The position numbers and the translations under genes are program-made. The notes under the pieces were generated by a model that ran no database searches, was not told the origin of the DNA, and saw only the letters and a program-made list of their open reading frames with translations. From Thermoplasmata archaeon (GTDB lineage: Archaea > Thermoplasmatota > Thermoplasmata > Lutacidiplasmatales > UBA184): a stretch of DNA of 64,000 nt. The stretch is from positions 1 through 64,000 of the forward strand of contig DATKQS010000020.1 in the NCBI GenBank assembly GCA_035532555.1. The letters are read 5' to 3'. Shown one piece after another: positions 1 to 64,000 of the stretch (positions are counted from its first letter, which is position 1; every line of letters begins with the position of its first letter).

Positions 1-603
1 TCTCGTGGGTACGGTTTGGGGCGGGGAAATCGGTCCGGGAATGGTGCACCCGTCTCACCAAGGAGCAGAAGGAACTCCTCGCCACCCTCGGAGCGAGCGA
101 GTATCTACCTGCTACCTAAATCCGCGGGAAGGCAGGTCAGACAGACCGGGGATTCGATTATAGCAGCACTCGACACTCAACGGTTCGTTGTTAGGGACAA
201 TCTCTACACCATTGTACCGAGAGAGCGATCTCCTGACCTAGGATATCTTTGTGCGCTTCTAAACTCGAAGCTGATGACCTGGTTTTACCGGAAAATAATC
301 AATCCTGAAGAGGGTGAAGCACTGGCTCAGGTCAAGCGCGGCCATCTTGCGATCTTGCCCATCATTATACCCGAGCAGAAGAATCTAAGCCAGTGGGCAA
401 CTTACATTAGTCTAACCGAACTTGCAAATCAGATTCACTCCCTAAAACTCACGAAGAGGGCAGCAAGGACCCCTACACAGGTAACCATGCTCGAGGATCA
501 GGAGAATGCCCTCGAGGACCAAATCGATCAACTGGTTTTCACTCTCTACGGGTTGGCAGTCGACGAGATCGAATTGGTCACGGGCAAGGCCGCGAGAGCT
601 TGA
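1..603 (+). CDS. C-terminal part of an Eco57I/TaqI-type DNA methyltransferase or type IIG restriction enzyme (5' end outside window)
   Basis: The frame is open from base 1, so the 195 residues visible here are the tail of a longer protein. The stretch from 'RFVVRDNLYTIVPR' through 'LGYLCALLNSKLMTWFYR' to 'ILPIIIPE' resembles the TaqI-like C-terminal specificity domain that follows N6-adenine methyltransferase domains in Eco57I/type IIG and BREX PglX-like enzymes. The closing 'IDQLVFTLYGL' helix is typical of the very end of such proteins. The catalytic NPPY motif would lie upstream and cannot be seen. An HNH nuclease gene follows on the same strand after about 250 bp. The domain call is from pattern recognition. 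The exact class (orphan MTase, type IIG or BREX) cannot be decided here. Confidence 0.7.
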   Translation, partial: SRGYGLGRGNRSGNGAPVSPRSRRNSSPPSERASIYLLPKSAGRQVRQTGDSIIAALDTQRFVVRDNLYTIVPRERSPDLGYLCALLNSKLMTWFYRKIINPEEGEALAQVKRGHLAILPIIIPEQKNLSQWATYISLTELANQIHSLKLTKRAARTPTQVTMLEDQENALEDQIDQLVFTLYGLAVDEIELVTGKAARA

Positions 604-852
604 GACCGGTGTTCGGCTTTGTGATGTCTAACCTCTCGTTGGGACCAACAACTCCCAGGAGACCTGTGTTCAAGAGTCATTGAAGAGACTTTCGCGCGGC
701 TGTGGGGAGGGGATGGTGCCTGGCCCCTCAGTGGGAGATGCTTCGGCCTAGGGCTACAGGATTATGCATAGGGCCAGGCTCCGGCGGCGTAATCCCCCTT
801 CGGTGAACCCTTCGGGAAGACTCTTAGATCGCCCCGTGTTCCAGAAAATTCG

Positions 853-1785
853 ATGCCCGATCCCTTGGATAGAGTCGGGAATGCCTCCCTGAAGGATCAG
901 CTCGCTAAGATCCGGCGAATGTTCGGAGACTCGGTGCCTACCCAAGAGTTGCAGAGAGAAGTGCAAGGGTTTCAGGGTCAGAGGGGAATTTACAAACCAG
1001 CTGGGTCGGAGTATGCGCTCTGGGTGAGGCAGACACTCCGCGGAGCCTATCCTGATGAGGAACCCGCCTTCTATCCTGATGGATCTTGGACCTATCGATA
1101 TTCACCCGAAGGGCGGGATGGTCGGCCGGATCTCGAGCTTCCGACGAACCGTGGACTTCTGCGGTGCCAGGCTGATCACGTCCCAGTTGGAGTCTTTCGC
1201 CAAGCAGATTCAAAGCCGGGTCGTGGTGGCTATGAGGTCCTTGGGCTGGCATTCGTAGACGGGTTCGACGGAACCCACTTCATCCTGAGAGGGGAACCAA
1301 TCGATTGGACCGCGACCCCACAAGCTGACCGGTTGGTTCCCACCTTTGCCCCCTTCGAGTTGGACCCCGCCCCTTCAGAGGCAGCGAATCGCACGCTTCG
1401 TGATCGGAGATTTGGGGCCGTCATTCGTCGAATCTACCATGACAAGTGCAGTCTTTGTTCCGTGGGTTACCGACTTCGGGGGAAATCACTCGGACTGGAC
1501 GCAGCGCACATAATCCCCGTAGAGGAGCGGGGAAACATCGCCGACATCCGCAATGGACTCCTGCTCTGCAGAAATCACCACTCGCTCTTCGACGGATTTG
1601 CCTGGACAATGGACGAGGATCTCAGGGTGATTCTAACTCCAGACGAGGACTTCCGTCGATCTGCAATGGCGAATCACGTCCTGAGTTGGGAAGGCAAACG
1701 GCTTCCGAATCTTCCGGAACTGGCAGAGGACCTTCCAGCACCCGAGGCGATACAGTGGCGGCTCGCGGAGTTCGAAAAGGTGTGA
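853..1785 (+). CDS. HNH endonuclease, putative restriction nuclease
   Basis: The 310-residue protein has a C-terminal HNH module of the HNH_2 type. It shows a CxxC pair ('CSLC'), then 'LDAAHIIPV' with the catalytic-type histidine, then 'NGLLLCRNHHSLFD' with the Asn and His of the motif and another zinc-type Cys. The N-terminal 180 residues are unassigned and probably carry the DNA-recognition domain. The ATG at 853 is the first start after an upstream stop. The gene follows the methyltransferase fragment on the same strand and converges with the DpnI-like gene, which fits a restriction role. Target sequence and any methylation dependence cannot be read from the sequence. Confidence 0.8.
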   Translation: MPDPLDRVGNASLKDQLAKIRRMFGDSVPTQELQREVQGFQGQRGIYKPAGSEYALWVRQTLRGAYPDEEPAFYPDGSWTYRYSPEGRDGRPDLELPTNRGLLRCQADHVPVGVFRQADSKPGRGGYEVLGLAFVDGFDGTHFILRGEPIDWTATPQADRLVPTFAPFELDPAPSEAANRTLRDRRFGAVIRRIYHDKCSLCSVGYRLRGKSLGLDAAHIIPVEERGNIADIRNGLLLCRNHHSLFDGFAWTMDEDLRVILTPDEDFRRSAMANHVLSWEGKRLPNLPELAEDLPAPEAIQWRLAEFEKV

Positions 1786-1823
1786 CCTCATCCAGCCGAT
1801 CCCGACGAAAGCGCTTCGACCGG

Positions 1824-2612
1824 TCAAGCAGCGGCAGGGCCTGAAGGGAACAGTTCGTAGCAGCCAGGCGACCGTCGTAAGATCGCGCCCTCCGCCACGA
1901 GAATCTGGAGCTGTTGCCTGATTTTGGGCCGAATGTTCCGGTTGGCGGGATGCAACGAGGCTAGCTCATCCTCGAAACCGTAGACCTCTTCGAGCCTGAA
2001 GGGGCCGGGTGCAAGTCCTTGCACAAACGAGAGTACGTCCCTTAGCCAGCCCCTACTCTCAGGTCGAAGGCGGACCATGAACTCAAAGCGAGCCCACTCT
2101 TTGGTCACGATCGGCCAAGGTAGCGCACGCCCATCCCTCACGACGCTTACTCGTCCGGAAGCCGGAATCAACTCCATGTTGATGCTGCATCCCTGCCATC
2201 CCGCTCGTCGCGCTTTCGAAGAGAGCGGCTTGCGTGGAACGATCGCCTGGTCTGAGATCAAGCTCCTATGCACTGCTAGCAAAGTCCTGACGCCTAGATC
2301 GTCACGGTTGTACTCCATGAGCAGGAGATTTGGAACACGGTCGGAGCCAACGGCTGACCGGAAAGTGGAGTACTCTCCATCGGGCACAAGGCGACCGAAC
2401 CGTCTCGAACTCGCTTTCAGTTCGTAGGGCTCGGAGCACTCTGGACATTCAAAGTCCCGTGCCCTTGTGTTCTGGGCGGTTGGCGTCAGTGGAGCGGCAG
2501 AGCAAGAGAGGCAAGGAACTTCCCGACCCACCCACTCTTGGGTAAGGATGCGGGCAATCTGTGACCGGCTTTCGTATCTCGAAGCCAGATCGCCCCTGAG
2601 AGTAAGGTCCAC
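1824..2612 (-). CDS. DpnI-type methyl-directed restriction endonuclease
   Basis: The 262-residue product, starting at GTG, matches the two-domain plan of DpnI, which cuts GATC only when adenine is N6-methylated. The N-terminal part has paired CxxC motifs ('CLSC' and 'CPEC') for the embedded zinc finger and a PD-(D/E)xK core seen as 'RDFECPEC' followed by 'YELKASS' (Asp, then Glu-Leu-Lys). The last ~80 residues look like the winged-helix domain, ending in 'PGCYELFPSG'. Length is close to DpnI (about 254 residues). It converges with the HNH gene. The family call is strong. GmATC specificity is carried over from DpnI and not shown here. Confidence 0.85.
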   Translation of the reverse strand: MDLTLRGDLASRYESRSQIARILTQEWVGREVPCLSCSAAPLTPTAQNTRARDFECPECSEPYELKASSRRFGRLVPDGEYSTFRSAVGSDRVPNLLLMEYNRDDLGVRTLLAVHRSLISDQAIVPRKPLSSKARRAGWQGCSINMELIPASGRVSVVRDGRALPWPIVTKEWARFEFMVRLRPESRGWLRDVLSFVQGLAPGPFRLEEVYGFEDELASLHPANRNIRPKIRQQLQILVAEGAILRRSPGCYELFPSGPAAA

Positions 2613-2820
2613 GAGCCAAGAAGCGAGGGGTACGATCTAAACGTTCCTGGGGGTCTTCCCTTTCCACTCCCAGGGCGGCGTTACAGTGGATCCGCTGCGG
2701 CCGCTGAACGCCGAGGGTAGTGATTGTCTCCCGCGAAGGCCCAAGACGCGACACAGGGAGGCTACGCTCAACAAGCGTTGAACACACTCGCAACGCTCGC
2801 CTTGTAGTTCAGGAAACGAC

Positions 2821-4017
2821 TCAGATCAGAATACGAGCTAGATCGCGATCGGTATGCAACATGAGCATCATCAGACCGTACTCGGTCATCGGAACACATG
2901 CCCCGAAACCGTGCAAGCTTCTTGCTGACAACTCACGAATCGGGATGCCGCGCTCTTCTGAGAATTCTATGTCCTGCCGACCAACAAACTTGGTCTTTAG
3001 TTCATCATATGTTAGCCTAAGGGGCACGTAGGCGCATAGCCCAACTGTAGGTAACGAGCCTTCCAAGAAGACCGATAGAATTCGTGCGTCCATGGGTTCG
3101 AAATCATCGGGTGGGGCAATGGAAAGCTCCTCCAGGAGTCCTCGCGCTAGACACGCTCCTAATCGTGCGTCAGGAGGGAACCTCAGATCGTCCTCGGACA
3201 CATTCTCGTCCACAGTAGGGGACCAATGGTTAGGGTACCACCCTACGTCTGGAGGGCGTTTGATTACTAGCAATCGATCATCCTTGGTGACGACCAAGCA
3301 GTGAATCGCGGTCGAGGCGGGAAACGAAATTTCACCTGGAGTTATGGCCTCCAGGGCGGAAGCCTCTAGCCGTTGCGTGTCTCCAGCTGCCCACGCCTGA
3401 TAGAAGCGGCACACGGAGTACTGCGTCTTCCTCGCCTCGAGAACCAACTCCGGACTGTCCGTGAACGCTGTGGGTGATCGCGCGATCATGTAGTTCGTGC
3501 CGTCATTGTAGAGTCTGAGAGAGTCACGATTATCCTCGACAAACCGATTGTAGGCCGCCTTCATACCTGAGGGAAGTTCGAACGGGGCTTCCGAGACTCG
3601 GAACTCCACCTCCTTCAGTTTCCAACCCTCGGCCGGATTGGGGTGAGCGCGCACCGTAACGATGGTCCCGAAGGCATATCGATCCTTTGCTGCAAGTCGA
3701 AGGTATGGGGGGACAGAGCGCAGCATCGCCGCGCTCAAGCTCGAATCAATCGACTTGGCTCGTCTTCTCCGCTCCAAAGCGTACCAGAGCACTACTGGGA
3801 CGAGAACCAAGCTGATTCCCATCCATAGGAGAATGCTCTGGCCAACGTTTCCGAACAGCAGCGCTGCAGAGAGGCTGCCTCCTCCGGCCGGGTTCGAGGC
3901 GATTGCCGCTGTGAGCGTGACGAGAATCGTTACCCCTACGATGGCAACCGTAGCTCCATAGCGTGAGAGATAGTGACGAACCCAGCCTTCGAACGTTCGG
4001 TCTGCCTTTAGCGTCAT
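2821..4017 (-). CDS. Two-TM membrane protein with beta-rich domain and degenerate C-terminal Nudix domain
   Basis: Two hydrophobic segments lie near residues 23-42 and 55-78, followed by basic residues 'ERRRRAK', so most of the protein should face the cytoplasm. A middle region without recognisable motifs is probably beta-rich. The last ~150 residues resemble a Nudix fold: 'CLVVTKDDRLLVIKR', then 'NHWSPTVDENV', then a degenerate box 'GACLARGLLEELSI' that keeps R-x3-EE but lacks the first Glu and the final Gly of G-x5-E-x7-REUxEExGU. A 2TM / beta-rich / Nudix layout recalls effectors described around SMODS (CD-NTase) systems. That link is inference. A TATA-like 'CTCTATAATG' lies near 4053-4062 on the minus strand. 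Confidence 0.6.
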   Translation of the reverse strand: MTLKADRTFEGWVRHYLSRYGATVAIVGVTILVTLTAAIASNPAGGGSLSAALLFGNVGQSILLWMGISLVLVPVVLWYALERRRRAKSIDSSLSAAMLRSVPPYLRLAAKDRYAFGTIVTVRAHPNPAEGWKLKEVEFRVSEAPFELPSGMKAAYNRFVEDNRDSLRLYNDGTNYMIARSPTAFTDSPELVLEARKTQYSVCRFYQAWAAGDTQRLEASALEAITPGEISFPASTAIHCLVVTKDDRLLVIKRPPDVGWYPNHWSPTVDENVSEDDLRFPPDARLGACLARGLLEELSIAPPDDFEPMDARILSVFLEGSLPTVGLCAYVPLRLTYDELKTKFVGRQDIEFSEERGIPIRELSARSLHGFGACVPMTEYGLMMLMLHTDRDLARILI

Positions 4018-4597
4018 TACCGCTCAGTCACGGGGTGTATTACCCGGCCAACATTATAGAGCCTACCGCAGGCTGTTCTTTCTCCGTCTTCACGGTAGAC
4101 TGCGGGAGTGGAATCCGCAGGCATTCGGCGCGATGACCACATCAGATGCTGATTGATCGATCAAGAGCTCTGCGATCGTGATTCGTGTCCACGACGGCGC
4201 TGGGAGTTGGTCTATCGCCGGTAGCACCGGCCTCGGGTCCAGTTGCTCGCGTGTGTTGTCTTCCCCTCGTAGTGTGTGAGATTTAAGTCTGCGAACTGAG
4301 CTCAACGCTCGTTGTGTCGGAATCGTGAATCCTTAGCGGGTAGGCAATGAGTGAGGGTGGTGTTGGCCCGTCCGCGGGCGCACGTGGCCGCCCGACATCC
4401 GCTACGGTCTGAGTTGCTCCTCACCAAAACCTGTCGGCATCGGAATGACCCAATACACTCGGCGCGATGCGGGCGTTCGCTCAGGCAAGTCGTACCTTCA
4501 GGATGGTGAATAGCCGATCAGCCAAGCTAGGCAGACGACCGGGACACAAGGAACTGCAATCCCTGTTCCCCCTCCCTCGATGTCAGCAGCAAGGCAG
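4018..4597. other. Intergenic stretch, about 580 bp, no gene supported
   Basis: The only open frames here are short, lack family resemblance and have no promoter-like element at a sensible distance. Near 4020-4065 lies the promoter of the minus-strand Nudix gene. A 12-bp palindrome (TTGATCGATCAA) occurs near 4154-4167, but nothing else supports a functional site. Confidence 0.5.
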
Positions 4598-5386
4598 TCA
4601 AAGGGAGGGACTGGTGGCCCAACGCGCATCGAACGTTGCGTGGAGGATCCGATGCAGATCGTGCGCAACGGATTCGGTGAGAAGGACTACGAATGACTCC
4701 CGTGCGCCAAGGTCCTTGATGCCCGGGCCAACAAGCAGAACGGCCTCATTCGCCAGAATGTATCTATCGTGTAACTGGTTGTGCCCGGGAAGGCGACGCA
4801 TTTCGAGATTTGGGTGTTCGGACTTGAGGTCCCGAATCTGAGGAGCCATCGCTGGTGCGCGCTCGCCCCCACCGAGGTCCTGGGTAAGGAATCGCACGCG
4901 TCCGGATCTGTTAGCCAACGCGTCGAGAACCTCAAGAGATCTTGTTCCGTAATACCGATCCGTGATTGCCAAGTCTCCTTGGAGCGTGTCGGCTAGACCG
5001 AGGAGACCCTTTCGGGCGCTCCAGCGGCGACCCGCTTCGAAATACATTACCTCGATCGAATTCTTGCCACCGATAGAGAAGAGGCGCTCTCTGCCCTTCC
5101 GTGCGATTCCGTAGCGAAGCCCGTGCTCAGTTGGCTCACGAATCACGAGATCCTGGGCTCGGTTGAGGGCGTTCGCGATTTGCCCCCGCCGAATCGCAAC
5201 ATCGAGAGACTTGAGGATTGCCTCGATTTCGCTGACAGACAACGGACCGGACTCTCCCGAGTCGCGGGCGGCAGCGAGGCACCAGAGAGTGCGATCGAGC
5301 GGTCTAGAGAGGTTGTGCAACTCCTCAGGATTGACGTCTGGCGAACCACGTATCTGTGCAACGATAGACACTGGGTCGCCCGTCAA
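4598..5386 (-). CDS. Winged-helix plus phospholipase D-like domain protein
   Basis: This is a 262-residue protein with a TTG start at 5386; a GTG a few codons further in is possible. The first ~110 residues read like a winged-helix domain. The C-terminal half contains 'LHDRYILANEAVLLVGPGI', an HxR variant of the HxK-x4-D signature of PLD-family nucleases, transferases and lipases, followed by 'ESFVVLL'. Only one such motif is present, so an active enzyme would need to dimerise. The gene lies 60 bp downstream of a small winged-helix gene on the same strand. A role as a defence effector or DNA/RNA end-processing protein is inference from the island context. Confidence 0.55.
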   Translation of the reverse strand: MTGDPVSIVAQIRGSPDVNPEELHNLSRPLDRTLWCLAAARDSGESGPLSVSEIEAILKSLDVAIRRGQIANALNRAQDLVIREPTEHGLRYGIARKGRERLFSIGGKNSIEVMYFEAGRRWSARKGLLGLADTLQGDLAITDRYYGTRSLEVLDALANRSGRVRFLTQDLGGGERAPAMAPQIRDLKSEHPNLEMRRLPGHNQLHDRYILANEAVLLVGPGIKDLGARESFVVLLTESVAHDLHRILHATFDARWATSPSL

Positions 5387-5446
5387 AGTCGTACTCTAAC
5401 CTATCGCCTCTATCTCACGGAACTTCACGATCTGATTGACGCAAAC

Positions 5447-5809
5447 TCAGCGATTTCCATACTTCCAGCTACCACCGTCCCGCGTCCGTTGAAGTTCCTT
5501 CCTTCGAACTAGACGAAGCAAGATCACGGCGAGCGGTGTCGATGGTACTAGGTGGCCGTCCTTTCCGAGAGCGTCCTTAACCTCAGCCAATTTCCTGGGC
5601 GTACGGAAGTACCCCGATTCCCGAAGAGCGAGGACGTGTCCAACTGCCCCGCGCTGGGTCTTGTTCGTTTTCGCTGGACGAGTCGTGTGAGTTTTCTCAG
5701 GTCTGCCAGTGCCAGCCTCTAGCTTGTGAAGAACCGAGGCAACCTCCTCGGTAGTCCCTTCAATCGTAACCCGGGCTCCGGATGATGTAACGTACTGCGC
5801 TTTGGGCAT
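5447..5809 (-). CDS. Small winged-helix-like protein upstream of the PLD-like gene
   Basis: The start chosen is the ATG at 5809 ('MPKAQYVTSSG'). A TATA-like element, TGATATACTG on the minus strand at 5833-5842, lies 24-33 nt upstream, the spacing of a leaderless archaeal transcript. The longer upstream frame is therefore unlikely to be translated. The 120-residue product has a basic linker near residues 35-55 and a C-terminal segment ('LAVILLRLVRRKELQR', then 'GGSWKYGNR') typical of a winged helix. No enzymatic motif is seen. It probably forms an operon with the PLD-like gene and diverges from the gene at 5992. Function is unknown; DNA binding is a reasonable guess. Confidence 0.6.
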   Translation of the reverse strand: MPKAQYVTSSGARVTIEGTTEEVASVLHKLEAGTGRPEKTHTTRPAKTNKTQRGAVGHVLALRESGYFRTPRKLAEVKDALGKDGHLVPSTPLAVILLRLVRRKELQRTRDGGSWKYGNR

Positions 5810-5832
5810 GCGAGACGTGAGTCGATGGACCT

Positions 5833-5842
5833 CACAGTATAT
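5833..5842 (-). promoter_or_regulatory. TATA-like box for the 5809 gene
   Basis: The minus-strand sequence TGATATACTG is centred about 28 nt upstream of the ATG at 5809. It supports a leaderless start there. Confidence 0.5.
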
Positions 5843-5991
5843 CAGGATTTTCAAGAGAGTTGCAAGTGTGCTAATCCGGCCCGTTCTCCGTCTAAGCCGA
5901 CATGTCACAAGTGTCCATCAAGTGAAAGTCTAATATCCGTCCATCGCACTCACGCGCATCGCAGGCCAAGGGAGATCGGGGGCCGAACTAG

Positions 5992-6591
5992 ATGGCAGAT
6001 GAGAAGGGCGACGATGAGCTCACCGCAATACGCACTGCACTAGGTGCGTTGATACCTCTTAGTGAGTCAGCTCGTTCCCGCGTGATCCAGTACATCATGG
6101 CCCGTTTCGCACTGAAGCCTCCAATAGACTCCCAAGCCTCCTCTACGCTGACCGAGGGAGCAAACGCTGGAAAACCTGCTCTAGACCCAGCCCCCCGACC
6201 ACCCCACAACCGTGCCGCAGGTGACATTCGGGAGTTCGTGTCCGAGAAACAACCGAAGAGTGGGATTGAGATGGCAGCCGTTATGGCCTATTATCTCGCC
6301 AACGTGGCTCCTGCCGACGAACGTAAGGGAGCGGTCATCGCCGACAATATTCACACCTACTATGTACAGGCCGGCTTCCCGCTGCCTGCGAAGCCTCGAC
6401 AATGTCTGGTCGACGCCAAGAATGTCGGGTGGCTTGTGCCAACAGGCAATAGGGGAGAGTACAAGCTTACTCCCGTAGGAAACAATCTAGTCGCTCACCG
6501 TCTTCCTGAGTCAAGCGATACCGTACGCCGCCGACGGGCGAAACGTACACCTCGTGTGCCGACCGAGTCGGCGACACCTCGCCCGACTTGA
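5992..6591 (+). CDS. Hypothetical protein with winged-helix-like C-terminal half
   Basis: The 199-residue product is encoded divergently from the 5809 gene. Residues about 75-165 ('IREFVSEKQPKSGIEMAAV' through 'NIHTYYVQAGFPLP' to 'GNRGEYKLTPVGNNLV') form a compact domain that looks conserved and reads like a double winged-helix or DNA-binding module. The last 30 residues are Arg/Pro/Thr-rich and probably disordered. No catalytic motif is visible. Pairing with another winged-helix protein and a PLD-like protein suggests a shared defence or regulatory module. This is context only. Confidence 0.6.
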   Translation: MADEKGDDELTAIRTALGALIPLSESARSRVIQYIMARFALKPPIDSQASSTLTEGANAGKPALDPAPRPPHNRAAGDIREFVSEKQPKSGIEMAAVMAYYLANVAPADERKGAVIADNIHTYYVQAGFPLPAKPRQCLVDAKNVGWLVPTGNRGEYKLTPVGNNLVAHRLPESSDTVRRRRAKRTPRVPTESATPRPT

Positions 6592-7018
6592 ACACGATAG
6601 GTCTCGTCGCTGCACTGGCTCTTCCTCGCGTCTCCGCCTCGCCTTCGTTTGGACAGTAGCCAAGCTCAGCGGGCGGAAACCGACATGGACTCGTCGGACC
6701 GAAGGTCCGGTATCTCGTCCAACTTCAGGCGTGGCAATCAGACAGACGGGTCGGCTCCGGCCGAGGGTCGTTCGCGTGCGATCCGTACAGCTCAGTGAGA
6801 CAGAATCGGTGGGCGGTCCTCGATCAGCATCCCTCTCCAGCCGGGAGCACAGGTCGAATCAGTCAAGGTGGGTTCAATAGTGCTTGAGCGGACGGAGCAA
6901 TTTCACTCATACCAACCGGCCCTCCGACCCAGGACCCGCCAGATCGACGTGTCTCGACGGACGCCATCTCGGCAGGATACTGTATAAGGGTGGAGCCCCC
7001 TGTCTGACCACCTGTCTA
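6592..7018. other. Intergenic region upstream of the cyclase gene
   Basis: This ~430 bp holds no convincing gene. The frame of the cyclase is open back to 6884, but the TATA-like box at 6980-6988 lies inside that extension, which argues against translation before 7019. Confidence 0.5.
6980..6988 (+). promoter_or_regulatory. TATA-like box for the nucleotidyl cyclase gene
   Basis: CTGTATAAG lies about 35 nt before the ATG at 7019. A transcript starting about 25 nt downstream would have a leader of roughly 10 nt. Confidence 0.55.
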
Positions 7019-8038
7019 ATGGCAACTCACCGCGCTCCTCAGGGTGCTCGGAAACGAGCTGCTAACGCTAGGATCCCGACACAGGCGCTTCCCCCTGCCT
7101 CAGTGTCAGAGACCCATCCTGTACAATCGACCAAGGCTGGTTCTGAGAGGTTGAGAGATGCATTCACTTCAACGGAGATGTTTGCCGACATCGGGCCCTT
7201 CGGTGACTCCGCGCTGCCCCCAAAGCTCTCGAGCCGGGAGGTGGTCGTCTGGTACAGTGATATCCGTGGATTCACTCGCTATTGTAACGCCCTCAAGGCG
7301 CGGAGTCAGGACCGTCTGATAGAGAATCTGCTCGCATCCTACCTCAAGATCTACGTCACAGCTTATCGGCTCACACTGGATGATTTCACCGAGACCCACC
7401 TGAGAGCCGACCTGGCACGAGCAAAGACGCTTAGAATGCCGAGTGCGACAGCCGAGGCTCGGACTCGATACCTCCGGACACAAGCCCAGCTCAAGGAAGT
7501 TCGGCACATTGCCACGCCCGTGTACTACAAGAACCTCGGTGATGGCTTGCTCGTCGTCTGGGAACTCGATGGGGCGTCGACTATGGCAGTGAAGAGCCTG
7601 GCAACGGACTGGATCCAGTCAATTATTTTGGAGACCCACGCGCTGTTCCTTTATCGCTTCAGTCACCTGACGCCTGTAGAGCGTGATTCCTACGCCGACG
7701 AAGCCACTTCCCTGAAACTTGGCTCGGGCGTCGCACGAGGAACGGTGCTGCGATTGGACTTTCCAGGACAGACCATGCATGACTACGCGGGATCCATCAT
7801 GAACCTGGGCGCAAGGCTCTGCAATCTTGCTAGACCCGAGGGCATAGTGGCGGAGCTCGGCACTACCCGAGCCACTTACTACAGACTGTTTAAGGGCGGG
7901 CGAGGCGAGATCATAGAGTTGCGCGGGCTGAAAGGAATCGAGAAGGAGACCATTACTGTCTGGACGTTTCGAGTCAACAAGATTCCTGGGAAAGTCATCA
8001 AGAAGAAGTGGTCAACGAAGGATATCCCTGCAGATTAG
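7019..8038 (+). CDS. Class III nucleotidyl cyclase (adenylate/guanylate cyclase fold), soluble
   Basis: The 339-residue protein has no membrane segment. The start at 7019 is set by the TATA-like box at 6980-6988. The cyclase core shows 'VVWYSDIRGFT' (first metal Asp), 'YKNLGDGLLVVW' (second metal Asp, with a Lys at the purine-reading position), 'GSGVARGTV', and 'DYAGSIMNLGARL', which supplies the second base-reading Asp and the Asn and Arg that stabilise the transition state. All expected catalytic residues of an adenylate-type enzyme are therefore present. A roughly 40-residue charged helical insert separates the two metal motifs. No sensor domain is fused; the N-terminal ~75 residues are low in structure. 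It lies in the defence-like island upstream of a NYN RNase-like gene. The product nucleotide is not proven. Confidence 0.82.
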   Translation: MATHRAPQGARKRAANARIPTQALPPASVSETHPVQSTKAGSERLRDAFTSTEMFADIGPFGDSALPPKLSSREVVVWYSDIRGFTRYCNALKARSQDRLIENLLASYLKIYVTAYRLTLDDFTETHLRADLARAKTLRMPSATAEARTRYLRTQAQLKEVRHIATPVYYKNLGDGLLVVWELDGASTMAVKSLATDWIQSIILETHALFLYRFSHLTPVERDSYADEATSLKLGSGVARGTVLRLDFPGQTMHDYAGSIMNLGARLCNLARPEGIVAELGTTRATYYRLFKGGRGEIIELRGLKGIEKETITVWTFRVNKIPGKVIKKKWSTKDIPAD

Positions 8039-8448
8039 CGGGCCGAGCAAGACTGGTCGGAGTCGATACTCACCGACCGGCCGATCTGGTAGCGAGTTCC
8101 TCCTGGAACGGCTGGCCGTCAGGGCCCGGCGGAGACCGTCTCGGGCCTGAGGTGCCACGGGGTACCCATCCGTGTCAGGGCTCAGGTCGCCGGTCCGGCC
8201 GCTTCAACCGCTCGGGTGGAACCTCGGATCCAAGTCGGACCGCCGCCCAGCCCGGACACACACAATCCAGCGATCATCTATGCAGAGGCGATCTGCCTTC
8301 CTCCACCCGAAGCGCAGTCGCGCTTGTTCTCGACCCTGCTATGCTCAACTCTCCTTGTGCGCGATTTCTGCGGATCGAGAGTTTTGAAGTGAGCGCGGGA
8401 GATCTTCTTGTGTGCATGAGCAACCTTGTGCGAGTCGTAGGTGCGTAG
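8039..8448. other. Intergenic region between cyclase and NYN genes
   Basis: About 410 bp without a supported gene. Open frames here show no family features. No clear terminator or repeat was found. Confidence 0.4.
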
Positions 8449-9153
8449 GTGACCTGGCTGACAGCCCCAAGTCCCGGATTGCCTGTCAAGAGAGTCGCAA
8501 GGTGCAAGTATGGTTTCGGGTTGCCTGATCCTGTGGCTTACCCCGACTTCCCCCCACATGTGATTGTCGATGTCAGCAACGTAGCCTATGGTCATTCGAG
8601 CGGCCCTCCAGCCCAGTTGCGAAACGTCGAGACCGTCGTCGAGTCCCTCAGGGCTGCAAGGGTCGAGTTTGAACTGTTCGTCGACGCTTCAACCTTTCAC
8701 AAGATTGACGACCCGCGAGGACTCCGAGAGATCCTCAGAAGCCCGTCTGGAATCGACCTCATCAGGTTTGCAAGGACGCCCGCCGGGACCCAAGCCGACG
8801 AGACAATCATCAGTAGGGCAAGACTGGAACTCGAGGAGTATGGGCGACCGGTGTACATCCTTTCGGGAGACAAGCTCCGAGACCACCCCAGTGCCGAGGG
8901 TATACCCCGAATCACCTTCAGATTCGATCGAAGCGGAGGCGTAACTTTCAGTCCCCCGCTTACTAAACTGCTTTCCAGGAGAGATTACCTGAGGGTGTTT
9001 CCCAACCACATCCTGTCTGAGGGTGTGCCATGTCCCCACACCAACGTCGAGACATCGATCACGAATGCGGGCGAGATATCACCTATTTGCGTTGTATGCA
9101 GTCAAGTAGTCCCCGATTGGAAATTCCCGGCAGACGGGTCGGAGGAGGACTAG
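8449..9153 (+). CDS. NYN/PIN-like RNase domain protein with C-terminal Cys-His cluster
   Basis: The 234-residue product begins at GTG 8449; starts further in are possible. A NYN (Zc3h12a-like) fold is indicated by 'HVIVDVSNVAYG', 'FELFVDAST', 'TPAGTQADETIISRA' and 'VYILSGDKLRDH', which place several acidic metal-binding residues at strand ends as in PIN-like RNases. The C-terminus has 'CPH' and 'CVVC', a probable zinc-binding cluster that may help bind RNA. It follows the nucleotidyl cyclase gene on the same strand with a 411-bp gap, so co-transcription is uncertain. A role as RNA-cleaving effector in a defence module is inference. Confidence 0.7.
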   Translation: MTWLTAPSPGLPVKRVARCKYGFGLPDPVAYPDFPPHVIVDVSNVAYGHSSGPPAQLRNVETVVESLRAARVEFELFVDASTFHKIDDPRGLREILRSPSGIDLIRFARTPAGTQADETIISRARLELEEYGRPVYILSGDKLRDHPSAEGIPRITFRFDRSGGVTFSPPLTKLLSRRDYLRVFPNHILSEGVPCPHTNVETSITNAGEISPICVVCSQVVPDWKFPADGSEED

Positions 9154-9573
9154 TCGCTGCCCCTCGCCCTCACAGTAAACTTCCTGCTACGGGGCATCTG
9201 GTCAAACTCGATCTACGGAGTCCGACTTCTCCGGCAGCGATCGAAAATTCTCCCAGGGCTGCTCATGGAATGCGCCAGCCACTTGCCTACCGCGCTTTCC
9301 AAGGAGCGTGACTGAAGAGTTCGGAGCTTATCGACGGTGACTGCGGCGGCAGTTCCTACGGATTGTGAACCACCTCATCGAGCTGCATGGTCAACCTACA
9401 GATCCGGGTCCTGCCGTCCCAGAAGGCTATAGCAAGAAGTGCCGTATATCCTATGAGGTGGCTGAGGATTGTAGATGGCTCGGAGAGAACGGTGCGTACC
9501 TGCTCTCATACGCAACGACGCCGCTGACATCAAGTTCTGACCGAGGAAGCGACAGACCTGAAGGAGTAGTCAC
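9154..9573. other. Intergenic region, no gene supported
   Basis: About 420 bp. A frame starting near 9365 is open for 87 codons but overlaps the next gene and has no recognisable features, so it is not called. Just before the next ATG is 'GAAGGAG', a possible Shine-Dalgarno. Confidence 0.4.
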
Positions 9574-9954
9574 ATGGCCGCGAAGAAGCTCTCACCAGTA
9601 TCCGCGGAGTACGTCAGGGGCACGCTGATTCGAATCGCTACCAAAAAAGGAGAGGCGTTCAACAGGTACTTCCCTAACGCCTCGTCCGAAGGCGGGTACA
9701 TTGGTTACGAGCTAGTTGACGATCTCACTCATGACCAGGCAGAGTACCTCATCTATGAAATGGAAGAGGCCGTCAGCACGTTTTGGTTCAACGAGAACAA
9801 AGTCAAGAGCGGGTATAGAGGTCATGGCAGACCGGGTCTCGCTCCAGAGGATGAAGGGGCGATCCAGGCAGCCATCAAGGACCTACAGAGAAAGAGAAAG
9901 GGGATGGAGCGCGCTATTGGCGAGCTCCGCGAGCTCTACGACCTAGCGAATTAG
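9574..9954 (+). CDS. Hypothetical 126-residue protein
   Basis: The ATG at 9574 follows a GAAGGAG element by about 8 nt, so this start looks good and is probably read by a Shine-Dalgarno route. The product is soluble and charged, with two predicted helical stretches ('LTHDQAEYLIYEMEEAV' and a C-terminal 'RKRKGMERAIGELRELYDL' helix) and no known catalytic motif. I do not recognise the family. It lies between the NYN gene and the AAA ATPase gene in the defence-like island. Confidence 0.6.
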   Translation: MAAKKLSPVSAEYVRGTLIRIATKKGEAFNRYFPNASSEGGYIGYELVDDLTHDQAEYLIYEMEEAVSTFWFNENKVKSGYRGHGRPGLAPEDEGAIQAAIKDLQRKRKGMERAIGELRELYDLAN

Positions 9955-10264
9955 GCAATTCGAGATTTGGTCAAATCAGAGAGTTAGTAATGCTGACAAA
10001 TTACGGACCATAGCAAAGGTTCGGTTCAATGCTCGATGTAGGTAACTCCAATGGCTTTCCAGCTGATACTGGGGAGATCTGCCTGAGGATGACGGTGCGT
10101 TAGAGGGGGGGGCACGGCCTTTCGGACTTACCGAGCGAGTGTCTACTAAGCCATCAACAAGACCCGCCGCATGCGAGTCTTGAGGGGCATCTGGTTGCCA
10201 AACGAACGCGACAGGCGACGCGTTCTCCCTGCCCGGAGTCTTTCCGAGCCTCTGAAGGGACCGA
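9955..10264. other. Intergenic region upstream of the ATPase gene
   Basis: About 310 bp with no supported gene. It ends in the inverted-repeat operator candidate described separately. Confidence 0.4.
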
Positions 10265-10308
10265 CATCATGATGCGGTAGATTTAATGTGAACATGCGCA
10301 TCATGATG
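10265..10308 (+). promoter_or_regulatory. Candidate operator: 12-bp inverted repeat at the ATPase start
   Basis: CATCATGATGCG (10265-10276) and CGCATCATGATG (10297-10308) are exact inverted copies, centred 32 bp apart (about three helical turns). The second copy overlaps the first codons of the ATPase gene, and an AT-rich box (TAGATTTAATG) lies between them. The layout suggests autoregulation or a promoter-blocking repressor. Confidence 0.5.
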
Positions 10309-11772
10309 TTGCAGATGGCCGAGCAACCCGAGCGCCTTCTCGAGCTATTGTCGGACGCCAACCCCTGGTGGGAACAAGGGTCTGTACCCGATGCTCTCGC
10401 TCCGCCTTATCGACGACGCGACTTCTTCGTCATTCGGAACAAACTGCAGGACAAGCCCATCACAGCTCTAGCTGGTCCTCGCCAGGTCGGCAAGACCACG
10501 CTCATGTATCAGCTGATAAAGGACCTGCTTGCTCAGGGGACGGATCCCAAGCGAATCCTCTTCGTCAGCTTCGACCTTCCGGGCTTGGGTCTATACAGCC
10601 CGCAGCCCTTGAATGACGCCATTCGCGGGTTTGAGGAGCGGATCCTTCGCGAGCCTCTCCGAACCGCCGGTCAGCCGGTCTATGTATTCCTCGACGAGAT
10701 CACAAAGCTCCCCAACTGGCATCGTGATCTCAAAGGATGGTACGACTTTCACTTCCCCCTCCAGTTCCTCGTGTCATCTAGCTCCAATTCGGAACTCCAG
10801 TCCGGGGCGTCGGAGAGCCTGACTGGAAGAGTGACGATTCAGCTGCTCCTCACGTGGAAGTTTGTCGACGTGATGTCGCTTAGGACCGGAGATTACCGGG
10901 CGAACGACGAATATCTTCAAGCCCGATCCGAACTGGAAATTGCCCTGAGAAAGCGAGATGCCTCAGGTCTTTTCAAGCGGCTTAAGCGCATTAGGCCGCG
11001 CCCGACGCGGAGACGAATCGCCCTCAAGGCGGCTCTCGAATGGTATCTCCTGGTTGACGGCTATCCCGAGCTGATTCAATCGGATGACGCTGGGCGGTGC
11101 GCCCGTCGTCTCGACGACTACGTGAAGTTGACCCTCGCACACGATTTGTACCGATTTCACCGGATTCGATCGAGCACACGTGTCCTTGAGGACCTACTGA
11201 GTCTCATCGCCGGTCAGAGCGGTGGGTTGGCGAATCACCGGAAGCTTTCCGAGCCACTTGGCCTGGATGAAAGGACGTTGTCGGAATATCTCGACTATCT
11301 CGAGGGTGCATTCATGATTTCTAGAGCCTACTTCTACTCTCGAAGGCGGGACACTCGCCTTCGGAAGCAACGAAAGATTTACATTCCCAACCCCGGGCTC
11401 CTCAACGTACTTCGAGGCCGGGTCGATGCGTCGATGTTTACGAATTCCATCGAGATGGGTCAGCTCGTGGAATCGGTTGTCCACGGCTATGCAAAGAGAC
11501 TTGCATTCAATCTATCGCCGGGCCCCTTACCCCCGGTCTACTATTGGCGCGACAGACACGATCATGAGGTGGATGTGCTGATCGAGTACCAAGGAGAGCC
11601 CCTCCCCATTGAGGTAAAGTATCGAACCGACCCGAAACGAGACCTCGAAGGAATGCACCATTTCATCGAGGAAAAGCGGCCCCCCTTCGGGGTGGTCGTC
11701 ACTCGTGATCTGCTGGAGTACGAACCCCCGATTCTATTTGTTCCGTTGGTTGACTTCTTGATGCTCGCGTAG
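10288..11772 (+). CDS. AAA ATPase with DUF4143 and C-terminal nuclease-like motif
   Basis: The GTG at 10288 is the first start; in-frame ATGs at 10294, 10303 and 10306 are equally possible. The 494-residue protein has a Walker A 'GPRQVGKTTLMYQL' near residue 60 and a Walker B 'VYVFLDEITKL' near 135. A DUF4143 region follows ('LTLAHDLYRFHRI', 'EPLGLDERTLSEYLDYLE'), with 'EVDVLIEY' then 'PIEVKYR' near the end, the restriction-endonuclease-like motif typical of this family. Family members are common in archaea, often solitary and mobile, with unclear function. It is the last gene of the island. A perfect inverted repeat at its start suggests tight control. Confidence 0.8.
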   Translation: MNMRIMMLQMAEQPERLLELLSDANPWWEQGSVPDALAPPYRRRDFFVIRNKLQDKPITALAGPRQVGKTTLMYQLIKDLLAQGTDPKRILFVSFDLPGLGLYSPQPLNDAIRGFEERILREPLRTAGQPVYVFLDEITKLPNWHRDLKGWYDFHFPLQFLVSSSSNSELQSGASESLTGRVTIQLLLTWKFVDVMSLRTGDYRANDEYLQARSELEIALRKRDASGLFKRLKRIRPRPTRRRIALKAALEWYLLVDGYPELIQSDDAGRCARRLDDYVKLTLAHDLYRFHRIRSSTRVLEDLLSLIAGQSGGLANHRKLSEPLGLDERTLSEYLDYLEGAFMISRAYFYSRRRDTRLRKQRKIYIPNPGLLNVLRGRVDASMFTNSIEMGQLVESVVHGYAKRLAFNLSPGPLPPVYYWRDRHDHEVDVLIEYQGEPLPIEVKYRTDPKRDLEGMHHFIEEKRPPFGVVVTRDLLEYEPPILFVPLVDFLMLA

Positions 11773-12435
11773 CCGTGACCAAACACTGAGGGAGTTATCG
11801 CTCCCGCGAAGTCAGGAGCGTGTCGCGCTACGTGAATGGGTGTACAGATAGACCGTTCGGTTGCGCGTAACCAGCGGTAACCAGGGAGTTTCCGCGTGCG
11901 TTACGCGGCCGGATCGGAGGTAGGAATGTGGACCATCAGCGATGATGCCTAGCGACGGTCCGCTTCGAGATACGTAACTTACGGACCATGGGATCGCCCG
12001 TGACCCGCCCCCGAGGCATCAACGGGCCCGGTCTCGCGAACAGAGACGCCCGGGACGGAGTCGAGGATCGGGATTCGTGGTCTCCCCGCTTGGATAACTG
12101 CTCGGGGGCGACGCCTCGCGGATGGGAGGCTGGTCGATTCGGAATCCCGTGAGGGGAGCCAGAGCATACTGCGCTCATTACCCGATGAGACTCATCCTCA
12201 GGAGGACCACAAAACGCGTGTCAGAAACTCGATAGACTTGGTCGACGGGAAGGCCCTTACCCCGACGGACTCAACGTTTGCAGCCTTCCTTCAGTCCACA
12301 GGGGATTCGGGACCTTGCTGTGAGGCATGAGAAGAGCACTCCTCTCGGATGTTCAAAACGGGTGGGTTTCGGTCGCCTCACCGAGTAGGCGCGCCTGAAG
12401 CCCTCCCTTGGGAGCTAGCGTAGCCTTACTCCGGC
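11773..12435. other. Intergenic region, about 660 bp, no gene supported
   Basis: No frame on either strand has a recognisable product or promoter. This gap separates the defence-like island from the metabolic genes that follow. Confidence 0.45.
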
Positions 12436-13686
12436 TCAACGGAGTGAACGTTTCCATGCCCCAGGAACCCGGGAGGTGTAGGTCACTTTGCTCGCTCCGA
12501 GAAAAGTGGCGAAGCGGGTGATCGTCTCTCCGACCTGGGAGGCGACCTCCCGGTCGCGGGGCGCATCAGGTTCAGCATGGACCGCATTGACAAGGAGTTC
12601 CCCACGCGCTCTGTCGAGCCGCGGGTCAATTCGGCCGATGAGTCTCTCCCCCCAGAGGATGGGAAGCACGTAGGTCCCGTACTTTCGCTTCTCCTGAGGC
12701 AGGAACTGCTCGCGGACGTAGTCGAAGCCGAACAACCTACTCGTTCTGGGTGTGCTGCAGATCAGGTTGTCGAACGGGGGAAGCAAGGACATGCGAGGAC
12801 GCCAGGCTGCACTACCCATCGATTCGAGGAGGGGAACGTCCCGATCGTGGATGTAGCGCTCGTCCCTCGTACTCAACCCCGCAACGGTTACTCGATGTAT
12901 CGTGGATTCGTCCTGAAGGCGTTGCAACGTCGCTCTCAGGTTCTGATATCGGCCGCGGACGAAGTAGTAATGGATCTCAGAGGGGGTGGCGGCACCCAGG
13001 GCTCGGATGGCCCTCTGAGCGGCCTCGCGCTCGAATGCCTCGTCCGACAATTCAGTTCGGTCCACCCAACGAGGGAGGAACGGCTCGGAAAGGCCCCAGA
13101 CATTCTGGTTTCCCCGGTGGCCGACCACCATCACCTTTCCGCTCATCAACAGGTGGAATAGCATGAGAGAGACATCGGTCCCGAAGGTCCATTGGCCCCC
13201 ACTCCACTTTCTTCGAGGAGTGTCCTTGAAGCCACTCAGTTGCAGCGGTCCCTTCCTGAGCTCATTCAGCACCTTCTTGCGGAGTTCTGAATGCTCGGCG
13301 AGGAATCTCTTGGCCTGTGCCCTCGGCGTCTCCCAGGAGCTGGACAGGGATTGGGGATATCTGCTCATGAGCGAGTAGTAGAGGGGATAGTCTTCGGTCA
13401 GGACGATAGACGCGACCGGCGTCCAGTGCTGGAAGAGCTTCTTCTCCTTCCACAGGAGTCGATCCAAATCCGATGGCCGGAAATCGCCGAGCCTGCACCA
13501 GAGCGAGATGAGGTGGGACGGCGCGACGATGCTAATCGGGTCCCATTGAACGTAGGCGAGGTCCCGAATCACGGAAAGGATCGCGCTAGGCGTAGGTCGC
13601 GGGATCAATTTCCCGGCAAGGTGCTGCTTCGTGACGGCCAAGCGCCGGAGGGACTTCAGTGAGGTAGTGAGGCGCTCTCGGCTCAT
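12436..13686 (-). CDS. HTH_42 family protein, YcaQ/AlkX-type DNA glycosylase-like
   Basis: This 416-residue protein is close in length to YcaQ (about 410), which removes crosslinked or alkylated bases. Near residue 48 'LAYVQWDPISIV' supplies the Gln-x-Asp motif (Q-W-D) used as catalytic pair in YcaQ. 'RLLWKEKKLFQHWTPVASIV' and 'SLLPPFDNLI' near residue 300 are further family hallmarks. These proteins fold as three winged helices. It is transcribed alone on the minus strand. Repair of alkylation or interstrand crosslinks is the expected role from the family. It has not been shown for archaeal members that I can name. Confidence 0.75.
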   Translation of the reverse strand: MSRERLTTSLKSLRRLAVTKQHLAGKLIPRPTPSAILSVIRDLAYVQWDPISIVAPSHLISLWCRLGDFRPSDLDRLLWKEKKLFQHWTPVASIVLTEDYPLYYSLMSRYPQSLSSSWETPRAQAKRFLAEHSELRKKVLNELRKGPLQLSGFKDTPRRKWSGGQWTFGTDVSLMLFHLLMSGKVMVVGHRGNQNVWGLSEPFLPRWVDRTELSDEAFEREAAQRAIRALGAATPSEIHYYFVRGRYQNLRATLQRLQDESTIHRVTVAGLSTRDERYIHDRDVPLLESMGSAAWRPRMSLLPPFDNLICSTPRTSRLFGFDYVREQFLPQEKRKYGTYVLPILWGERLIGRIDPRLDRARGELLVNAVHAEPDAPRDREVASQVGETITRFATFLGASKVTYTSRVPGAWKRSLR

Positions 13687-13903
13687 CGTAGCCTGACTCC
13701 CAGAGGGAGCTCAGCAGTAGGGATACAACTTTCGAGTAGGTCCCCTTGCGGCTCGAGGTAAATGCCGGACTGTGCCTGGCAACCGTTAGTCGGGGCGAAT
13801 GTCGCCGGGAGGTGCCCGGAGCCATAGGTTCGCTATCTCTGCGCGCGCCGGACGGGTGGGGATCTGCCCGGAATCGCCGGCTTCTATGGCCCGCGGCAGT
13901 GCC

Positions 13904-14293
13904 CTAGCCGGGCGGGACAAAGAATTCGATCCAGATGCCGTTCGGATCTTGGATGTACGCCCATCGGTGTTCCGGGTCTTGCATCTCGAGAACAGCGGGG
14001 TACCCGGCCTTCTTGGCCTCCTCGAGCACGCCGTCCAGATCTTTCACCTCGAAACCGAGGTGGTCTAGCCCCTCCCCAACCTCATACCTCGTGTCGAACC
14101 GGTTTCCCGGCGGATAGTAGTTCAGCTCTAGCTGATGGCCGCCCGGCTCCCTCATGAGAATCACGACATTGCCCTTCGTGGAGTGCTGCGTAAACCGCGC
14201 CACCTCCATCATCCCCAGGACGCTCGTGTAGAACTTGACCGACTCCTCCAGGTCCTTCACCCGGATGCCCGTGTACCCAAACTTCACGTCCAT
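13904..14293 (-). CDS. VOC (glyoxalase I-like) family protein lacking the first metal-ligand His
   Basis: The 129-residue protein has two beta-alpha-beta-beta-beta modules. 'YTGIRVKDLEESVKFYTSVL' opens the first and 'LDHLGFEVKDL' the second. Metal ligands of glyoxalase I can be placed at Glu in 'HQLELNYY', His in 'LDHLGF' and Glu in 'IWIEFF'. The first ligand, normally His in the opening strand, is replaced (Tyr/Thr in 'GYTGIRV'). The protein may therefore bind metal differently or have another substrate. Lactoylglutathione lyase activity should not be assumed. Confidence 0.8.
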   Translation of the reverse strand: MDVKFGYTGIRVKDLEESVKFYTSVLGMMEVARFTQHSTKGNVVILMREPGGHQLELNYYPPGNRFDTRYEVGEGLDHLGFEVKDLDGVLEEAKKAGYPAVLEMQDPEHRWAYIQDPNGIWIEFFVPPG

Positions 14294-14628
14294 GTCGATG
14301 GCCCACTTCGTAGGTCCACAGGGGGTAAAGAAGCTATTCGGGACTGACTCGGCAGCATTCAGCCAGACGGGTACAGTAGCCGCTCAACCACGCCAGGCGG
14401 AACGAGACGAAAGATCCAAGGTGCGCGTCGCCCACCCAGGGCTCCACACAGCTCGAAACTCGGTAACCGGACCCTTTCGGGCCGGCGTTCATCGTGTTCG
14501 TTTGCCACGCCAGCAACGGGTACTTTCCTCCACTAAATACGGAATCGGACTCCCACGAAGACGCACTCTCGGCGGTTGCTCATCCAAGTATATACGCCGA
14601 CCCCAAGTTACCAGAGGCAGGCCGGATA
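14294..14628. other. Promoter region between VOC gene and surface-protein gene
   Basis: About 335 bp. The surface-protein frame is open back to 14494, but the TATA box at 14589-14594 lies within it, so this part is probably not translated. Confidence 0.5.
14589..14594 (+). promoter_or_regulatory. TATA box for the large surface protein
   Basis: TATATA lies about 37 nt before the ATG at 14629, predicting a leader of about 12 nt. It supports the internal ATG over the earlier in-frame start. Confidence 0.6.
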
Positions 14629-17559
14629 ATGTGGGGCCGACGTCGAAGCATCGAGGGTGCGACGATCTCCTTGCTCCTCGGCCTATCGATCTTGACCCCA
14701 ATGGTTCTCGTCATGGGCTCGGGCCCTATTGCGGACCGTTCGGTTCAGGGTGGGATCGGGAATCCCTGGGACTCCGGCCCTTCCGCGGTCGGTAACGCGG
14801 CGGCCGGAGCCGGCATCACCTCTGGCGGACCGGTGACCTCCTCGGACCCCGCGGGTGTGATTTCAACGATCAATGTCGGCACCGATCCGGGACTCGCCGC
14901 TTACGACAGTGGGAACGGCTACGTCTATCTCGCGAACACCGGATCCCACAACATGAGCTTGATCAACGCGCTGAAACTGCAGGCCACGGTGAGTGTCGGA
15001 GAGTCTCCTGAGTTCCCGACGTACGATAGCACGGACGGTTGGATCTATGTATCTGACGTTGACTACCACACAATCGAAGCACTGATTGGAACGACGGTGG
15101 AGTTTCTGATCACCGTCGGCGCGAATCCCCAGGTCTCTGCTTACGACTCCGGAAACGGGGACGTTTATGTCCCAAATCAAGGTTCGAACAACGTCAGCGT
15201 GGTCAGTGGGAGGACGGTCTTGGCTACCGTCAACGTGGGTACGAGTCCCTCCTTCGCCACATACGACAGCAAGAACGGGTACGTCTACGTGGGAAACAGC
15301 GGCGCCAGCAACGTCAGCATTCTGAACGGAACTACCCTGGTCGGCACGGTCAACGTCGGTTCCAACCCGTCGTACGCGACTTACGATGGCGGAAACGGTG
15401 ACGTCTACGTTTCGAACGTTTTTTCGAATAATGTGAGCGTGATCAACGGGACGACGCTGGTGGGCACGGTTAGCCTCGGCAGCACTCCGGAATCCGGCGC
15501 GTACGACGCTCGGAACGGGTTCGTCTACGTGCCGAACGTCAACCCGTACTCCGACTCAAACTACGTGAGCGTGATCAGCGGGACGACGCTGGTGAGCATG
15601 GTCAGCGTCGGCAGCATCCCGGAATTCGCTGCGTACGACAGCGGCAATGGCGACGTCTACGTGCCGAACGCCGGCTCGAACAGCGTGAGCGTGATTAGCG
15701 GCACGTCGGTGATAGCCACGATCACCGTCGGTTCCGACCCAGTCTTCGCGACTTATGACAGCGGGAACGGATATGTCTACGTGACGAACCAAGGTTCGGG
15801 CAGCGTGAGCGTGATTTCGGGCAACGTGAGCGGGATTGGAGCTGCTTCTACGGTAGTCTTCACGGAGACCGGAATCCCCTCGGGGACATCGTGGTCGGTG
15901 TCGTTGAACGGAAGTCAAGAGAGCTCGACGGGGTCGGCGATCGCGTTCACGGAGGTTAACGGAACGTACTCGTATTCGGTCGGAGACGTACCGGGTTGGC
16001 ATCAGAGCACGCTTCCGTACAACGGACGGGTGGCGGTAAGGGGGTCGACCGTGATCGAGCCGACGTTAGCGTTCACCCAACTGACGTATTCCGTCACGTT
16101 TACGGAGACACCCCTTCCGTCGGGGACGAATTGGTCGGTGACCATGGGAGGGACCCCACAGGCGTCTACCACATCAACGATCACGTTCACGGACCAGAAC
16201 GGGACGTACGGCTACACGGTAGCCTCGGTCTCAGGGTACACCAGCTCGCCCTCGTCCGGGTCGGTGACGGTGGCCGGTGAGGCAAAGACGGTCACCGTGA
16301 CGTTCAACGCACTTGCGCCGGGCACGTTCGCCGTCACGTTCACCGAGACGGGCCTCCCATCGGGCACCGACTGGTTGGTATCGTTGAATGGTACGATGGA
16401 GAGCTCCACGGTCTCCTACATCGACTTCGCCGAAATGAACGGGACATATTCGTACATCATCGGGGCGGTCCCAGGCTCGGTCGCATCCCCTTCGGCGGGG
16501 AATGTGACGGTGAATGGGGAATCGATCAGCATCTCGTTGGTCTGGACCTTGCTGGCCTCAATCACCTACAACGTCACCTTCACCGAGACGGGTCTAGGAT
16601 TGAGCGCGGAGTGGTCGGTGAGTATCGATTCCACTAGCTATTCGGCTTCTCAGACCGGGGACACCGGACCGAATTTTGCCTTTGACTCCTCCATCGTGTT
16701 CCAGGGCGTGCCCGATGGGAGTTACAACCTCTCGGTGGCTGCCCCTGACTACAGCGCCACCCCATCCTCGGGCGTGGTCACCGTGGACGGATCGAACACT
16801 TCCATCTTCATCACCTTCACCGTAGCGGGTATGGACCTGGTCAGTTTCTCGGAGACCGGCCTCGCCGACGGAACCGCCTGGTCGGTGACCTTGGTGGGAG
16901 TGGGGATCGTGCAATCGACGTCAGCCACGATTGCGTTCACCGATCTAACGCAAGGAACCTATGCCTACACGGTAGGAGCGATCCCCGGGTGGACCACCGC
17001 AAGTTATTCCGGGTCCGTGACGGTGACCGGGGTGGCGCCGAGCGTATCGGTTCCGTGGACCCCGTTTACCTACTCTGTGACGATTGAGGAGACTGGGATA
17101 TCGGCCGGGACGTTGTGGACGAGCCAGGTGTCGGAGGTAGTCCTCCCGCCGCAGACCGTCGGGTCGACGTCTATAGGAGTAAACCGGGTTGCGATCGCGA
17201 GAGGGCCGACAGCACACGACGGCTTCGCGCCCGTGAAGATGAGTTGGTCTGCGAACTCGACAGGGCCAACGGCCGTCTATCAGCTCCCGAATGGGACGTA
17301 TTCGTACGTGATCGCGGCATCCGGGTATCAGACGACGACACCGACGCCGTTCACGGTGAATGGGCAATCGGAAACGCTGCCACCGGTGTCGGTCTCTCTG
17401 AGCTCCCCGTCGGTTGGGTTGTCGCTTTGGGTCTATGTGATCATCGTGGTCGTGATTGCGGCGGTCGTTGTTGGCGTCGGAATCGGTCTGATGCGACACC
17501 GCCGGCCGCCCGCTCTGGCTGTTTCACGTCCTCCCCCGAAGCCGCCTACGAATCCCTAG
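14629..17559 (+). CDS. Large membrane-anchored surface protein: YVTN-type beta-propeller plus repeated Ig-like 'ETGLPSGT' modules
   Basis: From ATG 14629 the product has 976 residues. It opens with a signal peptide ('MWGRRRSIEGATISLLLGLS' onward). Eight ~40-residue repeats with the core 'YDSGNGYVYV' follow, the pattern of YVTN/SMP-30-like propeller blades. Six ~90-residue modules come next, each opening like 'TFTETGLPSGTDWLVSLNG'. A single C-terminal transmembrane helix ('VYVIIVVVIAAVVVGVGIG') and a short basic, proline-rich cytoplasmic tail close it. Many N-x-S/T sequons suggest heavy N-glycosylation. A role in S-layer, adhesion or surface display is inferred from architecture. The smaller protein downstream shares the modules. 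Confidence 0.85.
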   Translation: MWGRRRSIEGATISLLLGLSILTPMVLVMGSGPIADRSVQGGIGNPWDSGPSAVGNAAAGAGITSGGPVTSSDPAGVISTINVGTDPGLAAYDSGNGYVYLANTGSHNMSLINALKLQATVSVGESPEFPTYDSTDGWIYVSDVDYHTIEALIGTTVEFLITVGANPQVSAYDSGNGDVYVPNQGSNNVSVVSGRTVLATVNVGTSPSFATYDSKNGYVYVGNSGASNVSILNGTTLVGTVNVGSNPSYATYDGGNGDVYVSNVFSNNVSVINGTTLVGTVSLGSTPESGAYDARNGFVYVPNVNPYSDSNYVSVISGTTLVSMVSVGSIPEFAAYDSGNGDVYVPNAGSNSVSVISGTSVIATITVGSDPVFATYDSGNGYVYVTNQGSGSVSVISGNVSGIGAASTVVFTETGIPSGTSWSVSLNGSQESSTGSAIAFTEVNGTYSYSVGDVPGWHQSTLPYNGRVAVRGSTVIEPTLAFTQLTYSVTFTETPLPSGTNWSVTMGGTPQASTTSTITFTDQNGTYGYTVASVSGYTSSPSSGSVTVAGEAKTVTVTFNALAPGTFAVTFTETGLPSGTDWLVSLNGTMESSTVSYIDFAEMNGTYSYIIGAVPGSVASPSAGNVTVNGESISISLVWTLLASITYNVTFTETGLGLSAEWSVSIDSTSYSASQTGDTGPNFAFDSSIVFQGVPDGSYNLSVAAPDYSATPSSGVVTVDGSNTSIFITFTVAGMDLVSFSETGLADGTAWSVTLVGVGIVQSTSATIAFTDLTQGTYAYTVGAIPGWTTASYSGSVTVTGVAPSVSVPWTPFTYSVTIEETGISAGTLWTSQVSEVVLPPQTVGSTSIGVNRVAIARGPTAHDGFAPVKMSWSANSTGPTAVYQLPNGTYSYVIAASGYQTTTPTPFTVNGQSETLPPVSVSLSSPSVGLSLWVYVIIVVVIAAVVVGVGIGLMRHRRPPALAVSRPPPKPPTNP

Positions 17560-17676
17560 CTCGCGGATACGCCAAAGTAGATACGCGGTTTGTCGTTTTT
17601 GACGTAGGTCACTCGCGTCAAAGAGAGCCTGCAGGGCCAATTCGCACTAGCGTGGGATGGCGGGGAGTAGAATGCG

Positions 17677-18810
17677 ATGGAGAGTGCCCGGTGGCCGGGA
17701 CCGATCCTCGAGGGTACAGAGGTTCCGACCCTGAGGGTCGAACGAGGCGAGGAGCATCGCCGGGGCCGCCCCACTTCGCACGGCAGGTATCGACTCGATT
17801 CCATGTTCGCCGCAGGGGTCGCTATCGGAGTTTGCGGCCTCCTACTGGTTGTGGCTGCGGTGGTATCGAGTGGGGCCGCGAGCGCAGGTGTCGGCCGGCC
17901 CGCAATGATCCCATCGGCCCTCGACGGTCGGTCGGCGGTGTCTCCTCCCGGTTCGGGGGTTGTGTACGAAGTGACGGTCACCGAATCCGGGCTCACACTC
18001 GGAAGCGCTTCCGACATCGTGTGGACGGTTACGATAGAGGGTGGCCTGTCGTACTCTTCGCAGACCGGGACGCTGTCGTTCTTCCTACCGGACGGGACCT
18101 ACCGGTTTACGGCCACATCCAGCGATACGACCCGCAGCTCGCCCGGAGGTGAGTTCGTCGTGAACGGGTCGGCCGCATACCCGTACGCCCGTTTCTCGCT
18201 GTTGACGTTCCCGATCACGTTCACGGAGATCGGCCTTCCGAGCGGGACCAACTGGATGGTCACCTTCGCCTCCGTAACGGAGAGCTCGACGACCAACAGT
18301 TTGGCATATGCGGAGCCGAACGGATCGTACTCGTTCTCCGTGTCGGACGTGCCGGGCTTCGACCCCGCTCCCGTCACGGGGAACCTGTCCGTCGGCGGGA
18401 GCCCGGTCTCGCAAGTGATCGAGTTTATCCCCATCCTACCGGGGATGTACGAGCTCTCGTTCACGGGGCCTGCGCTGCCGGCGAACGCGGCTTGGTCGAT
18501 CGTGGTCGGTGGCGTAGCCCACAACGCGATTGGCACGACACTCGTGCTCAGCGAACCGAACGGGACCTATTCCTTCTCGGTGCTCCCTCCGGCTGGATAC
18601 AGCGCGAGCCCCTCCTCAGGAAGTGTCGTGGTCGCCGGCCACGCCGCCCAGCAGTCGATTGCCTTCCAACGGAGTTCGGCGAGCACTGGCTCGGGTCTCT
18701 CCGGCTTCGACTATTTCTGGGGGGCTCTCATCGGCGCGGCCATAGCCCTCGCGGTGGCCGGGCTCCTCTGGGTGTGGATCAAGAGGCGGGGACCGCCACG
18801 GGGATTTTGA
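17677..18810 (+). CDS. Smaller membrane-anchored surface protein with 'ETGLPSGT' modules
   Basis: The frame opens at 17677, but a start at the ATG near 17803 ('MFAAGVAIGVCGLLLVVAAV') would give a standard signal peptide and is more likely. The mature part has three modules of the type seen upstream: 'VTVTESGLTLGS', 'TFTEIGLPSGTNWMVTF' and 'SFTGPALPANAAWSIVV'. A C-terminal membrane helix ('GALIGAAIALAVAGLLWVWI') and basic tail follow. It lacks the propeller. Position directly after the larger protein on the same strand suggests duplication of a module block. Confidence 0.75.
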   Translation: MESARWPGPILEGTEVPTLRVERGEEHRRGRPTSHGRYRLDSMFAAGVAIGVCGLLLVVAAVVSSGAASAGVGRPAMIPSALDGRSAVSPPGSGVVYEVTVTESGLTLGSASDIVWTVTIEGGLSYSSQTGTLSFFLPDGTYRFTATSSDTTRSSPGGEFVVNGSAAYPYARFSLLTFPITFTEIGLPSGTNWMVTFASVTESSTTNSLAYAEPNGSYSFSVSDVPGFDPAPVTGNLSVGGSPVSQVIEFIPILPGMYELSFTGPALPANAAWSIVVGGVAHNAIGTTLVLSEPNGTYSFSVLPPAGYSASPSSGSVVVAGHAAQQSIAFQRSSASTGSGLSGFDYFWGALIGAAIALAVAGLLWVWIKRRGPPRGF

Positions 18811-19281
18811 CGACGGGCCCCCGGCAGTCGAAGCGAGCCATCTTGGATACGAGTACGGCTGCCCTGAGGCTCCGATGGCGGCCTGTCCGCTGAGCCACGT
18901 GCGCGACTCGTTGAGGAGATCGGATCAAGAGACCCCCGCGGCCCTCAAACGGAGACTCGGGATTGTGAGGAATATCAACGAGACGAAGCGAACCCGTGGA
19001 CTCCCGGTGAGGGACTACGCTGTCGAACGGCAGGTGGTCGGTCGATGGAGATGCGCGATGGGCGTGATTGAGGTACCTTCCGGAGAGAGGATAGCAGATC
19101 GCCCGGAGCGGTTGGGCACCGCCTGGGGTGCACCTCTCGTGGTTCCGGCCCCAGCAGGGGCCATATCAAGGTCGTACGGGGGCGGCAGCAGTTCCGGGTC
19201 AACCACGCTCAGTCAACGGGTCCCTTTTAGCACCCGACATGATGGGAGTTCCGTCTCAAGACCCTCCCGGACGAATCAACG
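18811..19281. other. Intergenic region, about 470 bp, no gene supported
   Basis: A 146-codon frame covers part of it but has low-complexity composition and no family features. It is not called. Confidence 0.4.
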
Positions 19282-20190
19282 ATGGCGACCTCCCTCCCTT
19301 CGGTGGCGGAACTGAAAGGGGCCGCCCGTGCCGCTTGGCCCGAGCAACGACTCGATCGATTCCGAGTCCACAACGGTGGGTGGGCGAATCTCGTCCTAGA
19401 AGCGGACGCGGGCGTCATATTCCGATTCCCTCGTCGTCGTGCGGTTGCCGAGTCGCTAAACTTCGAGTTGCGGGCGCTCGATCTACTGTCCCGCCATCTT
19501 TCAGCGCCGATCCCTGCTCCCGTTCGGGTTTCGGTTCTTCGCCGACCCCGGGGCTGGCCGTTCATGGCCTACCCGAAGCTCCTGGGGAAACCCCTCTCGA
19601 CGGTCTGGCCACTCGATTCGGTGGGCAATCGGAGGCTCAGCCGGTTTATCGAAACCCTCCTAAGGGAGCTCTCGGCCGTGCCTTCCAGTGCCTTGCTTCG
19701 AATCGGCGCCCAACCGGGAGGTCGACCATCCTGGGCGAAGCGCTTTCGGAGATTACAGCAACGGTTCCATCGAAGTGGGGCCAGCCAGGTCCCGTGGGAG
19801 TTGCGACGGCGGTTGGCGGCAGGGTTTGACTCGTTCTACTCAGACCTTAGAAGAGCTCGATACCATGCGGTCGCCACTCACCGGGATCTCGGGCCGGATC
19901 ATATACTCTGGAGCGCGGAATCGAATCGGCCGACCGGAGTGATTGACTGGGAAGATGTATGTCTCGGCGACCCCGCGTTCGACCTCACCGGGCTGGGCGC
20001 GCTGGGACACAAAAGACTGGCTCCCTCGATCTGCGCGCGCAAGGCCCGCGGCGACTCGACCTTCGATGAGCGCTTGAGGTTCTACCGGAAGGTCGCACCC
20101 ATCCACGGCCTCATCCACGCCGCCGAGACGCGCGACCCGCATTGGCACAACATCTTCTTGCCTCAGCTCGCCGCTGAGTTCCCTGGCTGA
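19282..20190 (+). CDS. APH-type phosphotransferase (aminoglycoside/choline kinase-like)
   Basis: The 302-residue protein has the protein-kinase-like fold of the APH family. 'VIFRFPRR' carries the ATP-site basic residue, 'VATHRDLGPDHILW' is the catalytic loop with Asp, and 'GVIDWEDVCLGDPAFDL' holds the metal-binding Asp. 'PFMAYPKLLGKPL' is the hinge. The family phosphorylates small molecules such as aminoglycosides, choline or sugars. The substrate cannot be told, and resistance should not be inferred. The ATG at 19282 is the first start in frame. Confidence 0.8.
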   Translation: MATSLPSVAELKGAARAAWPEQRLDRFRVHNGGWANLVLEADAGVIFRFPRRRAVAESLNFELRALDLLSRHLSAPIPAPVRVSVLRRPRGWPFMAYPKLLGKPLSTVWPLDSVGNRRLSRFIETLLRELSAVPSSALLRIGAQPGGRPSWAKRFRRLQQRFHRSGASQVPWELRRRLAAGFDSFYSDLRRARYHAVATHRDLGPDHILWSAESNRPTGVIDWEDVCLGDPAFDLTGLGALGHKRLAPSICARKARGDSTFDERLRFYRKVAPIHGLIHAAETRDPHWHNIFLPQLAAEFPG

Positions 20191-20421
20191 GTCGCTTCGA
20201 GTTCCGGGTCGTCCGAGAGATTTTCGCTGGACTCGGTGAGACCAACGAAATCGGGTCCGTCGTCAAAGTGCGGTCGACTTCTCTCAGCATTGCCCATTGT
20301 CAACGCGGGGGATTGTGAACGGTGCGCCTTCGATCATCGGCACTCAAAACCCGCGTATCAGCTCCCCCTTCTGGTTGAGGTGAAGCGGGCCATCTGACCT
20401 TGCTCCTCAGGATGGAGTACG

Positions 20422-20431
20422 CTACAAATAC
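20422..20431 (+). promoter_or_regulatory. TATA-like box for the M29-like peptidase gene
   Basis: CTACAAATAC is centred about 28 nt before the ATG at 20455, consistent with a leaderless message. Confidence 0.5.
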
Positions 20432-20454
20432 GTACTTTCGCTCGCCCCCTTGCC

Positions 20455-21579
20455 ATGAGCGAGAGCCCCTCGTCCCTCGAGCGCGCCGCGGCCCGCAACC
20501 TGGTCAAGAACTACCTTCGCGTCAAGCCCGGCGAGAATGTCATGGTCGAAGCTTGGGCCCATACGCTCTCCATGTCGTCGGCGATGGTGGACGAGGTCCG
20601 ACGGGTGGGCGGGAGTGCGTTCCTCGCGTTCGAGGACGACGACACCTGGTGGCGCGCGGTGGACCGCAAACAGGCCAGGCCCCTCGGCCGCTTGTCCGAC
20701 CCGGAGTGGGCCGCGGTCGCGGCAGCCGACGTCTACGTGCAGTTCTGGGGCCCGGCGGACTCAGCCCGGTTGGAGAAGCTAGGGCAGAAGGGCTTGGACG
20801 CATGGGGCGATGGCTGGTTCGACCGGTGGTACCGGCTCGCCCGGTCGACCGGGTTACGCGGGGGGCGGATGGCCATGGGGTGGGTAACCGACTCACGTGC
20901 CCGTCAATGGGGGGTCAGCAAGCAGCGTTGGATGAAGGCCCTCCTCGAGGGGTGCCTTGCCGACCCGGAGGAGATTGCCAAGAGCGGCAAGCGCATCGCC
21001 CGCGCCTTCACCGGCACGAAGAAGGTCCGTATCACCCACCCCAATGGGACGGACCTCGAAGTGGCTCTGGCCGGTGTGCCTCCGAGGCTCTACGAAGGGT
21101 ACCCCCACCCCAAGGACCATGCCTACAGCGAGTATGACATGCTGGCGAACTTCCCCGACGGGAGGGTCCGGATAGCCCTGGATGCCAAGACGGCCCAGGG
21201 GAGGATTGTTTCGAACCGACGTAGCTACGACGAGACCTGGTTCCCTTGGGTGGTGTACTCGGGCGGCGCATTCGAGTTTTCCGACGGGAAGCTGACCTCC
21301 TACTCATTCGAGGAGGGAGGGTCCGCGTTCGCTCGGAACTACGCCCGGGGTACGCCAGGGAAGGACCGAGCGGGCTCGCTTACGATCGGACTGAACCCCA
21401 ACCTCGATAACGTGCCGTACCTGGAGCACTCAGAGCGGGGCATCATCGAGTTTGCGGTGGGCCGAAACGCGTACCTGGGGGGGAGCAACACCTCGGACTT
21501 CTATGGCTGCGTCGACCTCGCGGGGTCGGAGATCAGCGTCGAAGGGACTCCGGTCGTACGTGCGGGGAAGATCCTGTAG
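20455..21579 (+). CDS. M29-like aminopeptidase
   Basis: This 374-residue protein resembles thermophilic M29 metallo-aminopeptidases (AmpS / aminopeptidase T). It opens with 'AAARNLVKNYLRVKPGENVM', then 'ADVYVQFWGPADSARLEKL', 'ITHPNGTDLEVAL' and 'NFPDGRVRIAL', and near the end 'LEHSERGIIEFAVG' and 'GGSNTSDFYGCVDL'. The usual HxYGxH metal motif is not present in its standard form. Metal binding may therefore be altered, and peptidase activity is not certain. It has its own promoter and appears monocistronic. Confidence 0.7.
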   Translation: MSESPSSLERAAARNLVKNYLRVKPGENVMVEAWAHTLSMSSAMVDEVRRVGGSAFLAFEDDDTWWRAVDRKQARPLGRLSDPEWAAVAAADVYVQFWGPADSARLEKLGQKGLDAWGDGWFDRWYRLARSTGLRGGRMAMGWVTDSRARQWGVSKQRWMKALLEGCLADPEEIAKSGKRIARAFTGTKKVRITHPNGTDLEVALAGVPPRLYEGYPHPKDHAYSEYDMLANFPDGRVRIALDAKTAQGRIVSNRRSYDETWFPWVVYSGGAFEFSDGKLTSYSFEEGGSAFARNYARGTPGKDRAGSLTIGLNPNLDNVPYLEHSERGIIEFAVGRNAYLGGSNTSDFYGCVDLAGSEISVEGTPVVRAGKIL

Positions 21580-21816
21580 GTCCGGCGGTTTCGTCCTCGA
21601 GGACGGTCCTCCATCCTCCCCGACTCTTACGCAAAGGGTTCCATGATCCGCGTAGGCCCGGCCCAAAGCCCTCAGGCATACCGATCGATAGGGTGGGTGA
21701 GCGCCGACGCTCGAGATACCGCCCCGACGTGACCCGGGAGAGACAATTCCTCCCGAGAGAGCTCGCGCGACGCTAGACACGCAACACGAGTTGCACCCAT
21801 GGTGTCCGGCCCCGCG

Positions 21817-22410
21817 CTACTTCCAGCGCCCTCGAGCCGATTCGTAATGGAGCAGAAGTTCTCCATCCTCCATCGTCTTCGAAGAGAGGAGCTTCAGCGT
21901 CCGCTGCTTGCTCAGCGCGCCCCAGTAGTTGGGTCCCTGTCCGTAGACGACGGGCTGCACGAGCAGCCAGTAGTCGTCGGCGAGATCCTTTCGGATGAAC
22001 TCGAGAATCAGCCGCGGGCCACCCTCCGCGATGATGTTCCCGCCCTTCTCGTTCTTGATCCTCGCCACGATCTTCGAGAGATCGCCCTTCATGATCCGAG
22101 AGTTCTCCCATCCGGGCGACTTCAAGCGGGTCGAGAGGCAGACCTTCTCGACGCGGTCGAGCCAGCGCGCATAGTCGATGAGGTACTGGGGGTCGTCCGG
22201 CGATCGTGCCTTCTCGGTCCAGACTCTCCGGTGGCCGGTGAACGACCTTCGACCCATGATCACTGTGGTGACGTCGTCGAACCGGTTGATCCACATCTCG
22301 CGCCAAAAGTCGCTGGCCTTTTTCGTGACCCGGTCCGAGCCCGGGTACTTCGGGAACGCGCCGCGCCCGTCAATGGTCATGTACAGATTGGCCGTGACTT
22401 TTCGACCCAT
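21817..22410 (-). CDS. RibD C-terminal / dihydrofolate reductase-like domain protein
   Basis: The 197-residue protein has the plan of the RibD_C/DHFR-like reductase family: 'MGRKVTANLYMTIDGRG' at the start, 'VIMGRRSFTGHRRVW' near residue 55, 'NIIAEGGPRLILEF' near 130 and 'LVQPVVYGQGPNYW' near 155. Such proteins bind NADPH and reduce pteridine- or riboflavin-pathway intermediates; many are uncharacterised. A TATA box at 22436-22445 on the minus strand lies 29 nt before the ATG at 22410 and supports this start. No riboflavin genes are adjacent. Confidence 0.8.
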   Translation of the reverse strand: MGRKVTANLYMTIDGRGAFPKYPGSDRVTKKASDFWREMWINRFDDVTTVIMGRRSFTGHRRVWTEKARSPDDPQYLIDYARWLDRVEKVCLSTRLKSPGWENSRIMKGDLSKIVARIKNEKGGNIIAEGGPRLILEFIRKDLADDYWLLVQPVVYGQGPNYWGALSKQRTLKLLSSKTMEDGELLLHYESARGRWK

Positions 22411-22435
22411 CGATGTTCTTCTACGATGGGGTTCG

Positions 22436-22445
22436 GATATACTCT
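22436..22445 (-). promoter_or_regulatory. TATA box for the RibD-like gene
   Basis: GAGTATATCC on the minus strand is centred about 29 nt upstream of the ATG at 22410, implying leaderless transcription. Confidence 0.6.
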
Positions 22446-22589
22446 GGCCCCCCTCGCAAGCGAGCAGACCAAGAGCGGGTTCAAGTACCCGATGAGCGCA
22501 GAGCTGAGCCAGCGTAGGCTACTGGATGGATTAGCTGCGAGCATGGGCAGCTGTGAGCGGGGACATGTATATGTATACTGGATGTATGT

Positions 22590-22898
22590 ATGGAGTACAT
22601 GGCTCAATCTTCACGAGCGCCTCAGATCGAGTACGCCCGCCCGGGCGCAAACCCCACTCTCGAGACCATCGAACTGATTCGCGCAGCTCTAAGAGAATCT
22701 GAAGCTCCTCTCAGTAGGAATTCGATTCTGATTAGGCTCTCAAGTTGGGGCCATTCCACCAGCAGGCCGACCCTGAACGCGGCTCTCGGATTCCTCGGAG
22801 ACGAGGGTCACACGATTGAGGGAAGCAAGGGCATCGTCTGGGTATCCGATGCCTCGGTCAAGCTGAGGGCAGAGATTCAGAAGGGACATCCGCTCTGA
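22590..22898 (+). CDS. Winged-helix protein, putative antitoxin of the RelE-like pair
   Basis: This is a 102-residue (99 if starting at ATG 22599) protein with a winged-helix pattern: 'IELIRAALRESEAPLSRNSI' then 'RPTLNAALGFLGDEGHTI' and 'GIVWVS'. A TATA-rich run (ATGTATATGTATACTG, 22564-22579) lies just upstream and favours the second ATG. The stop TGA shares its A with the ATG of the next gene, so the two are translationally coupled in the manner of toxin-antitoxin operons. No known antitoxin family is recognised; the assignment rests on DNA-binding appearance and context. Confidence 0.6.
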   Translation: MEYMAQSSRAPQIEYARPGANPTLETIELIRAALRESEAPLSRNSILIRLSSWGHSTSRPTLNAALGFLGDEGHTIEGSKGIVWVSDASVKLRAEIQKGHPL

Positions 22899-23245
22899 TG
22901 CCACCCCGAGCGGCGAGGGTGCTGCTGGGCCCGTACGCTCGGGAATCGCTCGACCGACTGAAGTCTGATCGGAGTCCACGGTCTCACTCGGTCGTACGCC
23001 GGATTGATGGGTTAGGAGCGATCTTGCTGGAGGATGCGCTCCATGGCGAGGTGGTCCCCAAGTCCAAAATTCCCCAGGTGCTGGTGCGTCGGCATGGCAT
23101 AGACAATCTGTACGTCGAGGACCCACCCGATTTTTGGAGGCTGCTGTACACGCTCACCCGACTGGATGGCGAGCGGCTCGTCATGATTGTCGAACTGGTC
23201 GATCACACGACGTACAGCAGATGGTTCGCCGGGAGGGGCCGTTAG
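22898..23245 (+). CDS. RelE-superfamily-like putative toxin
   Basis: The 115-residue protein matches a widespread archaeal RelE-like family. 'GEVVPKSKIPQVLVRRHGI' leads into 'NLYVEDPPDFWRLLYTL', then 'MIVELVDHTTYSRWF'. The Trp-Arg-Leu-Leu-Tyr strand and the closing His-Tyr correspond to the strand-and-tail pattern of RelE folds. Members are proposed mRNA interferases. It overlaps the winged-helix gene by one base. Activity is not demonstrated. Confidence 0.65.
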   Translation: MPPRAARVLLGPYARESLDRLKSDRSPRSHSVVRRIDGLGAILLEDALHGEVVPKSKIPQVLVRRHGIDNLYVEDPPDFWRLLYTLTRLDGERLVMIVELVDHTTYSRWFAGRGR

Positions 23246-23470
23246 AGCCAAGAAGGCTGGCCGCGGGTTCAAGTTTCCGAATCGGTTCAATATCCAATGT
23301 AGGCAAACCCGACCTCTCGGCTCACGGCTATCGATTGGCTATGTGCGAGGTCGGGCGGCGATTCGGGTGGACAGAGCGAGGTGGCGTGTCGTCCGCCATT
23401 CTCTATCCGGTGGATGTACGAGTGGGCAGCGGCCCGTGGCTGAGGCTAGGTTGTACCTGCCAAGCCGAGA

Positions 23471-23734
23471 TCAACGTTTTCGGTCATAAACTCGCGACCT
23501 GTGATCCACTCGTTCAACCAGAATAGTCTGTTCGGAGTGAGAGAGCACGGCTAGGAGGCGATAGTCACCGATGCGCAGCTTGTATTCATCCGAGGCCGTC
23601 AGTCTTGTGAAGTAGTGGAGCGGGTCGGCAGCTGCCGCCTCTAGCCGGACGACGACTCGCCGAGCCACCGTCCTATGAAGTCCGTGTAGGTCACGGACGG
23701 CAGTGTCCGACCACTTGATGGACCAATGCGTCAG
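23471..23734 (-). CDS. relE: RelE-type toxin, probable CTG start overlapping the antitoxin stop
   Basis: Counting from a CTG at 23734 the product is 87 residues, the usual RelE length. It starts 'THWSIKWSDTAVRDLHGLH', followed by 'DEYKLRIGDYRLLAV' and 'ILVERVDHRSRVYD', the classic core and C-terminal His-Arg-x-x-x-Tyr. There is no ATG, GTG or TTG in frame until a GTG about 22 codons in, which would delete the first helix. The CTG sits in CTGA with the antitoxin stop, mirroring the TTGA overlap of the neighbouring pair at 24624. So a non-canonical coupled start is likely. The alternative is a truncated, inactive toxin. Confidence 0.65.
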   Translation of the reverse strand: MTHWSIKWSDTAVRDLHGLHRTVARRVVVRLEAAAADPLHYFTRLTASDEYKLRIGDYRLLAVLSHSEQTILVERVDHRSRVYDRKR

Positions 23735-23967
23735 AGTCCCAACCGCTTCTTGACTTCATCGTGCTCGGTCACGTGCCCCGACCTGATGTCGAGTCGAGCG
23801 CTAAGCAGCCCCATCCGGAACGCATCGCTGTACACCCCTTCATCGTCTTCCCGCGGGATCAGGGCCAGTAGCTTGTTCAGAATCTCATCGTAGGTTTCTC
23901 GAGGAGAACTCTTCAAGGCGGCGAGTCGCTCGCGAGTTGACGGCGTAATCTGGATGGTCGTAATCAT
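23731..23967 (-). CDS. relB: Antitoxin of the RelE pair
   Basis: The 78-residue protein begins 'MITTIQITPSTRERLAALKS' and continues 'ETYDEILNKLLAL', the pattern of short archaeal antitoxins with a beta-strand/ribbon-helix-helix-like N-terminus and a charged C-terminus that masks the toxin. Its ATG lies 29 nt from a minus-strand TATA box at 23992-24000. It overlaps the toxin start. Such antitoxins normally repress their own operon. Confidence 0.7.
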   Translation of the reverse strand: MITTIQITPSTRERLAALKSSPRETYDEILNKLLALIPREDDEGVYSDAFRMGLLSARLDIRSGHVTEHDEVKKRLGL

Positions 23968-23991
23968 TTACTGTGTGACAGCACATGGTGC

Positions 23992-24000
23992 ACATATAGA
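23992..24000 (-). promoter_or_regulatory. TATA box for the RelB/RelE operon
   Basis: TCTATATGT on the minus strand lies about 29 nt upstream of the ATG at 23967. Confidence 0.55.
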
Positions 24001-24291
24001 CTGCCATGCGCCATTCCTTGTGGAATCCTCCTCGGGGCGAAGGGGTCTGCAGGGAACGGCTCCTTGACCCGCCCTCGTGGCTGCGTCGACGCCGGGGGTC
24101 CCTTGCCGCTTCCTCCCCCTTCGCGGCCTTACCTCGGCGAGGCGCGTGCGGCCTTCAGCGTCCCGGAGGGGCGCTCATCCCCGGGGCGCCCAGGGAATCC
24201 ATGTGCACTACTCGTTGAGCGCGACAGCGAGCTCGGGCTCTGTCAAGCCCTCGGTCGGGAGCCGGGGCGGGAGTCGTGACCCAACTAGAAA
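24001..24291. other. Intergenic region between two RelE-type operons
   Basis: About 290 bp of GC-rich sequence with several short low-complexity frames. No gene, RNA or repeat is supported. Confidence 0.4.
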
Positions 24292-24627
24292 TCACTCCCG
24301 GATGGGCCTCGCGGTTCGCTGATGGGCGGAGAGTCGCCGGCGGAGCTCGGCCCGGGCAGCAGGGGTGTAGGCAGGGGGTCTGGGTGAGATGGCAACGAAG
24401 ACCAGGGCCGAGCCATCCACCGTGTAGAAGACCCGCCTGCTTCCGAGACGGAATTTCCACACTCCTCTCATCTCGTGCAGCTCCCCAACCTGGAGCCATG
24501 GGTAGGACCGAAACGGGTTGGCAAGCAGATACGGAGTCAGGTCGCGGAGCTGGCGTTGGAGCCCTTTCGGGAGGTCGAGAAATTCCCGTCGGGCCTCGCT
24601 TACGAACTCTGCCGAGACAAGGCTCAA
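24292..24627 (-). CDS. RelE/ParE-type toxin
   Basis: The 111-residue protein starts at TTG within TTGA, overlapping the antitoxin stop. RelE features are 'FLDLPKGLQRQLRDLTPYL' (helices 1-2), 'LHEMRGVWKFRLGSRRVFY' (core strands) and 'LVFVAISPRPPAY'. The C-terminal tail is rich in Arg and lacks the usual His-x-x-x-Tyr, so the active-site set differs from classical RelE. Target and activity are unknown. Confidence 0.7.
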   Translation of the reverse strand: MSLVSAEFVSEARREFLDLPKGLQRQLRDLTPYLLANPFRSYPWLQVGELHEMRGVWKFRLGSRRVFYTVDGSALVFVAISPRPPAYTPAARAELRRRLSAHQRTARPIRE

Positions 24628-24839
24628 AGCCCTGCCTCACGAAAAACCTGATCAGCAGGGTACCTGCGGCTGCTCTTGATCCTGCTACGGAGTTCTTTGA
24701 TGAAACTCGGAGGATAGTGGGCTTCCACGAGCTCCTGGAGCAATTCGTCGTAGGACTCCCCCGAGGCCTTGACCGACTCCAAGAGCCGGCGGGTACTCGA
24801 GTGCACAGAAATGGTCGTGATCGGATCGCTTGCCATCAT
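24624..24839 (-). CDS. Antitoxin of the second RelE-type pair
   Basis: The ATG at 24839 is chosen over the longer frame because a strong operator/TATA region lies directly upstream at 24843-24862. The 71-residue product 'MMASDPITTISVHSSTRRLL' continues with 'SYDELLQELVEAHYP' and ends in 'PADQVFREAGL'. It has the same plan as the antitoxin at 23731, suggesting paralogous modules. The last 3 bases of its gene overlap the toxin start. Confidence 0.7.
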   Translation of the reverse strand: MMASDPITTISVHSSTRRLLESVKASGESYDELLQELVEAHYPPSFIKELRSRIKSSRRYPADQVFREAGL

Positions 24840-24842
24840 GGC

Positions 24843-24860
24843 ATAATTAACGGTAATTAT
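24843..24860. promoter_or_regulatory. Operator candidate: 7-4-7 inverted repeat at antitoxin promoter
   Basis: ATAATTA-ACGG-TAATTAT is a perfect inverted repeat with 7-bp arms, 3 bp before the antitoxin start on the minus strand and overlapping its TATA region. It has the same geometry and similar arms as the site at 26365. Confidence 0.6.
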
Positions 24861-25009
24861 ACTTAAGAACTCGGTCTGCCCAACCGCATCCGCCTCGCCT
24901 GCCCTTTGAGCGGGTGGGGGACCTGGGCAGAAAGTTGCGGTCAATAGCCGGTGAGCGCAATTCGGCACGCGTTACGAGAATTGAACGGCCCAACACCGTC
25001 GAGTCCAGG

Positions 25010-26343
25010 GGTGGTGTGCCAAAGTCTGTTGACGAGGGAGGTCTCCCTCCAGTGGGGAACTGCAAGGAACCCAACAGGAGGAGAGACCCATGGAACCAGA
25101 GGAGATCGCCCAGATAGACTTGACGAACCTATTCCCGAAAGCGCGAGACTACGGAGCGGAAGCCCTGGTCGGTTTCCTTCACCAAGAGGAAGACCGATTA
25201 GTGCGGTTGCTCGCGGCGGATCGTCTCCCGGACGGGCGCCATCGATTTGTTCGGGGAGGGCGGTATCTCCGCACCCTCGTGACCAAGCTGGGGAAAGTGG
25301 TCGTCCTGGTCGGTCGGATCTACGACCGACTTCACCGACGCACCTTCACTCCGGTGTTGCTCGCCCTCGGACTGGGTCGGCGGCGCTACACCCGGGACCT
25401 TCGTCTCGCCTGTGCTGAAGAGGCCACGCGCACGACGTATGGCGAGGCGTCGGAGTCGATTCACCGGACCCTCAGTCTTTGGGTGCCTCGACGGACGATT
25501 TGGAACTTCGTGAAGGAACTGGGCCCATGGATCGAGGCGGGGCTACGGAACATCCCACTCCTCGAGACGGAGGGGTGCCACGCCGCCGACGGGACCTTCG
25601 TGCGCGGATGGCGACGGGGCACTCAGCACGAGGTGAACGTCGCCGTCCGTCAACGGAGCTCGGACCACAAGGTCGAGCTCGTAGCGGTCCAGGTGAACGG
25701 CTCCGCCCGAGGCGTGCTCGACCCGGAGGGAGTCGAGCGCCTAGTCACCGACGATGCGCCGGCCTACTCGGTGGATCTCGCCCGATGGCACCAACTGTGT
25801 CAGGTCCACTTCCTCCGCCACATCCGTGATCTCTTGGCGGAAGAGCGGGGTCTGATGGGGATCCCCGAGCGGGAGGCGGTGCTCCGCGAGCTCGGAGGAG
25901 TGCTCGGCCACCTTCGGGCGTCGGTGGAGAAGCATCGTGTCGATGGGGACAAGGTGGCGATCACCTATCGGATCGAGTCCACCCTCCGCCGTCTGGGGGA
26001 GATCGGCACCGAGCTCGAATGGCGAGGCCTCCACCAGGCGGCCCGGTATGTGCGGGAGCGGGGTCGGGCGACGGTGGTGTTCGCCGAGGTGGCAGGGCAC
26101 GGTGGGTGGATGCCCGCCACCTCGAACGGAGTGGAGCGGATGATGGGGACAATCGCCGATCGCTGTAAGCGGAAGTGGGCGCACTGGAATGGAGGACTGG
26201 AGAACCTCATGCGGCTGCTGCTGGCCCGGAAGACTCGTCCGGCAGCCTACGGGTGGGCGATGCGAAGATATTTGCGGGGAGGATCGATGACCGAGCTATC
26301 CCTACTGAGCGGACCCCGCGTCAACAGATCGTGACACAGCACT
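25010..26343 (+). mobile_element. Complete insertion sequence, IS256/ISH6-type, 1334 bp
   Basis: Imperfect terminal inverted repeats of about 28 bp were aligned by eye. The left end (25010-25037) shares roughly 20 of 28 positions, including CTGTTGACG, with the reverse complement of the right end (26316-26343). Directly outside lie identical 8-bp direct repeats AGTCCAGG (25002-25009 and 26344-26351), the target duplication expected for this family. One intact transposase fills the element. Intact ends and duplication point to a fairly recent insertion between two antitoxin promoters. Confidence 0.85.
25090..26334 (+). CDS. Transposase, IS256/ISH6-type (DDE)
   Basis: The 414-residue protein shows 'CHAADGTFVRGW' (first Asp), 'LVTDDAPAYS' (second Asp), 'LCQVHFLRHI' (the C-x2-H motif found between the second Asp and Glu in IS256-like enzymes) and 'TSNGVERMMG' (Glu). 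This is a full DDE set with no frameshift, so the element could be active. A purine-rich AGGAGGAGAGACCC precedes the ATG at 25090. The ORF fills almost the whole space between the terminal repeats. Confidence 0.85.
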   Translation: MEPEEIAQIDLTNLFPKARDYGAEALVGFLHQEEDRLVRLLAADRLPDGRHRFVRGGRYLRTLVTKLGKVVVLVGRIYDRLHRRTFTPVLLALGLGRRRYTRDLRLACAEEATRTTYGEASESIHRTLSLWVPRRTIWNFVKELGPWIEAGLRNIPLLETEGCHAADGTFVRGWRRGTQHEVNVAVRQRSSDHKVELVAVQVNGSARGVLDPEGVERLVTDDAPAYSVDLARWHQLCQVHFLRHIRDLLAEERGLMGIPEREAVLRELGGVLGHLRASVEKHRVDGDKVAITYRIESTLRRLGEIGTELEWRGLHQAARYVRERGRATVVFAEVAGHGGWMPATSNGVERMMGTIADRCKRKWAHWNGGLENLMRLLLARKTRPAAYGWAMRRYLRGGSMTELSLLSGPRVNRS

Positions 26344-26364
26344 AGTCCAGGCGCATGCCTAGGA

Positions 26365-26382
26365 ATAAGTAGACTTACTTAT
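26365..26382. promoter_or_regulatory. Operator/promoter candidate: 7-4-7 inverted repeat before orphan antitoxin
   Basis: ATAAGTA-GACT-TACTTAT is a perfect inverted repeat overlapping the TATA-like ACTTATACC (26377-26385), which lies about 26 nt before the ATG at 26406. It matches the site at 24843 in arm and spacer length. Confidence 0.6.
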
Positions 26383-26405
26383 ACCTGCATAACTATCAAT
26401 ACTCG

Positions 26406-26624
26406 ATGCCGAACATGACGCTGTCGCTCCCGGAAGGGCTGCATCGCGAGATGAAGGCTCACCCGGAGATCAAGTGGGCTGAAGTGGCGAGGACCGCCTT
26501 CCGAACTCAGCTGGGCAAACTCGAGATCTACGATCGACTCCTGAAATTGTCCAAGCTGACGAAAGAGGACGCAGTTCGCCTCGGACGCGAAGTCCGCCGT
26601 GCAGCCGCCCGGCGTACAAAGTGA
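26406..26624 (+). CDS. Orphan VapB-like antitoxin
   Basis: The 72-residue protein 'MPNMTLSLPEGLHREMKAHP' with 'IKWAEVARTAF' is a ribbon-helix-helix antitoxin of the type usually paired with a PIN toxin. No PIN gene follows. However, a GTG overlapping the stop (GTGA) starts a 15-codon frame ending 'RPALDV' then stop at 26668, which resembles the first strand of a PIN domain. The toxin may have been lost after an early nonsense or deletion event. A TATA/operator region is intact, so the antitoxin is probably still expressed and could act in trans. Confidence 0.7.
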   Translation: MPNMTLSLPEGLHREMKAHPEIKWAEVARTAFRTQLGKLEIYDRLLKLSKLTKEDAVRLGREVRRAAARRTK

Positions 26625-26668
26625 CCAAGAGTCGTGCACGGGAGGTGCGACCCGCCCTAGATGTTTGA
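26621..26668 (+). pseudogene. Possible 5' remnant of a vapC-type toxin
   Basis: GTG at 26621 overlaps the antitoxin stop as GTGA and opens a 15-codon frame whose end 'VRPALDV' resembles the first beta strand of PIN toxins. A stop follows at once and no PIN continuation was found in the next 150 bp. This is weak evidence from one short strand. Confidence 0.2.
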
Positions 26669-26751
26669 TGAGGGCCGGGCTTGGTAACCGGTGATTGTGG
26701 CTCTGGAGTTGCCACTGGGAAGCTCAGTCAGGGGTTTCTGTAGTGAATGGT

Positions 26752-26805
26752 TGTGTGACCACATTTTGCGAAAACTACATTAACTCTACAATATGTGGTC
26801 ACACA
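26752..26805 (+). promoter_or_regulatory. Operator candidate: perfect 12-bp inverted repeat before fic
   Basis: TGTGTGACCACA (26752-26763) and TGTGGTCACACA (26794-26805) are exact inverted copies with centres 42 bp apart, about four helical turns. They bracket an AT-rich promoter (ACTACATTAACTCTACAATA). The second copy ends one base before the ATG at 26807, so that ATG would give a leaderless message whose start is covered by a bound regulator. Confidence 0.6.
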
Positions 26806-26806
26806 T

Positions 26807-27700
26807 ATGACGGCGGTCGTTCGATCGGTACGGGGCGGCCGTACGTACTACTATCTCGCGCACACCTACCGATGGCATGGCAAGTTCGCGAAGACGCGAA
26901 GGTACCTAGGGGAGGCAGTACCGGCGAACGTCGACGACATCAAGTTGGAAGTCGAGCGAGAGGCGTGGAGCCAGACCTGGTTTCCAGAGTTCGACAAGAT
27001 TCGAAGGGGATATCAAGAGCGGTTGAGAAAGCTACCCTCCGAGGTAGTCGAACGCGAACGACACGACTTCATCCTTGACTTTACGTACGACACCAACCGA
27101 ATCGAGGGATCCACACTCTCTCCGGATGACACCTCCGATCTAATCGATCATGGAGCAGCGCCCGGGGCGAAGCCTCTATCGGACATTCTTGAGACCCAAG
27201 CACACGCACGCCTAGCCGAAGATTTGCTCGCGCGCCCCGCTCCATTTGGACTTTCCGAACTGCTTCGATGGCACTCGTCATTGTTCAAAGCGACGAAACC
27301 CGGAATCGCTGGCCAAATCCGTGATTACGAGGTGCGAATCCGGGGAAGTAAGCACCAGCCGCCTACTGCGCTCGAGGTTCGGCCGATGCTCAAGGAGCTC
27401 CTTCGCTGGGTCAGGCGAAGTGGGAAGGGCGTGCATCCAGTCGAGTTGGCAGCCACCTTCCACTTTCGCTTCGAGTTCATCCATCCCTTCGGCGACGGGA
27501 ACGGGCGAGTCGGACGATTGGCGATGAACGTGCTTCTCGCCGAGGCGGGATACCCTCCACTGAACATTCAGTACACGAAGCGACGTGGGTACTACCACGC
27601 GCTGGAGCGAGCGAGCTCGCTGTCGAACCCTGGCCCGTTCACGGCCTGGTTCTTCCGTCGCTATCTTACGATGAATCGTCACGTTGCCAGGGCCGATTGA
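26807..27700 (+). CDS. fic: Fic family AMP-transferase (self-inhibited type)
   Basis: The frame is open from GTG 26795, but the ATG at 26807 just past the operator is preferred (297 residues). The Fic motif is intact as 'HPFGDGNGRVGR' (H-P-F-x-x-G-N-G-R-x-x-R), with 'AATFHFRFEFI' before it. The inhibitory helix motif [S/T]-x3-E-[G/N] appears upstream as 'TNRIEGSTLS', marking a class II Fic enzyme that is self-inhibited rather than paired with a separate antitoxin. Such enzymes transfer AMP to Tyr/Ser/Thr of target proteins. The N-terminal ~60 residues look like a Fic_N domain. Confidence 0.85.
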   Translation: MTAVVRSVRGGRTYYYLAHTYRWHGKFAKTRRYLGEAVPANVDDIKLEVEREAWSQTWFPEFDKIRRGYQERLRKLPSEVVERERHDFILDFTYDTNRIEGSTLSPDDTSDLIDHGAAPGAKPLSDILETQAHARLAEDLLARPAPFGLSELLRWHSSLFKATKPGIAGQIRDYEVRIRGSKHQPPTALEVRPMLKELLRWVRRSGKGVHPVELAATFHFRFEFIHPFGDGNGRVGRLAMNVLLAEAGYPPLNIQYTKRRGYYHALERASSLSNPGPFTAWFFRRYLTMNRHVARAD

Positions 27701-27748
27701 GTCCCAATCAATGACCGCTGAGCGTAATGATGCCTGGTCCGAGAACGC

Positions 27749-28075
27749 CTAGTCGCGCGAGGGTAGTCCTAGCTTGGCCTTCCGCCAGTTCCTCCACTCC
27801 AGAATAGCCTCCTTCTGCCGCTCTTTGAGGGAGCGCAGGTAGTCCTGCAGATGCTTCCTGTCCGCTCGCGAGGCCCGAATATAGGCGATCTTCTCTGGAA
27901 TGCGGTCGATGAACCCTTTTCTGACTTGCTGTCGAAGAGATCGCAGGACCTTGGCGCGTAGATCGGCAAGAGAGTCCGCTTCCGCTAGGACCACCGCGAC
28001 GTCCATATTCCAATCTGCCCAGAGGCGAGGGCCGTGCGCTTGTCGATGGACATAGACTCGATATGTCCGGGGCAT
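27749..28075 (-). CDS. Hypothetical basic protein
   Basis: Starting at the ATG at 28075, the 108-residue product 'MPRTYRVYVHRQAHGPRLWA' continues 'VAVVLAEADSLADLRAKVLR' and ends in a long basic helical stretch rich in Arg and Lys. It has no recognised family. An overlapping frame on the same strand looks less protein-like and is not called. It lies between fic and the HEPN/MNT operon, converging with fic. Confidence 0.5.
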   Translation of the reverse strand: MPRTYRVYVHRQAHGPRLWADWNMDVAVVLAEADSLADLRAKVLRSLRQQVRKGFIDRIPEKIAYIRASRADRKHLQDYLRSLKERQKEAILEWRNWRKAKLGLPSRD

Positions 28076-28221
28076 CCTCTCGGTGAGGACCGTCGGTGAG
28101 ACTTGTTTCGCCTCTCGTCTCGGAGGCCTCCGGGAGCGGTGGGCATTCGGTCTCACGGATCGGGGATGTCAACAAAGCATATTAGGAAATCCTTACATTA
28201 GGTCCGTCGAGGCGTGACTCG

Positions 28222-28818
28222 ATGAAGGTCCATGATCCCCTGGAGGCGTTGCTCGCAAGCCCTGTGCGATGGCGGATTGCGCGAACGCTCGTTCTCTCTA
28301 GAGAGGGTGCATGGAGCGGCCGCACTCTTGCAGCTGAGGCGGGGGTCTCGTTGCCACAGGCCATTGAGGCGCTGAAGCGTTGGGAGGAAGCCGGGTTGGT
28401 TTGGCGGGAGACCAAGGGCCGAGCGCACAAGTGGAGCCTGGTCCGGACTCACGTTCTCGTGGCACCCTTGAATCGCCTCTTCGACATTGAAGCGGGTCTT
28501 CCCAAGAAGTTTCAAGAAGATCTCGCCCACGGATTGCAGGGGCTGCCCATCAGGCGCGTTGTCCTTTTTGGCTCGTTCGCCCGAGGCTCCGAAGGGAACA
28601 CGAGCGATGTGGATCTGTTGGTTGAGCTTTCGAATGGAGCATCACGCTCGAAGGTGGAGGAAGGGTTGACACGCGAAACCGTGCGAATTGTTAGAAGGTA
28701 CGGGTCAGTCATCTCGGCAATCGTGCGCTCTCCAGAAGAGGCGCGACGCTCAGCTGAGTCTCCCTTGACCAAGGAGATTGAATCCTCGGGGGTAGTGATC
28801 GTTGGGGGCCGGCCGTGA
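28222..28818 (+). CDS. MNT nucleotidyltransferase with N-terminal winged helix (antitoxin of HEPN/MNT pair)
   Basis: The 198-residue protein has two parts. Residues 1-80 form a winged helix ('VRWRIARTLVL', 'TLAAEAGVSLPQAIEALKRW'). Residues 105-190 carry the minimal nucleotidyltransferase motif 'VVLFGSFARGSEGNTSDVDL' (GSxxxG-x-DxD). In HEPN/MNT systems this enzyme AMPylates and silences the HEPN RNase. The fused winged helix suggests it also represses its own operon. The start lies about 26 nt after a weak TATA-like ACATTA. The next gene starts within its stop (GTGA). Confidence 0.8.
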   Translation: MKVHDPLEALLASPVRWRIARTLVLSREGAWSGRTLAAEAGVSLPQAIEALKRWEEAGLVWRETKGRAHKWSLVRTHVLVAPLNRLFDIEAGLPKKFQEDLAHGLQGLPIRRVVLFGSFARGSEGNTSDVDLLVELSNGASRSKVEEGLTRETVRIVRRYGSVISAIVRSPEEARRSAESPLTKEIESSGVVIVGGRP

Positions 28819-29216
28819 GTGGCCCCCGGGTCACCGACATTCCACGAGCTCGATCTGAGTCGTTCCTGAGACGCGCGCGTAGCTTCGCCAGCCTGATGGA
28901 AGCAGCCCTCGAGCGGGGGAATTCTGAGGGAGCCGCGCTCGCAGGGGTTCACTGCGTAATCTCGGCCTGCGATGCCCTGACCGTGCATTCTCTGGGCCTT
29001 CGATCGAAGGGCCAAGACCATCGCGAGGCAGTTCGCCTCCTATCCCGACTCAGCATCCCCGCCAGTCTCTTGACGCAAGTTCGGGGCGTTCTCGGTTTGA
29101 AGACCCTCATAGAATACGATGATCGAAGCCTCTCGGCACAGGAAGTGAGGACGTTGTGCGACCGTGCCCGACGCATCCTAGCTACAGTTGAGAGTCAGCT
29201 CGCCCCACGAAAATAG
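28815..29216 (+). CDS. HEPN domain toxin
   Basis: The 133-residue, all-helical protein starts at GTG overlapping the MNT stop. 'RARSFASLMEAALERG' and 'GVHCVISACDALTVHSLGL' are typical HEPN helices, and 'RSKGQDH' fits the R-x4-6-H catalytic motif of HEPN RNases (here R-x5-H). With the upstream MNT gene it forms a canonical TA pair. RNase activity is inferred from the motif. Confidence 0.75.
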   Translation: MSGPRVTDIPRARSESFLRRARSFASLMEAALERGNSEGAALAGVHCVISACDALTVHSLGLRSKGQDHREAVRLLSRLSIPASLLTQVRGVLGLKTLIEYDDRSLSAQEVRTLCDRARRILATVESQLAPRK

Positions 29217-29287
29217 GCTCAAGTCTCGGTGAGCATGGAATCAGGATCTGCAAGACTAGAAGGGTCCATGTCCGGCAGGTGGCCCGG

Positions 29288-29668
29288 TCAATCGTCTGGA
29301 ACCTGCCTAAGATGATTGGGCCCCCGAGACCGAGTTCTTCTCAACGATCGACCAATCCTTGGGACCTCGACTTGCGTGAACTCCCACACCCGCTTGAGGT
29401 TAGACTCTCTGCCGGCGCTGGTAAGTACCTGAGCGCCAACGCTTGCGATTCGCACCCAACGAATTGATCGGTTCTCTTTACGGAAGGTAGGGGTGGTCCT
29501 GCTTGCGGATTCTGCGAGATGGATCACGTCGAACAGGACGACCTTCTGTGTGCGTTTGTCTCCGAAGAACAGACTTGGACCAGCGGCGGTATCCCGTTCG
29601 ATCTCGGCGATCGCGCGGAGCATGTGCGACACGGGTAGGTGATCAGGATCGGACTCCACGGGGTTCAT
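29288..29668 (-). CDS. Degenerate HepT-like (DUF86) protein, catalytic residues lost
   Basis: The 126-residue protein aligns by eye with HepT/DUF86: 'MLRAIAEIERDTAAGPSLFF', 'KVVLFDVIHLAESASRTT', 'RSIRWVRIASVGAQVL' and 'LKRVWEFTQVEVPRI'. Where active members have R-N-x3-H-x-Y after the 'W--I' helix, this protein reads 'GAQVLTSAG', so both Arg and His are gone. It starts 3 bp after the AbiEii stop and is probably translated in the same operon. It may be a decayed toxin, or a catalytically dead partner that binds nucleotidyltransferases. Confidence 0.6.
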   Translation of the reverse strand: MNPVESDPDHLPVSHMLRAIAEIERDTAAGPSLFFGDKRTQKVVLFDVIHLAESASRTTPTFRKENRSIRWVRIASVGAQVLTSAGRESNLKRVWEFTQVEVPRIGRSLRRTRSRGPNHLRQVPDD

Positions 29669-29671
29669 GGA

Positions 29672-30367
29672 TTAGGGTAGAGAGCCCTCTACAAGGGCGA
29701 CGAACCGATTCCAGACGGCCCTGTTTGAAGGATGTGATGGACGACCGCGGCTAAGTCGAGAAATCGTATCGAGGTATGTCTTTGGAGACGCCAGTTTCTC
29801 CTTGAGGAGATTCGTCCGCTTGGTCAATCCCGAATTTGGATGCTCGGCAAGAAATGCGCGGATTTCGGCGACCCGAATTTGTCTGTCGCTCAGCGCCAGG
29901 AGGTCTGCGAGGTCCTGGTCGCGACCCGCAAGTAGCTTGAGCGCCCACAATGCCTCGATACGTGCCACCGAGACCGCTGCACTCGTGCGGCCCGTGCGGA
30001 GGGAAAGCACTTCGCGAATGGCGTCCCGGCCCACCCATTCAGGCTCAACCACTACTTGGGCTAGTCGATCCACTACGCCATCGATCATCAAATCTACAGT
30101 CACGAGGCCCAGTTGAAGGCGCTCGACTCTAGGTGGGTTGGTCCCCGCAATATTGGGAAGGCGAAGCAAGGTCGATCGCTCTGCAGCTAGAATGGGTCTG
30201 ATCTCGTTATACTGACGTGCTGTAAGAACGAGGTCTAAGTCCACCGAGAAACGGGGCGATCCATAGGCCGCCAGGGCGTACCCACCGATGAGGGTGCCCC
30301 CCCTCTCCCATGGCCAGGAATCCAAGTAGGCAATCGCCTCTCGCTCTCGTTCAACGGGGTCGATCAT
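29672..30367 (-). CDS. AbiEii-type nucleotidyltransferase toxin
   Basis: The 231-residue protein carries 'TLIGGYALAAYGSPRFSVDL' followed by D-L, i.e. the G-[ST]-x-R-x-[ST]-x-D-x-D motif of AbiEii/DUF1814 nucleotidyltransferases. 'VTVDLMIDG' supplies the third acidic strand. AbiEii toxins transfer nucleotides to RNA targets such as tRNA and arrest growth. It overlaps the AbiEi-like gene by 17 bp and is followed by the HepT-like gene. Confidence 0.75.
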   Translation of the reverse strand: MIDPVEREREAIAYLDSWPWERGGTLIGGYALAAYGSPRFSVDLDLVLTARQYNEIRPILAAERSTLLRLPNIAGTNPPRVERLQLGLVTVDLMIDGVVDRLAQVVVEPEWVGRDAIREVLSLRTGRTSAAVSVARIEALWALKLLAGRDQDLADLLALSDRQIRVAEIRAFLAEHPNSGLTKRTNLLKEKLASPKTYLDTISRLSRGRPSHPSNRAVWNRFVALVEGSLP

Positions 30368-30923
30368 CCAACCATGCTCGTGCCCCGCCGAATACGTCCG
30401 GATGGGCTCGGATGAATTCGTCTACCGCCCGACGCGGGACTACCGGCTCGTGGCCTTTGATGACACACCGAAGTTTCGAAACAGAGTGAAGCCGAACCAC
30501 TGTCCCCGTCCGTTTACGGCCGCCTAGCGAGATCCCGTGGGATCGCAGGTACCTGAGAGTCGGTCCTACATCCGTTGCTTCCACGGCAATATGCAGCTCG
30601 CTCAAGGCGAGAGAGGGAGGGGCGGAGTATCGCCCGTCAGTCCAAACCTCTACAGCGCTGGGCCCCGTCCACGCAAAGCGATAGGGAAGCGCTCGTGCGA
30701 TGCCTCGCACACGTCGGTACTCTGCTGCGCGAAGATCGGGTTTTTCGGAGGGGCCTAGACAGCGGTAGCGCCCTCGGCCCACGCGCGCGACAACTCCTCG
30801 CCGCTTCAACTCAGATAGAGTTCGCGATGCCCTCGGACTATTGATGGCACGACTAAATTCGGCTACTGAGAATTCCCGATCACCGTACAGCGCCGAGACG
30901 GTGTCCGAGTACGTTAGTGCCAT
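30351..30923 (-). CDS. AbiEi-type antitoxin/transcriptional regulator
   Basis: The 190-residue protein has an N-terminal winged helix ('FSVAEFSRAINSPRASRTLS', then 'RRGVVARVGRGRYRCL'). A C-terminal domain ('PYRFAWTGPSAVEVW', 'KLRCVIKGHEPVVPRRAVDE') is typical of AbiEi-like proteins. AbiEi represses its operon through its winged helix. The promoter is an AT-rich island at 30925-30960. Pairing and order with the AbiEii gene are canonical. Confidence 0.7.
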   Translation of the reverse strand: MALTYSDTVSALYGDREFSVAEFSRAINSPRASRTLSELKRRGVVARVGRGRYRCLGPSEKPDLRAAEYRRVRGIARALPYRFAWTGPSAVEVWTDGRYSAPPSLALSELHIAVEATDVGPTLRYLRSHGISLGGRKRTGTVVRLHSVSKLRCVIKGHEPVVPRRAVDEFIRAHPDVFGGARAWLDDRPR

Positions 30924-30924
30924 G

Positions 30925-30960
30925 TGCCAATAATATCGGTATTAGTATTTAATAATATTC
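30925..30960 (-). promoter_or_regulatory. AT-rich promoter with repeated ATATTATT before AbiEi
   Basis: On the minus strand two ATATTATT copies flank AAATACTAATACCG directly upstream of the ATG at 30923. The AT-richness stands out from the surroundings and probably includes the TATA box and a repressor site. Confidence 0.5.
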
Positions 30961-31126
30961 ACAAAATCATGTCAGAGGGCGGGGAGGGCTTCCCCTGGAC
31001 GGAGTGGGTTTCTATCGAAGTGATGGGTGGGATCGAGACAACGTTCAAGGCCCGGTGAACCGAAATCGATCGATCGGGTTCGAGGGCCATCTAAGACGCC
31101 TGCGGAGGTTCACGACCACCCGTGAG

Positions 31127-31513
31127 CTAGTAGGTCTCGACCGCGATTCCCGGGATCCTGGAGAAGTCCGAGTCCTTGGTCAGGATCGTGGCGCGGTGAT
31201 GCTTGGCCACCGCCGCCACGATGAGATCCAGGTTGCCCACCGAACTTCCACGACGAGCGCACTCGCCGCCCAATCGGGCGGCGTCCACGACAAGCGGCTC
31301 GGTAACATCTAGAACCTCGAGCTGGGAAACGAATTCGAGTGCGCGCGCGAGTCGTTTTCCCCCTTGTGCAAAGGCACCCACCAGGAACTCCGTGAGGCCC
31401 GGGGCGGCTATGGCCAGCCGCTCCTTACGCTTGTCCAATTCGCGGGCCTTGTCGATCGCCCCGGGGACGCCGTTGGCGAGATCGATGCAGAAGGTAGAGT
31501 CGAGGCAGTACAT
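31127..31513 (-). CDS. vapC: PIN-domain toxin (VapC)
   Basis: The 128-residue protein has the PIN signature: 'MYCLDSTFCIDLANG' (first Asp), 'LAIAAPGLTEFLVGA' (Glu), 'VGNLDLIVAAVAKHH' (Asp) and 'ATILTKDSDFSRI' (Asp). VapC toxins are Mg-dependent RNases acting on tRNA or rRNA. The gene starts 3 bp after the VapB stop. Confidence 0.85.
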   Translation of the reverse strand: MYCLDSTFCIDLANGVPGAIDKARELDKRKERLAIAAPGLTEFLVGAFAQGGKRLARALEFVSQLEVLDVTEPLVVDAARLGGECARRGSSVGNLDLIVAAVAKHHRATILTKDSDFSRIPGIAVETY

Positions 31514-31516
31514 GCT

Positions 31517-31762
31517 TCATCCCCACGCCAGTCGGATCTTCTCTGCGCGCCTCTGATCTCCCTCGCGAAGAGCCGAGTAGATCTGGTTGAGTTCCCTGCG
31601 CTGCTTGGCATTGAGGTCGCTCCAGATCCCTGCGAACTCCGAGAGAGGTTGGCGGGGCCGCGCGAGTCGCTTCACTACTTCGCTGAAGCTCTCGGCACTC
31701 TTCTTGCTTCGACGAAGCATTTCGTAGGCCTCCTCGTCCAAGGCCACTGTCCGCGTTGCCAT
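31517..31762 (-). CDS. vapB: VapB-type antitoxin
   Basis: The 81-residue protein 'MATRTVALDEEAYEMLRRSK' with 'SFSEVVKRLARPRQPL' is the archaeal VapB type with a short DNA-binding N-terminus and a charged tail. The ATG at 31762 is about 28 nt from TATATAT at 31788-31794, giving a leaderless message. Two direct ATATATGTT repeats lie between box and start and could be its operator. Confidence 0.8.
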   Translation of the reverse strand: MATRTVALDEEAYEMLRRSKKSAESFSEVVKRLARPRQPLSEFAGIWSDLNAKQRRELNQIYSALREGDQRRAEKIRLAWG

Positions 31763-31794
31763 ATATGTTCCAAATATATGTTGGTCCTATATAT
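31761..31794. promoter_or_regulatory. Divergent promoter: direct repeats and TATATAT between vapB and membrane-protein gene
   Basis: ATATATGTT occurs at 31761-31769 and 31774-31782 (13-bp period), followed by TATATAT (31788-31794). The last is well placed as TATA box for vapB on the minus strand and could also serve the plus-strand gene. Confidence 0.5.
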
Positions 31795-31842
31795 CGGTCA
31801 GGCCACCCGCCTCGGGGAAGGCGGGATGCATCCAACGCACCG

Positions 31843-32913
31843 ATGCGGGATCCGATGACCCCAGCGGGGTTTGCGAAGGCCCCGGGCCCCGATCCGTTCT
31901 TGATTTCCTTCGACCTCGACGATCCCTCGGACCATGTTTCCTCCGCTTCGGTTTTCCGAAGGATGATCCAAGAGCGAGCGTCGGGGGCCGGAAGCCCTCT
32001 CGTACGAACACTCCCCTCATGGCCGACCGAAGGGTGGTTCCGTCGAATGCAGGCGCGCACGGACCCGGATCCCACCGCTTCGGAACGTCGGGCGATCCTG
32101 CGGCTTCTTCTCGGAGTCGGGCTGATCTTCGTACCGATGGGACTCTACCCGGGAAACTGGACGACGACCTACTCGACGGCGCTCGACAGCCGGTGGGAGA
32201 TACTCGCCATCGCGGTCTTCGTGAGCCTGGCCGTGGGCGCCGCGATGGTGGTCGCCTCCCTACGCGACCTCATGCGCGCCTGGTCCACCCGCGGCATTAC
32301 CACGGCACGGGGCGCTCTCGCGCGGAGCCTGCTCGATCCTCAGCAGCGCCGCGCGCTCTACCTCTCCGCTGCGTTCTACGCGCTCTTCTTTGCGTTCGTG
32401 GCGAGCCTCTACAGCCTGGACCTGTCGGGCCCCGGGATCGCGGCCGCGAGCTACCCCTCGGCCACGAACGTGCTCTGTTGCGGCTATATTGGCATCACGC
32501 CGGCGGCGGTCCTCCTGGTTACCCCATCGTTCGAACTCGTGATCTACCCCCTCGTGCTGGTCATTCTGTTCGCGGCCACCCTGCTCTTCGCGCTGAATGT
32601 GACCTTGACCGTCGCCCTCTTCCGATCGAGGGCCTCGCGGGCGTCATCGGCCGGATCGGGAGCCCTCGGCGGAGTCGCTGCCCTTCTCGTGAACTGCCCG
32701 GCGTGTGGAACGCTGCTCCTGTGGAACGTCGTCGCCGGAACGAGCGCGGCGGCGTTTCTCACGGGCTTCGTCACGTACTACTACCCTCTGCTCGCCCTGG
32801 CGTTTCCCCTGGCCGTCTTCGTCCTCATCTGGACCGCCCGCCGTCTCGCCCGGGTGGCGGGCAGCGGGGAGGCGTGCCCACGCCCGGCCCGGGCGATGAC
32901 CGATGGGTCATGA
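31843..32913 (+). CDS. Polytopic membrane protein of unknown function
   Basis: The frame is open from 31756, but that overlaps the promoter; the ATG at 31843 ('MRDPMTPAGFAKAPGPDPF') is preferred, and 32047 is possible. About six membrane segments are visible, including 'ILRLLLGVGLIFVPMGLY', 'EILAIAVFVSLAVGAAMVVA', 'YALFFAFVASLYSL' and 'YYYPLLALAFPLAVFVLIW'. A 'NCPACGT' motif between the fourth and fifth segments resembles a CxxC redox or metal site, and 'NVLCCGYIG' holds a vicinal Cys pair. I do not recognise the family. Confidence 0.65.
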   Translation: MRDPMTPAGFAKAPGPDPFLISFDLDDPSDHVSSASVFRRMIQERASGAGSPLVRTLPSWPTEGWFRRMQARTDPDPTASERRAILRLLLGVGLIFVPMGLYPGNWTTTYSTALDSRWEILAIAVFVSLAVGAAMVVASLRDLMRAWSTRGITTARGALARSLLDPQQRRALYLSAAFYALFFAFVASLYSLDLSGPGIAAASYPSATNVLCCGYIGITPAAVLLVTPSFELVIYPLVLVILFAATLLFALNVTLTVALFRSRASRASSAGSGALGGVAALLVNCPACGTLLLWNVVAGTSAAAFLTGFVTYYYPLLALAFPLAVFVLIWTARRLARVAGSGEACPRPARAMTDGS

Positions 32914-33038
32914 GCAGCCCCCCTCCTCTGCTCAGAGAGAGGAACAGTCGGACATGATCTTGCGTGAAGGGGGATCGGGCAGGGCCCGTTGACACCGGCT
33001 CACCTCGGCCGTCCGAATCGCGTGGGCGGGGGCCGCGT

Positions 33039-33524
33039 TTAGGGGGAAAGCTCGGACCGAAGGTAGTCGGGCAAGGGAATGCCCGCCCGCTCCACGACCT
33101 CTCGCCCTGCGGGCACCCAGGATGACGCGAGCACCCCGCACGGCTTCCCGGACTCCGTTTCGCTTTCGGCCCGAATTTCGAGGCGGGTCGGAGTGGTCGC
33201 CACGATGCGCCCCCGAGCTACGTGAGCAACTCCGACGCGAGGGAGACGGAGGGCATTGTAGGAGCTCGGCCCCTGACTGATCCAGAGCTTGCGACCCAAC
33301 GTAAGCGCGGTCCAGTACGAAGCTTCGTAGAGAACCATGAAGTGCAGCCCATGATGGAACAGCGTCGGCCAACCGATCTCATCCGGCTGCGGTACGAAGC
33401 GTGTACGGACCTCGGGAGTTCCATCGGGCGAGGTCGTTTCCTCGAATTTCAGCCGGAGCCCTCGGGCGTGTCGGGGGCCGCATCCAAAGCACGGGTTCTC
33501 CAGCGGGTTCTCGAGTTCGGACAT
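33039..33524 (-). CDS. Hotdog-fold thioesterase-like protein
   Basis: The 161-residue protein opens 'NPCFGCGPRHARGLRLKF', the usual start of PaaI/4HBT-like hotdog proteins. It continues with 'IGWPTLFHHGLHFMVLYEAS' in the position of the catalytic helix (normally 'G-G-hhhhhhDE'), and 'VAHVARGRIVATTPTRLEIR' as later strands. The catalytic Asp/Glu of classic thioesterases is not obvious. It lies downstream of the heme operon on the same strand with a 146-bp gap. Confidence 0.65.
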   Translation of the reverse strand: MSELENPLENPCFGCGPRHARGLRLKFEETTSPDGTPEVRTRFVPQPDEIGWPTLFHHGLHFMVLYEASYWTALTLGRKLWISQGPSSYNALRLPRVGVAHVARGRIVATTPTRLEIRAESETESGKPCGVLASSWVPAGREVVERAGIPLPDYLRSELSP

Positions 33525-33670
33525 ACCCGCCCAATGGGTGGGGAGGTCTTGTGGATTTCAGCGGCGTACTACCGCTACGTCGCCGGGGTGGGATCGCGCC
33601 CGAACGGTGGTCCGGGAAAAGAGGGTTCGTCGAAAACAGGTCCGTTAACCGCCCTAGGCCCGCCCGCCGA

Positions 33671-34822
33671 TCAGCCACCGTCGGCGAAGGCGGCCGAGGT
33701 CCACACGCATGCGGGATCCGAGGCGAGGGCGTCACCTGTGGTGGCGTATGCCCGAGCCCGGCTTCCTCCGCAAGCCTGCCGTAAGGAGCAGGCGCCGCAC
33801 GCGCCCGTGAACGCCCTTCGCCGGATCTGTCGCAGGAGCTCGTGGGATCGGTAGATCGAGGGCAGGTCCCCGTCCTTGATGTTTCCCAGCGCGTAGGGGA
33901 GGAGCCCTCCGGGGTACACGGTCCCGTCGTTGGCTACAAAGAGGATCCCGTCCCCGTCGAGGGTGCCTACCGGCGCGAGTCCCGATGGCATGCTCGGTGC
34001 TCCTTCCAACGCGATGAGGTCCGAGCGGAGGGTGCGGTACAGCGGGTCGTCCCAATACTCACCCCGTTCCTCCCGCATCCGAAGGACACGTCGCAGGAAT
34101 GGGGCCTCCACGGTGCGGACCGTGATCCCATACCGGGAGGCGTCGTACAGGAAGTTCGCGACACTCTCGCACCCGGCGGGCGGCAGGTCGTGGGTATCTC
34201 CCTCCGCCCCCCGGCCGACCTTGATGAGGAAGAAGAGCTCCCACGCGCGGACATCGAGCTGCCGAAGGATATGGAAGATTTCCGGGAGCTCTCCGACGGT
34301 CTCGGCCATCACGGTGGTGTTGATCTGTACGCGGAGTCCGAGGTCCCGGGCCTCCCCGGCCGCTTGCAACGTGCGCTCGAAGGTCCCGTTCTGTCGACGG
34401 ATTGCGTCGTGGGTCTCAGGACGGGAGCCGTCCAGACTGAGGGAGAGCGCGGATGCGCCCGCGTCGGCCAGCCGCGAGAGCGTGTCGCGGGTGAGTCCCT
34501 GCGAGACCGCGGGCGACACGCCGAAGCGCAGGCCGAGGTCCCGAGCGTACGAGAGGAGATCGAACAGATCCTGCCGTCGCAGGGGATCGCCTCCGGTGAA
34601 GATCACCGTGGGGGGGTGCTCGCCAAAGGATGCTACTTGGTCGAGGAGACGGCGTCCCTCGGCGGGGGATAGTTCGCCGGGCAGGGGATCCGGGATCGCG
34701 GAGGCCCGGCAGTGGACGCAGGACAAGGGGCAGGCCCGTGTCATCTCCCAAAAGAGGAGGAGGGGTGCCTGGGAGTAATCTCGGGGGTGGTGTCCCTGCG
34801 GACCTCCGGGATGGGGGGTCAT
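33671..34822 (-). CDS. Radical SAM/SPASM protein, AhbD/NirJ-like heme-pathway enzyme
   Basis: The start at 34822 (ATG overlapping the upstream stop as ATGA) gives 383 residues. 'MTRACPLSCVHCRA' is the C-x3-C-x2-C site for the radical SAM cluster, with 'IFTGGDPLRR' for SAM binding. The C-terminal 'CGACSLRQACGGSRARAY' matches a SPASM/twitch auxiliary cluster. The 'ACPLSCVHCRA' context is shared by AhbC, AhbD and NirJ. Coupled to ferrochelatase and a PPO-type oxidase, the likely role is decarboxylation of coproheme to heme (AhbD role). That substrate is inference from context. Confidence 0.75.
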   Translation of the reverse strand: MTPHPGGPQGHHPRDYSQAPLLLFWEMTRACPLSCVHCRASAIPDPLPGELSPAEGRRLLDQVASFGEHPPTVIFTGGDPLRRQDLFDLLSYARDLGLRFGVSPAVSQGLTRDTLSRLADAGASALSLSLDGSRPETHDAIRRQNGTFERTLQAAGEARDLGLRVQINTTVMAETVGELPEIFHILRQLDVRAWELFFLIKVGRGAEGDTHDLPPAGCESVANFLYDASRYGITVRTVEAPFLRRVLRMREERGEYWDDPLYRTLRSDLIALEGAPSMPSGLAPVGTLDGDGILFVANDGTVYPGGLLPYALGNIKDGDLPSIYRSHELLRQIRRRAFTGACGACSLRQACGGSRARAYATTGDALASDPACVWTSAAFADGG

Positions 34823-36252
34823 GCGGTTGCCTCCATGGGCGCGATCGCCTCCGTGACCGCGGATAGGAAGGAGGTCACGCCTCGTGCGGCCCGGTCCGCA
34901 TCCTCGATGCAATCGGGGACGCCGATGCCGCGATACGCGCTGCCCGCCAGGAAGAGGCCCGGCACGTTGGTTCGCGCGGACTCGATGGCAGCCACTCGCT
35001 CCATGTGATCGACGTCGTACTGGGGATGGGCGTTCTGCCATCGGTGGACCCGGGCGAACTCCGGAGGTCCACGAAGGCTCAGGAGAGGCGTCAGTTCCTG
35101 AACGGCCAGGTCCGCGAGCGCGTCATCGGGTCGATCCAGTACGGAGGCTTCTCGTACCCCGCCGTAGAACGCCCGCAGCAGGACGTGCCCGGAGGGAGCC
35201 CGTCCCTCGAACTTGGAGGAGACCCATGTGCAGGCCTTGAGGTGGACACCTTCCGTGCGCGGCACGAGGAGGCCGGACCCGTCCAGTGGCCGACAGGCAT
35301 CCGCGGAAAAGGCGAGTGCGATCACCGCCGAGGAGGCGTACGGGATGGCGAGGAGTGCGTCCGCCAGCTTCGGTTCGAGCCCCGCGAGGAGCCGTGCGGA
35401 AACGGGAGCGGGAGTGGCCAGGAGGACGGCCTCCGAGCGGAGAGCGCTCCCGTCGTCGAGGGGGATCTCGAAGCCCCCCTGCCTCCCCCGCTCGACGGCG
35501 AGGGCCTGGGTGACGGGTCTCCACTCCACATCGGGGGTCTGTGCCACGAGGGCATCCACGAGCTCTGTCATCCCGTTGGGGAAGGTGGCGAACGGCCCCG
35601 GGAGGGTGGGATCTCGGGCGGGTCGTGACCGTGCCGCCGCCTGAAGACCACGGAAGACGCTGCCATGCTCCCGCTCGTAGGCGAGGAACTGAGGCAGTAG
35701 GCTCGACATGCTCAGCCGCTCCGGGTCCCCGGCGTGGATACCGGCCACGAGAGGATCGGCGATCCGCTCCAGAGCCTCTCGTCCCAATCGCCGACGGACG
35801 AAAGAAGCGAGGCTCTCATCTCCGCGCTCCCTTCGTGCCGGAACGAGCGGCTCGACCGCGAGGCGGACCTTCCCTCGCATGGAGAGGAGGGAACTTCGCA
35901 CCATGGGGCCGAGCCGGGGCGTGGTCAGCAGTGCGAGTCCCTCCGGGAGGGGCACGAGACGGCCGCGACGCGCCACGTAGACCCGGCGGTGAGCGGGGCC
36001 CTGGAGTCGCCCCCGCAGGCCCAGCGTGCCGGAGAGCTCGACCGCCGCCGTCTTCAGGGTGAAGAAGGAGTCGACACCGCTCTCGATGAGATAGCCCTCG
36101 TGCCGCTCCGTCCCGATGGACCCACCGAGGCGGCTCCTCCGCTCCACGAGGGTGATCGCGAGGTCGTCCGAAGAGGGAACCGTCCGTCGCAACCGGTAGG
36201 CGGCCGCAAGGCCGGTCACGCCGCCACCGAGGATCACGACGTGCCGCGTCAC
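34819..36252 (-). CDS. Protoporphyrinogen/coproporphyrinogen oxidase (HemG/CgoX type)
   Basis: GTG at 36252 overlaps the ferrochelatase stop (GTGA); the frame is open further upstream but that part is antisense-like. The 477-residue FAD protein begins 'VTRHVVILGGGVTGLAAAY' (dinucleotide fold), then 'LVERRSRLGGSIGTE'. Later come 'ESGVDSFFTLKTAAVEL' and 'LRAFYGGVREASVL', and near the end 'GLFLAGSAYRGIGVPDCI'. These are hallmarks of the oxygen-dependent HemY/PPO family. The enzyme removes six electrons from a porphyrinogen; use of copro- or protoporphyrinogen cannot be read from motifs alone. Confidence 0.85.
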   Translation of the reverse strand: MTRHVVILGGGVTGLAAAYRLRRTVPSSDDLAITLVERRSRLGGSIGTERHEGYLIESGVDSFFTLKTAAVELSGTLGLRGRLQGPAHRRVYVARRGRLVPLPEGLALLTTPRLGPMVRSSLLSMRGKVRLAVEPLVPARRERGDESLASFVRRRLGREALERIADPLVAGIHAGDPERLSMSSLLPQFLAYEREHGSVFRGLQAAARSRPARDPTLPGPFATFPNGMTELVDALVAQTPDVEWRPVTQALAVERGRQGGFEIPLDDGSALRSEAVLLATPAPVSARLLAGLEPKLADALLAIPYASSAVIALAFSADACRPLDGSGLLVPRTEGVHLKACTWVSSKFEGRAPSGHVLLRAFYGGVREASVLDRPDDALADLAVQELTPLLSLRGPPEFARVHRWQNAHPQYDVDHMERVAAIESARTNVPGLFLAGSAYRGIGVPDCIEDADRAARGVTSFLSAVTEAIAPMEATA

Positions 36253-37145
36253 GAGGTCAGCCTTGGGCGCACGGCCGCGGCCATGGCCTCGATGAACTTC
36301 GGGTCGGCGTTCAGCGACGGCGTACGCTCCAGCCGCACCCCGAGGCGCTCCGCCCGCTCCTTCGCCTCTACGTCGATGTCGTACAGGATCTCGAGGTGGT
36401 CCGAGACGAAGCCGAACGGCACGATGAGGATCGCCTTCTCGCCCTCCCTTCCGAGGTCCTCGATGACCTCCTCGAAAGGTGGGCCGAGCCAGGGATCGGC
36501 GGTGCGGCCGGCGCTCTGGTAGGCCAAACGGGAGCGGATCGGCGGGAGTCGGGCCCGGATGGCTTCCATGGTCTCGAGGAGTTCCTTCTCGTAGGGATCC
36601 CCCTCCGCGAGGATCTTCCGGGGGAGGCTGTGCGCCGTGAACAGGACGTACGGATCGGGGAAGCCGTCCTGTGCGAGCGACGCGAGGCTCGCGGCGGCCC
36701 TCTCGGCGAACACGTCGGCGAGGGCGGGGACGTCGTTCCACGAGTCGACGTAGGCCACATCGAGGGAGAGCCCTTGCGTACGGACGGCCTCCTTCACCGC
36801 GTCGAAGTAGGCCCCCACGCTCATCCGTGCGTAGTAGGGCGTGAGACAGAGGGCAACGACCTTGCGAAGACCGTCCCGAGCGATCGCCGCGACGGTCTCA
36901 CGGATGTACGGGTGCCAATGGCGCATTCCCACGTAGGCCCGGACGTGGTAGCCCTCCGAGGCCAGTTTCGCTTCGAGCCCTGTCGCCTGACGCGTCGTGA
37001 TCTCTCGGAGAGGAGACTTGCCTCCGATCCGGCGGTACCGTTCACGGAACTCCGCCACCAGCTCGGGAGGCGTAGGCCGGCCGTGGCGGACCTCGCTCAG
37101 ATACGCTCCGACATCTTCGAGGGAATCCGGCCCACCGACGGCCAT
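36249..37145 (-). CDS. hemH: Ferrochelatase
   Basis: The 298-residue frame begins at 'MAVGGPDSLEDVGAYLSEV'. Family motifs are 'YVGMRHWHPYI', 'VLFTAHSLPRKI' with the catalytic His and 'IVPFGFVSDHLEILYDID' with the conserved Glu. The protein inserts Fe(II) into proto- or coproporphyrin. The annotated ATG cuts the first strand short; in-frame upstream codons read 'SAILAM', which fits the family's usual start, so a non-ATG start (ATT or CTG) may be used. No ATG, GTG or TTG precedes it before a stop. GGAGGAGGG lies upstream. It heads the heme operon. Confidence 0.85.
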   Translation of the reverse strand: MAVGGPDSLEDVGAYLSEVRHGRPTPPELVAEFRERYRRIGGKSPLREITTRQATGLEAKLASEGYHVRAYVGMRHWHPYIRETVAAIARDGLRKVVALCLTPYYARMSVGAYFDAVKEAVRTQGLSLDVAYVDSWNDVPALADVFAERAAASLASLAQDGFPDPYVLFTAHSLPRKILAEGDPYEKELLETMEAIRARLPPIRSRLAYQSAGRTADPWLGPPFEEVIEDLGREGEKAILIVPFGFVSDHLEILYDIDVEAKERAERLGVRLERTPSLNADPKFIEAMAAAVRPRLTS

Positions 37146-37442
37146 CGCCAGAATGGCGCTCGTCTCCGTCTGCGTATCGGCCCTCTTCCCTCCTCCGGAT
37201 CACGGTGGACGGACCGGAGGAGGCTCGAGCCATGCGCCCGTCTTTCATAACTTGAGGCTCCGTTTTCGGCGTCGAGGATCGGCGATTTCCCATAGGACCG
37301 AAGGGAGCGGACCCGCGGGTAGGGAGTGGTCCCCGACAGGCGGCCCGACCCTAAGCCCCCATCGACAGCGCTCCGAGGTATTCTGTCGGGCTCGACGGTG
37401 GGCGTCCACGCCCGAGCACCCTGTGGCCACGATGCCGGAAAC

Positions 37443-39101
37443 CTAGGCGTCGGTGCCCACCGCCGGAGCTCGGTCGATGCCGATTACCTCGTCGACCTCC
37501 TCGGGCGTGGGGAGATCGTAGCGCTTTCCTTCGAGATACCTTCGGGCATACAGCGCGGCGACGCGACCCATGCGCGGCGAGGGGAGCGAGTTCGATACCC
37601 GAAGCAGCTCGACCACGGCGATCGCGTGACCGAGGTCGTTCAAGACGTCCTTCCCGAAGAACTGCGCTTCCGCCTCCGAATAGGAGGCGAGGGTGTTCAG
37701 GGCCTCCTCGATCCGCGCACGTGCGAGTGCGAACGTCGCGGGACCCGTGCGGATCTCCGCTCCGATCCGCTCGATCTCCTGGAGCAGAGTCCGGTCCGCA
37801 CGCTTCTTCGCGATCACTTCCAACAGGTCGAGCGCTTGGATGTTGCTGGGGCCCTCCCAGATCGGGGTGATCAACGCCTCTCGGTGCCAGCGCTCGATCG
37901 GGAACTCCCGCAGGAAGCCGAGGCCGCCATGGAGCTCCATGGCGACCTTCGTGACGTAGGCGGACATGTCCGCGGTCACGTTCTTCGTGATGTGCGTAAG
38001 GAGCCGGGCGTAGTGATACCTCGGTCCGTAGGGGGGAGTGTCCGTCCAGGATGTCTGAAACCCCTCGACCGCCAGGAACGCTAGGACCAGGGCGCCCTCG
38101 ATGGCGACCTCGAGGTCCAAGAGATCGCGTCGGATGAGCGGGTGATCGATCAGACGACGCCCGAAGGCGGTTCGAGTCTGGGTATAGTAGTACGCCTCGA
38201 GGTACGCCTTCCGAGCGATACCGAGCGCGGCCATCGAGTTCGCGAGCCGAGAGACCATCAGGTTCTCCAGCGTGTAGTAGATCCCCTGCTCAACGTCTCC
38301 GAGCAGCATGGCTTGCGCGCCATGGAACTCGACCTCGCCCGTCGGTACCCCGACGGTGCCGCTCTTCTTCTTCAGGCGGCGGACCAGGAAGTTGCGCTTC
38401 CCATCGCGGTCGTGCTCCGGGACCAAGAAGAGCCCGAGACCCTTCGCTCCTCGGTCGTCCGGCCCGACCCGCGCGGTCACGAGCGCCAGGTGGGCCAGCC
38501 CCGCATTGCTGGCGAAGTACTTCGTATCCCCATCGATCGTCCATCGTCCCTCGTGCAGGTCGGCCCGCACTCGGTTGGCACCGAGATCGCTGCCTCCCTG
38601 GATCTCGGTGAACCACGTGGCGCCATACCGGATCGGGTCCTCCTCGCCGATGAGGCTCGGGAGGAGCGCCCGGGCCGAGGCATCTCCGTACTTATGAATC
38701 GCATACGCCGTTTGATTGGTGACCGTGAGGATGCAACCGATCCCGGGATCGGCGATGAGATAGAGGGACGCGAAATGCTCGAACCAATCCCCGCGGCGGT
38801 ACGGTCCCCGGTTCACGGCCCCTTCCTTGAGGAGCCACTCGAGCGCGCGCATTTCGGAGGGCGCCATCCAGGCGCGGTCGACGCGTTCCCCGTCCACGCT
38901 CCACATGATGTGTTCGGGGTGCCCGAACTTGTCGACGTAATCCGCGACCTCGTACAGATCCTTGCCGGTGAATTCCCCTAGTCGCGCCAGATCGGGAACC
39001 GTACCCAAGTGAAACCGCAGGACGGCTTGGAACGGGAGGTCCAGGGTGAAGTGGTTTCGGCCGTAGGCGTGAGAGAGATGGCGATAGGGAGAGTCCGACA
39101 C
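37443..39101 (-). CDS. Acyl-CoA dehydrogenase, long (AidB-like) type
   Basis: The 552-residue length is that of the larger acyl-CoA dehydrogenase subfamily with an extra C-terminal helical domain. Seen are 'GATWFTEIQGGSDLGAN' (substrate/FAD loop), 'YFASNAGLAHLALVTAR' (middle beta domain), 'RTAFGRRLIDHPLIRRDLL' (helical domain, FAD) and 'ELHGGLGFLREFPIERWHRE' with 'LITPIWEGPSNIQALDLLE' near the active site. It oxidises acyl-CoA or a related thioester and needs ETF as electron acceptor; none is encoded nearby. It appears monocistronic. Confidence 0.85.
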   Translation of the reverse strand: MSDSPYRHLSHAYGRNHFTLDLPFQAVLRFHLGTVPDLARLGEFTGKDLYEVADYVDKFGHPEHIMWSVDGERVDRAWMAPSEMRALEWLLKEGAVNRGPYRRGDWFEHFASLYLIADPGIGCILTVTNQTAYAIHKYGDASARALLPSLIGEEDPIRYGATWFTEIQGGSDLGANRVRADLHEGRWTIDGDTKYFASNAGLAHLALVTARVGPDDRGAKGLGLFLVPEHDRDGKRNFLVRRLKKKSGTVGVPTGEVEFHGAQAMLLGDVEQGIYYTLENLMVSRLANSMAALGIARKAYLEAYYYTQTRTAFGRRLIDHPLIRRDLLDLEVAIEGALVLAFLAVEGFQTSWTDTPPYGPRYHYARLLTHITKNVTADMSAYVTKVAMELHGGLGFLREFPIERWHREALITPIWEGPSNIQALDLLEVIAKKRADRTLLQEIERIGAEIRTGPATFALARARIEEALNTLASYSEAEAQFFGKDVLNDLGHAIAVVELLRVSNSLPSPRMGRVAALYARRYLEGKRYDLPTPEEVDEVIGIDRAPAVGTDA

Positions 39102-39268
39102 GGCCTCCCATGGCTTCGGTCTAGTTAACGAGGGTCGGGAAACGCATCGTGGGTCGGTCGTCCGATGCCGGACCCGTACGATCGCGAGTCGCCACGTTGC
39201 ATTGTACGATCGATCGCTCCATACCGGTCGGAGCGGGTGGGTTCAGTGACGGATGGTCGGAAGGCCCG

Positions 39269-39430
39269 TCACCATCGAAGGGCCGAAGCGACCTGCTTTC
39301 GGGCGGCTCTCGTTTGGTGGCCCGGACCACTTCGGGTGTAACTCGTGCACGCGCATGCACGACACGGACCATCCGACGGATGCAGTCGCCTCTGGTGCCG
39401 GCAGCCCGCGGTCTCACACTCCGTCGTCAC
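39269..39430 (-). CDS. Small Cys/His-rich zinc-binding-like protein
   Basis: With a GTG start at 39430 the product is 53 residues. It reads 'TTECETAGCRHQRRLHPSDG' followed by 'PCRACACTSY'. The spacing C-x3-GC-x2-...H...C-x2-C-x-C looks like a compact zinc-binding unit, and the 'C-R-H-x4-HP---GPC--C-C--Y' plan recurs in small archaeal proteins. No partner genes. The short length makes the call tentative, but the Cys/His spacing is unlikely by chance. Confidence 0.5.
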   Translation of the reverse strand: MTTECETAGCRHQRRLHPSDGPCRACACTSYTRSGPGHQTRAARKQVASALRW

Positions 39431-39577
39431 GTAGTCCTCTGGGCAATCTGTGAGTTCGGTGGGGCGGATGTAGCTTCCGCGGCGGTGAAGGGTGGAATCG
39501 GGGCCATGGCACGCGGAGGGAGCCAATCCGCCCGGGGCCCCTCGCGAGGGAGACGACGAGGACCCATCCCCGAACTC

Positions 39578-39850
39578 TTACGGTGCGCTTCGAACCACGC
39601 GAACATTGACATCGTCATGGAATCTTCGGACCTCCAGCGTGGACCCCTGGGCACGGAGGGCGACGAGGAACGGCTCCGCGCCCAGTCCGGGTCCGTCTCT
39701 CCACTTCGCCACGAACAGCCCAGTACCCTGCTGGAACGGGATCGCCAAGCCGCGCGCGACGAGTTGGCGGAACCCATCATCCGACAACGGCTCGAATGGC
39801 GTTGCCAGCATTCTCTTTCTCCGGGGATAGCTCTGCTTCATGGTCTTCAT
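39578..39850 (-). CDS. Small protein co-transcribed with tbp
   Basis: The 90-residue frame starts 3 bp after the tbp stop on the same strand, so it is almost certainly on the tbp message. Starts at 39850, 39841 and 39808 are possible. 'EPLSDDGFRQLVARGLAIPF' and 'TLEVRRFHDDVNVRVVRSAP' suggest a small alpha/beta protein. No family is recognised. Coupling to tbp hints at a role in transcription, but that is inference. Confidence 0.55.
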   Translation of the reverse strand: MKTMKQSYPRRKRMLATPFEPLSDDGFRQLVARGLAIPFQQGTGLFVAKWRDGPGLGAEPFLVALRAQGSTLEVRRFHDDVNVRVVRSAP

Positions 39851-39853
39851 TCT

Positions 39854-40525
39854 TCACTCCGAGGCGAGGATTCCGTTTCGGCTTGGCACGGACCGCACCC
39901 GGGGCCGAGGGGCGGGGCTCCGCGAAGGCGCGGCGAGAATCTCGCTGGGATCACGGCCCGACGCCGGGGTTCGCTCCGGGGACAAGAGGCCTGCCTGCCG
40001 GAGCTCGGTCGTGATGGTCTGCACGGCAAGTTCGACGTCCGACGGTCGACGGGCTCCGGTGCAAACTAGCTTGCCGCTGCCGAAGAGGAGCACCACCACA
40101 CGCGGCGTCGTGAGACGACAGACCAGTCCAGGAAACTGCTCGGGCTCGTACTCCACTCGGTCCAGGCCGAGGGTGACCGCGATCGAATTCAGGTTGACTT
40201 CGCTCCCCAGGTCGGAGGTCGCGACGATGTTCTGGACCTGGATCTTGGGGTGCGGGAGGATCTTCTGGCCGGCCTTACGGATCAGCTCGGAGATCGTGCG
40301 GACGGCGGCATCCACCTGATTCCAGCTCTTCCCTCCCGTGCAAACGACCTTGCCCGAGCGGAAGAGGAGGATCGCCGTTTTCGGTTCCTTGAGCCGGTAG
40401 ATGAGTCCGGGGAACTCCTCCGGATTGTATTCCGCCCCGTCGAGCGCAAGGCCGATCGACTGTAGATCGAGCACGTCGCCGAGCGAAGTCGAGGCCACCA
40501 CGTTCTCGATTCGGATCCTCGTCAT
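39854..40525 (-). CDS. tbp: TATA-binding protein (TBP)
   Basis: The 223-residue protein has two direct TBP repeats. The first runs 'IRIENVVASTSLGDVLDLQS' to 'KTAILLFRSGKVVCTGGKS', the second 'IQVQNIVATSDLGSEVNLNS' to 'RVVVLLFGSGKLVCTGARR'. Each has the 'EFPGL' turn. It recruits RNA polymerase with TFB at TATA boxes. The ~40-residue tail is rich in Pro/Arg/Ser rather than the acidic tail common in archaeal TBPs. Its promoter is unusually AT-rich. This gene is a firm marker of archaeal origin. Confidence 0.96.
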   Translation of the reverse strand: MTRIRIENVVASTSLGDVLDLQSIGLALDGAEYNPEEFPGLIYRLKEPKTAILLFRSGKVVCTGGKSWNQVDAAVRTISELIRKAGQKILPHPKIQVQNIVATSDLGSEVNLNSIAVTLGLDRVEYEPEQFPGLVCRLTTPRVVVLLFGSGKLVCTGARRPSDVELAVQTITTELRQAGLLSPERTPASGRDPSEILAAPSRSPAPRPRVRSVPSRNGILASE

Positions 40526-40565
40526 GATGCGTATATATACTATTTAAAGATATATTTAAAAGGGA
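40526..40565 (-). promoter_or_regulatory. tbp promoter with stacked TATA-like elements
   Basis: On the minus strand TTTTAAATATATC, TTTAAATAG and TATATATA follow one another within about 40 nt ending just before the ATG at 40525. The first is centred near 26 nt upstream. Several possible TBP sites overlap the start, compatible with autoregulation by TBP. Confidence 0.65.
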
Positions 40566-40605
40566 TGGGTCGAGTCCGCCGCGGTACCCCGACGGGTGTC
40601 GACTC

Positions 40606-41727
40606 TCAGACGGGCCCGGCGTGCAATGACCCGCAATACCTCGAGAGAAATGGATCGTTCTGGGTCTGGTTCGTGCACAGGAGCGCCGCGCGCTTTCCCA
40701 GGGCCGGAGCGAAGCTCCATCCGAGCCGGAACCCGCCGTTCGCGATGATCAACCGGCCCTTCCTTCCGACGATCGGTAGGCCGTCCGGAGTGCACGGGCG
40801 GGATCCGTCACCGAAACTGAGGACCCGATCGACGGGTAGGAGTTCCTTCACCGCGGCGAGGATGCTCGGCGCGTGGGAAAGGCGTGCGGAGAGGTCGAAG
40901 TCCCAGCCGCCCGTTACCTTCAGCTCGTTCTCGAACGGGACCACGGCGATTCCCCGGTCCACGAAGATGGTGGCGACCTCCACCTTCATCGGGCTCTGAA
41001 CGTGCCAGCCGTACCCCTTCACACCCGTGAGAGGGAGACCGAGCTTGCGTGAGGTCACGCCGGTACTGACCACGACCGAGTCGAAGTTCGCCGTTGTCCC
41101 TCCCATTCGGAGGGTCCCGTCCAGTCCCACATGATCCACGCGCTGGCGCACGATCTGGGTCTGGGTCAGTTCGCGGAGCATTCTCTGGACGAACCGTTCG
41201 GTGTGCACCCATCCGACGGACGGGTAGAACAGGCTCCCGGCCCAACCCTCCCCCTCCCGCACCTCCACGGGAACGATCGAGCCCTTCGACGTCGCGACCG
41301 CTCGATCCTCCAGGAAATGGGTCCGGTGGTCGTACCGTTCGAGCAGGCCCTTGAGGGTGTACGCGAAATCGTTGTTCTGGGTAGCCAGCTCCTCGTACCC
41401 AGCGACGGACGTCCGCGCCATCTCGCGGAGGACCTCGTCGGCTCCGGGGATGAGATCTCTCTCCAGCTCGCGAAGGCTCGCGGACAGCCATCTCCCGTCG
41501 ACGCTCCGAAACGTACAGGTTCCGCCACGCCAGAATCTCCAGACCCGACGAAGGAACGCGAAGGTGTTCGTCCGGTAGGCGTTGGCCGGCTCGATGATCC
41601 CGGCCGCATGATCGGAGCGAGCGCCCGGCTTCCCCTCCTCGTAGAGGGTGACCTCCGCGCCTGCCCGCTCGAGATGAAATGCGGCGAAGAGCCCGACGAT
41701 CCCCCCGCCGACGACGGCTACCTTCAT
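40606..41727 (-). CDS. FAD-dependent oxidoreductase, DAO/glycine-oxidase family
   Basis: The start at 41727 gives 'MKVAVVGGGIVGLFAAFHLE', the Rossmann FAD-binding strand, so the longer upstream frame is not used. 373 residues match the DAO family length. Further signs are 'EVTLYEEGKPGARSDHAAGI', 'DSVVVSTGVTSRKLGLPL' and the C-terminal 'PCTPDGLPIVGRKGRLIIAN' then 'GWSFAPALGKRAALL'. The family oxidises amino groups of amino acids or removes electrons from small substrates. It is close to D-amino-acid dehydrogenase (DadA)-like members. Substrate unknown; the gene lies upstream of tbp but tbp has its own promoter. Confidence 0.8.
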   Translation of the reverse strand: MKVAVVGGGIVGLFAAFHLERAGAEVTLYEEGKPGARSDHAAGIIEPANAYRTNTFAFLRRVWRFWRGGTCTFRSVDGRWLSASLRELERDLIPGADEVLREMARTSVAGYEELATQNNDFAYTLKGLLERYDHRTHFLEDRAVATSKGSIVPVEVREGEGWAGSLFYPSVGWVHTERFVQRMLRELTQTQIVRQRVDHVGLDGTLRMGGTTANFDSVVVSTGVTSRKLGLPLTGVKGYGWHVQSPMKVEVATIFVDRGIAVVPFENELKVTGGWDFDLSARLSHAPSILAAVKELLPVDRVLSFGDGSRPCTPDGLPIVGRKGRLIIANGGFRLGWSFAPALGKRAALLCTNQTQNDPFLSRYCGSLHAGPV

Positions 41728-41901
41728 CGACAGACCCGTCGCCTTCCGAAGGAGTTCAACCACCTCACCATTGAAAAGCTCGCCATTCGATCGTGGACCC
41801 TTACGTAGGACCGCGTGTCGGCACCGTGGAACGGGCGTCGGACGAAAGCGCTCCCGCGTTCCCGAGGGCGGGTGGGCTGCTTGGTTCGAGCTCGGCGTAC
41901 T

Positions 41902-41909
41902 TACTATAC
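41902..41909 (+). promoter_or_regulatory. TATA-like box for the small membrane protein
   Basis: TACTATAC lies about 36 nt before the ATG at 41942, predicting a leader of about 10 nt. Confidence 0.45.
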
Positions 41910-41941
41910 CATGGACTTCTGCACGACCCGAAGGTTGTAGC

Positions 41942-42328
41942 ATGGCGCGGGGAAGCTGGGTAGGCGTACTCGCCGCGCTGGGCGGGATTCTCATCGTCGT
42001 GGGAGGGTTCTTGGGGTTCTTTCTCAGTATCCTCCCGAGCGGCTACGCTCCCCAGTACTCGCTGGGGACGTCGGTCGCGGTAGCGATCGTCGCCGTCCTC
42101 CTCGGGGTCGCCATTCTGATCTTCTCGGGCTATACGCGCTACCGGGGAATGGGGCAAGGCATGGCGGGGGCCCTCGCGTTTCTGATCCTCGGGGCAATCA
42201 CGTGGGTGATTGCGGGAGGATGGCTCCTCGTGGTGATCGGCTCGTTCCTGACCATCCTAGCGGGCCTGATCCTCTTGGTCGTGATCCTCAGGCGCGGGCC
42301 TAACGAGCGAAGGTCGGGCCCATCCTGA
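41942..42328 (+). CDS. Small membrane protein, four predicted helices
   Basis: The ATG at 41942 is supported by the TATA-like box upstream, so the longer frame from 41771 is not used. The 128-residue product is very hydrophobic with segments 'VGVLAALGGILIVVGGFLG', 'VAVAIVAVLLGVAILIFSG', 'GALAFLILGAITWVIAGG' and 'LLVVIGSFLTILAGLILLVV'. It ends in a basic tail. No family or function is recognised. Confidence 0.65.
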   Translation: MARGSWVGVLAALGGILIVVGGFLGFFLSILPSGYAPQYSLGTSVAVAIVAVLLGVAILIFSGYTRYRGMGQGMAGALAFLILGAITWVIAGGWLLVVIGSFLTILAGLILLVVILRRGPNERRSGPS

Positions 42329-42445
42329 TATCGCGTGGGACCTCTCGCAGAGTCGTAACTTAGCAGGGAACGGTGCGTGGGGCCGAAACGGCAGGGAGTT
42401 CCCATGCTCGAGGGTCGGGGCCCCGAGCCTAGGATCGGCGCGATC

Positions 42446-43129
42446 CTACGCGCGACGCTTCTTCTCGAGCATGAGGGCGTAGTGGTACGGACCTAGATCC
42501 CACTCTGCGTTGGTCTCCAGGCCATATCCCTCCAGTATGCGTCGGGCTTCCGTTGCGGCGAGCCGATGTTCCACCGGCGGACCTCCCGGGGTCGATTCCT
42601 TCTTCCAGTCCACGTCCACGAGGCGACCCCCCGGGCGAAGGATCCGCACGGCTTCCGCGACGGTCGCCGGTGGCACGCCGTGGAGGACGTTGGCCAGGAG
42701 GACGCGATCCGCGAGATCGTCGGGAAGGGGCACTTGATCCGGCCGAGAGATCAGAGCTTCGATGTTGGATCGGTGTCGTTCGGTCGCTCGCTCCCGGATC
42801 AGGTCAATCAGCTCGTGGGAGACATCGACCGCGTAGACCCGACCGGTCGGCCCGACGCATTCGCTCGCCGGAAAAGTGTAGAATCCCGAGCCGGCGCCCA
42901 CGTCGACGACCGTCATGCCGGGTCGGAGACCGACCCGGCTCCACAGGTTCCGTGCATCCTCCGACTGGAGGCGATCGGGACTCTCCAGAACGGCACTCGC
43001 ACGTTCCCGGGTCCAGACCTCCTCGTGCATCTTCCGATGATCCGCATGATGGTGAGACTTCGGACGATGCGCGGGGTGCCGGGCGTCCACCTCGGCCGGG
43101 CGATCGCGGCTACGTTTCTGCGGAGGCAT
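42446..43129 (-). CDS. Class I SAM-dependent methyltransferase
   Basis: The 227-residue protein has 'GMTVVDVGAGSGFYTFPASE' (motif I), 'GRVYAVDVSHELIDLIRER' (motif II), 'DRVLLANVLHGVP' and 'AVRILRPGGRLVDVDWKKE'. The first 35 residues are His/Arg-rich and could bind metal. A later start near 'MHEEVW' is possible. It overlaps the DUF302 gene by 20 bp. The family acts on small molecules, often quinones or metalloids. Substrate unknown. Confidence 0.75.
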   Translation of the reverse strand: MPPQKRSRDRPAEVDARHPAHRPKSHHHADHRKMHEEVWTRERASAVLESPDRLQSEDARNLWSRVGLRPGMTVVDVGAGSGFYTFPASECVGPTGRVYAVDVSHELIDLIRERATERHRSNIEALISRPDQVPLPDDLADRVLLANVLHGVPPATVAEAVRILRPGGRLVDVDWKKESTPGGPPVEHRLAATEARRILEGYGLETNAEWDLGPYHYALMLEKKRRA

Positions 43130-43508
43130 CCACGGCTTCCTTCAGGCTCTGCTCGATCTCCGCTCCCATGCGCTCCAGCTTGGGCTGCGGCAGGAACGCA
43201 CCGATCAGGATCGTCGGTCGTTGAAGGGTGATCCGCGTTCGGCCCTGCTCCGAGGAGACCTCCAGTTTGCACGGGAGGAGGATCGCCACTTCCCGGCTCA
43301 CGCCCAGCGCGGCGAGGGCATGCCTCGGGGAACAGACGTCGAGCAGAACGATGGGCTCGATCACGGCCTCGGTCTTCTCCAGGAGGATGTCGTGGATGCG
43401 GACGGTGGAGAGGATGCCGAACCCGCGTCGCTTCAGCTCGGTCCCGAGACGGACGACGGCATCCTCTACTCCTTCCGTGGAGAATCGTTCGTACGTCGAA
43501 CTCTCCAT
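43110..43508 (-). CDS. DUF302 family protein
   Basis: The 132-residue protein matches DUF302: 'TEGVEDAVVRLGTELKRRGF', 'ILSTVRIHDILLEKT', 'IVLLDVCSPRHALAAL' and 'AILLPCKLEVSSEQGRTRI'. The Cys in 'DVCSPRHA' and 'LPCKLEV' are typical. The family often accompanies redox- and metal-stress genes; its activity is not established. It lies between the OsmC and methyltransferase genes. Confidence 0.8.
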   Translation of the reverse strand: MESSTYERFSTEGVEDAVVRLGTELKRRGFGILSTVRIHDILLEKTEAVIEPIVLLDVCSPRHALAALGVSREVAILLPCKLEVSSEQGRTRITLQRPTILIGAFLPQPKLERMGAEIEQSLKEAVDASAET

Positions 43509-43536
43509 GGTGATCCCATACCTCCTTCGCGATGTC

Positions 43537-44064
43537 TCACCCGCGCGGATGAGCTCCCGGGCGAAGGGCCGGCTGAGAGGTTATCGGTTCGCTCGTAACG
43601 AGGTCCGCCGGCGAAGGCGCCGCCTCGCGAACGGCGCTCCCGAGCGAAGGTGCGAGCACCCGAGCGACCACTTGGACGGGAACGTGCGCTTGCTCGAAGA
43701 GGACACCTACAGGGCAGATACGGAGCGTCACCCGCAGTGCTGTCTCCACCTCCTCGCTCGACGCTTCGGTCCGAACTTCGAGGGTGCCTGCGACCCGCTG
43801 GATGGTCGGAGCTCCCTTCGGTCGCTCGGCCCCCAACGCGACTCGCATGTCGACGAAGCGTAACTTTCGCCTCTGGGCTACGAGCCCGAAAATCGTTGTG
43901 ATGCATCCGGCGAGGGAGAGCACCATCAACTCGAGTGATGAGGTGCCGGCATCCGTCCCATCTTCATCGGGCGGTAGGTCGACGGTCACCATGTGACCCC
44001 GTCCGTCGTCCAGCCGGGTCCTGAAGCCGCCCTCCCAGACTCCGTGCGCTTCCATGCTTACCAT
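43537..44064 (-). CDS. OsmC family peroxiredoxin-like protein
   Basis: The 175-residue frame has both OsmC catalytic Cys: 'VLSLAGCITTIFGLVAQRRK' in the long central helix and 'RICPVGVLFEQ' in the second. 'GHMVTVDLPPDEDGTDAG' is the earlier beta segment. OsmC/Ohr proteins reduce organic hydroperoxides or persulfides with thiols. The first ATG is at 44064; a second three codons in is equally good. The tail of about 30 residues is low-complexity. Confidence 0.8.
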   Translation of the reverse strand: MVSMEAHGVWEGGFRTRLDDGRGHMVTVDLPPDEDGTDAGTSSLELMVLSLAGCITTIFGLVAQRRKLRFVDMRVALGAERPKGAPTIQRVAGTLEVRTEASSEEVETALRVTLRICPVGVLFEQAHVPVQVVARVLAPSLGSAVREAAPSPADLVTSEPITSQPALRPGAHPRG

Positions 44065-44203
44065 CCTAGGACCACAGATGCGGAGTAGATGGGAGCGGAG
44101 TCAACGCCACTTGACCCTCTTTGCAGCGGATGGAAGGCGGTGCTTCTCGAGCACGGATCGCTTCTCTCGCCCGCCTGCGACAACGAGGGGACGCGCGCGA
44201 CCA

Positions 44204-44869
44204 TCAACGATCCTTCCGTACTGGGGTGTCGGGGGTTCGCGGTTCTCCGCGAGGTCGCCCAGGGAGGAAGCGGCCGGTCTCGGCCATGAGCCGCTCGTAT
44301 TCGGCCCCCAGACGCGGGGAGCGGGTGAACATCCGCTCTTCCACGGTCGCGCGGTACTCCGCGAGCGCGAAGAGCACGATCGCATCGATCGCAACGACCG
44401 GGCTGAGAAAGAGGAGCGTGGTTCCGATCGATAGGAAGAGGATTGCCGAATACATCGGGTGTCGAATCCAACGGTACGGACCGCTCCGGACGATCGGCTG
44501 GGTCTCGGTGATCTGGATCTTCACGGTCGTGTACCGACCAAGGGTGCGTAGTGCCCAGCCGGCCAGCAGCGCACCTCCGACCCACACCACGAACCCGACG
44601 GCCTGAACGATCTCATCCCCGGGGAACCCGAACGTCCATGGGCCGAGGTAGGTAGGGTGGGGGACCAGCAGGACCAGGAGGGTGTAGAGCAGTAGGATCG
44701 AAACTGCCGCGAGCCATACGATTTCGGTCCACTGGGGGACGCCTCCCTCGGTCGCTACCGATTCCCTCGGCCGGTGCTGGGACAGGCTGGGGCGAGCGAG
44801 CGCGACGGTCGCCGCGAGGATGAGGAGGGCCGTGAAGGCGAGGCCCTGAGCTACTTCGAGACCGAACAT
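44204..44869 (-). CDS. ICMT/PEMT-like membrane methyltransferase
   Basis: The 221-residue polytopic protein has four or five membrane segments and the hallmark 'RSGPYRWIRHPMYSAILF' with 'EERMFTRSPRLGAEYERLM', the SAM-binding C-terminal region of isoprenylcysteine carboxylmethyltransferase-like enzymes. In prokaryotes these methylate lipids or small thiols. It is probably the first gene of a run with OsmC, DUF302 and a methyltransferase. Confidence 0.75.
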   Translation of the reverse strand: MFGLEVAQGLAFTALLILAATVALARPSLSQHRPRESVATEGGVPQWTEIVWLAAVSILLLYTLLVLLVPHPTYLGPWTFGFPGDEIVQAVGFVVWVGGALLAGWALRTLGRYTTVKIQITETQPIVRSGPYRWIRHPMYSAILFLSIGTTLLFLSPVVAIDAIVLFALAEYRATVEERMFTRSPRLGAEYERLMAETGRFLPGRPRGEPRTPDTPVRKDR

Positions 44870-44949
44870 GCTGCTTCCCGATCTTGTTCTTCTGCGCGGG
44901 CTCAGGGAAAGGCAGGCTGGAAAGGGTTGTGGGCTGACGGAAGGATCGC

Positions 44950-45216
44950 CTACCGGGTGAAGAACGGCGTCACCTCGCGGATCGTCCGTTGGGTCGGGAG
45001 CCCGACGCTCTGGTACAAGCCCTCGAGACCTTCAGCGCTCGGGGCCTCCCACACGCAGTGAGCTTCGGTGGCGTTCGGAACGCCCACGATCGAGATCGGC
45101 CGGAATCCCGCCGGGATCTGGCCGTTCTTCGCGGAGGTGATCGTCCCCTGCACTTTCGCGATCACGATCTTCGTGTCTGCATCCTTCCACTTGTGGCTGA
45201 TTTCGTAGGTCGGCAT
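44950..45216 (-). CDS. Small dimeric alpha/beta-barrel-like protein
   Basis: The 88-residue protein 'MPTYEISHKWKDADTKIVIA' has a strand-helix-strand plan ending 'EGLEGLYQSVGLPTQRTIRE'. 'AHCVWEAPSAE' in the middle is characteristic of small ferredoxin-like barrel proteins similar to DUF3303. No catalytic motif. It is divergent from the HTH_10 regulator. Confidence 0.6.
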   Translation of the reverse strand: MPTYEISHKWKDADTKIVIAKVQGTITSAKNGQIPAGFRPISIVGVPNATEAHCVWEAPSAEGLEGLYQSVGLPTQRTIREVTPFFTR

Positions 45217-45295
45217 TTTTCATCGACCCGAGGAGGCCCCGTACCGAGAAGAGCAGCCCCGTTGCGAATGCAATGGGCTTATCGCGCACAAGGCG

Positions 45296-46048
45296 GTGGA
45301 GCCAAGGGCAGAGCCGGTGCAGCTCGTACATATCCTGATCCAACACCCCTGCCTCCTGTCCGCGCCGGTGACGGCCTCTGTGCGAGGGCTGCGGGTGACC
45401 CACCTCTGCCACCGTGGGAAAGAGACGACTCTCGAGGCCCATTCACCGGATCCGGCGGATCTCGCTCCGCTCCTCGAAACGTACCGGAACGCAGGGGGCA
45501 CCGAGCTCTTCCGCGAGGGAGATGGGTCGGCCGCGCTCGTGCGATTCGCTGCGTGCGCGTGCTGTCGCAGCGGCCGGGTGATTCCCACGATCGAGGCCGC
45601 GGGCAACCTCTACCTTCCGCCCTCGATCTACTCGGCGGAGGGTGAGACGTATCAGTTCCTGGTCCCGGAGGGCGGCCTCGATAATGCGGTCCTCGCGACG
45701 CTCCCAGCGGACGTCCGCGTGATCCGGATCGGGACCCGAGCGTTGACTTCGCTGGGGTTCGAGGACACCTTCCTCGTTCCGGTCGGCAATCTGCTCTCCA
45801 ACCTCACACCGCGGCAGCGCCAGGCGATCGTGCTCGCGTTCGCCCGAGGGTACTACCGGATCCCTCACGCCGTTACAACCGGAGAGCTCGCCCAGGCGCT
45901 GGATGTTTCGCGGGAGGCGTTCGACGCGCTGCTCCGAAAGGCCGAGAACAAGCTGATGACCGCGCTCTTCCCCTATCTGGCGGCCCAGTCGACCTCCGCG
46001 GAGGGCCCGATCTCTTCCGACCGTTCAGGGGGAACCACCGATTCATGA
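45296..46048 (+). CDS. HTH_10 (bacterio-opsin activator-type) transcriptional regulator
   Basis: The 250-residue protein ends in a clear HTH_10 domain, 'NLTPRQRQAIVLAFARGYY', then 'TTGELAQALDVSREAF' and 'LLRKAENKLMTALFPYL'. This domain is typical of euryarchaeal regulators such as Bat. The N-terminal ~180 residues form a sensor-like domain with 'CACCRSGRV', whose Cys cluster could sense metal or redox state. A GTG start at 45296 is used; GTG at 45317 is possible. It is coupled to the next gene by an ATGA overlap. Confidence 0.8.
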   Translation: MEPRAEPVQLVHILIQHPCLLSAPVTASVRGLRVTHLCHRGKETTLEAHSPDPADLAPLLETYRNAGGTELFREGDGSAALVRFAACACCRSGRVIPTIEAAGNLYLPPSIYSAEGETYQFLVPEGGLDNAVLATLPADVRVIRIGTRALTSLGFEDTFLVPVGNLLSNLTPRQRQAIVLAFARGYYRIPHAVTTGELAQALDVSREAFDALLRKAENKLMTALFPYLAAQSTSAEGPISSDRSGGTTDS

Positions 46049-46746
46049 AGCCTTCGCGCACCGGCCCAAGGCCGAGCCCCGTTCGACGGCGGAGGGACGT
46101 ACGATCCAAGAGCCGAAGCGCATCCGGAGGCGGCCCCTCCCCGCTCCGCCCCTCGACGCGCTTCTGGCCCCAGCACTCGCCGTTCACCTGCGGCCCGGCC
46201 GCTCTCGGCAACGTGCTCCAACAGATCGCTCGGTACCGGCCGCCGGACCTTACGGCGGAGGAGATCCGGATTTGGAGGGAGAGCACTGCTCTCGTGTGTC
46301 CCGGCTCGCACCCTCTCGGTCTCGCACTTGCAGCGGTGCGAAGAGGATTCCCAGCGGCCGTCGAGATGTCCGGACCGCGCCCGTGGCTCTGGAGACACAT
46401 TCTTTCAGAGCACGGCGGGCCCGGAGCCCTCCGCATCTACCGCGTGGCGGAGGAGCGACTCCGGCAGGAATGCAAGGAGCGAGGGATTCGCGTCCGTTCC
46501 TACCGCGAAGTGCCCAGCCGGGTCGGGTCTCGCGCCGGGCTCCTGCTCGTAGATGCGAGGAGCGTGGAAGCACGGCATTCCGACCCCCACTGGGTGGGAC
46601 TCGTCTCCCGGGGCCGAGATCTGCAGGTCTTCGACCCGCTTCGGCGATCGCCTTACCGCTCGGAGCGCTCACTCGACGACTGGAAGAGGCACGCCGGGTT
46701 CCAGGGAAGCAAGGTGTGGATCTCCCTCCTCCCACTCCGCGGCTAG
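46045..46746 (+). CDS. C39-like (papain-fold) protein
   Basis: The 233-residue protein contains 'FWPQHSPFTCGPAALGNVL', the Gln and catalytic Cys of peptidase C39-like domains, and 'HSDPHWVGLVSRGRDLQVF' with the catalytic His, then 'DPLRRSPYRSERS'. The first ~40 residues are basic and low-complexity. The family includes bacteriocin-processing peptidases and DUF3335-type proteins associated with ribosomal peptide modification. No peptide substrate is evident here. Start ATG overlaps the regulator's stop. Confidence 0.65.
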   Translation: MKPSRTGPRPSPVRRRRDVRSKSRSASGGGPSPLRPSTRFWPQHSPFTCGPAALGNVLQQIARYRPPDLTAEEIRIWRESTALVCPGSHPLGLALAAVRRGFPAAVEMSGPRPWLWRHILSEHGGPGALRIYRVAEERLRQECKERGIRVRSYREVPSRVGSRAGLLLVDARSVEARHSDPHWVGLVSRGRDLQVFDPLRRSPYRSERSLDDWKRHAGFQGSKVWISLLPLRG

Positions 46747-46809
46747 CGCGCGGAGATTCTTCGGCACCCCCGAGCACCCCGCGGGTAGACCGTTGGGGCC
46801 GTCCGCGGC

Positions 46810-46989
46810 CTACGAGGAGATCACGGGGAGGTTGGTGGCAACCGCCTTGAAGCCCGCGGTGCGGTGGGCACCGTCGCAGTTCGGCTTCTTCGAGGAGTGC
46901 CCGCACCGGCACAGAGCCGTCACGACCTTCCCATCGACCAGCACCAGGTTCGGCCCATTCTCTACAGCTTGGATCTCAACCTTCGTCAT
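46810..46989 (-). CDS. CDGSH-type [2Fe-2S] protein
   Basis: This is a 59-residue gene. It starts at ATG 46989, and the product contains 'LCRCGHSSKKPNCDGAH', the C-x-C-x2-(S)-x3-P-x-C-D-G-x-H motif that binds a [2Fe-2S] cluster with three Cys and one His. A single CDGSH domain fits the miner/mitoNEET-like bacterial and archaeal types. The role is electron transfer or iron-sulfur handling. The gene converges with the C39-like gene. Confidence 0.85.
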   Translation of the reverse strand: MTKVEIQAVENGPNLVLVDGKVVTALCRCGHSSKKPNCDGAHRTAGFKAVATNLPVISS

Positions 46990-47176
46990 CGGCTCGTTTT
47001 AGGACGCCTGGGATTAAGGCGAGCCCGTTTCCTCGGGTACACCAACTGGTTCTGAGCCTACCAGCCCCGAGTGGCCGGGCCGGCCCGGCAGTCGCCGACC
47101 CCTCCATCGACTTCCAGCGGCATCCGAAATCGTATAGGGCGATGGGGGCCTGTACTTCGTGCTGGAGACAAGGACG

Positions 47177-47416
47177 ATGAGTGCCACAGAGGATGTTTTG
47201 GGAAAGGGGATGGTCGAGGGGCTGATCGGCGCGTTGAGCGACAAGCACGCCCAGTTGGACCTGCGGTTGAAGGGCGTGACGCTCAATCTGGTCGGAGCCC
47301 CCGTCAAGCTCGAAGTGAACGGGACGGTGTCGGTCTCCGTTCACATGCGCGACCTCACCAAAGAGGAGACGGCCGCGCTCGCGGCCGCTCACATCGCAGC
47401 CACCAAGGCCGCCTAG
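47177..47416 (+). CDS. Small hypothetical protein
   Basis: The ATG at 47177 ('MSATEDVLGKGMVEGLIGAL') follows GGAGACAAGG by about 6 nt. The 79-residue product has a helix, then a beta-rich centre 'LDLRLKGVTLNLVGAPVKLE' and a C-terminal helix 'LTKEETAALAAAHIAATKAA'. No family recognised. Its TAG stop shares the bases CTAG with the stop of the convergent gene. Confidence 0.6.
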   Translation: MSATEDVLGKGMVEGLIGALSDKHAQLDLRLKGVTLNLVGAPVKLEVNGTVSVSVHMRDLTKEETAALAAAHIAATKAA

Positions 47417-47784
47417 ATTAGACGCAGCAGTGCGGGTAGAGCGCCGAGCTCTACGCGGATGTTGCCCGTGAGGGCGCTCGCACCCCTTCCAAGCCGTGCC
47501 AACGGACGCTTCCCTACCGTGAGGGTCACTGTCCAGCCGAGCTCCGATAGGCGCTGAGGTATCCGGAGCCCTTGTCGCATCTCCCTGAATCCTCCCGATA
47601 GGAGGAGGCGTGGGAGCTCCTTGGCGAGGGTCTTGACGGGGGCAAGGTCCACCTCCAGGTTGCGCTGGTCCGCGTCCATCTCGACCCACGGGACCCCGTC
47701 CCAGTCGATGCTCAGCTGACCTCCGCTGATCCGCTCGAGGAGGGCCAGCCCCGTCGGGGCAGGAGGAGATCGGGCCATGCTCAT
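47413..47784 (-). CDS. Hypothetical protein convergent with the 47177 gene
   Basis: The 123-residue protein has the pattern 'SIDWDGVPWVEMDADQRNLE', 'VDLAPVKTLAKELPRLLLSG' and 'RIPQRLSELGWTVTLTVGKR', followed by a hydrophobic closing stretch. A Gly-rich loop with 'LARLGRGAS' precedes the last strand. It looks like a genuine soluble alpha/beta protein but I do not know the family. The last four bases overlap the neighbouring gene. Confidence 0.55.
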   Translation of the reverse strand: MSMARSPPAPTGLALLERISGGQLSIDWDGVPWVEMDADQRNLEVDLAPVKTLAKELPRLLLSGGFREMRQGLRIPQRLSELGWTVTLTVGKRPLARLGRGASALTGNIRVELGALPALLRLI

Positions 47785-47822
47785 GGAGGGCTCGGCCCCT
47801 TAACCCGCTTCCCGCCCCGTTC

Positions 47823-48954
47823 CGAGGTTGACTGAGAACCCCCTCCGACTCACGAGTGGTGGTAGCCTAGCGCCACGGCGTCCCAGACTACGGCTCGCAG
47901 AAGAATCTCAGCTCGTTGGGTGTCCGGCCGACGGGAACGGACCCACCCGCCGAACCGCTCCTTGAACGCTCCGAACGTTCCCTCGATCACCGCCCGTCGC
48001 CGATACCGACACTGGAACTCCCGTCGGTGGTTCCGCTGGTCCGACAACATCTGGCTCCACGCCGGGGCTCCCCCGGCATCGATGCGCCCGATGTTCCGCT
48101 TTAGATCCATCACGGGCCGACCGCCCCGGTCGGCCACCGCTTGGGCGTTCCGTCGCGAGAGATACCCTTTGTCGAGCGCCACGTTGCCGATGGAGACCGT
48201 TCTCGGGAGCTGCTCGAGAAGTCGGGGCAGTTCCGTGACGTCGTTCGTGCGGGCGTCGGTGACGTGGGCGGCGAGGAAGAAGGGAAACTGGGCCCGGGTT
48301 GCCACGAGCGCGTGGAGCTTCACGAAGACGTGGCGAAGTCCATAGCCGAGACGGGCGGTGATCCACCGCTCGTATCGGCGGGTCGAGAGTCCTGTTCCAT
48401 CGGCGGCGAGGTTCTCACGCGGTCGGCAGAGCTGGTGCGCCAGGGTTCCCACCAGTCGTTCGAGGTAGAGGATCGGGACTCGGACCACGAGAGCGGCAAC
48501 CGTGGGAGCGGCGGGGACTCGCCGAAAGCCGAGCTTGCGAGCGAGTTGAGGGAGAGCCACGAGAGTCGTGTGGACCTCATCATACGACCATCCCTCCAGG
48601 GCACGGAGGAGGAGAAAGCGAACGACATCCCGAGGGTCGGTGGGAGGTCGGCCGGGGGTTCCGGGTGGGCGGACCCAGAACGGTGGGGGAAGTCGGCGAA
48701 CCAGTTTGGCGAGTCGGCGGAGGACATCCGCCCACCCGTTGCGTAAGAAGCGACGGTAGCGCGCCCAGTCGATGCGTCGACGGGTGCGTGGGCCGATGGG
48801 TGTTTCGTTCGGTCGGTGGCTGCGCTCTTCTGGGCCGAAGGGCCCCCTCCGTGGCGGTTGGCGTACACAACCACGCTGTCGCGGAGGTTCCCTCTTCATC
48901 GAGAGGCTCCAGAGGAACCTCCGAGTGGCCCAGCGAGGTTCTCAGTCAACCTCG
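47823..48954 (-). mobile_element. Complete insertion sequence, IS5-type, 1132 bp
   Basis: Perfect 18-bp terminal inverted repeats CGAGGTTGACTGAGAACC lie at 47823-47840 and, inverted, 48937-48954. Identical 7-bp direct repeats CCCGTTC flank them (47816-47822 and 48955-48961), the target duplication. One transposase on the minus strand fills the interior. The element ends 44 bp before the epimerase start codon and so may have replaced or split its promoter. Confidence 0.85.
47850..48899 (-). CDS. Transposase, IS5 family (DDE)
   Basis: The 349-residue protein has 'LAADGTGLSTRRY' (first Asp), 'NVALDKGYLSRRNAQAV' (second Asp) and 'YRRRAVIEGTFGAFKERFGG', an exact Y-x2-R-x3-E-x6-K signature of the IS4/IS5 superfamily. 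An N-terminal basic DNA-binding region precedes 'DPRDVVRFLLLRALEGWSYD'. No frameshift is seen. Confidence 0.85.
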   Translation of the reverse strand: MKREPPRQRGCVRQPPRRGPFGPEERSHRPNETPIGPRTRRRIDWARYRRFLRNGWADVLRRLAKLVRRLPPPFWVRPPGTPGRPPTDPRDVVRFLLLRALEGWSYDEVHTTLVALPQLARKLGFRRVPAAPTVAALVVRVPILYLERLVGTLAHQLCRPRENLAADGTGLSTRRYERWITARLGYGLRHVFVKLHALVATRAQFPFFLAAHVTDARTNDVTELPRLLEQLPRTVSIGNVALDKGYLSRRNAQAVADRGGRPVMDLKRNIGRIDAGGAPAWSQMLSDQRNHRREFQCRYRRRAVIEGTFGAFKERFGGWVRSRRPDTQRAEILLRAVVWDAVALGYHHS

Positions 48955-48998
48955 CCCGTTCCCAAACCGTTAAGCCTCCGGTCCCAGAGTGGCCCCCG

Positions 48999-49964
48999 AT
49001 GCGCTACGTGGTGCTGGGGGCGGGCGGGAGCATCGGTAACGCCGTCGCCCGATCCGCGGCCGTGCGCGGTCACACGGTCCGAGCCGTGGCCCGTCACCCA
49101 GAGCTCATTCCGGATCTCCCCGCGGGGGTGGAACGATACCGTGCCGATGTGCTCGATGCCGCCGCGACGACCGCCGCGTGCACGGGCGCGGACGTGATCA
49201 TCCACGCGGTGAACGTACCGTACCCCGGCTGGGCCGAGATCGTCCCTCGGGTCGCGGCCAACGCACGGAGCGCCGCGGAGGTCACCGGGGCGATCCTGGG
49301 CTTCCCCGGAAATGTGTATCCGTACGGGGTGCCCCAGACGAACCCCGTTCTGGAGAGCCATCCGTTCGCGGCCACGACCGTCAAGGGACAACTGCGGGCC
49401 GAGATCGAGCGCGACTACATGACCGCTCACGCGGCGGGGAAGATCCGGCTGGTGCTCCCTCGGTATCCGGATTTCTACGGTCCGAACGTCCTGAACCCTT
49501 TGTTCGCCCCGATATTCGACGGGGCGATATCGGGAAAGGGCTGCCGCTGGCCGATCGATGCGGACCTTCCGCACGAATTCATCTTCATCGATGACGCCGC
49601 GGCGGCCATGATCCGCCTCATCGAGACGCCCGCGGCCCACGGGATCCCCGTGCACGTTCCCGGGCCCGGAACCATCCCCGCTCGGGAGTTCGTCCGAATG
49701 GCGTACGCGGAAGGCGGGCACCCTGAGAAGCTCAGCACCTTCGGGCGAGGGGCGTGGCGCGTGGCCGGCACGTTCAACGCCGAGATTCGCGGAGCGTACG
49801 AGATGGCGTATCTGTTCGAGACCCCCGTGGTGCTGGGGGGCTCGCGCTACGACTCTCTCGTAGGAGAGTCTCGCCCGACCACCCCCTATCCCGAAGGTAT
49901 CCGCCGCACGGTCGCGTGGTTCCGTTCACCGTCGCGCGGGTCCGGAGCGACCACCCGACACTGA
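48999..49964 (+). CDS. NAD(P)-dependent epimerase/dehydratase-like protein (SDR)
   Basis: The ATG at 48999 opens '[19 protein letters not shown]', the nucleotide-binding strand G-x-G-G-x-x-G, so the longer frame running back into the IS is not used. The 321-residue protein continues '[15 protein letters not shown]', '[20 protein letters not shown]' (Tyr of the active-site region) and '[20 protein letters not shown]'. The Y-x3-K pair of classical members is not clear, so it may be an atypical SDR. Substrate unknown. The IS lies directly upstream. Confidence 0.75.
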
Positions 49965-50023
49965 ACGGATGGACGAACGGGCGTTCACTGCGGCGTAATA
50001 TCTCGGCGCGCATCTGTCTCGAC

Positions 50024-50413
50024 ATGGCCGGAGAGCCGACGGTCTCCTTCCGCAAGCTGACCCACGCGGAAGAGTCCGTGATCATGCATCGTGGCACGGA
50101 GCGGCCGTTCTCCGGAGAGTACGAGCACCACTTCCAGCCCGGGACGTACGTGTGCAAGAGGTGCAGCGCTCCGCTGTATCGGTCGAACGACAAGTTCGAC
50201 GCTCGATGCGGCTGGCCGAGCTTCGATGACGAGATCCCCGGGGCGGTGAAGCGACTGAGCGATTCGGACGGTACGCGCGTCGAGATCCGATGCGCGCGGT
50301 GCGACGCCCATCTCGGCCACGTCTTCGAGGGCGAGGGGCTCACTCCCAAGGACACCCGCCACTGTGTGAACTCGATCTCCCTCCAGTTCGTCCCCGCAGC
50401 CGATACGCGCTAA
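50024..50413 (+). CDS. msrB: Peptide methionine-R-sulfoxide reductase
   Basis: From ATG 50024 the product has 129 residues, the standard single-domain MsrB. '[20 protein letters not shown]' and '[13 protein letters not shown]' give the two CxxC zinc pairs, and '[11 protein letters not shown]' holds the catalytic Cys. '[13 protein letters not shown]'-type opening ('[11 protein letters not shown]') is also present. The enzyme repairs methionine-R-sulfoxide in proteins, fitting an aerobic lifestyle. The frame extends further upstream, but the ATG at 50024 is the natural family start. Confidence 0.92.
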
Positions 50414-50500
50414 CCGCGTCCTCGCGGTTCGTCGCATCGGACCGCCCCGTCGCACCGTGCGCACGGCGAGCCGGGTGGCCACGCAGCTCGCGTCGCCCGG

Positions 50501-50521
50501 ATCCGGAATCCGGAATCCGGA
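50501..50521 (+). repeat. Three tandem copies of ATCCGGA
   Basis: ATCCGGA is repeated three times without gaps, about 70 bp before the recombinase gene. It could be a recombinase arm site or simple sequence; nothing else supports either. Confidence 0.4.
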
Positions 50522-50593
50522 AATCGCGCATCGCACCGTTCATCGTTCACCCGGACCGCAGAGAAGGGAGCCACTAGCGGCCGTGCTCGTGCG

Positions 50594-51529
50594 ATGGTCC
50601 AAGCCGACCCCGGCTCGCTCTGCCGTTGGCTGCGTTCGAAGGAAAAGCGTGGGTGTCAAGGCGAGACGCTCCGCCGGTATCGAGAGATCGTACGGTCCTG
50701 CCTACAGGAGATGCGCCGGCAAGGTCGGTCGGAATCCCCCAGCCGCTGGCGCGAGCGAGATTTTGACCACTTACGGCTCCGCGCCGCCCGGTCGCGTTGG
50801 GCCTTCGGGATCCTGATCGATTACGCGCGCTTTGCGGGAAACCGGATCACTCCGCTGGTCTCCGTTCCCCCACGCCCGTTCTCCCAGCGCGTTCGATGGC
50901 TCGATCGATCCAGTATGGAAGGGTTGATTCGATCCGTTCGAAGGGATCCCGCCCTTTCGCTGATCGTCGTGCTCGGGCTGGGCCAGGGCCTCCGCCGGAT
51001 CGAATGGAGGAGGCTGCGGGTGGCGGACGTAGACCTGGAGTCCGGGCGCATTCTCGTGCGGGGAAAAGGACGCACCGTTCCGAAGCTCGTGTGGATGCCG
51101 GTCCATCCTGCATTGCCTCCGATATGGAAGAGGTTCCTAGCCCGACGCGATCGACTGATCGCGAGAAATCAACTTCGAAGCGACGCCCCGCCCGTGCCTC
51201 CAGAGGCGTTCATCCACTGGTGGCGCGGGAGGCTGGTCCCCTACTCGCTCGCCGGCCTGGACGCGTGGGTGGGACGGCTCGGGAGGCGATTGGGGACCGG
51301 AGCGGGGGCGCATCGGCTGAGCTCCCATATGCTTCGCCGCTCCGGAGCGACGCTCCTCGAGGAGGTACTCCTCGGATCCCCACATCCATCCCTCGACGGA
51401 GTGTATCGGGCCATCCAATCGTTCCTGCGGCACGAGAACCTCGCCACCACGATGCGATACCTCCAAGAGAACCCCGCACGTCAGCGGCGGGCTCTCGAGC
51501 AGTTCGGTTCGGCGCTCCCGTGGGTATAG
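50594..51529 (+). CDS. Tyrosine recombinase/integrase (Xer-like)
   Basis: The 311-residue protein has an N-terminal SAM-like core-binding region and a catalytic domain with 'LGQGLRRIEWRRLRVADVD' (first Arg), 'LSSHMLRRSGATLLEE' (H-x-x-R) and 'FLRHENLATTMRYLQE' (His and nucleophilic Tyr). All residues of a functional recombinase are present. It lies directly upstream of the arsenic operon. It could be chromosomal XerA or a mobile-element integrase; no attachment site was identified. Confidence 0.8.
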   Translation: MVQADPGSLCRWLRSKEKRGCQGETLRRYREIVRSCLQEMRRQGRSESPSRWRERDFDHLRLRAARSRWAFGILIDYARFAGNRITPLVSVPPRPFSQRVRWLDRSSMEGLIRSVRRDPALSLIVVLGLGQGLRRIEWRRLRVADVDLESGRILVRGKGRTVPKLVWMPVHPALPPIWKRFLARRDRLIARNQLRSDAPPVPPEAFIHWWRGRLVPYSLAGLDAWVGRLGRRLGTGAGAHRLSSHMLRRSGATLLEEVLLGSPHPSLDGVYRAIQSFLRHENLATTMRYLQENPARQRRALEQFGSALPWV

Positions 51530-51635
51530 GGCGCCCCCATCTGAGGGCCCGATGTTCTTGGGCGTCGACCCGGCACGGGCACTCGGCCCTCCGAGGGACC
51601 GAGAACGCCCGGTGAATCTCGTGTTCACCGCTATC

Positions 51636-51645
51636 TACATATATC
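51636..51645 (+). promoter_or_regulatory. TATA box of the arsenic operon
   Basis: TACATATATC lies about 23 nt before the ATGs at 51664/51667, consistent with a leaderless message. The nearby sequence is a natural place for ArsR binding. Confidence 0.55.
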
Positions 51646-51663
51646 GTGTTGATAGTGGTCGAC

Positions 51664-52032
51664 ATGATGGCCGGAGCGAAGGTCGAACTAGGTCTGGTCC
51701 CTCGACTCGAACGACTCACGGGTGAGGACGCGAGCTGTTGCGTCCCGGAGTATCGCGCGCTCTCTCGTGAAGTGACCCATGCGCAGGGATTCGCGCAAGC
51801 CCTGACCCGAGCGCGGGCTCTCTCCGATAGGAGTCGAATGACCGCGGTCAGCCTCCTTCGCAGGCGCCCGGAGCTGTGTGCCTGCGAGATCCAGGCCGTC
51901 CTCGGGGTCTCCCATGCCACGGTCAGCCACCATATGAGGGTCCTGTCCAAAGCCGGGATCGTTCAGGGCCATCGGAAGGGGAAGTGGATGTACTATCGTC
52001 TCGCTTCGGCGGCGGGGGTCGACATCCCGTGA
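51664..52032 (+). CDS. arsR: ArsR family metalloregulator
   Basis: The ATG at 51664 or 51667 is supported by the TATA box; the 51646 start lies too close to it. The ~122-residue protein carries 'ARALSDRSRMTAVSLLRRRP', then 'ELCACEIQAVLGVSHATVSH' with the ELCxC metal site in the DNA-binding helix region, and 'VQGHRKGKWMYYRL'. An extra 'SCCVPEY' near the N-terminus may add a thiolate. ArsR represses the operon until As(III) binds. The last bases overlap arsM (GTGA). Confidence 0.85.
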   Translation: MMAGAKVELGLVPRLERLTGEDASCCVPEYRALSREVTHAQGFAQALTRARALSDRSRMTAVSLLRRRPELCACEIQAVLGVSHATVSHHMRVLSKAGIVQGHRKGKWMYYRLASAAGVDIP

Positions 52033-52844
52033 CCGATCCGGCGACCGACGCGGATACGGTCCGAGCCCAGGTCCGAGAGCGATACGCGGCCCAAGCAAGG
52101 AGCGGAGAGGTCGTCTCCGGGGGATCCGCCTCGTCCTCCTGCTGTGGGAGCAGCGGCGGCCCGTGCTGCGACGCCGGTTCCCAGTCGCTGGCACTCGGTT
52201 ACTCGGCCACCGATCTGAACGCACTCCCGCCGGGTGCCGACCTCGGCCTGGGGTGCGGCACGCCCGGAGAACTCGCCGACCTCCGACCCGGCGAGGTCGT
52301 GGTCGATCTAGGGAGCGGAGCGGGGATCGACTGCTTCATCGCCGCCCGCCGTGTCGGGCGTAGCGGTCGGGTGATCGGGGTCGACATGACGCCCGAGATG
52401 CTGGCGAAGGCCCGCGACCTCGCAAAGACCTCCGGCGATCTGCCCGTAGAGTTTCGGCTGGGCGAGATCGAACACCTACCGGTCGCCGACGAGTCGGTGG
52501 ACGTGGTGATGTCGAATTGCGTCATCAATCTCGTAGTCGACAAGGGCCAGGTCTATCGCGAAGCCTTTCGGATCCTTCGACCCGGGGGCCGGATCGCCAT
52601 CGCGGATGTGGTCGCAACTCGTCCGATCTCCGCCGCCATGCGGGCCGACTCGGACCGATGGTGCTCCTGCTCTTCGGGGGCGATCCCCTCCGCGGAGGTC
52701 TCCGCCCTGTTGCGCTCCGCCGGCTTTGCCGACATATCGATCGAGATCCCGTCTGCGAGCAAGTCCCCGGAGTCCCTCGAAGGGCAGGACGAGATCGGAG
52801 TGGTGGCAGCGGCGGTCCGAGCGCGCAAGCCCGGAAGGAACTGA
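52029..52844 (+). CDS. arsM: Arsenite S-adenosylmethionine methyltransferase
   Basis: GTG at 52029 overlaps the arsR stop; 271 residues. SAM motifs are 'EVVVDLGSGAGIDCFIAARR' and 'RVIGVDMTPEMLAKARDL'. Conserved arsenic-binding Cys are seen in 'DLGLGCGTPGELADL', 'VVMSNCVINLV' and 'RWCSCSSGAIP', matching the three-Cys set of ArsM. The N-terminus has extra Cys pairs ('SSCCGSSGGPCCD'). It methylates As(III) to methylarsenicals. Confidence 0.88.
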   Translation: MTDPATDADTVRAQVRERYAAQARSGEVVSGGSASSSCCGSSGGPCCDAGSQSLALGYSATDLNALPPGADLGLGCGTPGELADLRPGEVVVDLGSGAGIDCFIAARRVGRSGRVIGVDMTPEMLAKARDLAKTSGDLPVEFRLGEIEHLPVADESVDVVMSNCVINLVVDKGQVYREAFRILRPGGRIAIADVVATRPISAAMRADSDRWCSCSSGAIPSAEVSALLRSAGFADISIEIPSASKSPESLEGQDEIGVVAAAVRARKPGRN

Positions 52845-52849
52845 ATCCG

Positions 52850-53296
52850 GTGTCCGATCGACTGGTTGTTTTCATCTGCGTCGAGAACGCGTGCCGCTCG
52901 CTCATGGCCGAGGCGATGTTCAACGCGAGCCCGCCTCCCGGCTGGCAGGCGACCTCCGCGGGGACCGTGCCGTCGCCCTCTCCGAATCCACGAACCCTTC
53001 CCATGCTGGCCGAGATCGGCCTGGCGCTCCCCGACCATCCTCCGCGGCTGCTCACGAAGGAACTGATGGACCGCGCCGATCTGCGCGTGACGATGGGGTG
53101 CCTCGACGACGCGAGCTGTCCCGCACATCTCAAGGAGCTCGAGCTTCGCGATTGGGGCCTGCGCGATCCGGCGAGGTTGGACGATGCCGGGTTCCGTGAG
53201 GTCCGAGATGACATCCGGCAACGGGTGGGTCGCCTTCGGCTCGAGATATCGTTGCACGACCGAAGGCTCGGCCGTGCGCCGGCCGCCTCCTCGTGA
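52850..53296 (+). CDS. arsC: Arsenate reductase, low-molecular-weight phosphatase type
   Basis: GTG at 52850, 5 bp after arsM; 148 residues. 'FICVENACRSLMAEAMFN' is the C-x5-R P-loop with catalytic Cys. 'DLRVTMGCLDDASCPA' gives downstream Cys residues in the thioredoxin-coupled ArsC pattern, and 'RDWGLRDPARLDD' carries the general-acid Asp. It reduces arsenate to arsenite for export or methylation. Confidence 0.88.
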   Translation: MSDRLVVFICVENACRSLMAEAMFNASPPPGWQATSAGTVPSPSPNPRTLPMLAEIGLALPDHPPRLLTKELMDRADLRVTMGCLDDASCPAHLKELELRDWGLRDPARLDDAGFREVRDDIRQRVGRLRLEISLHDRRLGRAPAASS

Positions 53297-53407
53297 AGCG
53301 CAGTTGTTCCCTCCGATGCGTCGCCGAAGCGATCGGCCCGGCATTGATCGTCCTCGACGCGGAGACGGGAGCTGTCCTACAATGGTCGGACCGTTGAGGT
53401 GGGGAGC

Positions 53408-54577
53408 ATGGTAACGCCTCCGGAGAGCTGCACGGTGCGGTCCCCATCCGCGAAGCTGCCGTTCCTCGACCGCTACCTCACCGCCTGGATCTTCGCGGCC
53501 ATGCTCGGAGGACTCGCCCTTGGTCACTTCGATCCCTCGTCGATCGGGGCCATTGGGACCTGGATGGTTCCCGGGACTCCCGTTCCGCTCGCGGTCGGTG
53601 TCGGACTCATCCTGATGATGTATCCCCCCCTTGCCCGGGTCCGGTACGAAGAGCTCGGGAAGGTCTTCCGGAGCGGGCGGCTGTTGATCCTCTCGCTGGT
53701 CCAGAACTGGATCGTTGGCCCGTTCCTGATGTTCGCTCTCGCGATCGTGTTCCTGCGGAACTCCCCCGACCTCTTGATCGGGCTGGTCCTCATCGGCAGC
53801 GCGCGCTGCATCGCCATGGTGCTGGTATGGAACGAGCTCGCCGGAGGAAATCGCGAATATGCCGCCGGACTCGTGGCTTTCAACAGCCTGTTCCAGGTGG
53901 TTTTCTACGGCGCCTACATCTACCTCTTTGTCACGATCCTGCTTCCTCTCGCCGGTCTTCCGAGCGTTACCGTCCCGATCTCCTGGGAGCTCGTGGTTCT
54001 CAGCGTGCTGGTATTCCTCGGGGTTCCGTTCGCGGCGGGAGTGGCCACCCGGTGGCGGTTCGTCCGCTCCGGACGCGAAATCGAGTACGACCAGCGGATC
54101 GCCCCCGCCCTCGCTCCGGTGGCGTTGGTAGCCCTCCTCTACACGATTGTGGTCATGTTCGCATTCCAGAGCAATGCGATCCTCCGGCTCCCGGGCGAGG
54201 TCCTGCTCGTGGCCGCCCCGTTGGTCCTCTACTTCGCCATCATGTTCTTCACCAGCTTTTTCATGAGCCGCCGTGCCGGGGCCGACTATGGACGGACGAC
54301 GGCCCTCTCCCTTACGGCGGCGAGCAACAACTTCGAGCTGGCCATCACCGTCGCGGTCGCCGTCTTCGGGATCGCCTCCGCCGAGGCATTGGCGGCCACG
54401 GTCGGTCCCCTGGTCGAGGTCCCGGTACTACTAGGTCTGGTCCGAGCTTCGATCTGGCTCGGTGCACGGTATTTCCCGCCTCCCACGCGGGCTCCTGGGA
54501 GCCCAACGGTCGAGGCGGGACCAACTCCCCTGGCCCAAGGAGGCGGAGCGGGACCGCCCCCCGTCCGCCCATCGTAG
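53408..54577 (+). CDS. acr3: Acr3-type arsenite efflux permease
   Basis: The ATG at 53408 ('MVTPPESCTVRSPSAKLPF') gives 389 residues with ten predicted membrane helices. Acr3 signatures are 'GSARCIAMVLVWNELAGGNR' with the essential Cys, 'AAFNSLFQVVFYGAY'-like helix ('VAFNSLFQVVFYGAYIYLF') and 'LTAASNNFELAITVAVAVFG'. The last ~30 residues are low-complexity and Gly/Pro-rich. It pumps As(III) out of the cell and completes the arsR-arsM-arsC-acr3 set. Confidence 0.9.
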   Translation: MVTPPESCTVRSPSAKLPFLDRYLTAWIFAAMLGGLALGHFDPSSIGAIGTWMVPGTPVPLAVGVGLILMMYPPLARVRYEELGKVFRSGRLLILSLVQNWIVGPFLMFALAIVFLRNSPDLLIGLVLIGSARCIAMVLVWNELAGGNREYAAGLVAFNSLFQVVFYGAYIYLFVTILLPLAGLPSVTVPISWELVVLSVLVFLGVPFAAGVATRWRFVRSGREIEYDQRIAPALAPVALVALLYTIVVMFAFQSNAILRLPGEVLLVAAPLVLYFAIMFFTSFFMSRRAGADYGRTTALSLTAASNNFELAITVAVAVFGIASAEALAATVGPLVEVPVLLGLVRASIWLGARYFPPPTRAPGSPTVEAGPTPLAQGGGAGPPPVRPS

Positions 54578-54914
54578 GGAGGAGCCAACCCCGACGGCGA
54601 CCGTAGCGGCTCCACGACGGGTTTCGCATGGATCCGAGCCCGAGTCTCCCAGTCCGAAATCAGCGGAAGCTCGCTCAACCCGGTTCGCATCGTCCGGTCC
54701 GACGTCCACACCGCCCTCTGGGGGTACGCAATCGCGGTAGCCTCCGCCGCTGTCGCGCGCATCGAAGCCGCGTACGGTGGACATTCCAGATCGAGAACGG
54801 GCGGATCGGCCAGACGATCGGACTGCGCCCCGGGGCGGACGATTCCCGGACCGGCGCCCGGGTGGAGCGGCTCGAACGCAGAGCTATTCCTCCCCCTTCC
54901 ATGAAGGAGCGATC
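54578..54914. other. Intergenic region between acr3 and a methyltransferase gene
   Basis: About 335 bp. The downstream methyltransferase frame is open into it but its first good start is at 54915. No other gene is supported. Confidence 0.4.
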
Positions 54915-55760
54915 ATGTCTCCTCGCGCGAGAGCACCGCTTCGGACTCGAGCACACCTCCGGTCATCGCCTTCCCATGTGAACCGAAATCGTGCGCTCTG
55001 GGAGCGAACTAGTGCCGCGTACGACCAACGATGCAGGCGGGTGCTGGGCGGCCGATCGGCGATGGCCTGGGGATTGTGGCGAATCCCCGAATCGCGGGTC
55101 CGATATCTGGGGTCCGTGCGCGGTAAGTCGATCCTCGAGCTCGGGTGCGGCGCGGCCCGATGGTCGATCGCCCTCGCCAAGAAGGGCGCGCGCCCCACCG
55201 GCCTCGATCTGTCCTTGACCCAGCTCGCCCACGCGCGCCGGGAGCTTCGACGAGCCCGAGTACAACTGCCCCTCGTTCGCGGGAGCGCGGAGGCGATACC
55301 GTTCGATGCGGGCTCCTTCGACCTCGTCTTTTGCGACTGGGGGGCGATGACGTTCGCCGATCCGCGGAGGACGGTGCCGGAGTGCGCGCGGGTGCTACGC
55401 CCCGGAGGGATCCTGGTCTTCGCCACCGCGAGCCCCATTCGACTCCTCACCCACCATCGGGCGAAGGATCGACAGTCCCGGCGTCTGAGGAGGGAGTACT
55501 TCGGCATGCACCGCATCGAATGGGAGGACTCCATCGAGTTCCAGGTCCCGTACGGAGAGTGGGTGGACTTGTTCGTCCGCCACGGGTTCGTCATCGAACG
55601 GCTCGTCGAGACCCAGGCACCGCCGGGAGCGAAGACCCCCTACCTCGCCACGGCCGACTCCGTCTGGGGAACACGGTGGCCGATCGAATGCATCTGGCGT
55701 GTTCGCAAGGATGGGCCCGGCCGCTCGAGAGGCGCGCGGTCTGCCGTTCGGCGGGTCTAG
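54915..55760 (+). CDS. Class I SAM-dependent methyltransferase
   Basis: The 281-residue protein from ATG 54915 shows 'KSILELGCGAARWSIALAKK' (motif I), 'GLDLSLTQLAHARRELRR', 'FDLVFCDWGAMTFADPRR' and 'ECARVLRPGGILVFATASPI'. It is of the UbiE/small-molecule type. The first 30 residues are Arg-rich. It lies 31 bp upstream of the PolD gene. Substrate unknown. Confidence 0.8.
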   Translation: MSPRARAPLRTRAHLRSSPSHVNRNRALWERTSAAYDQRCRRVLGGRSAMAWGLWRIPESRVRYLGSVRGKSILELGCGAARWSIALAKKGARPTGLDLSLTQLAHARRELRRARVQLPLVRGSAEAIPFDAGSFDLVFCDWGAMTFADPRRTVPECARVLRPGGILVFATASPIRLLTHHRAKDRQSRRLRREYFGMHRIEWEDSIEFQVPYGEWVDLFVRHGFVIERLVETQAPPGAKTPYLATADSVWGTRWPIECIWRVRKDGPGRSRGARSAVRRV

Positions 55761-55790
55761 GTTTAAGCCCGACCGCGACGATGGGGCGTC

Positions 55791-58700
55791 GTGGAATCCT
55801 ACTTTCGACGGATCGAGGCATCGGTCGACCGCGCGTACGCGGTCGCGGAAGCCGCTCGTCGTAAGGGGCTCGACCCCAGTCTCGCTCCGGAGATCCCGCG
55901 CGCGCAGGATATGGCCGGGCGCGTGGAGAAGTTGCTGGCCCACCTCGATATAGCGGGCATCTCCGAGGAGATACGAGCGCTCGCGGAACGCATGCCGCGG
56001 GAGGAGGTAGCGGTCGAGATCGCCCGACGCCTCGCCCGCGACGAGACGCGCGCGGGAGGGCTCGTCAAACGAGTCGACGCCGCGCTGCGGGTCGGGCTCG
56101 CCATCCTAACGGAGGGGATCTTGGTCGCTCCCCTCGAGGGGCTGGCCGAGGTACACCTGACTCCCGGGCCCGACGGGACGCCGTTCATCGAGTTGCACTA
56201 CGCCGGCCCGATCCGCGCCGCGGGAGGGACCGCGCAGGCGCTTTCGGTTCTGCTCGCGGACATCGTCCGAAGGGATCTCGGGCTCGCTCCGTACCGCCCC
56301 GAACATGTCGAAATCGAGCGCTACAAGGAAGAGATCCCGCTGTACAAGTTTCACCAACATCTACAGTACGTTCCCTCCGCGCACGAGATCGAGATCGTGG
56401 TGCGCCACGTCCCCGTGTGCATCTCTGGAGAAGCGACCGAGGGAGATGCCGAGGTGAGCGCCTGGCGCAATCTCCCTCGGGTCGGGACCAACGGTATCCG
56501 AGGGGGAGCCTGCCTCGTCATCGCCGAGGGACTTTGCCAGAAGTCCGCGAAGCTGCAGAAGATCGTGGAAAAGCTCCAGATCCCGGGCTGGGACTTCCTC
56601 AAGGAGCTCGGCCACAGCCGTCTCGATGATGACCACGGAACCCCCAAGTACCTAACGGAGGCCGTGGGCGGGCGCCCGATCCTCGCCCATCCGGGCCGCC
56701 CTGGCGGTTTCCGACTCGTCTACGGACGCGCTCGGACCACCGGGCTCGCCGCGTGCGCGGTGAACCCGGCGACGATGATCGTGCTCCACAACTTCGTGGC
56801 CGTGGGAACTCAGGTCAAGCTGGAGTACCCCGGGAAAGCGTCGGCGATGGGCCTGTGCGATCTCGTGGAGGGACCGATCGTCGAGCTGGACGATGGCACG
56901 CTGACCGCGATCAACGATGCCCCGCGCGCCCGGGAGCTCGTTTCTCGCATCCATCGTATCGTGGACATCGGCGAACTTCTCGTCTCCTTTGGGGAATTCC
57001 TGGAGAACAACCGGCCGCTCGCCCCGGGAGCCTACACGCTCGACTGGCACCGCGAGGAGCTGCGAGCGACGGGCGCACCGCTCGAAGAGACCCTCGATCC
57101 TCCGTCGTACGAAGCGGCGGTGGAGATCGGGCACACGTGGGGCGTTCCGCTCCACCCGCGCTGGTTGCTCTTCTGGCACGACCTGACCTCGGCCGAGATA
57201 CGCGCCATCGGGGAGTTCGTCGAGCGTTGCGGAAACTGGCGCGACGGGGCCCTGGAACTACCGTGGGATGTGGCGTGGCGCGAGGTCTTGGTCCGGCTGG
57301 GATTCCTGCATTACCGCACGGCCGCCGGGGCGATGCGCGGAAATCCGGATGCGAGCGCGGCGCTCGTCGGCACGCTCGGCCTCGGCATCGAGGGCGGACT
57401 GCTGCTCCGTCAGGTTCCGCTCGATCCGATCGATCCCGATCCGCTGAGCTACGTGAGTCGCCTCGCGCGGATCCCCGTCCGGGCGAAGGCGCCGTCCCGG
57501 ATCGGGGCGCGCATCGGTCGGCCGGAGAAGGCCCACCAGCGGAGCATGAAGCCGAACGTGCATGCGCTCTTCCCCATCGGCGAAGCCGGAGGCTCCCGGC
57601 GCTCCGTCTCGCAAGCCGTGCGCGAGACGGTCAAGACCGGCGTGAACGTTCCCCTCGGAGTCCGCCAATGCGCGACGTGCGGCCGACGCACGGTCTGGAC
57701 CCGCTGCTCCTGCGGTACCCACACCGAGCCGACGGGCGCGGTGCAGAGCCAACCGTTCCCCGTGGCCCAGATCTGGGGCGAGGCGCTCCAGGGTCTCCAC
57801 CTGAAACGGACGCCCGAGGTCAAAGCCGTCAAAGGCCTCACCTCTCCGGGCAAGACGCCCGAGCGGATCGAGAAGGGGATCCTGCGTGCCCACCATGGGA
57901 TCTCGGTCTATCAGGATGGCACGGCCCGGTTCGATCTCACCGACCTTCCGCTCACGCACTTCCGCCCCCACGAGATCGGGACCGACATCGCCACGCTCCA
58001 GGGGCTGGGATACACCTCGGACTGGACCGGGGCACCGCTCGTGAGCATCGACCAGCTCGTCGAGCTCGCTCCCCAAGATCTGATCGTCTCTCGTTCCTGT
58101 GGCGAGTACCTCCTCCACCTCGCTCAGTTCGTGGACGACGAACTCGTCCAGATGTACCACGGAGAGGCGTTCTACCGGGCCGCGGGGATCGACGCGATCC
58201 GGGGCGCTCTCGTGGTCGCTCTCGCACCGCATACCTCGGGAGGGGTCGCGGGGCGGATCATCGGGTTCACCGAGGCCGAGGCATGCTTTGCCCACCCCAT
58301 CTTCCATGCCGCCAAGCGGCGGAACTGCGACGGGGACGAGGACTCCGTGACGCTCCTGCTCGACGCGCTGCTGAACTTCTCCCGAGCGTTCCTCCCCAAC
58401 AGCCGAGGGGCGCTGATGGACAAGCCGCTCGTGCTGACCACCCGCCTCAACGCGACCGAGGTCGACAAGGAGGCCCACAACGTCGATATCGGAGCCCGCT
58501 ATCCGCTCGCGCTCTACCACGCCGCGCTCGAGCGCCGGTCGCCCAAGGAAGTGGAGGGCCTGTTCGATACCGTAGGGCACCGCACCCACGGCGGACTGAC
58601 GCTGTCGGAGTACGCCTTCACCCACGACACGCGCGACATCGCGGGCGGCCCGGTCCGCTCCGCCTATCGCGACGATCTATCCATGATGGAGAAGGTCGAG

Positions 58701-59102
58701 CAGTCCTTCCTCCTCGCGGCCCAGATCCGTGCCGTCGATGTGGGGGACGCCGCGACGATCCTCCTCAACGGACATTTCCTGTTGGACATGATGGGGAACT
58801 TGCGCGCCTACGCCACCCAGAGCTTCCGCTGCAAGAGTTGCAACTTCTCCTACCGTCGGCCTCCGCTCTCGGGCCGGTGCAATCAGGTCGCCGGACGCCA
58901 CGGACGCTGTGACGGGGCGCTCGCGCCCACGGTCTTCGAGGCCTCGGTGCGCAAGTATCTTGCGCTCTCGCAGGGGCTCGCCTCGACCCCGGGGGTCACG
59001 CCGTACGTCCGCCAACGGATCCAGGTCCTCGCCGATTCTCTGGCGACCCTGTTCCCGGGGAACACGGCCCAGACCACGCTCGAGACCTACCAGGCCGCGT
59101 AG
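55791..59102 (+). CDS. polC: DNA polymerase D large subunit (DP2)
   Basis: The 1103-residue protein is full length for euryarchaeal DP2 and starts at GTG 55791. Seen are 'ELHYAGPIRAAGGTAQALSV' near residue 145, a zinc site 'CATCGRRTVWTRCSCG', the catalytic 'RRNCDGDEDSVTLLLDALLN' (metal Asp residues) and a C-terminal zinc finger from 'CKSCNFSYRRPPLSGRCN'. No intein interrupts the catalytic site. The last residues 'AQTTLETYQAA' loosely resemble a PCNA-interacting box. PolD replicates DNA with the DP1 exonuclease subunit, not encoded here. It is absent from Crenarchaeota, which narrows the host. Confidence 0.96.
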   Translation: MESYFRRIEASVDRAYAVAEAARRKGLDPSLAPEIPRAQDMAGRVEKLLAHLDIAGISEEIRALAERMPREEVAVEIARRLARDETRAGGLVKRVDAALRVGLAILTEGILVAPLEGLAEVHLTPGPDGTPFIELHYAGPIRAAGGTAQALSVLLADIVRRDLGLAPYRPEHVEIERYKEEIPLYKFHQHLQYVPSAHEIEIVVRHVPVCISGEATEGDAEVSAWRNLPRVGTNGIRGGACLVIAEGLCQKSAKLQKIVEKLQIPGWDFLKELGHSRLDDDHGTPKYLTEAVGGRPILAHPGRPGGFRLVYGRARTTGLAACAVNPATMIVLHNFVAVGTQVKLEYPGKASAMGLCDLVEGPIVELDDGTLTAINDAPRARELVSRIHRIVDIGELLVSFGEFLENNRPLAPGAYTLDWHREELRATGAPLEETLDPPSYEAAVEIGHTWGVPLHPRWLLFWHDLTSAEIRAIGEFVERCGNWRDGALELPWDVAWREVLVRLGFLHYRTAAGAMRGNPDASAALVGTLGLGIEGGLLLRQVPLDPIDPDPLSYVSRLARIPVRAKAPSRIGARIGRPEKAHQRSMKPNVHALFPIGEAGGSRRSVSQAVRETVKTGVNVPLGVRQCATCGRRTVWTRCSCGTHTEPTGAVQSQPFPVAQIWGEALQGLHLKRTPEVKAVKGLTSPGKTPERIEKGILRAHHGISVYQDGTARFDLTDLPLTHFRPHEIGTDIATLQGLGYTSDWTGAPLVSIDQLVELAPQDLIVSRSCGEYLLHLAQFVDDELVQMYHGEAFYRAAGIDAIRGALVVALAPHTSGGVAGRIIGFTEAEACFAHPIFHAAKRRNCDGDEDSVTLLLDALLNFSRAFLPNSRGALMDKPLVLTTRLNATEVDKEAHNVDIGARYPLALYHAALERRSPKEVEGLFDTVGHRTHGGLTLSEYAFTHDTRDIAGGPVRSAYRDDLSMMEKVEQSFLLAAQIRAVDVGDAATILLNGHFLLDMMGNLRAYATQSFRCKSCNFSYRRPPLSGRCNQVAGRHGRCDGALAPTVFEASVRKYLALSQGLASTPGVTPYVRQRIQVLADSLATLFPGNTAQTTLETYQAA

Positions 59103-59141
59103 CGACCCCCGCGGAGGCGCGTCTCCTTCCGCGGAACGGCC

Positions 59142-59149
59142 AAATACAC
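59142..59149 (+). promoter_or_regulatory. TATA-like box for tRNA-Arg
   Basis: AAATACAC lies about 26 nt before the tRNA 5' end at 59171. Confidence 0.5.
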
Positions 59150-59170
59150 GGCGGCCGCTCCTTCGAGCGC

Positions 59171-59271
59171 GGGCTTGTGGGGTAGTCTGGACTATCCTGT
59201 CGGCCTTCGAAGCCGACGACCTGGGTTCGAATCCGCCCGCCTCGCGGACGGCGAAACTCCCAGCAAGCCCG
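59171..59271 (+). tRNA. tRNA-Arg (anticodon TCG) with an intron in the T-loop
   Basis: Acceptor arms GGGCTTG (59171-59177) and CAAGCCC (59264-59270) pair perfectly, with discriminator G at 59271. The D-arm holds GG at 59189-59190 followed by A, the A20-type arginine identity base. The anticodon arm is TCGGC / GCCGA (59200-59204, 59212-59216) around CTTCGAA, giving anticodon TCG (59207-59209). The T-stem CTGGG (59221-59225) pairs with CCCAG (59259-59263) only after removal of 26 nt, leaving a normal TTCGAAT loop. Mature length is 75 nt. CCA is not encoded. A scan that ignores introns would see a mismatched T-stem. Confidence 0.92.
59232..59257 (+). other. tRNA intron, 26 nt, bulge-helix-bulge, position 59/60
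   Basis: The junctions form a textbook bulge-helix-bulge: outer helix is the T-stem, a 4-bp central helix pairs TTCG (59226-59229) with CGAA (59252-59255), and 3-nt bulges are AAT (59230-59232) and ACT (59256-59258). The intron body folds as CCG/CGG, a C-A mismatch, CCGC/GCGG and a CTC loop. Cleavage after the second base of each bulge gives this interval. Confidence 0.88.
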
Positions 59272-59402
59272 CTCCCCGGCCCACCTCGGGCGCCGCCGGG
59301 CGGTCGCCGACGCGTTCCGACGGCATTTATGGTGGGCGGCGGCTCCTCATTTGATGAAGGAGGAGCGCGTAGGCTCTCCACGCACCGGGACGGGAGGTCG
59401 GA

Positions 59403-60752
59403 ATGAAGGCGATGCACGCGATCGCGGAGGCATGGAAGTCCGACCCACGCTGGCAGGGTGCGTTGCGACCGTACCGGGCGGAGGACGTCGTGCGGCTGCG
59501 CGGCTCGGTCCACATCGAGTACACGCTCGCCACGCTCGGCGCGGAGCGCCTGTGGAAGCTGCTCCACACCGAGGCGTACCTGCCCACGCTCGGCGCGATG
59601 AACGGCTCCCAAGCCGTACAGATGGTCGAATCGGGCCTGCCGGCGATCTACGCGAGCGGTTGGCAGGTCGCCGCCGATGCCAACGATGCCGGCCAGACGT
59701 ACCCGGACCAGAGCCTCTACCCCGCGCTCAGCATGCCGACCCTCGTCCAGCGGATCAACAATGCCTTCCGTCGTCAGGACGAAAAGCAGCACGCTGTCGG
59801 AAGCACCGCCAAATACTGGTACGCCCCGATCGTCGCCGACGCCGAGGCGGGGTTCGGCGGCACGCTCAACGTCTTCGAACTGACCAAGTCCCTGATCGGG
59901 GCCGGCGTGGCCGGACTGCACATCGAGGACCAGCTCGCCTCCGTGAAGAAGTGCGGTCACATGGGCGGCAAGGTCCTCGTACCGACGCGCGAGTTCAACC
60001 AGAAGCTCTGGGCGGCCCGTCTCGCCTCCGATATCCTGGACGTACCGACGGTCATTGTCGCCCGGACCGACGCGCGCTCGGCCCGTCTCATCACGAGCGA
60101 CATCGACCCCCGGGACCAGGAGTTCATCACGGGCGAGCGGACGCCCGAGGGGTTCTACGTCATCCGCGACGGGCTCGAAGCGGCGATCGCGCGGGGGATC
60201 GCCTACGCGCCGTACGCGGATCTCGTATGGTTCGAGACCGGCGGGCCGGATCTCGATGAGGCCCGCGCCTTCGCCGAGGCGGTCCACGCGAAGTACCCGG
60301 GAAAGCTCCTCGCATACAACCTCTCCCCGTCGTTCAACTGGCGACGCAAACTTCCGCTCCGAACCATCGAGCGGTTCCAGGAACAGATCGGCGATCTCGG
60401 GTACAAGTTCCAGTTCGTGACCCTCGCGGGATTCCACGCGGTGAACCTCTCCATGTTCAAGCTCGCGAGCGATTACCGGGAACGCGGAATGCTCGCCTAC
60501 TCCGAGCTCCAGGAGGAGGAGTTCGCCGCGGAGCCTCTCGGGTACCGCGCCGTCAAGCACCAGTCGTTCGTCGGTACGGACTACTTCGACGAGGTCGCCC
60601 AGGTCCTCTCGGGCGGTCTGACATCGACCCTCGCGCTGCAGGGCTCGACCGAGTCCGAGCAGTTCCACCCCCACGGGACTCCCGCTCCCGAGCCGTCCAC
60701 CGCTCCGAAGGACCGTACCCGCCCCGGGGTCGAATCGGGCAAGGTCGTATAG
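59403..60752 (+). CDS. aceA: Isocitrate lyase
   Basis: The 449-residue protein has the catalytic signature '[20 protein letters not shown]' (K-K-C-G-H). '[18 protein letters not shown]' and '[11 protein letters not shown]' come before it, '[14 protein letters not shown]' after it, and '[15 protein letters not shown]' close to the C-terminal lid. It splits isocitrate to glyoxylate and succinate in the glyoxylate shunt, allowing growth on C2 units or fatty acids. Malate synthase is not in the window. GGGAGGTCGGA precedes the ATG. The acyl-CoA dehydrogenase at 37.4 kb would feed it. Confidence 0.94.
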
Positions 60753-60776
60753 ACCCCCGGGAGCAGCCGACGACCG

Positions 60777-61088
60777 ATGCCGAAGCACCCCACGAGCTAC
60801 TACCTCGTGTATGAGGGGCCCGGCCCGAACTGGGACCCTTCGCGGCCGAGGCGCGAACAGGCGGACTGGGAGGAGCACGCGGCGTTCATGGACGCGCTCG
60901 TCGCCGACGGGTTCATCCTGCTCGGAGGACCGGTCGACGCCACGCACGCCGTGCTGCTCGTCGATGCGCAGGACGAGCACGGGGTCGAGACCCGGCTCTC
61001 GAAGGATCCCTGGAAGCCGATGGGGATCCTCCGGATCGAGAATATCGCACGATGGGAGATCCTTCTGGATTCCCGCGATCGAACCTAG
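60777..61088 (+). CDS. YciI-like protein
   Basis: The 103-residue protein 'MPKHPTSYYLVYEGPGPNWD' shows a ferredoxin-like fold: 'EEHAAFMDALVADGFILLGG' is the YciI helix-strand and 'RLSKDPWKPMGILRIENIAR' the C-terminal part with 'DPW'. The His and Asp typical of YciI ('H--F-------G') are present. Function of the family is unclear; a few members are dehalogenases or degradative enzymes. Its TAG stop shares CTAG with the convergent gene. Confidence 0.7.
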   Translation: MPKHPTSYYLVYEGPGPNWDPSRPRREQADWEEHAAFMDALVADGFILLGGPVDATHAVLLVDAQDEHGVETRLSKDPWKPMGILRIENIARWEILLDSRDRT

Positions 61089-61390
61089 CGGAAGTACCCC
61101 GGAGCCGGGCTCTTCTCGGCGCGCTTCTCCTCGTCCGCCTTCGCGGCCTGGAGGACGTCGATCGCGTAGAGCGCCGCGAGCGGGATCAGGCGGATCCGTC
61201 CCTTCTCCTCGCCCGGGCCTCCGAGCTCGATGGCGAGGGAGCTCTCTCCCCCGATGGAGATGAGGCCACGGAAGAGGCCCACCGATTCGAGCGCCTCGTC
61301 CTTCGGACCGGCGGATCGGACGCGCACGTGGGAGCGGTTCGTGAGGGTCACGGGGAGGGTCTTCTCGGCCGCCGAGCCCGGGGCGGTCAT
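61085..61390 (-). CDS. Small hypothetical protein coupled to a winged-helix regulator
   Basis: The 101-residue product 'MTAPGSAAEKTLPVTLTNRS' continues 'VGLFRGLISIGGESSLAIEL' and 'GRIRLIPLAALYAIDVLQAA'. It is beta-rich with a C-terminal helix, and a longer frame on the same strand is not used because ATG 61390 overlaps the upstream stop (ATGA). Function unknown; it may modulate the regulator it is coupled to. Confidence 0.65.
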   Translation of the reverse strand: MTAPGSAAEKTLPVTLTNRSHVRVRSAGPKDEALESVGLFRGLISIGGESSLAIELGGPGEEKGRIRLIPLAALYAIDVLQAAKADEEKRAEKSPAPGYFR

Positions 61391-61911
61391 CGCGACCCTC
61401 CGCGACCGCTCGGAGCTTTGGGCGCCGGCGCGATCTTCTCGGGCGTCGGCGCCGTCTTTCCTTGCTCGATCAGCCTCTGCAAGTGATTCACCGTCTCCCG
61501 GTAGCGTCGGAGGGCGTTTTGGGCATGGGCTTCGGTGATGTTCCAGGCCTCGGCGACGTTGCCGTAGCGGATCCGGTAGCCCTTGCGACCCTTGCCGGCG
61601 TCGTTCGCGCCTCCGACTTCCTCCAGAAGGTCGAGCGACTTGAGCTTGTTGATATGGCGGTAGACGGTCGGCTTCGAGGTCCTCAGTACCGCCGTCAGTT
61701 CCTCGATGTACCACGGTCGATTGGGGTCGCGCAGGAAGCACTCCCGCACCAAGCGGTAGGCGAGGCTCGAGGCGATTGGGCCCTCGGCCCCGCGGCCCTC
61801 CTCGCCTTCCGGTAGATAGCCCACCAGCCGCAGGAACTCACGGAGGACCTCGTCCACGTCCGTGATCGGACTCAGAGGCGTGCTGTAGCGAAGTGAGAGC
61901 TCGAAAGGCAT
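61387..61911 (-). CDS. Winged-helix transcriptional regulator (ArsR/TrmB-like)
   Basis: From ATG 61911 the protein has 174 residues. 'RPWYIEELTAVLRTSKPTVY' followed by 'RHINKLKSLDLLEEVGG' is a winged helix, and 'KGRKGYRIRYGNVAEAWNIT' the wing. The C-terminal part is a coiled-coil-like helix ('AQNALRRYRETVNHLQRLIE') that could dimerise. It is followed by a coupled small gene and diverges from the molybdenum hydroxylase operon. Confidence 0.75.
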   Translation of the reverse strand: MPFELSLRYSTPLSPITDVDEVLREFLRLVGYLPEGEEGRGAEGPIASSLAYRLVRECFLRDPNRPWYIEELTAVLRTSKPTVYRHINKLKSLDLLEEVGGANDAGKGRKGYRIRYGNVAEAWNITEAHAQNALRRYRETVNHLQRLIEQGKTAPTPEKIAPAPKAPSGRGGSR

Positions 61912-61978
61912 CGGCTCGGGGGCGAGAGACCTGCTCGGAGTTAAAGGCCGCGACCTCCGAGGCCCGGATCCGTACCAA

Positions 61979-61988
61979 ACGATATCCC
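61979..61988 (+). promoter_or_regulatory. TATA-like box for the molybdenum hydroxylase operon
   Basis: ACGATATCCC lies about 30 nt before the ATG at 62014; the transcript would be leaderless or nearly so. It faces the divergent regulator gene. Confidence 0.5.
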
Positions 61989-62013
61989 AAAATCGACCTT
62001 GGGATGGGCCGGA

Positions 62014-62871
62014 ATGCCTGCGTTCTCGTTCGTTCAGCCCTCCACCACCGATGAGGCATTGGCGGCGCTGCGGCTCGGAGAGCCCGGTGAGACGATGATC
62101 GTCGCGGGAGGCACCGACGTGCTCTTCGGCCTGGAGGGCCGGCGGATCCCTCTCAAGCGGGTCGTATCGCTCCGACATCTCCCGTGGAAGACGCTCTCCT
62201 GGGCCGGCGAGTCGCTGCGGGTCGGAAGCACGCTCCCCCTTCGAACATTGGAGAGCGATCCCGACCTGCGTCGCCGCATCCCCGGCCTGTGGCAGGCGGT
62301 GCGAGCGGTCGGCAGCGTCGCGCTGCGCCACCGGGCCACCCTCGGTGGGAATCTCGGGCGCAGCTCACCCGCGTCGGACCTCATTCCGATCCTCCTCGCG
62401 CTCGATAGCGAGGTCGATATCGTCGGGATGGAGGGCGAGCGGTCCCTTCCGGTCGACCAGTTCGTACGGGCCTCTCGCACGACCGCCCTCGGACCCGGCG
62501 AGCTGATCCGGTCGGTCGCGATCCCCGAGGCCCGCCCGTCGGCCTTCCTGTGGCAACGGGTCCGGCCCGCGAACGACATCTCGCAGGTAGGCGTGGCGGT
62601 CGCGTATTCGCCGTCCCAGAAGGGGTGGAGGATCGCGGTCGGCGGTGTCGTCCCACGGCCCGTGCTCCTTCCCCAGGCCGAGCGCCTCCTCTCGGGGCCC
62701 TTCCCGGGCGCCGCGGAGCTTCGGGCGGCCGCTCAGGAGGCGTCGATGCGGGCGCCGTTCGCTACCGATCGGCGTGCGACCGAAGAGTACCGCCGTCAGC
62801 TCGTCGCGACCCTCCTCCAACGCGCCGTCCGCGCCGTGGGGGCTCACCCCTCCTCTCCGGGGGTTCCGTGA
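62014..62871 (+). CDS. FAD-binding (medium) subunit of a molybdenum hydroxylase
   Basis: The ATG at 62014 is favoured by the TATA box. The 285-residue protein has 'PAFSFVQPSTTDEALAALRL', 'TMIVAGGTDVLFGLEGRR' (FAD pyrophosphate loop), 'ALRHRATLGGNLGRSSPASD' (second FAD loop) and 'SVAIPEARPSAFLWQRV'. This is the CoxM/XdhB family that carries electrons from the molybdenum subunit to acceptors. It overlaps the small subunit by GTGA. Confidence 0.9.
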   Translation: MPAFSFVQPSTTDEALAALRLGEPGETMIVAGGTDVLFGLEGRRIPLKRVVSLRHLPWKTLSWAGESLRVGSTLPLRTLESDPDLRRRIPGLWQAVRAVGSVALRHRATLGGNLGRSSPASDLIPILLALDSEVDIVGMEGERSLPVDQFVRASRTTALGPGELIRSVAIPEARPSAFLWQRVRPANDISQVGVAVAYSPSQKGWRIAVGGVVPRPVLLPQAERLLSGPFPGAAELRAAAQEASMRAPFATDRRATEEYRRQLVATLLQRAVRAVGAHPSSPGVP

Positions 62872-63344
62872 CCGCCTCCCCCGCCCGCCTCACGGTCAAC
62901 GCCGTCCCGGTCGATCTGACCACGGTGCCGGTCGGCGAGCGCCTGCTCGACACCGTGCGCTGGCGCCTCGGACTCAAGGGAACGAAGGAGGGGTGCCGGA
63001 CGGGGGATTGCGGCGCCTGCACCGTTCTCATCGATGGCCGAAGCGTCCTCTCGTGCCTCACCCTCACGCACGAATTCACGGGGGCCGCGGTCACGACTGT
63101 GGAAGGGTTGGAGGGAGACCCCACGGGGGCCCGGGTGCGTGCGGCGTTCGAAAAGGAGGGTGCGTTGCAATGCGGGTACTGCACCCCGGGCTTCGTGGTC
63201 GCCCTCACCTCCCTGCTCAAGGAGCGCGGAGCGGAAGCATCCGCCGAGGAACTCGCCGAGGATCTGGGCGGGAATCTCTGTCGCTGTACCGGATACGCTG
63301 CGATCGTGCGGGCCGTGCGCAGGGTCCACGGAGAGATGCCGTGA
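62868..63344 (+). CDS. [2Fe-2S] (small) subunit of a molybdenum hydroxylase
   Basis: The 158-residue protein starts at GTG 62868. 'GCRTGDCGACTVLIDGRSVL' plus the following 'SC' gives the plant-type [2Fe-2S] cluster; 'LQCGYCTPGFVVAL' and 'GNLCRCTGYAAIVRAVRR' give the second cluster of the CoxS/XdhC family. It shuttles electrons between molybdopterin and FAD. GTGA overlap with the next gene. Confidence 0.92.
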   Translation: MTASPARLTVNAVPVDLTTVPVGERLLDTVRWRLGLKGTKEGCRTGDCGACTVLIDGRSVLSCLTLTHEFTGAAVTTVEGLEGDPTGARVRAAFEKEGALQCGYCTPGFVVALTSLLKERGAEASAEELAEDLGGNLCRCTGYAAIVRAVRRVHGEMP

Positions 63345-64000
63345 CGTTCACGGTCCGACCTGACGCCGACGCGAAGCTGCGGGGACAGGTCGCATTCGCA
63401 ACGGACCTGAGCGTCCCCGGAATGCTCTGGGGTGCCCTCGTGCCCGCGCCGGTGGCCCGCGGCCGGATCCGCTCGATCGATCTCGGACCGGCCCGGGCGA
63501 TCGACGGAGTGGTCGCGATCGGCCCCACGGACCTTGCACGATTGCTCCCGAGCGCGACCGGAGATGCCGAGCGCCCGGTGTTTCCCACCGACCGGATCCA
63601 GTACCACAGCCAACCCCTCGCCGCCGTTGCCGCGCCGACCCGGGAACTCGCCCGGCGCGCGGCTCGGGCCGTTCGAGTGGACGTGGAGCCCCTTCCTCCC
63701 CTCGAGGAGATCGAGGGATTCGACCCCGCCCATCCGGGCCCGGACCGCCCGGAGGTCATCGCCCACGTGCTCGCGCGACACGGAGACCTGGACGCGGCGT
63801 TCGGTTCCGCGGACTTCGTTCTCTCGGAAACGTACCGCACCGCGGGCGTCTGTCAAGTGGCCCTGGAACCGCACGCGTGCATCGCGGAGATCCAGGGGGA
63901 TGTGTGGCATGTCACCACCTCCACCCAAACACCGTTCGGGGCCCGAGAGGACCTCGCATCGATGCTGGGGCTGCCCGAGGAGCGCATCGTGGTGGAAGGG
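63341..64000 (+). CDS. Molybdopterin (large) subunit of a molybdenum hydroxylase, 5' part
   Basis: GTG at 63341 overlaps the small-subunit stop; the frame is open to the end of the window (220 residues seen). 'AKLRGQVAFATDLSVPGML' opens the family, then 'VPAPVARGRIRSIDLGPA' and 'HSQPLAAVAAPTRELARRAA', and 'GVCQVALEPHACIAEIQ' close to the substrate channel. The active-site loop that separates CO dehydrogenases (AYxCSFR) from xanthine/aldehyde-type enzymes lies beyond the window, so the substrate is undecided. Confidence 0.88.
   Translation, partial: MTFTVRPDADAKLRGQVAFATDLSVPGMLWGALVPAPVARGRIRSIDLGPARAIDGVVAIGPTDLARLLPSATGDAERPVFPTDRIQYHSQPLAAVAAPTRELARRAARAVRVDVEPLPPLEEIEGFDPAHPGPDRPEVIAHVLARHGDLDAAFGSADFVLSETYRTAGVCQVALEPHACIAEIQGDVWHVTTSTQTPFGAREDLASMLGLPEERIVVEG

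Follow-up and report, generated by a model that had tools for sequence, protein, structure and literature searches.

The window, the whole 64,000-nucleotide stretch of Thermoplasmata archaeon DNA analyzed here, contains three genes that encode a ferrochelatase (HemH), a HemY-type porphyrinogen oxidase (PPO), and a radical SAM/SPASM protein of family TIGR04053 (Table 1). The GTGA and ATGA overlaps by which the original prediction had joined these genes were borne out by the junction sequences: CTCGTGACG between hemH and the oxidase gene, where the GTG start and the TGA stop have bases in common, and CGCATGACC between the oxidase and radical SAM genes. The same trio was found in a second genome of the genus (G080), with amino acid identities of 93, 91, and 95% and dN/dS values of 0.23, 0.28, and 0.11 for hemH, the oxidase, and the radical SAM gene, respectively. 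This conservation, together with the presence of hemH, PPO, or hemE near TIGR04053 in other phyla, argues that the trio did not arise by chance. In Cryobacterium, PPO, TIGR04053, and hemH are consecutive.

Table 1. Genes of the overlapping heme operon, with profile scores
Feature	Coordinates	Strand	Profile evidence
hemH, ferrochelatase	36249..37145	-	PF00762 270.7 bits, TIGR00109 234.1
HemY-type FAD porphyrinogen oxidase (PPO/CgoX type)	34819..36252	-	TIGR00562 265.8, PF01593 186.8
TIGR04053 radical SAM/SPASM protein, AhbD-type	33671..34822	-	TIGR04053 447.1 bits, cut-off 395

The window HemH passes the cut-offs of both ferrochelatase profiles and retains the conserved His and Glu motifs (TAHS at residue 170 and LEILYDID at residue 251), which we take to have catalytic roles. 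Its start codon is unsure, since the ATG start gives an N terminus about 5 to 10 residues shorter than in the family, and the upstream frame is interrupted in the window and uninterrupted in G080. The protein belongs to the hemH lineage linked to the radical SAM gene, not to that of the chdC operons. As the second hemH of the window's genome (G000) is a relic beside chdC, the window carries the only intact hemH found in that genome. The oxidase exceeds the HemY-type TIGR00562 cut-off of 97.85 bits and has a GxGxxG FAD motif near its N terminus.

The G000 genome is 96% complete. The original prediction had joined a coproporphyrin-type branch to an AhbD-type radical SAM enzyme acting in place of ChdC; the joining was upheld, but the absence of ChdC was not, as a search for chdC found it (180.9 bits; NF042928 136.6 bits, below the cut-off of 235) at G000:C17:29415-29984. 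It lies in a second operon, hemC-hemD-hemB-chdC-hemL-hemE, with the hemH relic adjoining the chdC region. HemE is encoded on a different contig from the window. A siroheme (Ahb) route in G000 was rejected because AhbA/B (PF17805) was not found in this nearly complete genome. AhbC was not found in G000 either, so that a complete Ahb pathway with the window enzyme as AhbC, which would have contradicted the original prediction, was not seen. HemN_C (PF06969) was likewise not found in G000. With HemE, a ferrochelatase, a porphyrinogen oxidase, and ChdC present and HemN absent, the genome fits the coproporphyrin-dependent pathway, having all four of its gene kinds (HemE, CgoX, CpfC, and ChdC); it differs in an extra radical SAM last step, in an operon with the ferrochelatase and oxidase. 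The absence of HemN_C and the presence of HemE and ChdC suggest that HemH prefers coproporphyrin over protoporphyrin, as CpfC does, and it is therefore assigned as a putative coproporphyrin III ferrochelatase. The HemY-type oxidase is similarly taken to be a putative coproporphyrinogen III oxidase.

The radical SAM protein is a full member of TIGR04053, which NCBIfam holds as a family without an assigned function; a search of the available literature for the term TIGR04053 found no paper using it. A canonical AhbD identity was rejected, as the TIGR04545 (AhbD) score was 258.3 bits against the NCBIfam equivalog cut-off of 500; several proteins in the AhbD position of Ahb operons also fall below this cut-off (300 to 400 bits). 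The protein has a CX3CX2C radical SAM motif and a CX2CX5CX20C auxiliary cluster motif, whose cysteines are invariant across 40 aligned members. An auxiliary cluster motif of the form CX2CX5CX20-21C has been described for NirJ (PMC10548856). A tree was built by a quick search with SH-aLRT support and no bootstrap from 130 of 161 sequences (160 from loci plus the window), after removal of four duplicate records and of L117 and reduction of the named loci that lacked a heme context to 18. It placed the TIGR04053 clade (98 rows, SH-aLRT 100) on the AhbD side, with AhbC and NirJ separated at an SH-aLRT of 99. The proposed comparison with AhbC, AhbD, and NirJ thus put the protein within the heme clades, and an AhbC or NirJ identity was rejected. 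No other close radical SAM relative was found in G000.

The AlphaFold2 model of the protein (mean pLDDT 91.2) has its best PDB fold matches among radical SAM/SPASM peptide maturases (Z 26.2), and the best PDB sequence matches were SkfB, BlsE, and PqqE; that sequence search found no solved structure of a close relative. These fold matches could be read as favoring a peptide maturase that merely lies beside heme genes, and the TIGR04053 member of Thermus, which adjoins a nitrite reductase, as favoring a NirJ- or AhbC-like enzyme acting on heme d1 or siroheme side chains. We consider such a function most improbable, given the position of AhbC and NirJ in the tree, the failure to find AhbA/B in G000, and the recurrent adjacency of TIGR04053 to PPO, hemH, or hemE in bacteria and archaea; a common SPASM fold, moreover, does not reveal the substrate. 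The protein is instead proposed to be a coproheme decarboxylase (heme synthase), which would give a function to a widespread family named by number alone.

The three genes are probably a terminal module, complete in itself, of the coproporphyrin-dependent route, with ChdC as a second last step. HemE would supply coproporphyrinogen III, the HemY-type enzyme would oxidize it to coproporphyrin III, and HemH would convert this to coproheme by inserting iron. From coproheme, the TIGR04053 enzyme would then remove two propionate carboxyls by SAM radical chemistry, yielding heme b, and being AhbD-like would do so without peroxide; the ChdC of the other hem operon would carry out the same step with peroxide. 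The sequences show the gene identities and overlaps, the presence and absence of genes across genomes, and the tree position, whereas the substrates, the order of the steps, and a use of the module at low oxygen are inferred. O2 is the usual oxidant of HemY-type enzymes, a poor fit to an anaerobic role of the module. The CgoX of S. aureus, however, is reported to be necessary for anaerobic heme synthesis as well (PMC6620371). That AhbD finishes a coproporphyrin route in some organisms has already been published in general form (PMC10548856, PMC7242693). Like AhbD, the window enzyme has radical SAM and SPASM-type auxiliary cluster motifs and lies on its sister side of the tree, and TIGR04053 members take the place of AhbD in some Ahb operons; unlike AhbD, it occurs without AhbA/B/C in the genome and is linked to hemH and PPO.

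TIGR04053 was found in 47 of 180 Thermoplasmata genomes, and 46 of these have a source of coproheme (ferrochelatase in 39 and AhbA/B in 7), although these counts come from related genomes and are not independent data. The single genome without a source, G064, is 69% complete. AhbA/B (PF17805) occurs in 17 of the 180 genomes, and 115 have neither coproheme source and neither ChdC nor TIGR04053. This co-occurrence fits coproheme decarboxylation. For these counts, TIGR04053 presence required at least 320 bits, or a combined score for split matches. G096 was counted as positive (390 bits over the whole protein, inside the TIGR04053 clade), and G133 (294.9 bits) was added because its best matches are all TIGR04053-clade rows. 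PF00762 matched 60 genomes, of which 13 with no match above 41 bits were dropped as having other chelatases, leaving 47; PF06778 matched 51, of which G177 (36.9 bits) was dropped.

In Ahb-route genomes, TIGR04053 members adjoin AhbC, and AhbA/B and TIGR04053 share one cluster in G132 and G096 and one contig in G079. These contexts bear on a protoporphyrin route, in which the radical SAM enzyme would take the part of HemN, with coproporphyrinogen III as its substrate, and PPO and HemH would then act on protoporphyrin. A substitute for HemN would indeed be needed in G000, and members of the PPO and HemH families work in either route. The substrate beside AhbC and AhbA/B is coproheme rather than coproporphyrinogen, however, the nearest relatives of TIGR04053 are AhbD-type, and ChdC is also present in 36 of the 39 genomes with HemH and TIGR04053, so that this route appears quite unlikely.

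The same retention of ChdC weighs against the strict form of the original prediction for G000, in which the module has wholly replaced ChdC and chdC is silent or otherwise employed. Only the relic is left of the hemH that once belonged to the chdC operon, and no chdC was found in the sister genus g2; nevertheless, the G000 chdC is intact amid intact hem genes, and full replacement was judged very unlikely. A strict hybrid that lacks ChdC is, on the other hand, consistent with the g2 genomes G021, G041, and G121 (98, 98, and 93% complete), in which no ChdC, AhbA/B, or HemN was found. Here hemH, PPO, and TIGR04053 are on one contig, with TIGR04053 following hemE in G021 and G041, and the radical SAM enzyme would be the sole known last step found. 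All combinations of entry to coproheme (siroheme or coproporphyrin) and exit from it (ChdC or AhbD-type) occur in one archaeal class, making coproheme a hub with two ways in and two ways out.

The archaeon Haloferax volcanii likewise has a pair of alternative last steps, PitA (ChdC) and AhbD, but coproheme there comes from the siroheme (Ahb) branch and in G000 would come from HemE, PPO, and HemH. Deletion of ahbD in H. volcanii causes an anaerobic growth defect rescued by heme (PMC5746218). The neighbors of TIGR04053 genes in haloarchaea include nirK, a NorB-like oxidase, or halocyanin, and H. volcanii ahbD has a similar setting; HVO_2144 may be linked to TIGR04053 by gene order in relatives. 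In Campylobacter jejuni, an organism described with the protoporphyrin route (PMC10320005), a plasmid carries a TIGR04053 gene next to a gene for molybdenum cofactor. This context and that of Thermus suggest that the family may not share a single substrate.

The oxidase position of the module appears to be exchangeable. Among the 39 genomes with HemH and TIGR04053, the 32 covered by both searches have exactly one of two proteins, never both and never neither: a HemY-type PPO in 13 and a CopD-like four-helix membrane protein in 19. This alternation is new here. Earlier work did not find a porphyrinogen oxidase in Thermoplasma and Picrophilus (PMC3004389), and the CopD-like protein is a candidate for it. 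Its assignment as a plain HemJ was rejected, as it has no NCBIfam or Pfam HemJ match; the PF03653 search gave just one weak match (22.4 bits), in a different CopD paralogue of G041. The CopD-like protein had no match in plasmids, none in the PDB by sequence, and no fold match at an E value of ≤0.001 (model pLDDT 88), and a search for HemJ as a possible oxidase in the 8 genomes that have HemH but lack TIGR04053 found none. We hypothesize, with even expectation either way, that TIGR04053 marks a portable archaeal and bacterial last-stage heme module whose oxidase slot holds either PPO or the CopD-like protein, from a superfamily that reaches HemJ, and that the latter is the missing Thermoplasma and Picrophilus oxidase. 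If it passes electrons to the quinone pool, as it perhaps does, the whole branch would need no oxygen.

The three heme genes of the window span positions 33671-37145 on the minus strand, and the overlapping hemH-oxidase-radical SAM operon was confirmed, with gene stops and next starts overlapping as GTGA and then ATGA and the families assigned by profile score. The same trio was observed in a genus mate (G080) at 93, 91, and 95% identity for hemH, the HemY-type oxidase (PPO), and the radical SAM protein, respectively. The corresponding dN/dS values of 0.23, 0.28, and 0.11 indicate that all three genes are maintained by selection, which is strictest on the radical SAM gene. For hemH and PPO, the nearest sequences were those of G179, from another family (73% and 62%, respectively), while the radical SAM protein was closer to genus mates (55%) than to G179 (42%), and so the cassette looks, from these sequences, to have been assembled from two sources. 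At the 5' end of the window hemH, a stop interrupts the frame upstream of the ATG; the same region is open in G080, with an in-frame GTG. Either an alternative start codon or a sequencing error may be responsible. A toxin-antitoxin-like gene run (Fic, nucleotidyltransferase, AbiEii/AbiEi-like pair, PIN domain) lies at 26798-31513.

Locations of the heme-related features in the window and in fetched loci (L)
Feature	Location	Strand	Basis or position
hemH, ferrochelatase	36249-37145	minus	profile scores
HemY-type oxidase, protoporphyrinogen oxidase family	34819-36252	minus	profile scores
Radical SAM/SPASM gene, TIGR04053	33671-34822	minus	447 bits, cut-off 395
hemH relic	L074 (G000:C17) 8909-8995		directly after hemE, chdC operon
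CopD-like four-helix membrane protein	L048:9623-10111		PPO position
CopD-like four-helix membrane protein	L052:7580-8146		PPO position
CopD-like four-helix membrane protein	L053:9205-9699		PPO position
CopD-like four-helix membrane protein	L057:8130-8642		PPO position
CopD-like four-helix membrane protein	L060:4018-4506		PPO position

In a tree of 130 proteins (short search, SH-aLRT support only), TIGR04053 formed a clade of 98 rows with support of 100 on the AhbD side, as the original prediction of an AhbD-like enzyme implied, while AhbC and NirJ lay on the opposite side with support of 99. The cysteine motifs of the window protein matched those of heme radical SAM enzymes, the auxiliary motif being that given for NirJ in PMC10548856. 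Its structure model (pLDDT 91.2) aligned to SuiB with Z 26.2 and rmsd 3.6 over 316 residues; the modelled fold is the common SPASM fold, uninformative on substrate. Clade members also adjoin AhbC in siroheme-route archaea, with AhbA/B in the same cluster (G132 and G096), on the same contig (G079), or elsewhere in the genome (G020, G040, and G072).

The AhbD-type enzyme had been proposed to act in place of ChdC. This was not borne out in the genome of the window (G000; 1.6 Mb, 96% complete), where HemE was found and chdC is present in the contig 17 operon hemC-hemD-hemB-chdC-hemL-hemE (hemC, hemD, and hemB named from reading frames alone). The second hemH, in this operon, is a relic, 25 to 29 residues that match the hemH in the chdC operons of relatives at 41 to 72% identity, followed by a stop and then by a gene on the opposite strand; the window hemH is therefore the only intact copy found. 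In the hemH tree, chdC-operon copies and radical-SAM-linked copies formed two separate lineages, and G142 and G152 each carry one of either. The genome search of G000 detected no AhbA/B, no HemN_C, and no second close radical SAM relative.

Among 180 Thermoplasmata genomes, TIGR04053 was present in 47 (46 plus G133, added and counted as TIGR04053 in all combinations), with HemH in 39 of these and AhbA/B in 7; one with neither, G064, is 69% complete. HemH and AhbA/B were never found together (0/180), and the 115 genomes without either also lacked ChdC and TIGR04053. HemH was accompanied by ChdC only in 8 genomes, TIGR04053 only in 3, and both in 36; for AhbA/B the figures were TIGR04053 only 3, ChdC only 2, both 4, and another AhbD-type protein 8. 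Fisher p values for these co-occurrences overstate the independence of the genomes, since those sampled are related. The strict hybrid without ChdC, excluded for G000 by its chdC, was found in G021, G041 (order hemE-TIGR04053-hemH-PPO), and G121, all of the sister genus g2. AhbD has been found with hemY, hemH, and hemQ and can close the coproporphyrin route, according to PMC10548856 and PMC7242693, the former crediting Dailey et al. 2015; the window operon thus belongs to a known kind. In G101 (C11, L183) and G161 (C25, L184), AhbA/B was located about 2 kb from ChdC, and TIGR04053 and HemH were not found; by gene content these would represent a reverse hybrid, with the siroheme branch leading in and ChdC leading out.

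In five genus mates (G147, G137, G142, G009, and G152), the PPO position of the window, between TIGR04053 and hemH, was occupied by a CopD-like (PF05425) membrane protein of 162 to 189 residues. PPO was present in 13 and the CopD-like protein (at least 96 bits) in 19 of the 32 HemH- and TIGR04053-containing genomes tested for both; both together and neither were each found in 0/32, making them mutually exclusive in 32/32. At least six changes between the two are needed on the TIGR04053 tree, and five independent pairs were always opposite (sign test p 0.0625). PPO and strong CopD-like matches were absent from all eight HemH genomes without TIGR04053. The simplest reading is that the CopD-like protein replaces PPO. 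It could instead be an electron-transfer partner of TIGR04053, a reading disfavored by PPO occupying the same place. For the putative PPO replacement, the invariant residues of 30 members include His14, Arg46, Thr47, and Tyr110 (numbered by the L048 row), of which the latter three are mostly altered in weakly scoring paralogues. Kinship with HemJ is thinly suggested by one weak PF03653 match, in a CopD paralogue. No paper joining HemJ, protoporphyrinogen oxidase, and CopD was found in a literature search short of most subscription journals. PMC3004389 reports hemE and hemH but no recognized hemF/N or hemG/Y in P. torridus and two Thermoplasma species; the candidate CopD-like protein may fill this gap. 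HemH, HemE, and ChdC were present, and PPO, strong CopD-like matches, and HemJ were not found, in G065, G073, G115, G165, G032, G169, G060, and G104.

Outside the class, 80 named TIGR04053 loci were sampled; the same literature search found no paper naming this family. In 26 the fetched stretch contained hemH, PPO, hemE, or chdC, and 14 had a same-strand PPO, hemH, or hemE gene no more than 300 bases away, including Cryobacterium (PPO-TIGR04053-hemH). TIGR04053 was adjoined on the same strand by PPO in 12 and by a CopD-like gene (at least 90 bits) in 10, one of which (L148) is the same-genus genome G050 again; in L105 the CopD-like gene is on the opposite strand. ChdC was found in 28 of the 42 genomes searched behind these loci. 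On plasmids of Haloferax larsenii, Halobellus, and Halobaculum, TIGR04053 lies among denitrification-type genes, namely nirK (Halobellus), a cbb3-type/NorB-like oxidase subunit (3/3), and halocyanin (2/3). The H. volcanii ahbD, whose loss impaired only anaerobic growth and was cured by heme, has similar neighbors (PMC5746218), and this resemblance suggests, short of proof, that the experimentally tested AhbD is a TIGR04053 member. A copy on Campylobacter jejuni plasmid pFORC_084_3 (L202, a 2.9-kb record) stands outside any heme context beside a molybdenum cofactor guanylyltransferase, and Thermus copies adjoin nitrite reductase; both contexts count against one function for all TIGR04053 proteins.

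Follow-up and report, generated by a model that had tools for sequence, protein, structure and literature searches.

The window analyzed here is the whole stretch of 64,000 nt, and positions 59171–59271 of its forward strand, on which all window features described below lie, hold a tRNA-Arg gene with the anticodon TCG at 59207–59209, as assigned by ARAGORN. The acceptor, D and anticodon arms are intact, and the acceptor and T-stems are perfect. The T-stem, formed by CTGGG (59221–59225) and CCCAG (59259–59263), closes solely when 59232–59257 is taken out. The precursor folded into a cloverleaf plus a bulge-helix-bulge (BHB) motif at −50.4 kcal/mol, in which TTCG, i.e., T-loop residues 54–57 (59226–59229), pairs with CGAA (59252–59255) to give the central helix, with the bulges AAT (59230–59232) and ACT (59256–59258) at its ends and an intron hairpin, composed of the h′ helix and its loop, at 59233–59251. 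With 3-nt bulges, a 4-bp central helix and flanking helices, the BHB at these junctions is strict. Both the closing of the T-stem and this motif had been described in the first-pass annotation, and the fold agrees with it on the two points. The predicted cuts, 59231|59232 and 59257|59258, would release a 26-nt intron, TCCGCCCGCCTCGCGGACGGCGAAAC (59232–59257). The 5′ exon (59171–59231) covers tRNA positions 1–59, and the 3′ exon (59258–59271), delimited from sequence, fold and orthologues, carries T60, the 3′ strands of the T-stem and acceptor stem, and the discriminator base G73; CCA is not encoded. Once the intron is removed, a clean cloverleaf is obtained, with a spliced body of 74 nt, or 75 nt with the discriminator base. 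A putative promoter element of the box A (TATA) type, AAATA, lies at 59142–59146, approximately 25–29 nt upstream of the tRNA.

Standard tools handled this locus poorly. ARAGORN returned a mis-formed, unspliced gene at 59171–59243, and against the Rfam tRNA model the unspliced gene reached 26.3 bits, under the cut-off of 29, so that the window yielded nothing in the Rfam gathering scan. The host had been taken for a member of the Thermoplasmatota and, in agreement, the named genomes closest to it belong to Thermoplasmata archaea from the UBA184 clade; the EndA protein of this genome shares 96% identity with its counterpart in Thermoplasmata archaeon YP1.bin63 and 72% with the one in UBA184. 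The clade corresponds to Ca. Lutacidiplasmatales, UBA184 included (PMC9287336); tRNAscan-SE in archaeal mode was used in that study, and the word "intron" is absent from its main text.

Conservation of the intron among orthologues

The 101 bases of the locus were used to search 103 genomes from 7 genera of the same family. Matches were obtained in 101 of these genomes, and 90 orthologous Arg-TCG loci were retrieved and parsed. An intron of 23–38 nt was found at the identical junction in 84 of these loci, and one more intron-bearing gene, in G084, was interrupted by the contig end. The other six loci were intronless and came from all five genomes of genus g2 (G001–G005) and from G013, whose contamination is 7%, so that its copy is weaker evidence than those of genus g2. 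The 5′ exon is kept in both groups. In the six intronless relatives, the T-loop is TTCGAAT, the same as in the predicted spliced product, and this places the insertion at the non-canonical position 59/60, as first annotated. The third base of the 5′ bulge, which is also the first base of the intron, was any of the four (A, T, G or C) among the 84 orthologues; because it varies across species it is intronic, and the junction is therefore fixed at 59/60. All four pairs of the central helix were present in 79 of the 84 sequences and three of four in the remaining 5, while the 3′ bulge was ACT in 74 and its final T was found in every one.

Covariation was analyzed in 27 sequences of equal length, and two-sided changes were detected at 10 of 17 pairs (46 cells). 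There was compensatory change at all eight pairs of the intron hairpin helix, and two-sided change at two of the five T-stem pairs, with 100% of the T-stem cells paired. The covariation score was 0.326, compared with 0.129 ± 0.014 for shuffled data (0/500 reached the observed value) and no more than 0.128 when the pairing was slid. In addition, most of the 85 orthologues compared had an A/T peak resembling box A around positions −28 to −26. Judged by sequence comparison, two tests, i.e., the orthologues with compensatory change and the intronless relatives, exclude chance as an explanation for the Arg-TCG intron. The fold, the 84 orthologues and the covariation, which also underlie the assignment of TTCG to the central helix, place the 26-nt intron exactly where the first-pass annotation had put it, right to the base.

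Introns elsewhere in the same genome

The genome that carries the window (G000) was surveyed with a scanner permitting introns in the T-loop and the anticodon loop and with a covariance model built on the T-arm plus intron (R1), and weak tRNA matches were inspected. This survey found 43 tRNA genes and no further Arg-TCG gene, either intronless, as the first-pass annotation had considered, or split; four expected isoacceptors (Ile-GAT, Leu-TAG, Pro-TGG and Pro-GGG) were absent from it. About 13 T-loop introns of 26–38 nt were found at 59/60, in Arg-TCG, Arg-TCT, Glu-CTC, Asp-GTC, Ala-GGC, Ser-CGA, Ser-GCT, Ser-GGA, Lys-TTT, Gln-CTG, Asn-GTT, Gly-TCC and His-GTG, and their removal left TTCRAAT in 12 of 13 genes and TTCGAAC in Asn. 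Three D-loop introns were recognized by inspection, in a CAT tRNA (L207, G000:C12:72901-72957), in Arg-GCG (L210, G000:C6:103582-103652) and in Lys-TTT (L203, G000:C12:12573-12673), the last of which has the T-loop intron too. Four anticodon-loop introns were found, in Tyr, Trp, a CAT tRNA and Leu-TAA. At least one intron was thus present in about 19 of the 43 tRNA genes found (about 44%), and 59/60 was the site of about 13 of 16 non-canonical introns. The first-pass annotation had dealt with a single tRNA, and its account is incomplete, given about 13 T-loop introns in the genome and a pattern that extends across the class. As a separate observation, genome G103 has an Arg-type tRNA (L303) whose D-loop insert is placed similarly to that of Arg-GCG in G000.

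The motifs at these junctions were compared. In tRNAs with G57, the central helix is mostly strict, and TTCG pairs with CGAA, CGGA or CGAG. Those with A57 (Glu, Arg-TCT, Ala and three Ser), which account for 6 of the 13 T-loop introns, have G opposite A57, His being one TTCA tRNA that does not; the Asn intron also has one mismatch. Because of the A57–G pairs and the Asn mismatch, the T-loop introns of G000 are not all strict BHBs. It was also observed that the A57–G mismatch within the central helix is conserved, with G and not U at this place (L030, L031, L206, L205, L209 and L211). Large-scale intron transposition of the Thermoproteales type would leave similar intron sequences at one position in different isotypes. 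Between isotypes of G000, the same 59/60 site is used in 13 isoacceptors and the 3′ end of the intron is often common, while the hairpin sequences differ; this comparison was made by eye, and the shared ends may reflect the BHB constraint.

Splicing enzymes

A search with PF01974 found one endA gene in G000, with two catalytic repeats in a single frame; a second was looked for in this genome and not found. The encoded protein has 354 aa, and the N-terminal and catalytic domains were matched twice each. The AlphaFold2 model of a 96% identical relative had a pLDDT of 92.9 and aligned with the Methanopyrus kandleri subunit fusion with a TM-score of 0.87, and with the α′2 EndA of Archaeoglobus fulgidus with 0.75–0.77 (by query). 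The catalytic residues Y292, H300 and K331, assigned by alignment with the A. fulgidus enzyme, fall in invariant columns among 29 sequences. The specificity loops of crenarchaeal (CSL) and ARMAN (ASL) enzymes were looked for as an insertion between YGS and LSLIE, where a loop bearing lysine would lie close to the active site. Neither was present in the G000 protein, whose length equals that of wild-type A. fulgidus EndA at the CSL site of the 3p1y chimera, and none of the 29 homologues had an insertion there. By sequence and predicted structure, the sole EndA found is an ordinary fused α′2-type enzyme with no specificity loop. A gene for RtcB, the archaeal tRNA ligase, is also present (E 2.4e-174).

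These data bear on the claim, made in the first-pass annotation, that the intron implies a specially capable endonuclease. This was unsupported: since the Arg-TCG motif is a strict BHB and the EndA is ordinary, ordinary BHB recognition suffices. Cleavage by a dedicated broad-specificity endonuclease would fit the fact that non-canonical introns elsewhere accompany (αβ)2 or ε2 enzymes (PMC6379350, PMC12397907), and that some T-loop introns of G000 are slightly relaxed, but with one fused α′2 gene, no CSL- or ASL-type insertion at the equivalent site and a strict motif at Arg-TCG itself, we regard it as improbable.

Proposed processing of the precursor

Collectively, it is very likely that 59171–59271 is a functional, single-copy tRNA-Arg(UCG) gene with a 26-nt archaeal BHB intron at 59/60, excised by the α′2 EndA, with the exons joined by RtcB. 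In the precursor, the near-invariant U54-U55-C56-G57 of the T-loop would pair with the intron CGAA to build the strict BHB, each 3-nt bulge would be cut after its second base by the single α′2-type EndA, and RtcB would join the exons into a normal T-loop, UUCGAAU. The BHB, and not the anticodon loop, would be what EndA reads. Some points speak against this account: α4 and α2 enzymes are strict for canonical-position BHBs according to PMC4090602, which would make cleavage at 59/60 less likely; five of the 84 orthologues have only three of the four central pairs; and the T-loop introns of G000 include relaxed motifs.

The insertion could instead be retained, giving a mature tRNA with an extended T-arm, and the unspliced form is indeed stable too (−50.4 kcal/mol). 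Nevertheless, the central helix stays at four pairs between 3-nt bulges, the form that EndA requires, and the intronless relatives are normal. Moreover, residues 54–60 of the T-loop would go into a helix in such a tRNA, and when they are lost in this way there is no D-loop/T-loop contact. This makes a retained insert highly improbable. Equally improbable is a tRNA pseudogene or fragment with a T-arm broken by random insertion, which would account for the poor scores from standard tools (26.3 bits and a truncated ARAGORN gene) but not for a junction held in 84 genomes with compensatory changes, perfect acceptor and T-stems, a conserved promoter-like element and the finding of no other Arg-TCG gene. 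Both readings were rejected on the covariation and the intronless orthologues.

The pairing of the intron with the T-loop may also explain why so many tRNAs share the site. U54-U55-C56-R57 occurs in nearly every tRNA and would serve as the 5′ side of the central helix, which means that a complementary tetranucleotide plus NCU at the intron end could in principle generate a similar BHB in many isotypes. Position 59/60 may hence be a portable insertion site, used in about 13 tRNA genes because this tetranucleotide is near-universal. The A57–G mismatch of six tRNAs would need to be tolerated by EndA. We lean slightly towards a scheme in which 59/60 is portable in Thermoplasmata via UUCR, the introns have spread from isotype to isotype within the UBA184 family, perhaps by transposition, and the plain α′2 EndA removes them, accepting A57–G. 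If true, the rule linking non-canonical introns to (αβ)2 or ε2 enzymes that carry specificity loops would fail for an entire class.

T-loop introns across Thermoplasmata

Model R1 was run on 400 Thermoplasmata genomes, with matches taken at E ≤ 0.01. All 95 family genomes sampled gave 2–12 matches each. Outside the family, 83 of 305 genomes had 1–5 matches, usually one, and 222 had none. Some of these outside matches were read singly, and they placed scattered T-loop introns in about a dozen families, with Lys-TTT, Arg-CCG, Arg-TCT, Leu-TAA, Ser-TGA, Gly-CCC and Gly-TCC as hosts; a few among those read were non-tRNA or not assignable. By these sequence matches, T-loop introns as such are class-wide in Thermoplasmata.

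The distribution of the Arg-TCG intron is narrower. Arg-TCG genes were also read in eight other Thermoplasmata families, and the T-arm was uninterrupted in all 28 of these genes; the two further matches L253 and L254 belong to another tRNA and were left out. In G103, the Arg-TCG gene (L300 1501-1603) has a short anticodon-loop insert and a T-loop intron of ~13 nt. In this sample, the Arg-TCG T-loop intron appears to be a trait of the family and one neighbour in the order. In two other genomes of the order, Arg-TCG is interrupted differently: in G105, an intron of ~215 nt lies at about 37/38 (L277, G105:C20:5891-6182), and a similarly long one lies in the anticodon loop of the G104 gene (G104:C19).

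Some minor features were observed in these genes. The long Arg-TCG introns of the sister family (G105 and G104) contain repeated hairpin-like segments, and the ~13-nt intron of G103 is without an intron-side helix, i.e., a very short, relaxed motif. Lys-TTT was among the most widespread T-loop intron hosts in the out-of-family matches read, and in several families (L343 in G137, L351 in G140 and L367 in G203) it apparently has two or three introns, with D-loop, anticodon-loop and T-loop introns apparently together in L343.

Comparison with known systems

Non-canonical introns, including those at 59/60, are known mainly from Crenarchaeota and Nanoarchaeota (PMC4090602), and non-canonical tRNA introns also from Thaumarchaeota (PMC8450103), three thermophilic euryarchaeal methanogens (PMC3218864) and soil Asgard archaea (PMC11291895). 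Both the intron type and the position are, therefore, already known from other archaea. In a 2014 review, Euryarchaeota with α4 or α2 enzymes were described with introns in <10% of tRNA genes and at the canonical position only, and the enzyme type was taken as the determinant of intron position (PMC4090602); reviews mainly link non-canonical introns to endonucleases that are of another type or carry a specificity loop (PMC4090602, PMC6379350). In a literature search with incomplete coverage of key earlier papers, we found no published report of non-canonical introns in Thermoplasmata. We tentatively suggest that the host and the pairing of enzyme and intron are what is new. From sequence data, Thermoplasmata would break the rule of PMC4090602 that α2 enzymes handle only canonical-position introns.

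The introns resemble those of Thermoproteales and other Crenarchaeota (PMC4090602, PMC8450103) in being short BHB introns away from 37/38, in the use of 59/60 and in affecting many tRNAs, some with two or three introns. Unlike in Crenarchaeota, the host is a member of the Thermoplasmata, about 13 of 16 non-canonical introns lie at the single site 59/60, and the α′2 EndA has no specificity loop. Canonical euryarchaeal introns, at 37/38 and with an α4 or α′2 EndA, share the strict BHB with its 4-bp helix and 3-nt bulges and the same enzyme class, whereas the site here is 59/60 and about 44% of the recovered tRNA genes are affected, compared with a reported euryarchaeal average of ~8% (PMC4090602). 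The permuted tRNAs of Thermofilum pendens are joined at the same T-loop position, 59/60 (PMC3218864), but those genes are circularly permuted, and Arg-TCG is collinear with an ordinary intron. The Asgard Atabeyarchaeia and Freyarchaeia are likewise soil archaea outside the Crenarchaeota with many non-canonical introns (PMC11291895), although they belong to another phylum and have introns in 92–95% of their tRNA genes.

In a Thermoplasmata family that combines an ordinary α′2 enzyme with T-loop introns numbering from several to about a dozen in each genome, the co-evolution rule becomes directly testable. The tRNA sets of many Thermoplasmata genomes may also be under-counted by tools that do not consider T-loop introns; with ARAGORN and Rfam, most of the T-loop intron tRNAs described here were missed or mangled.
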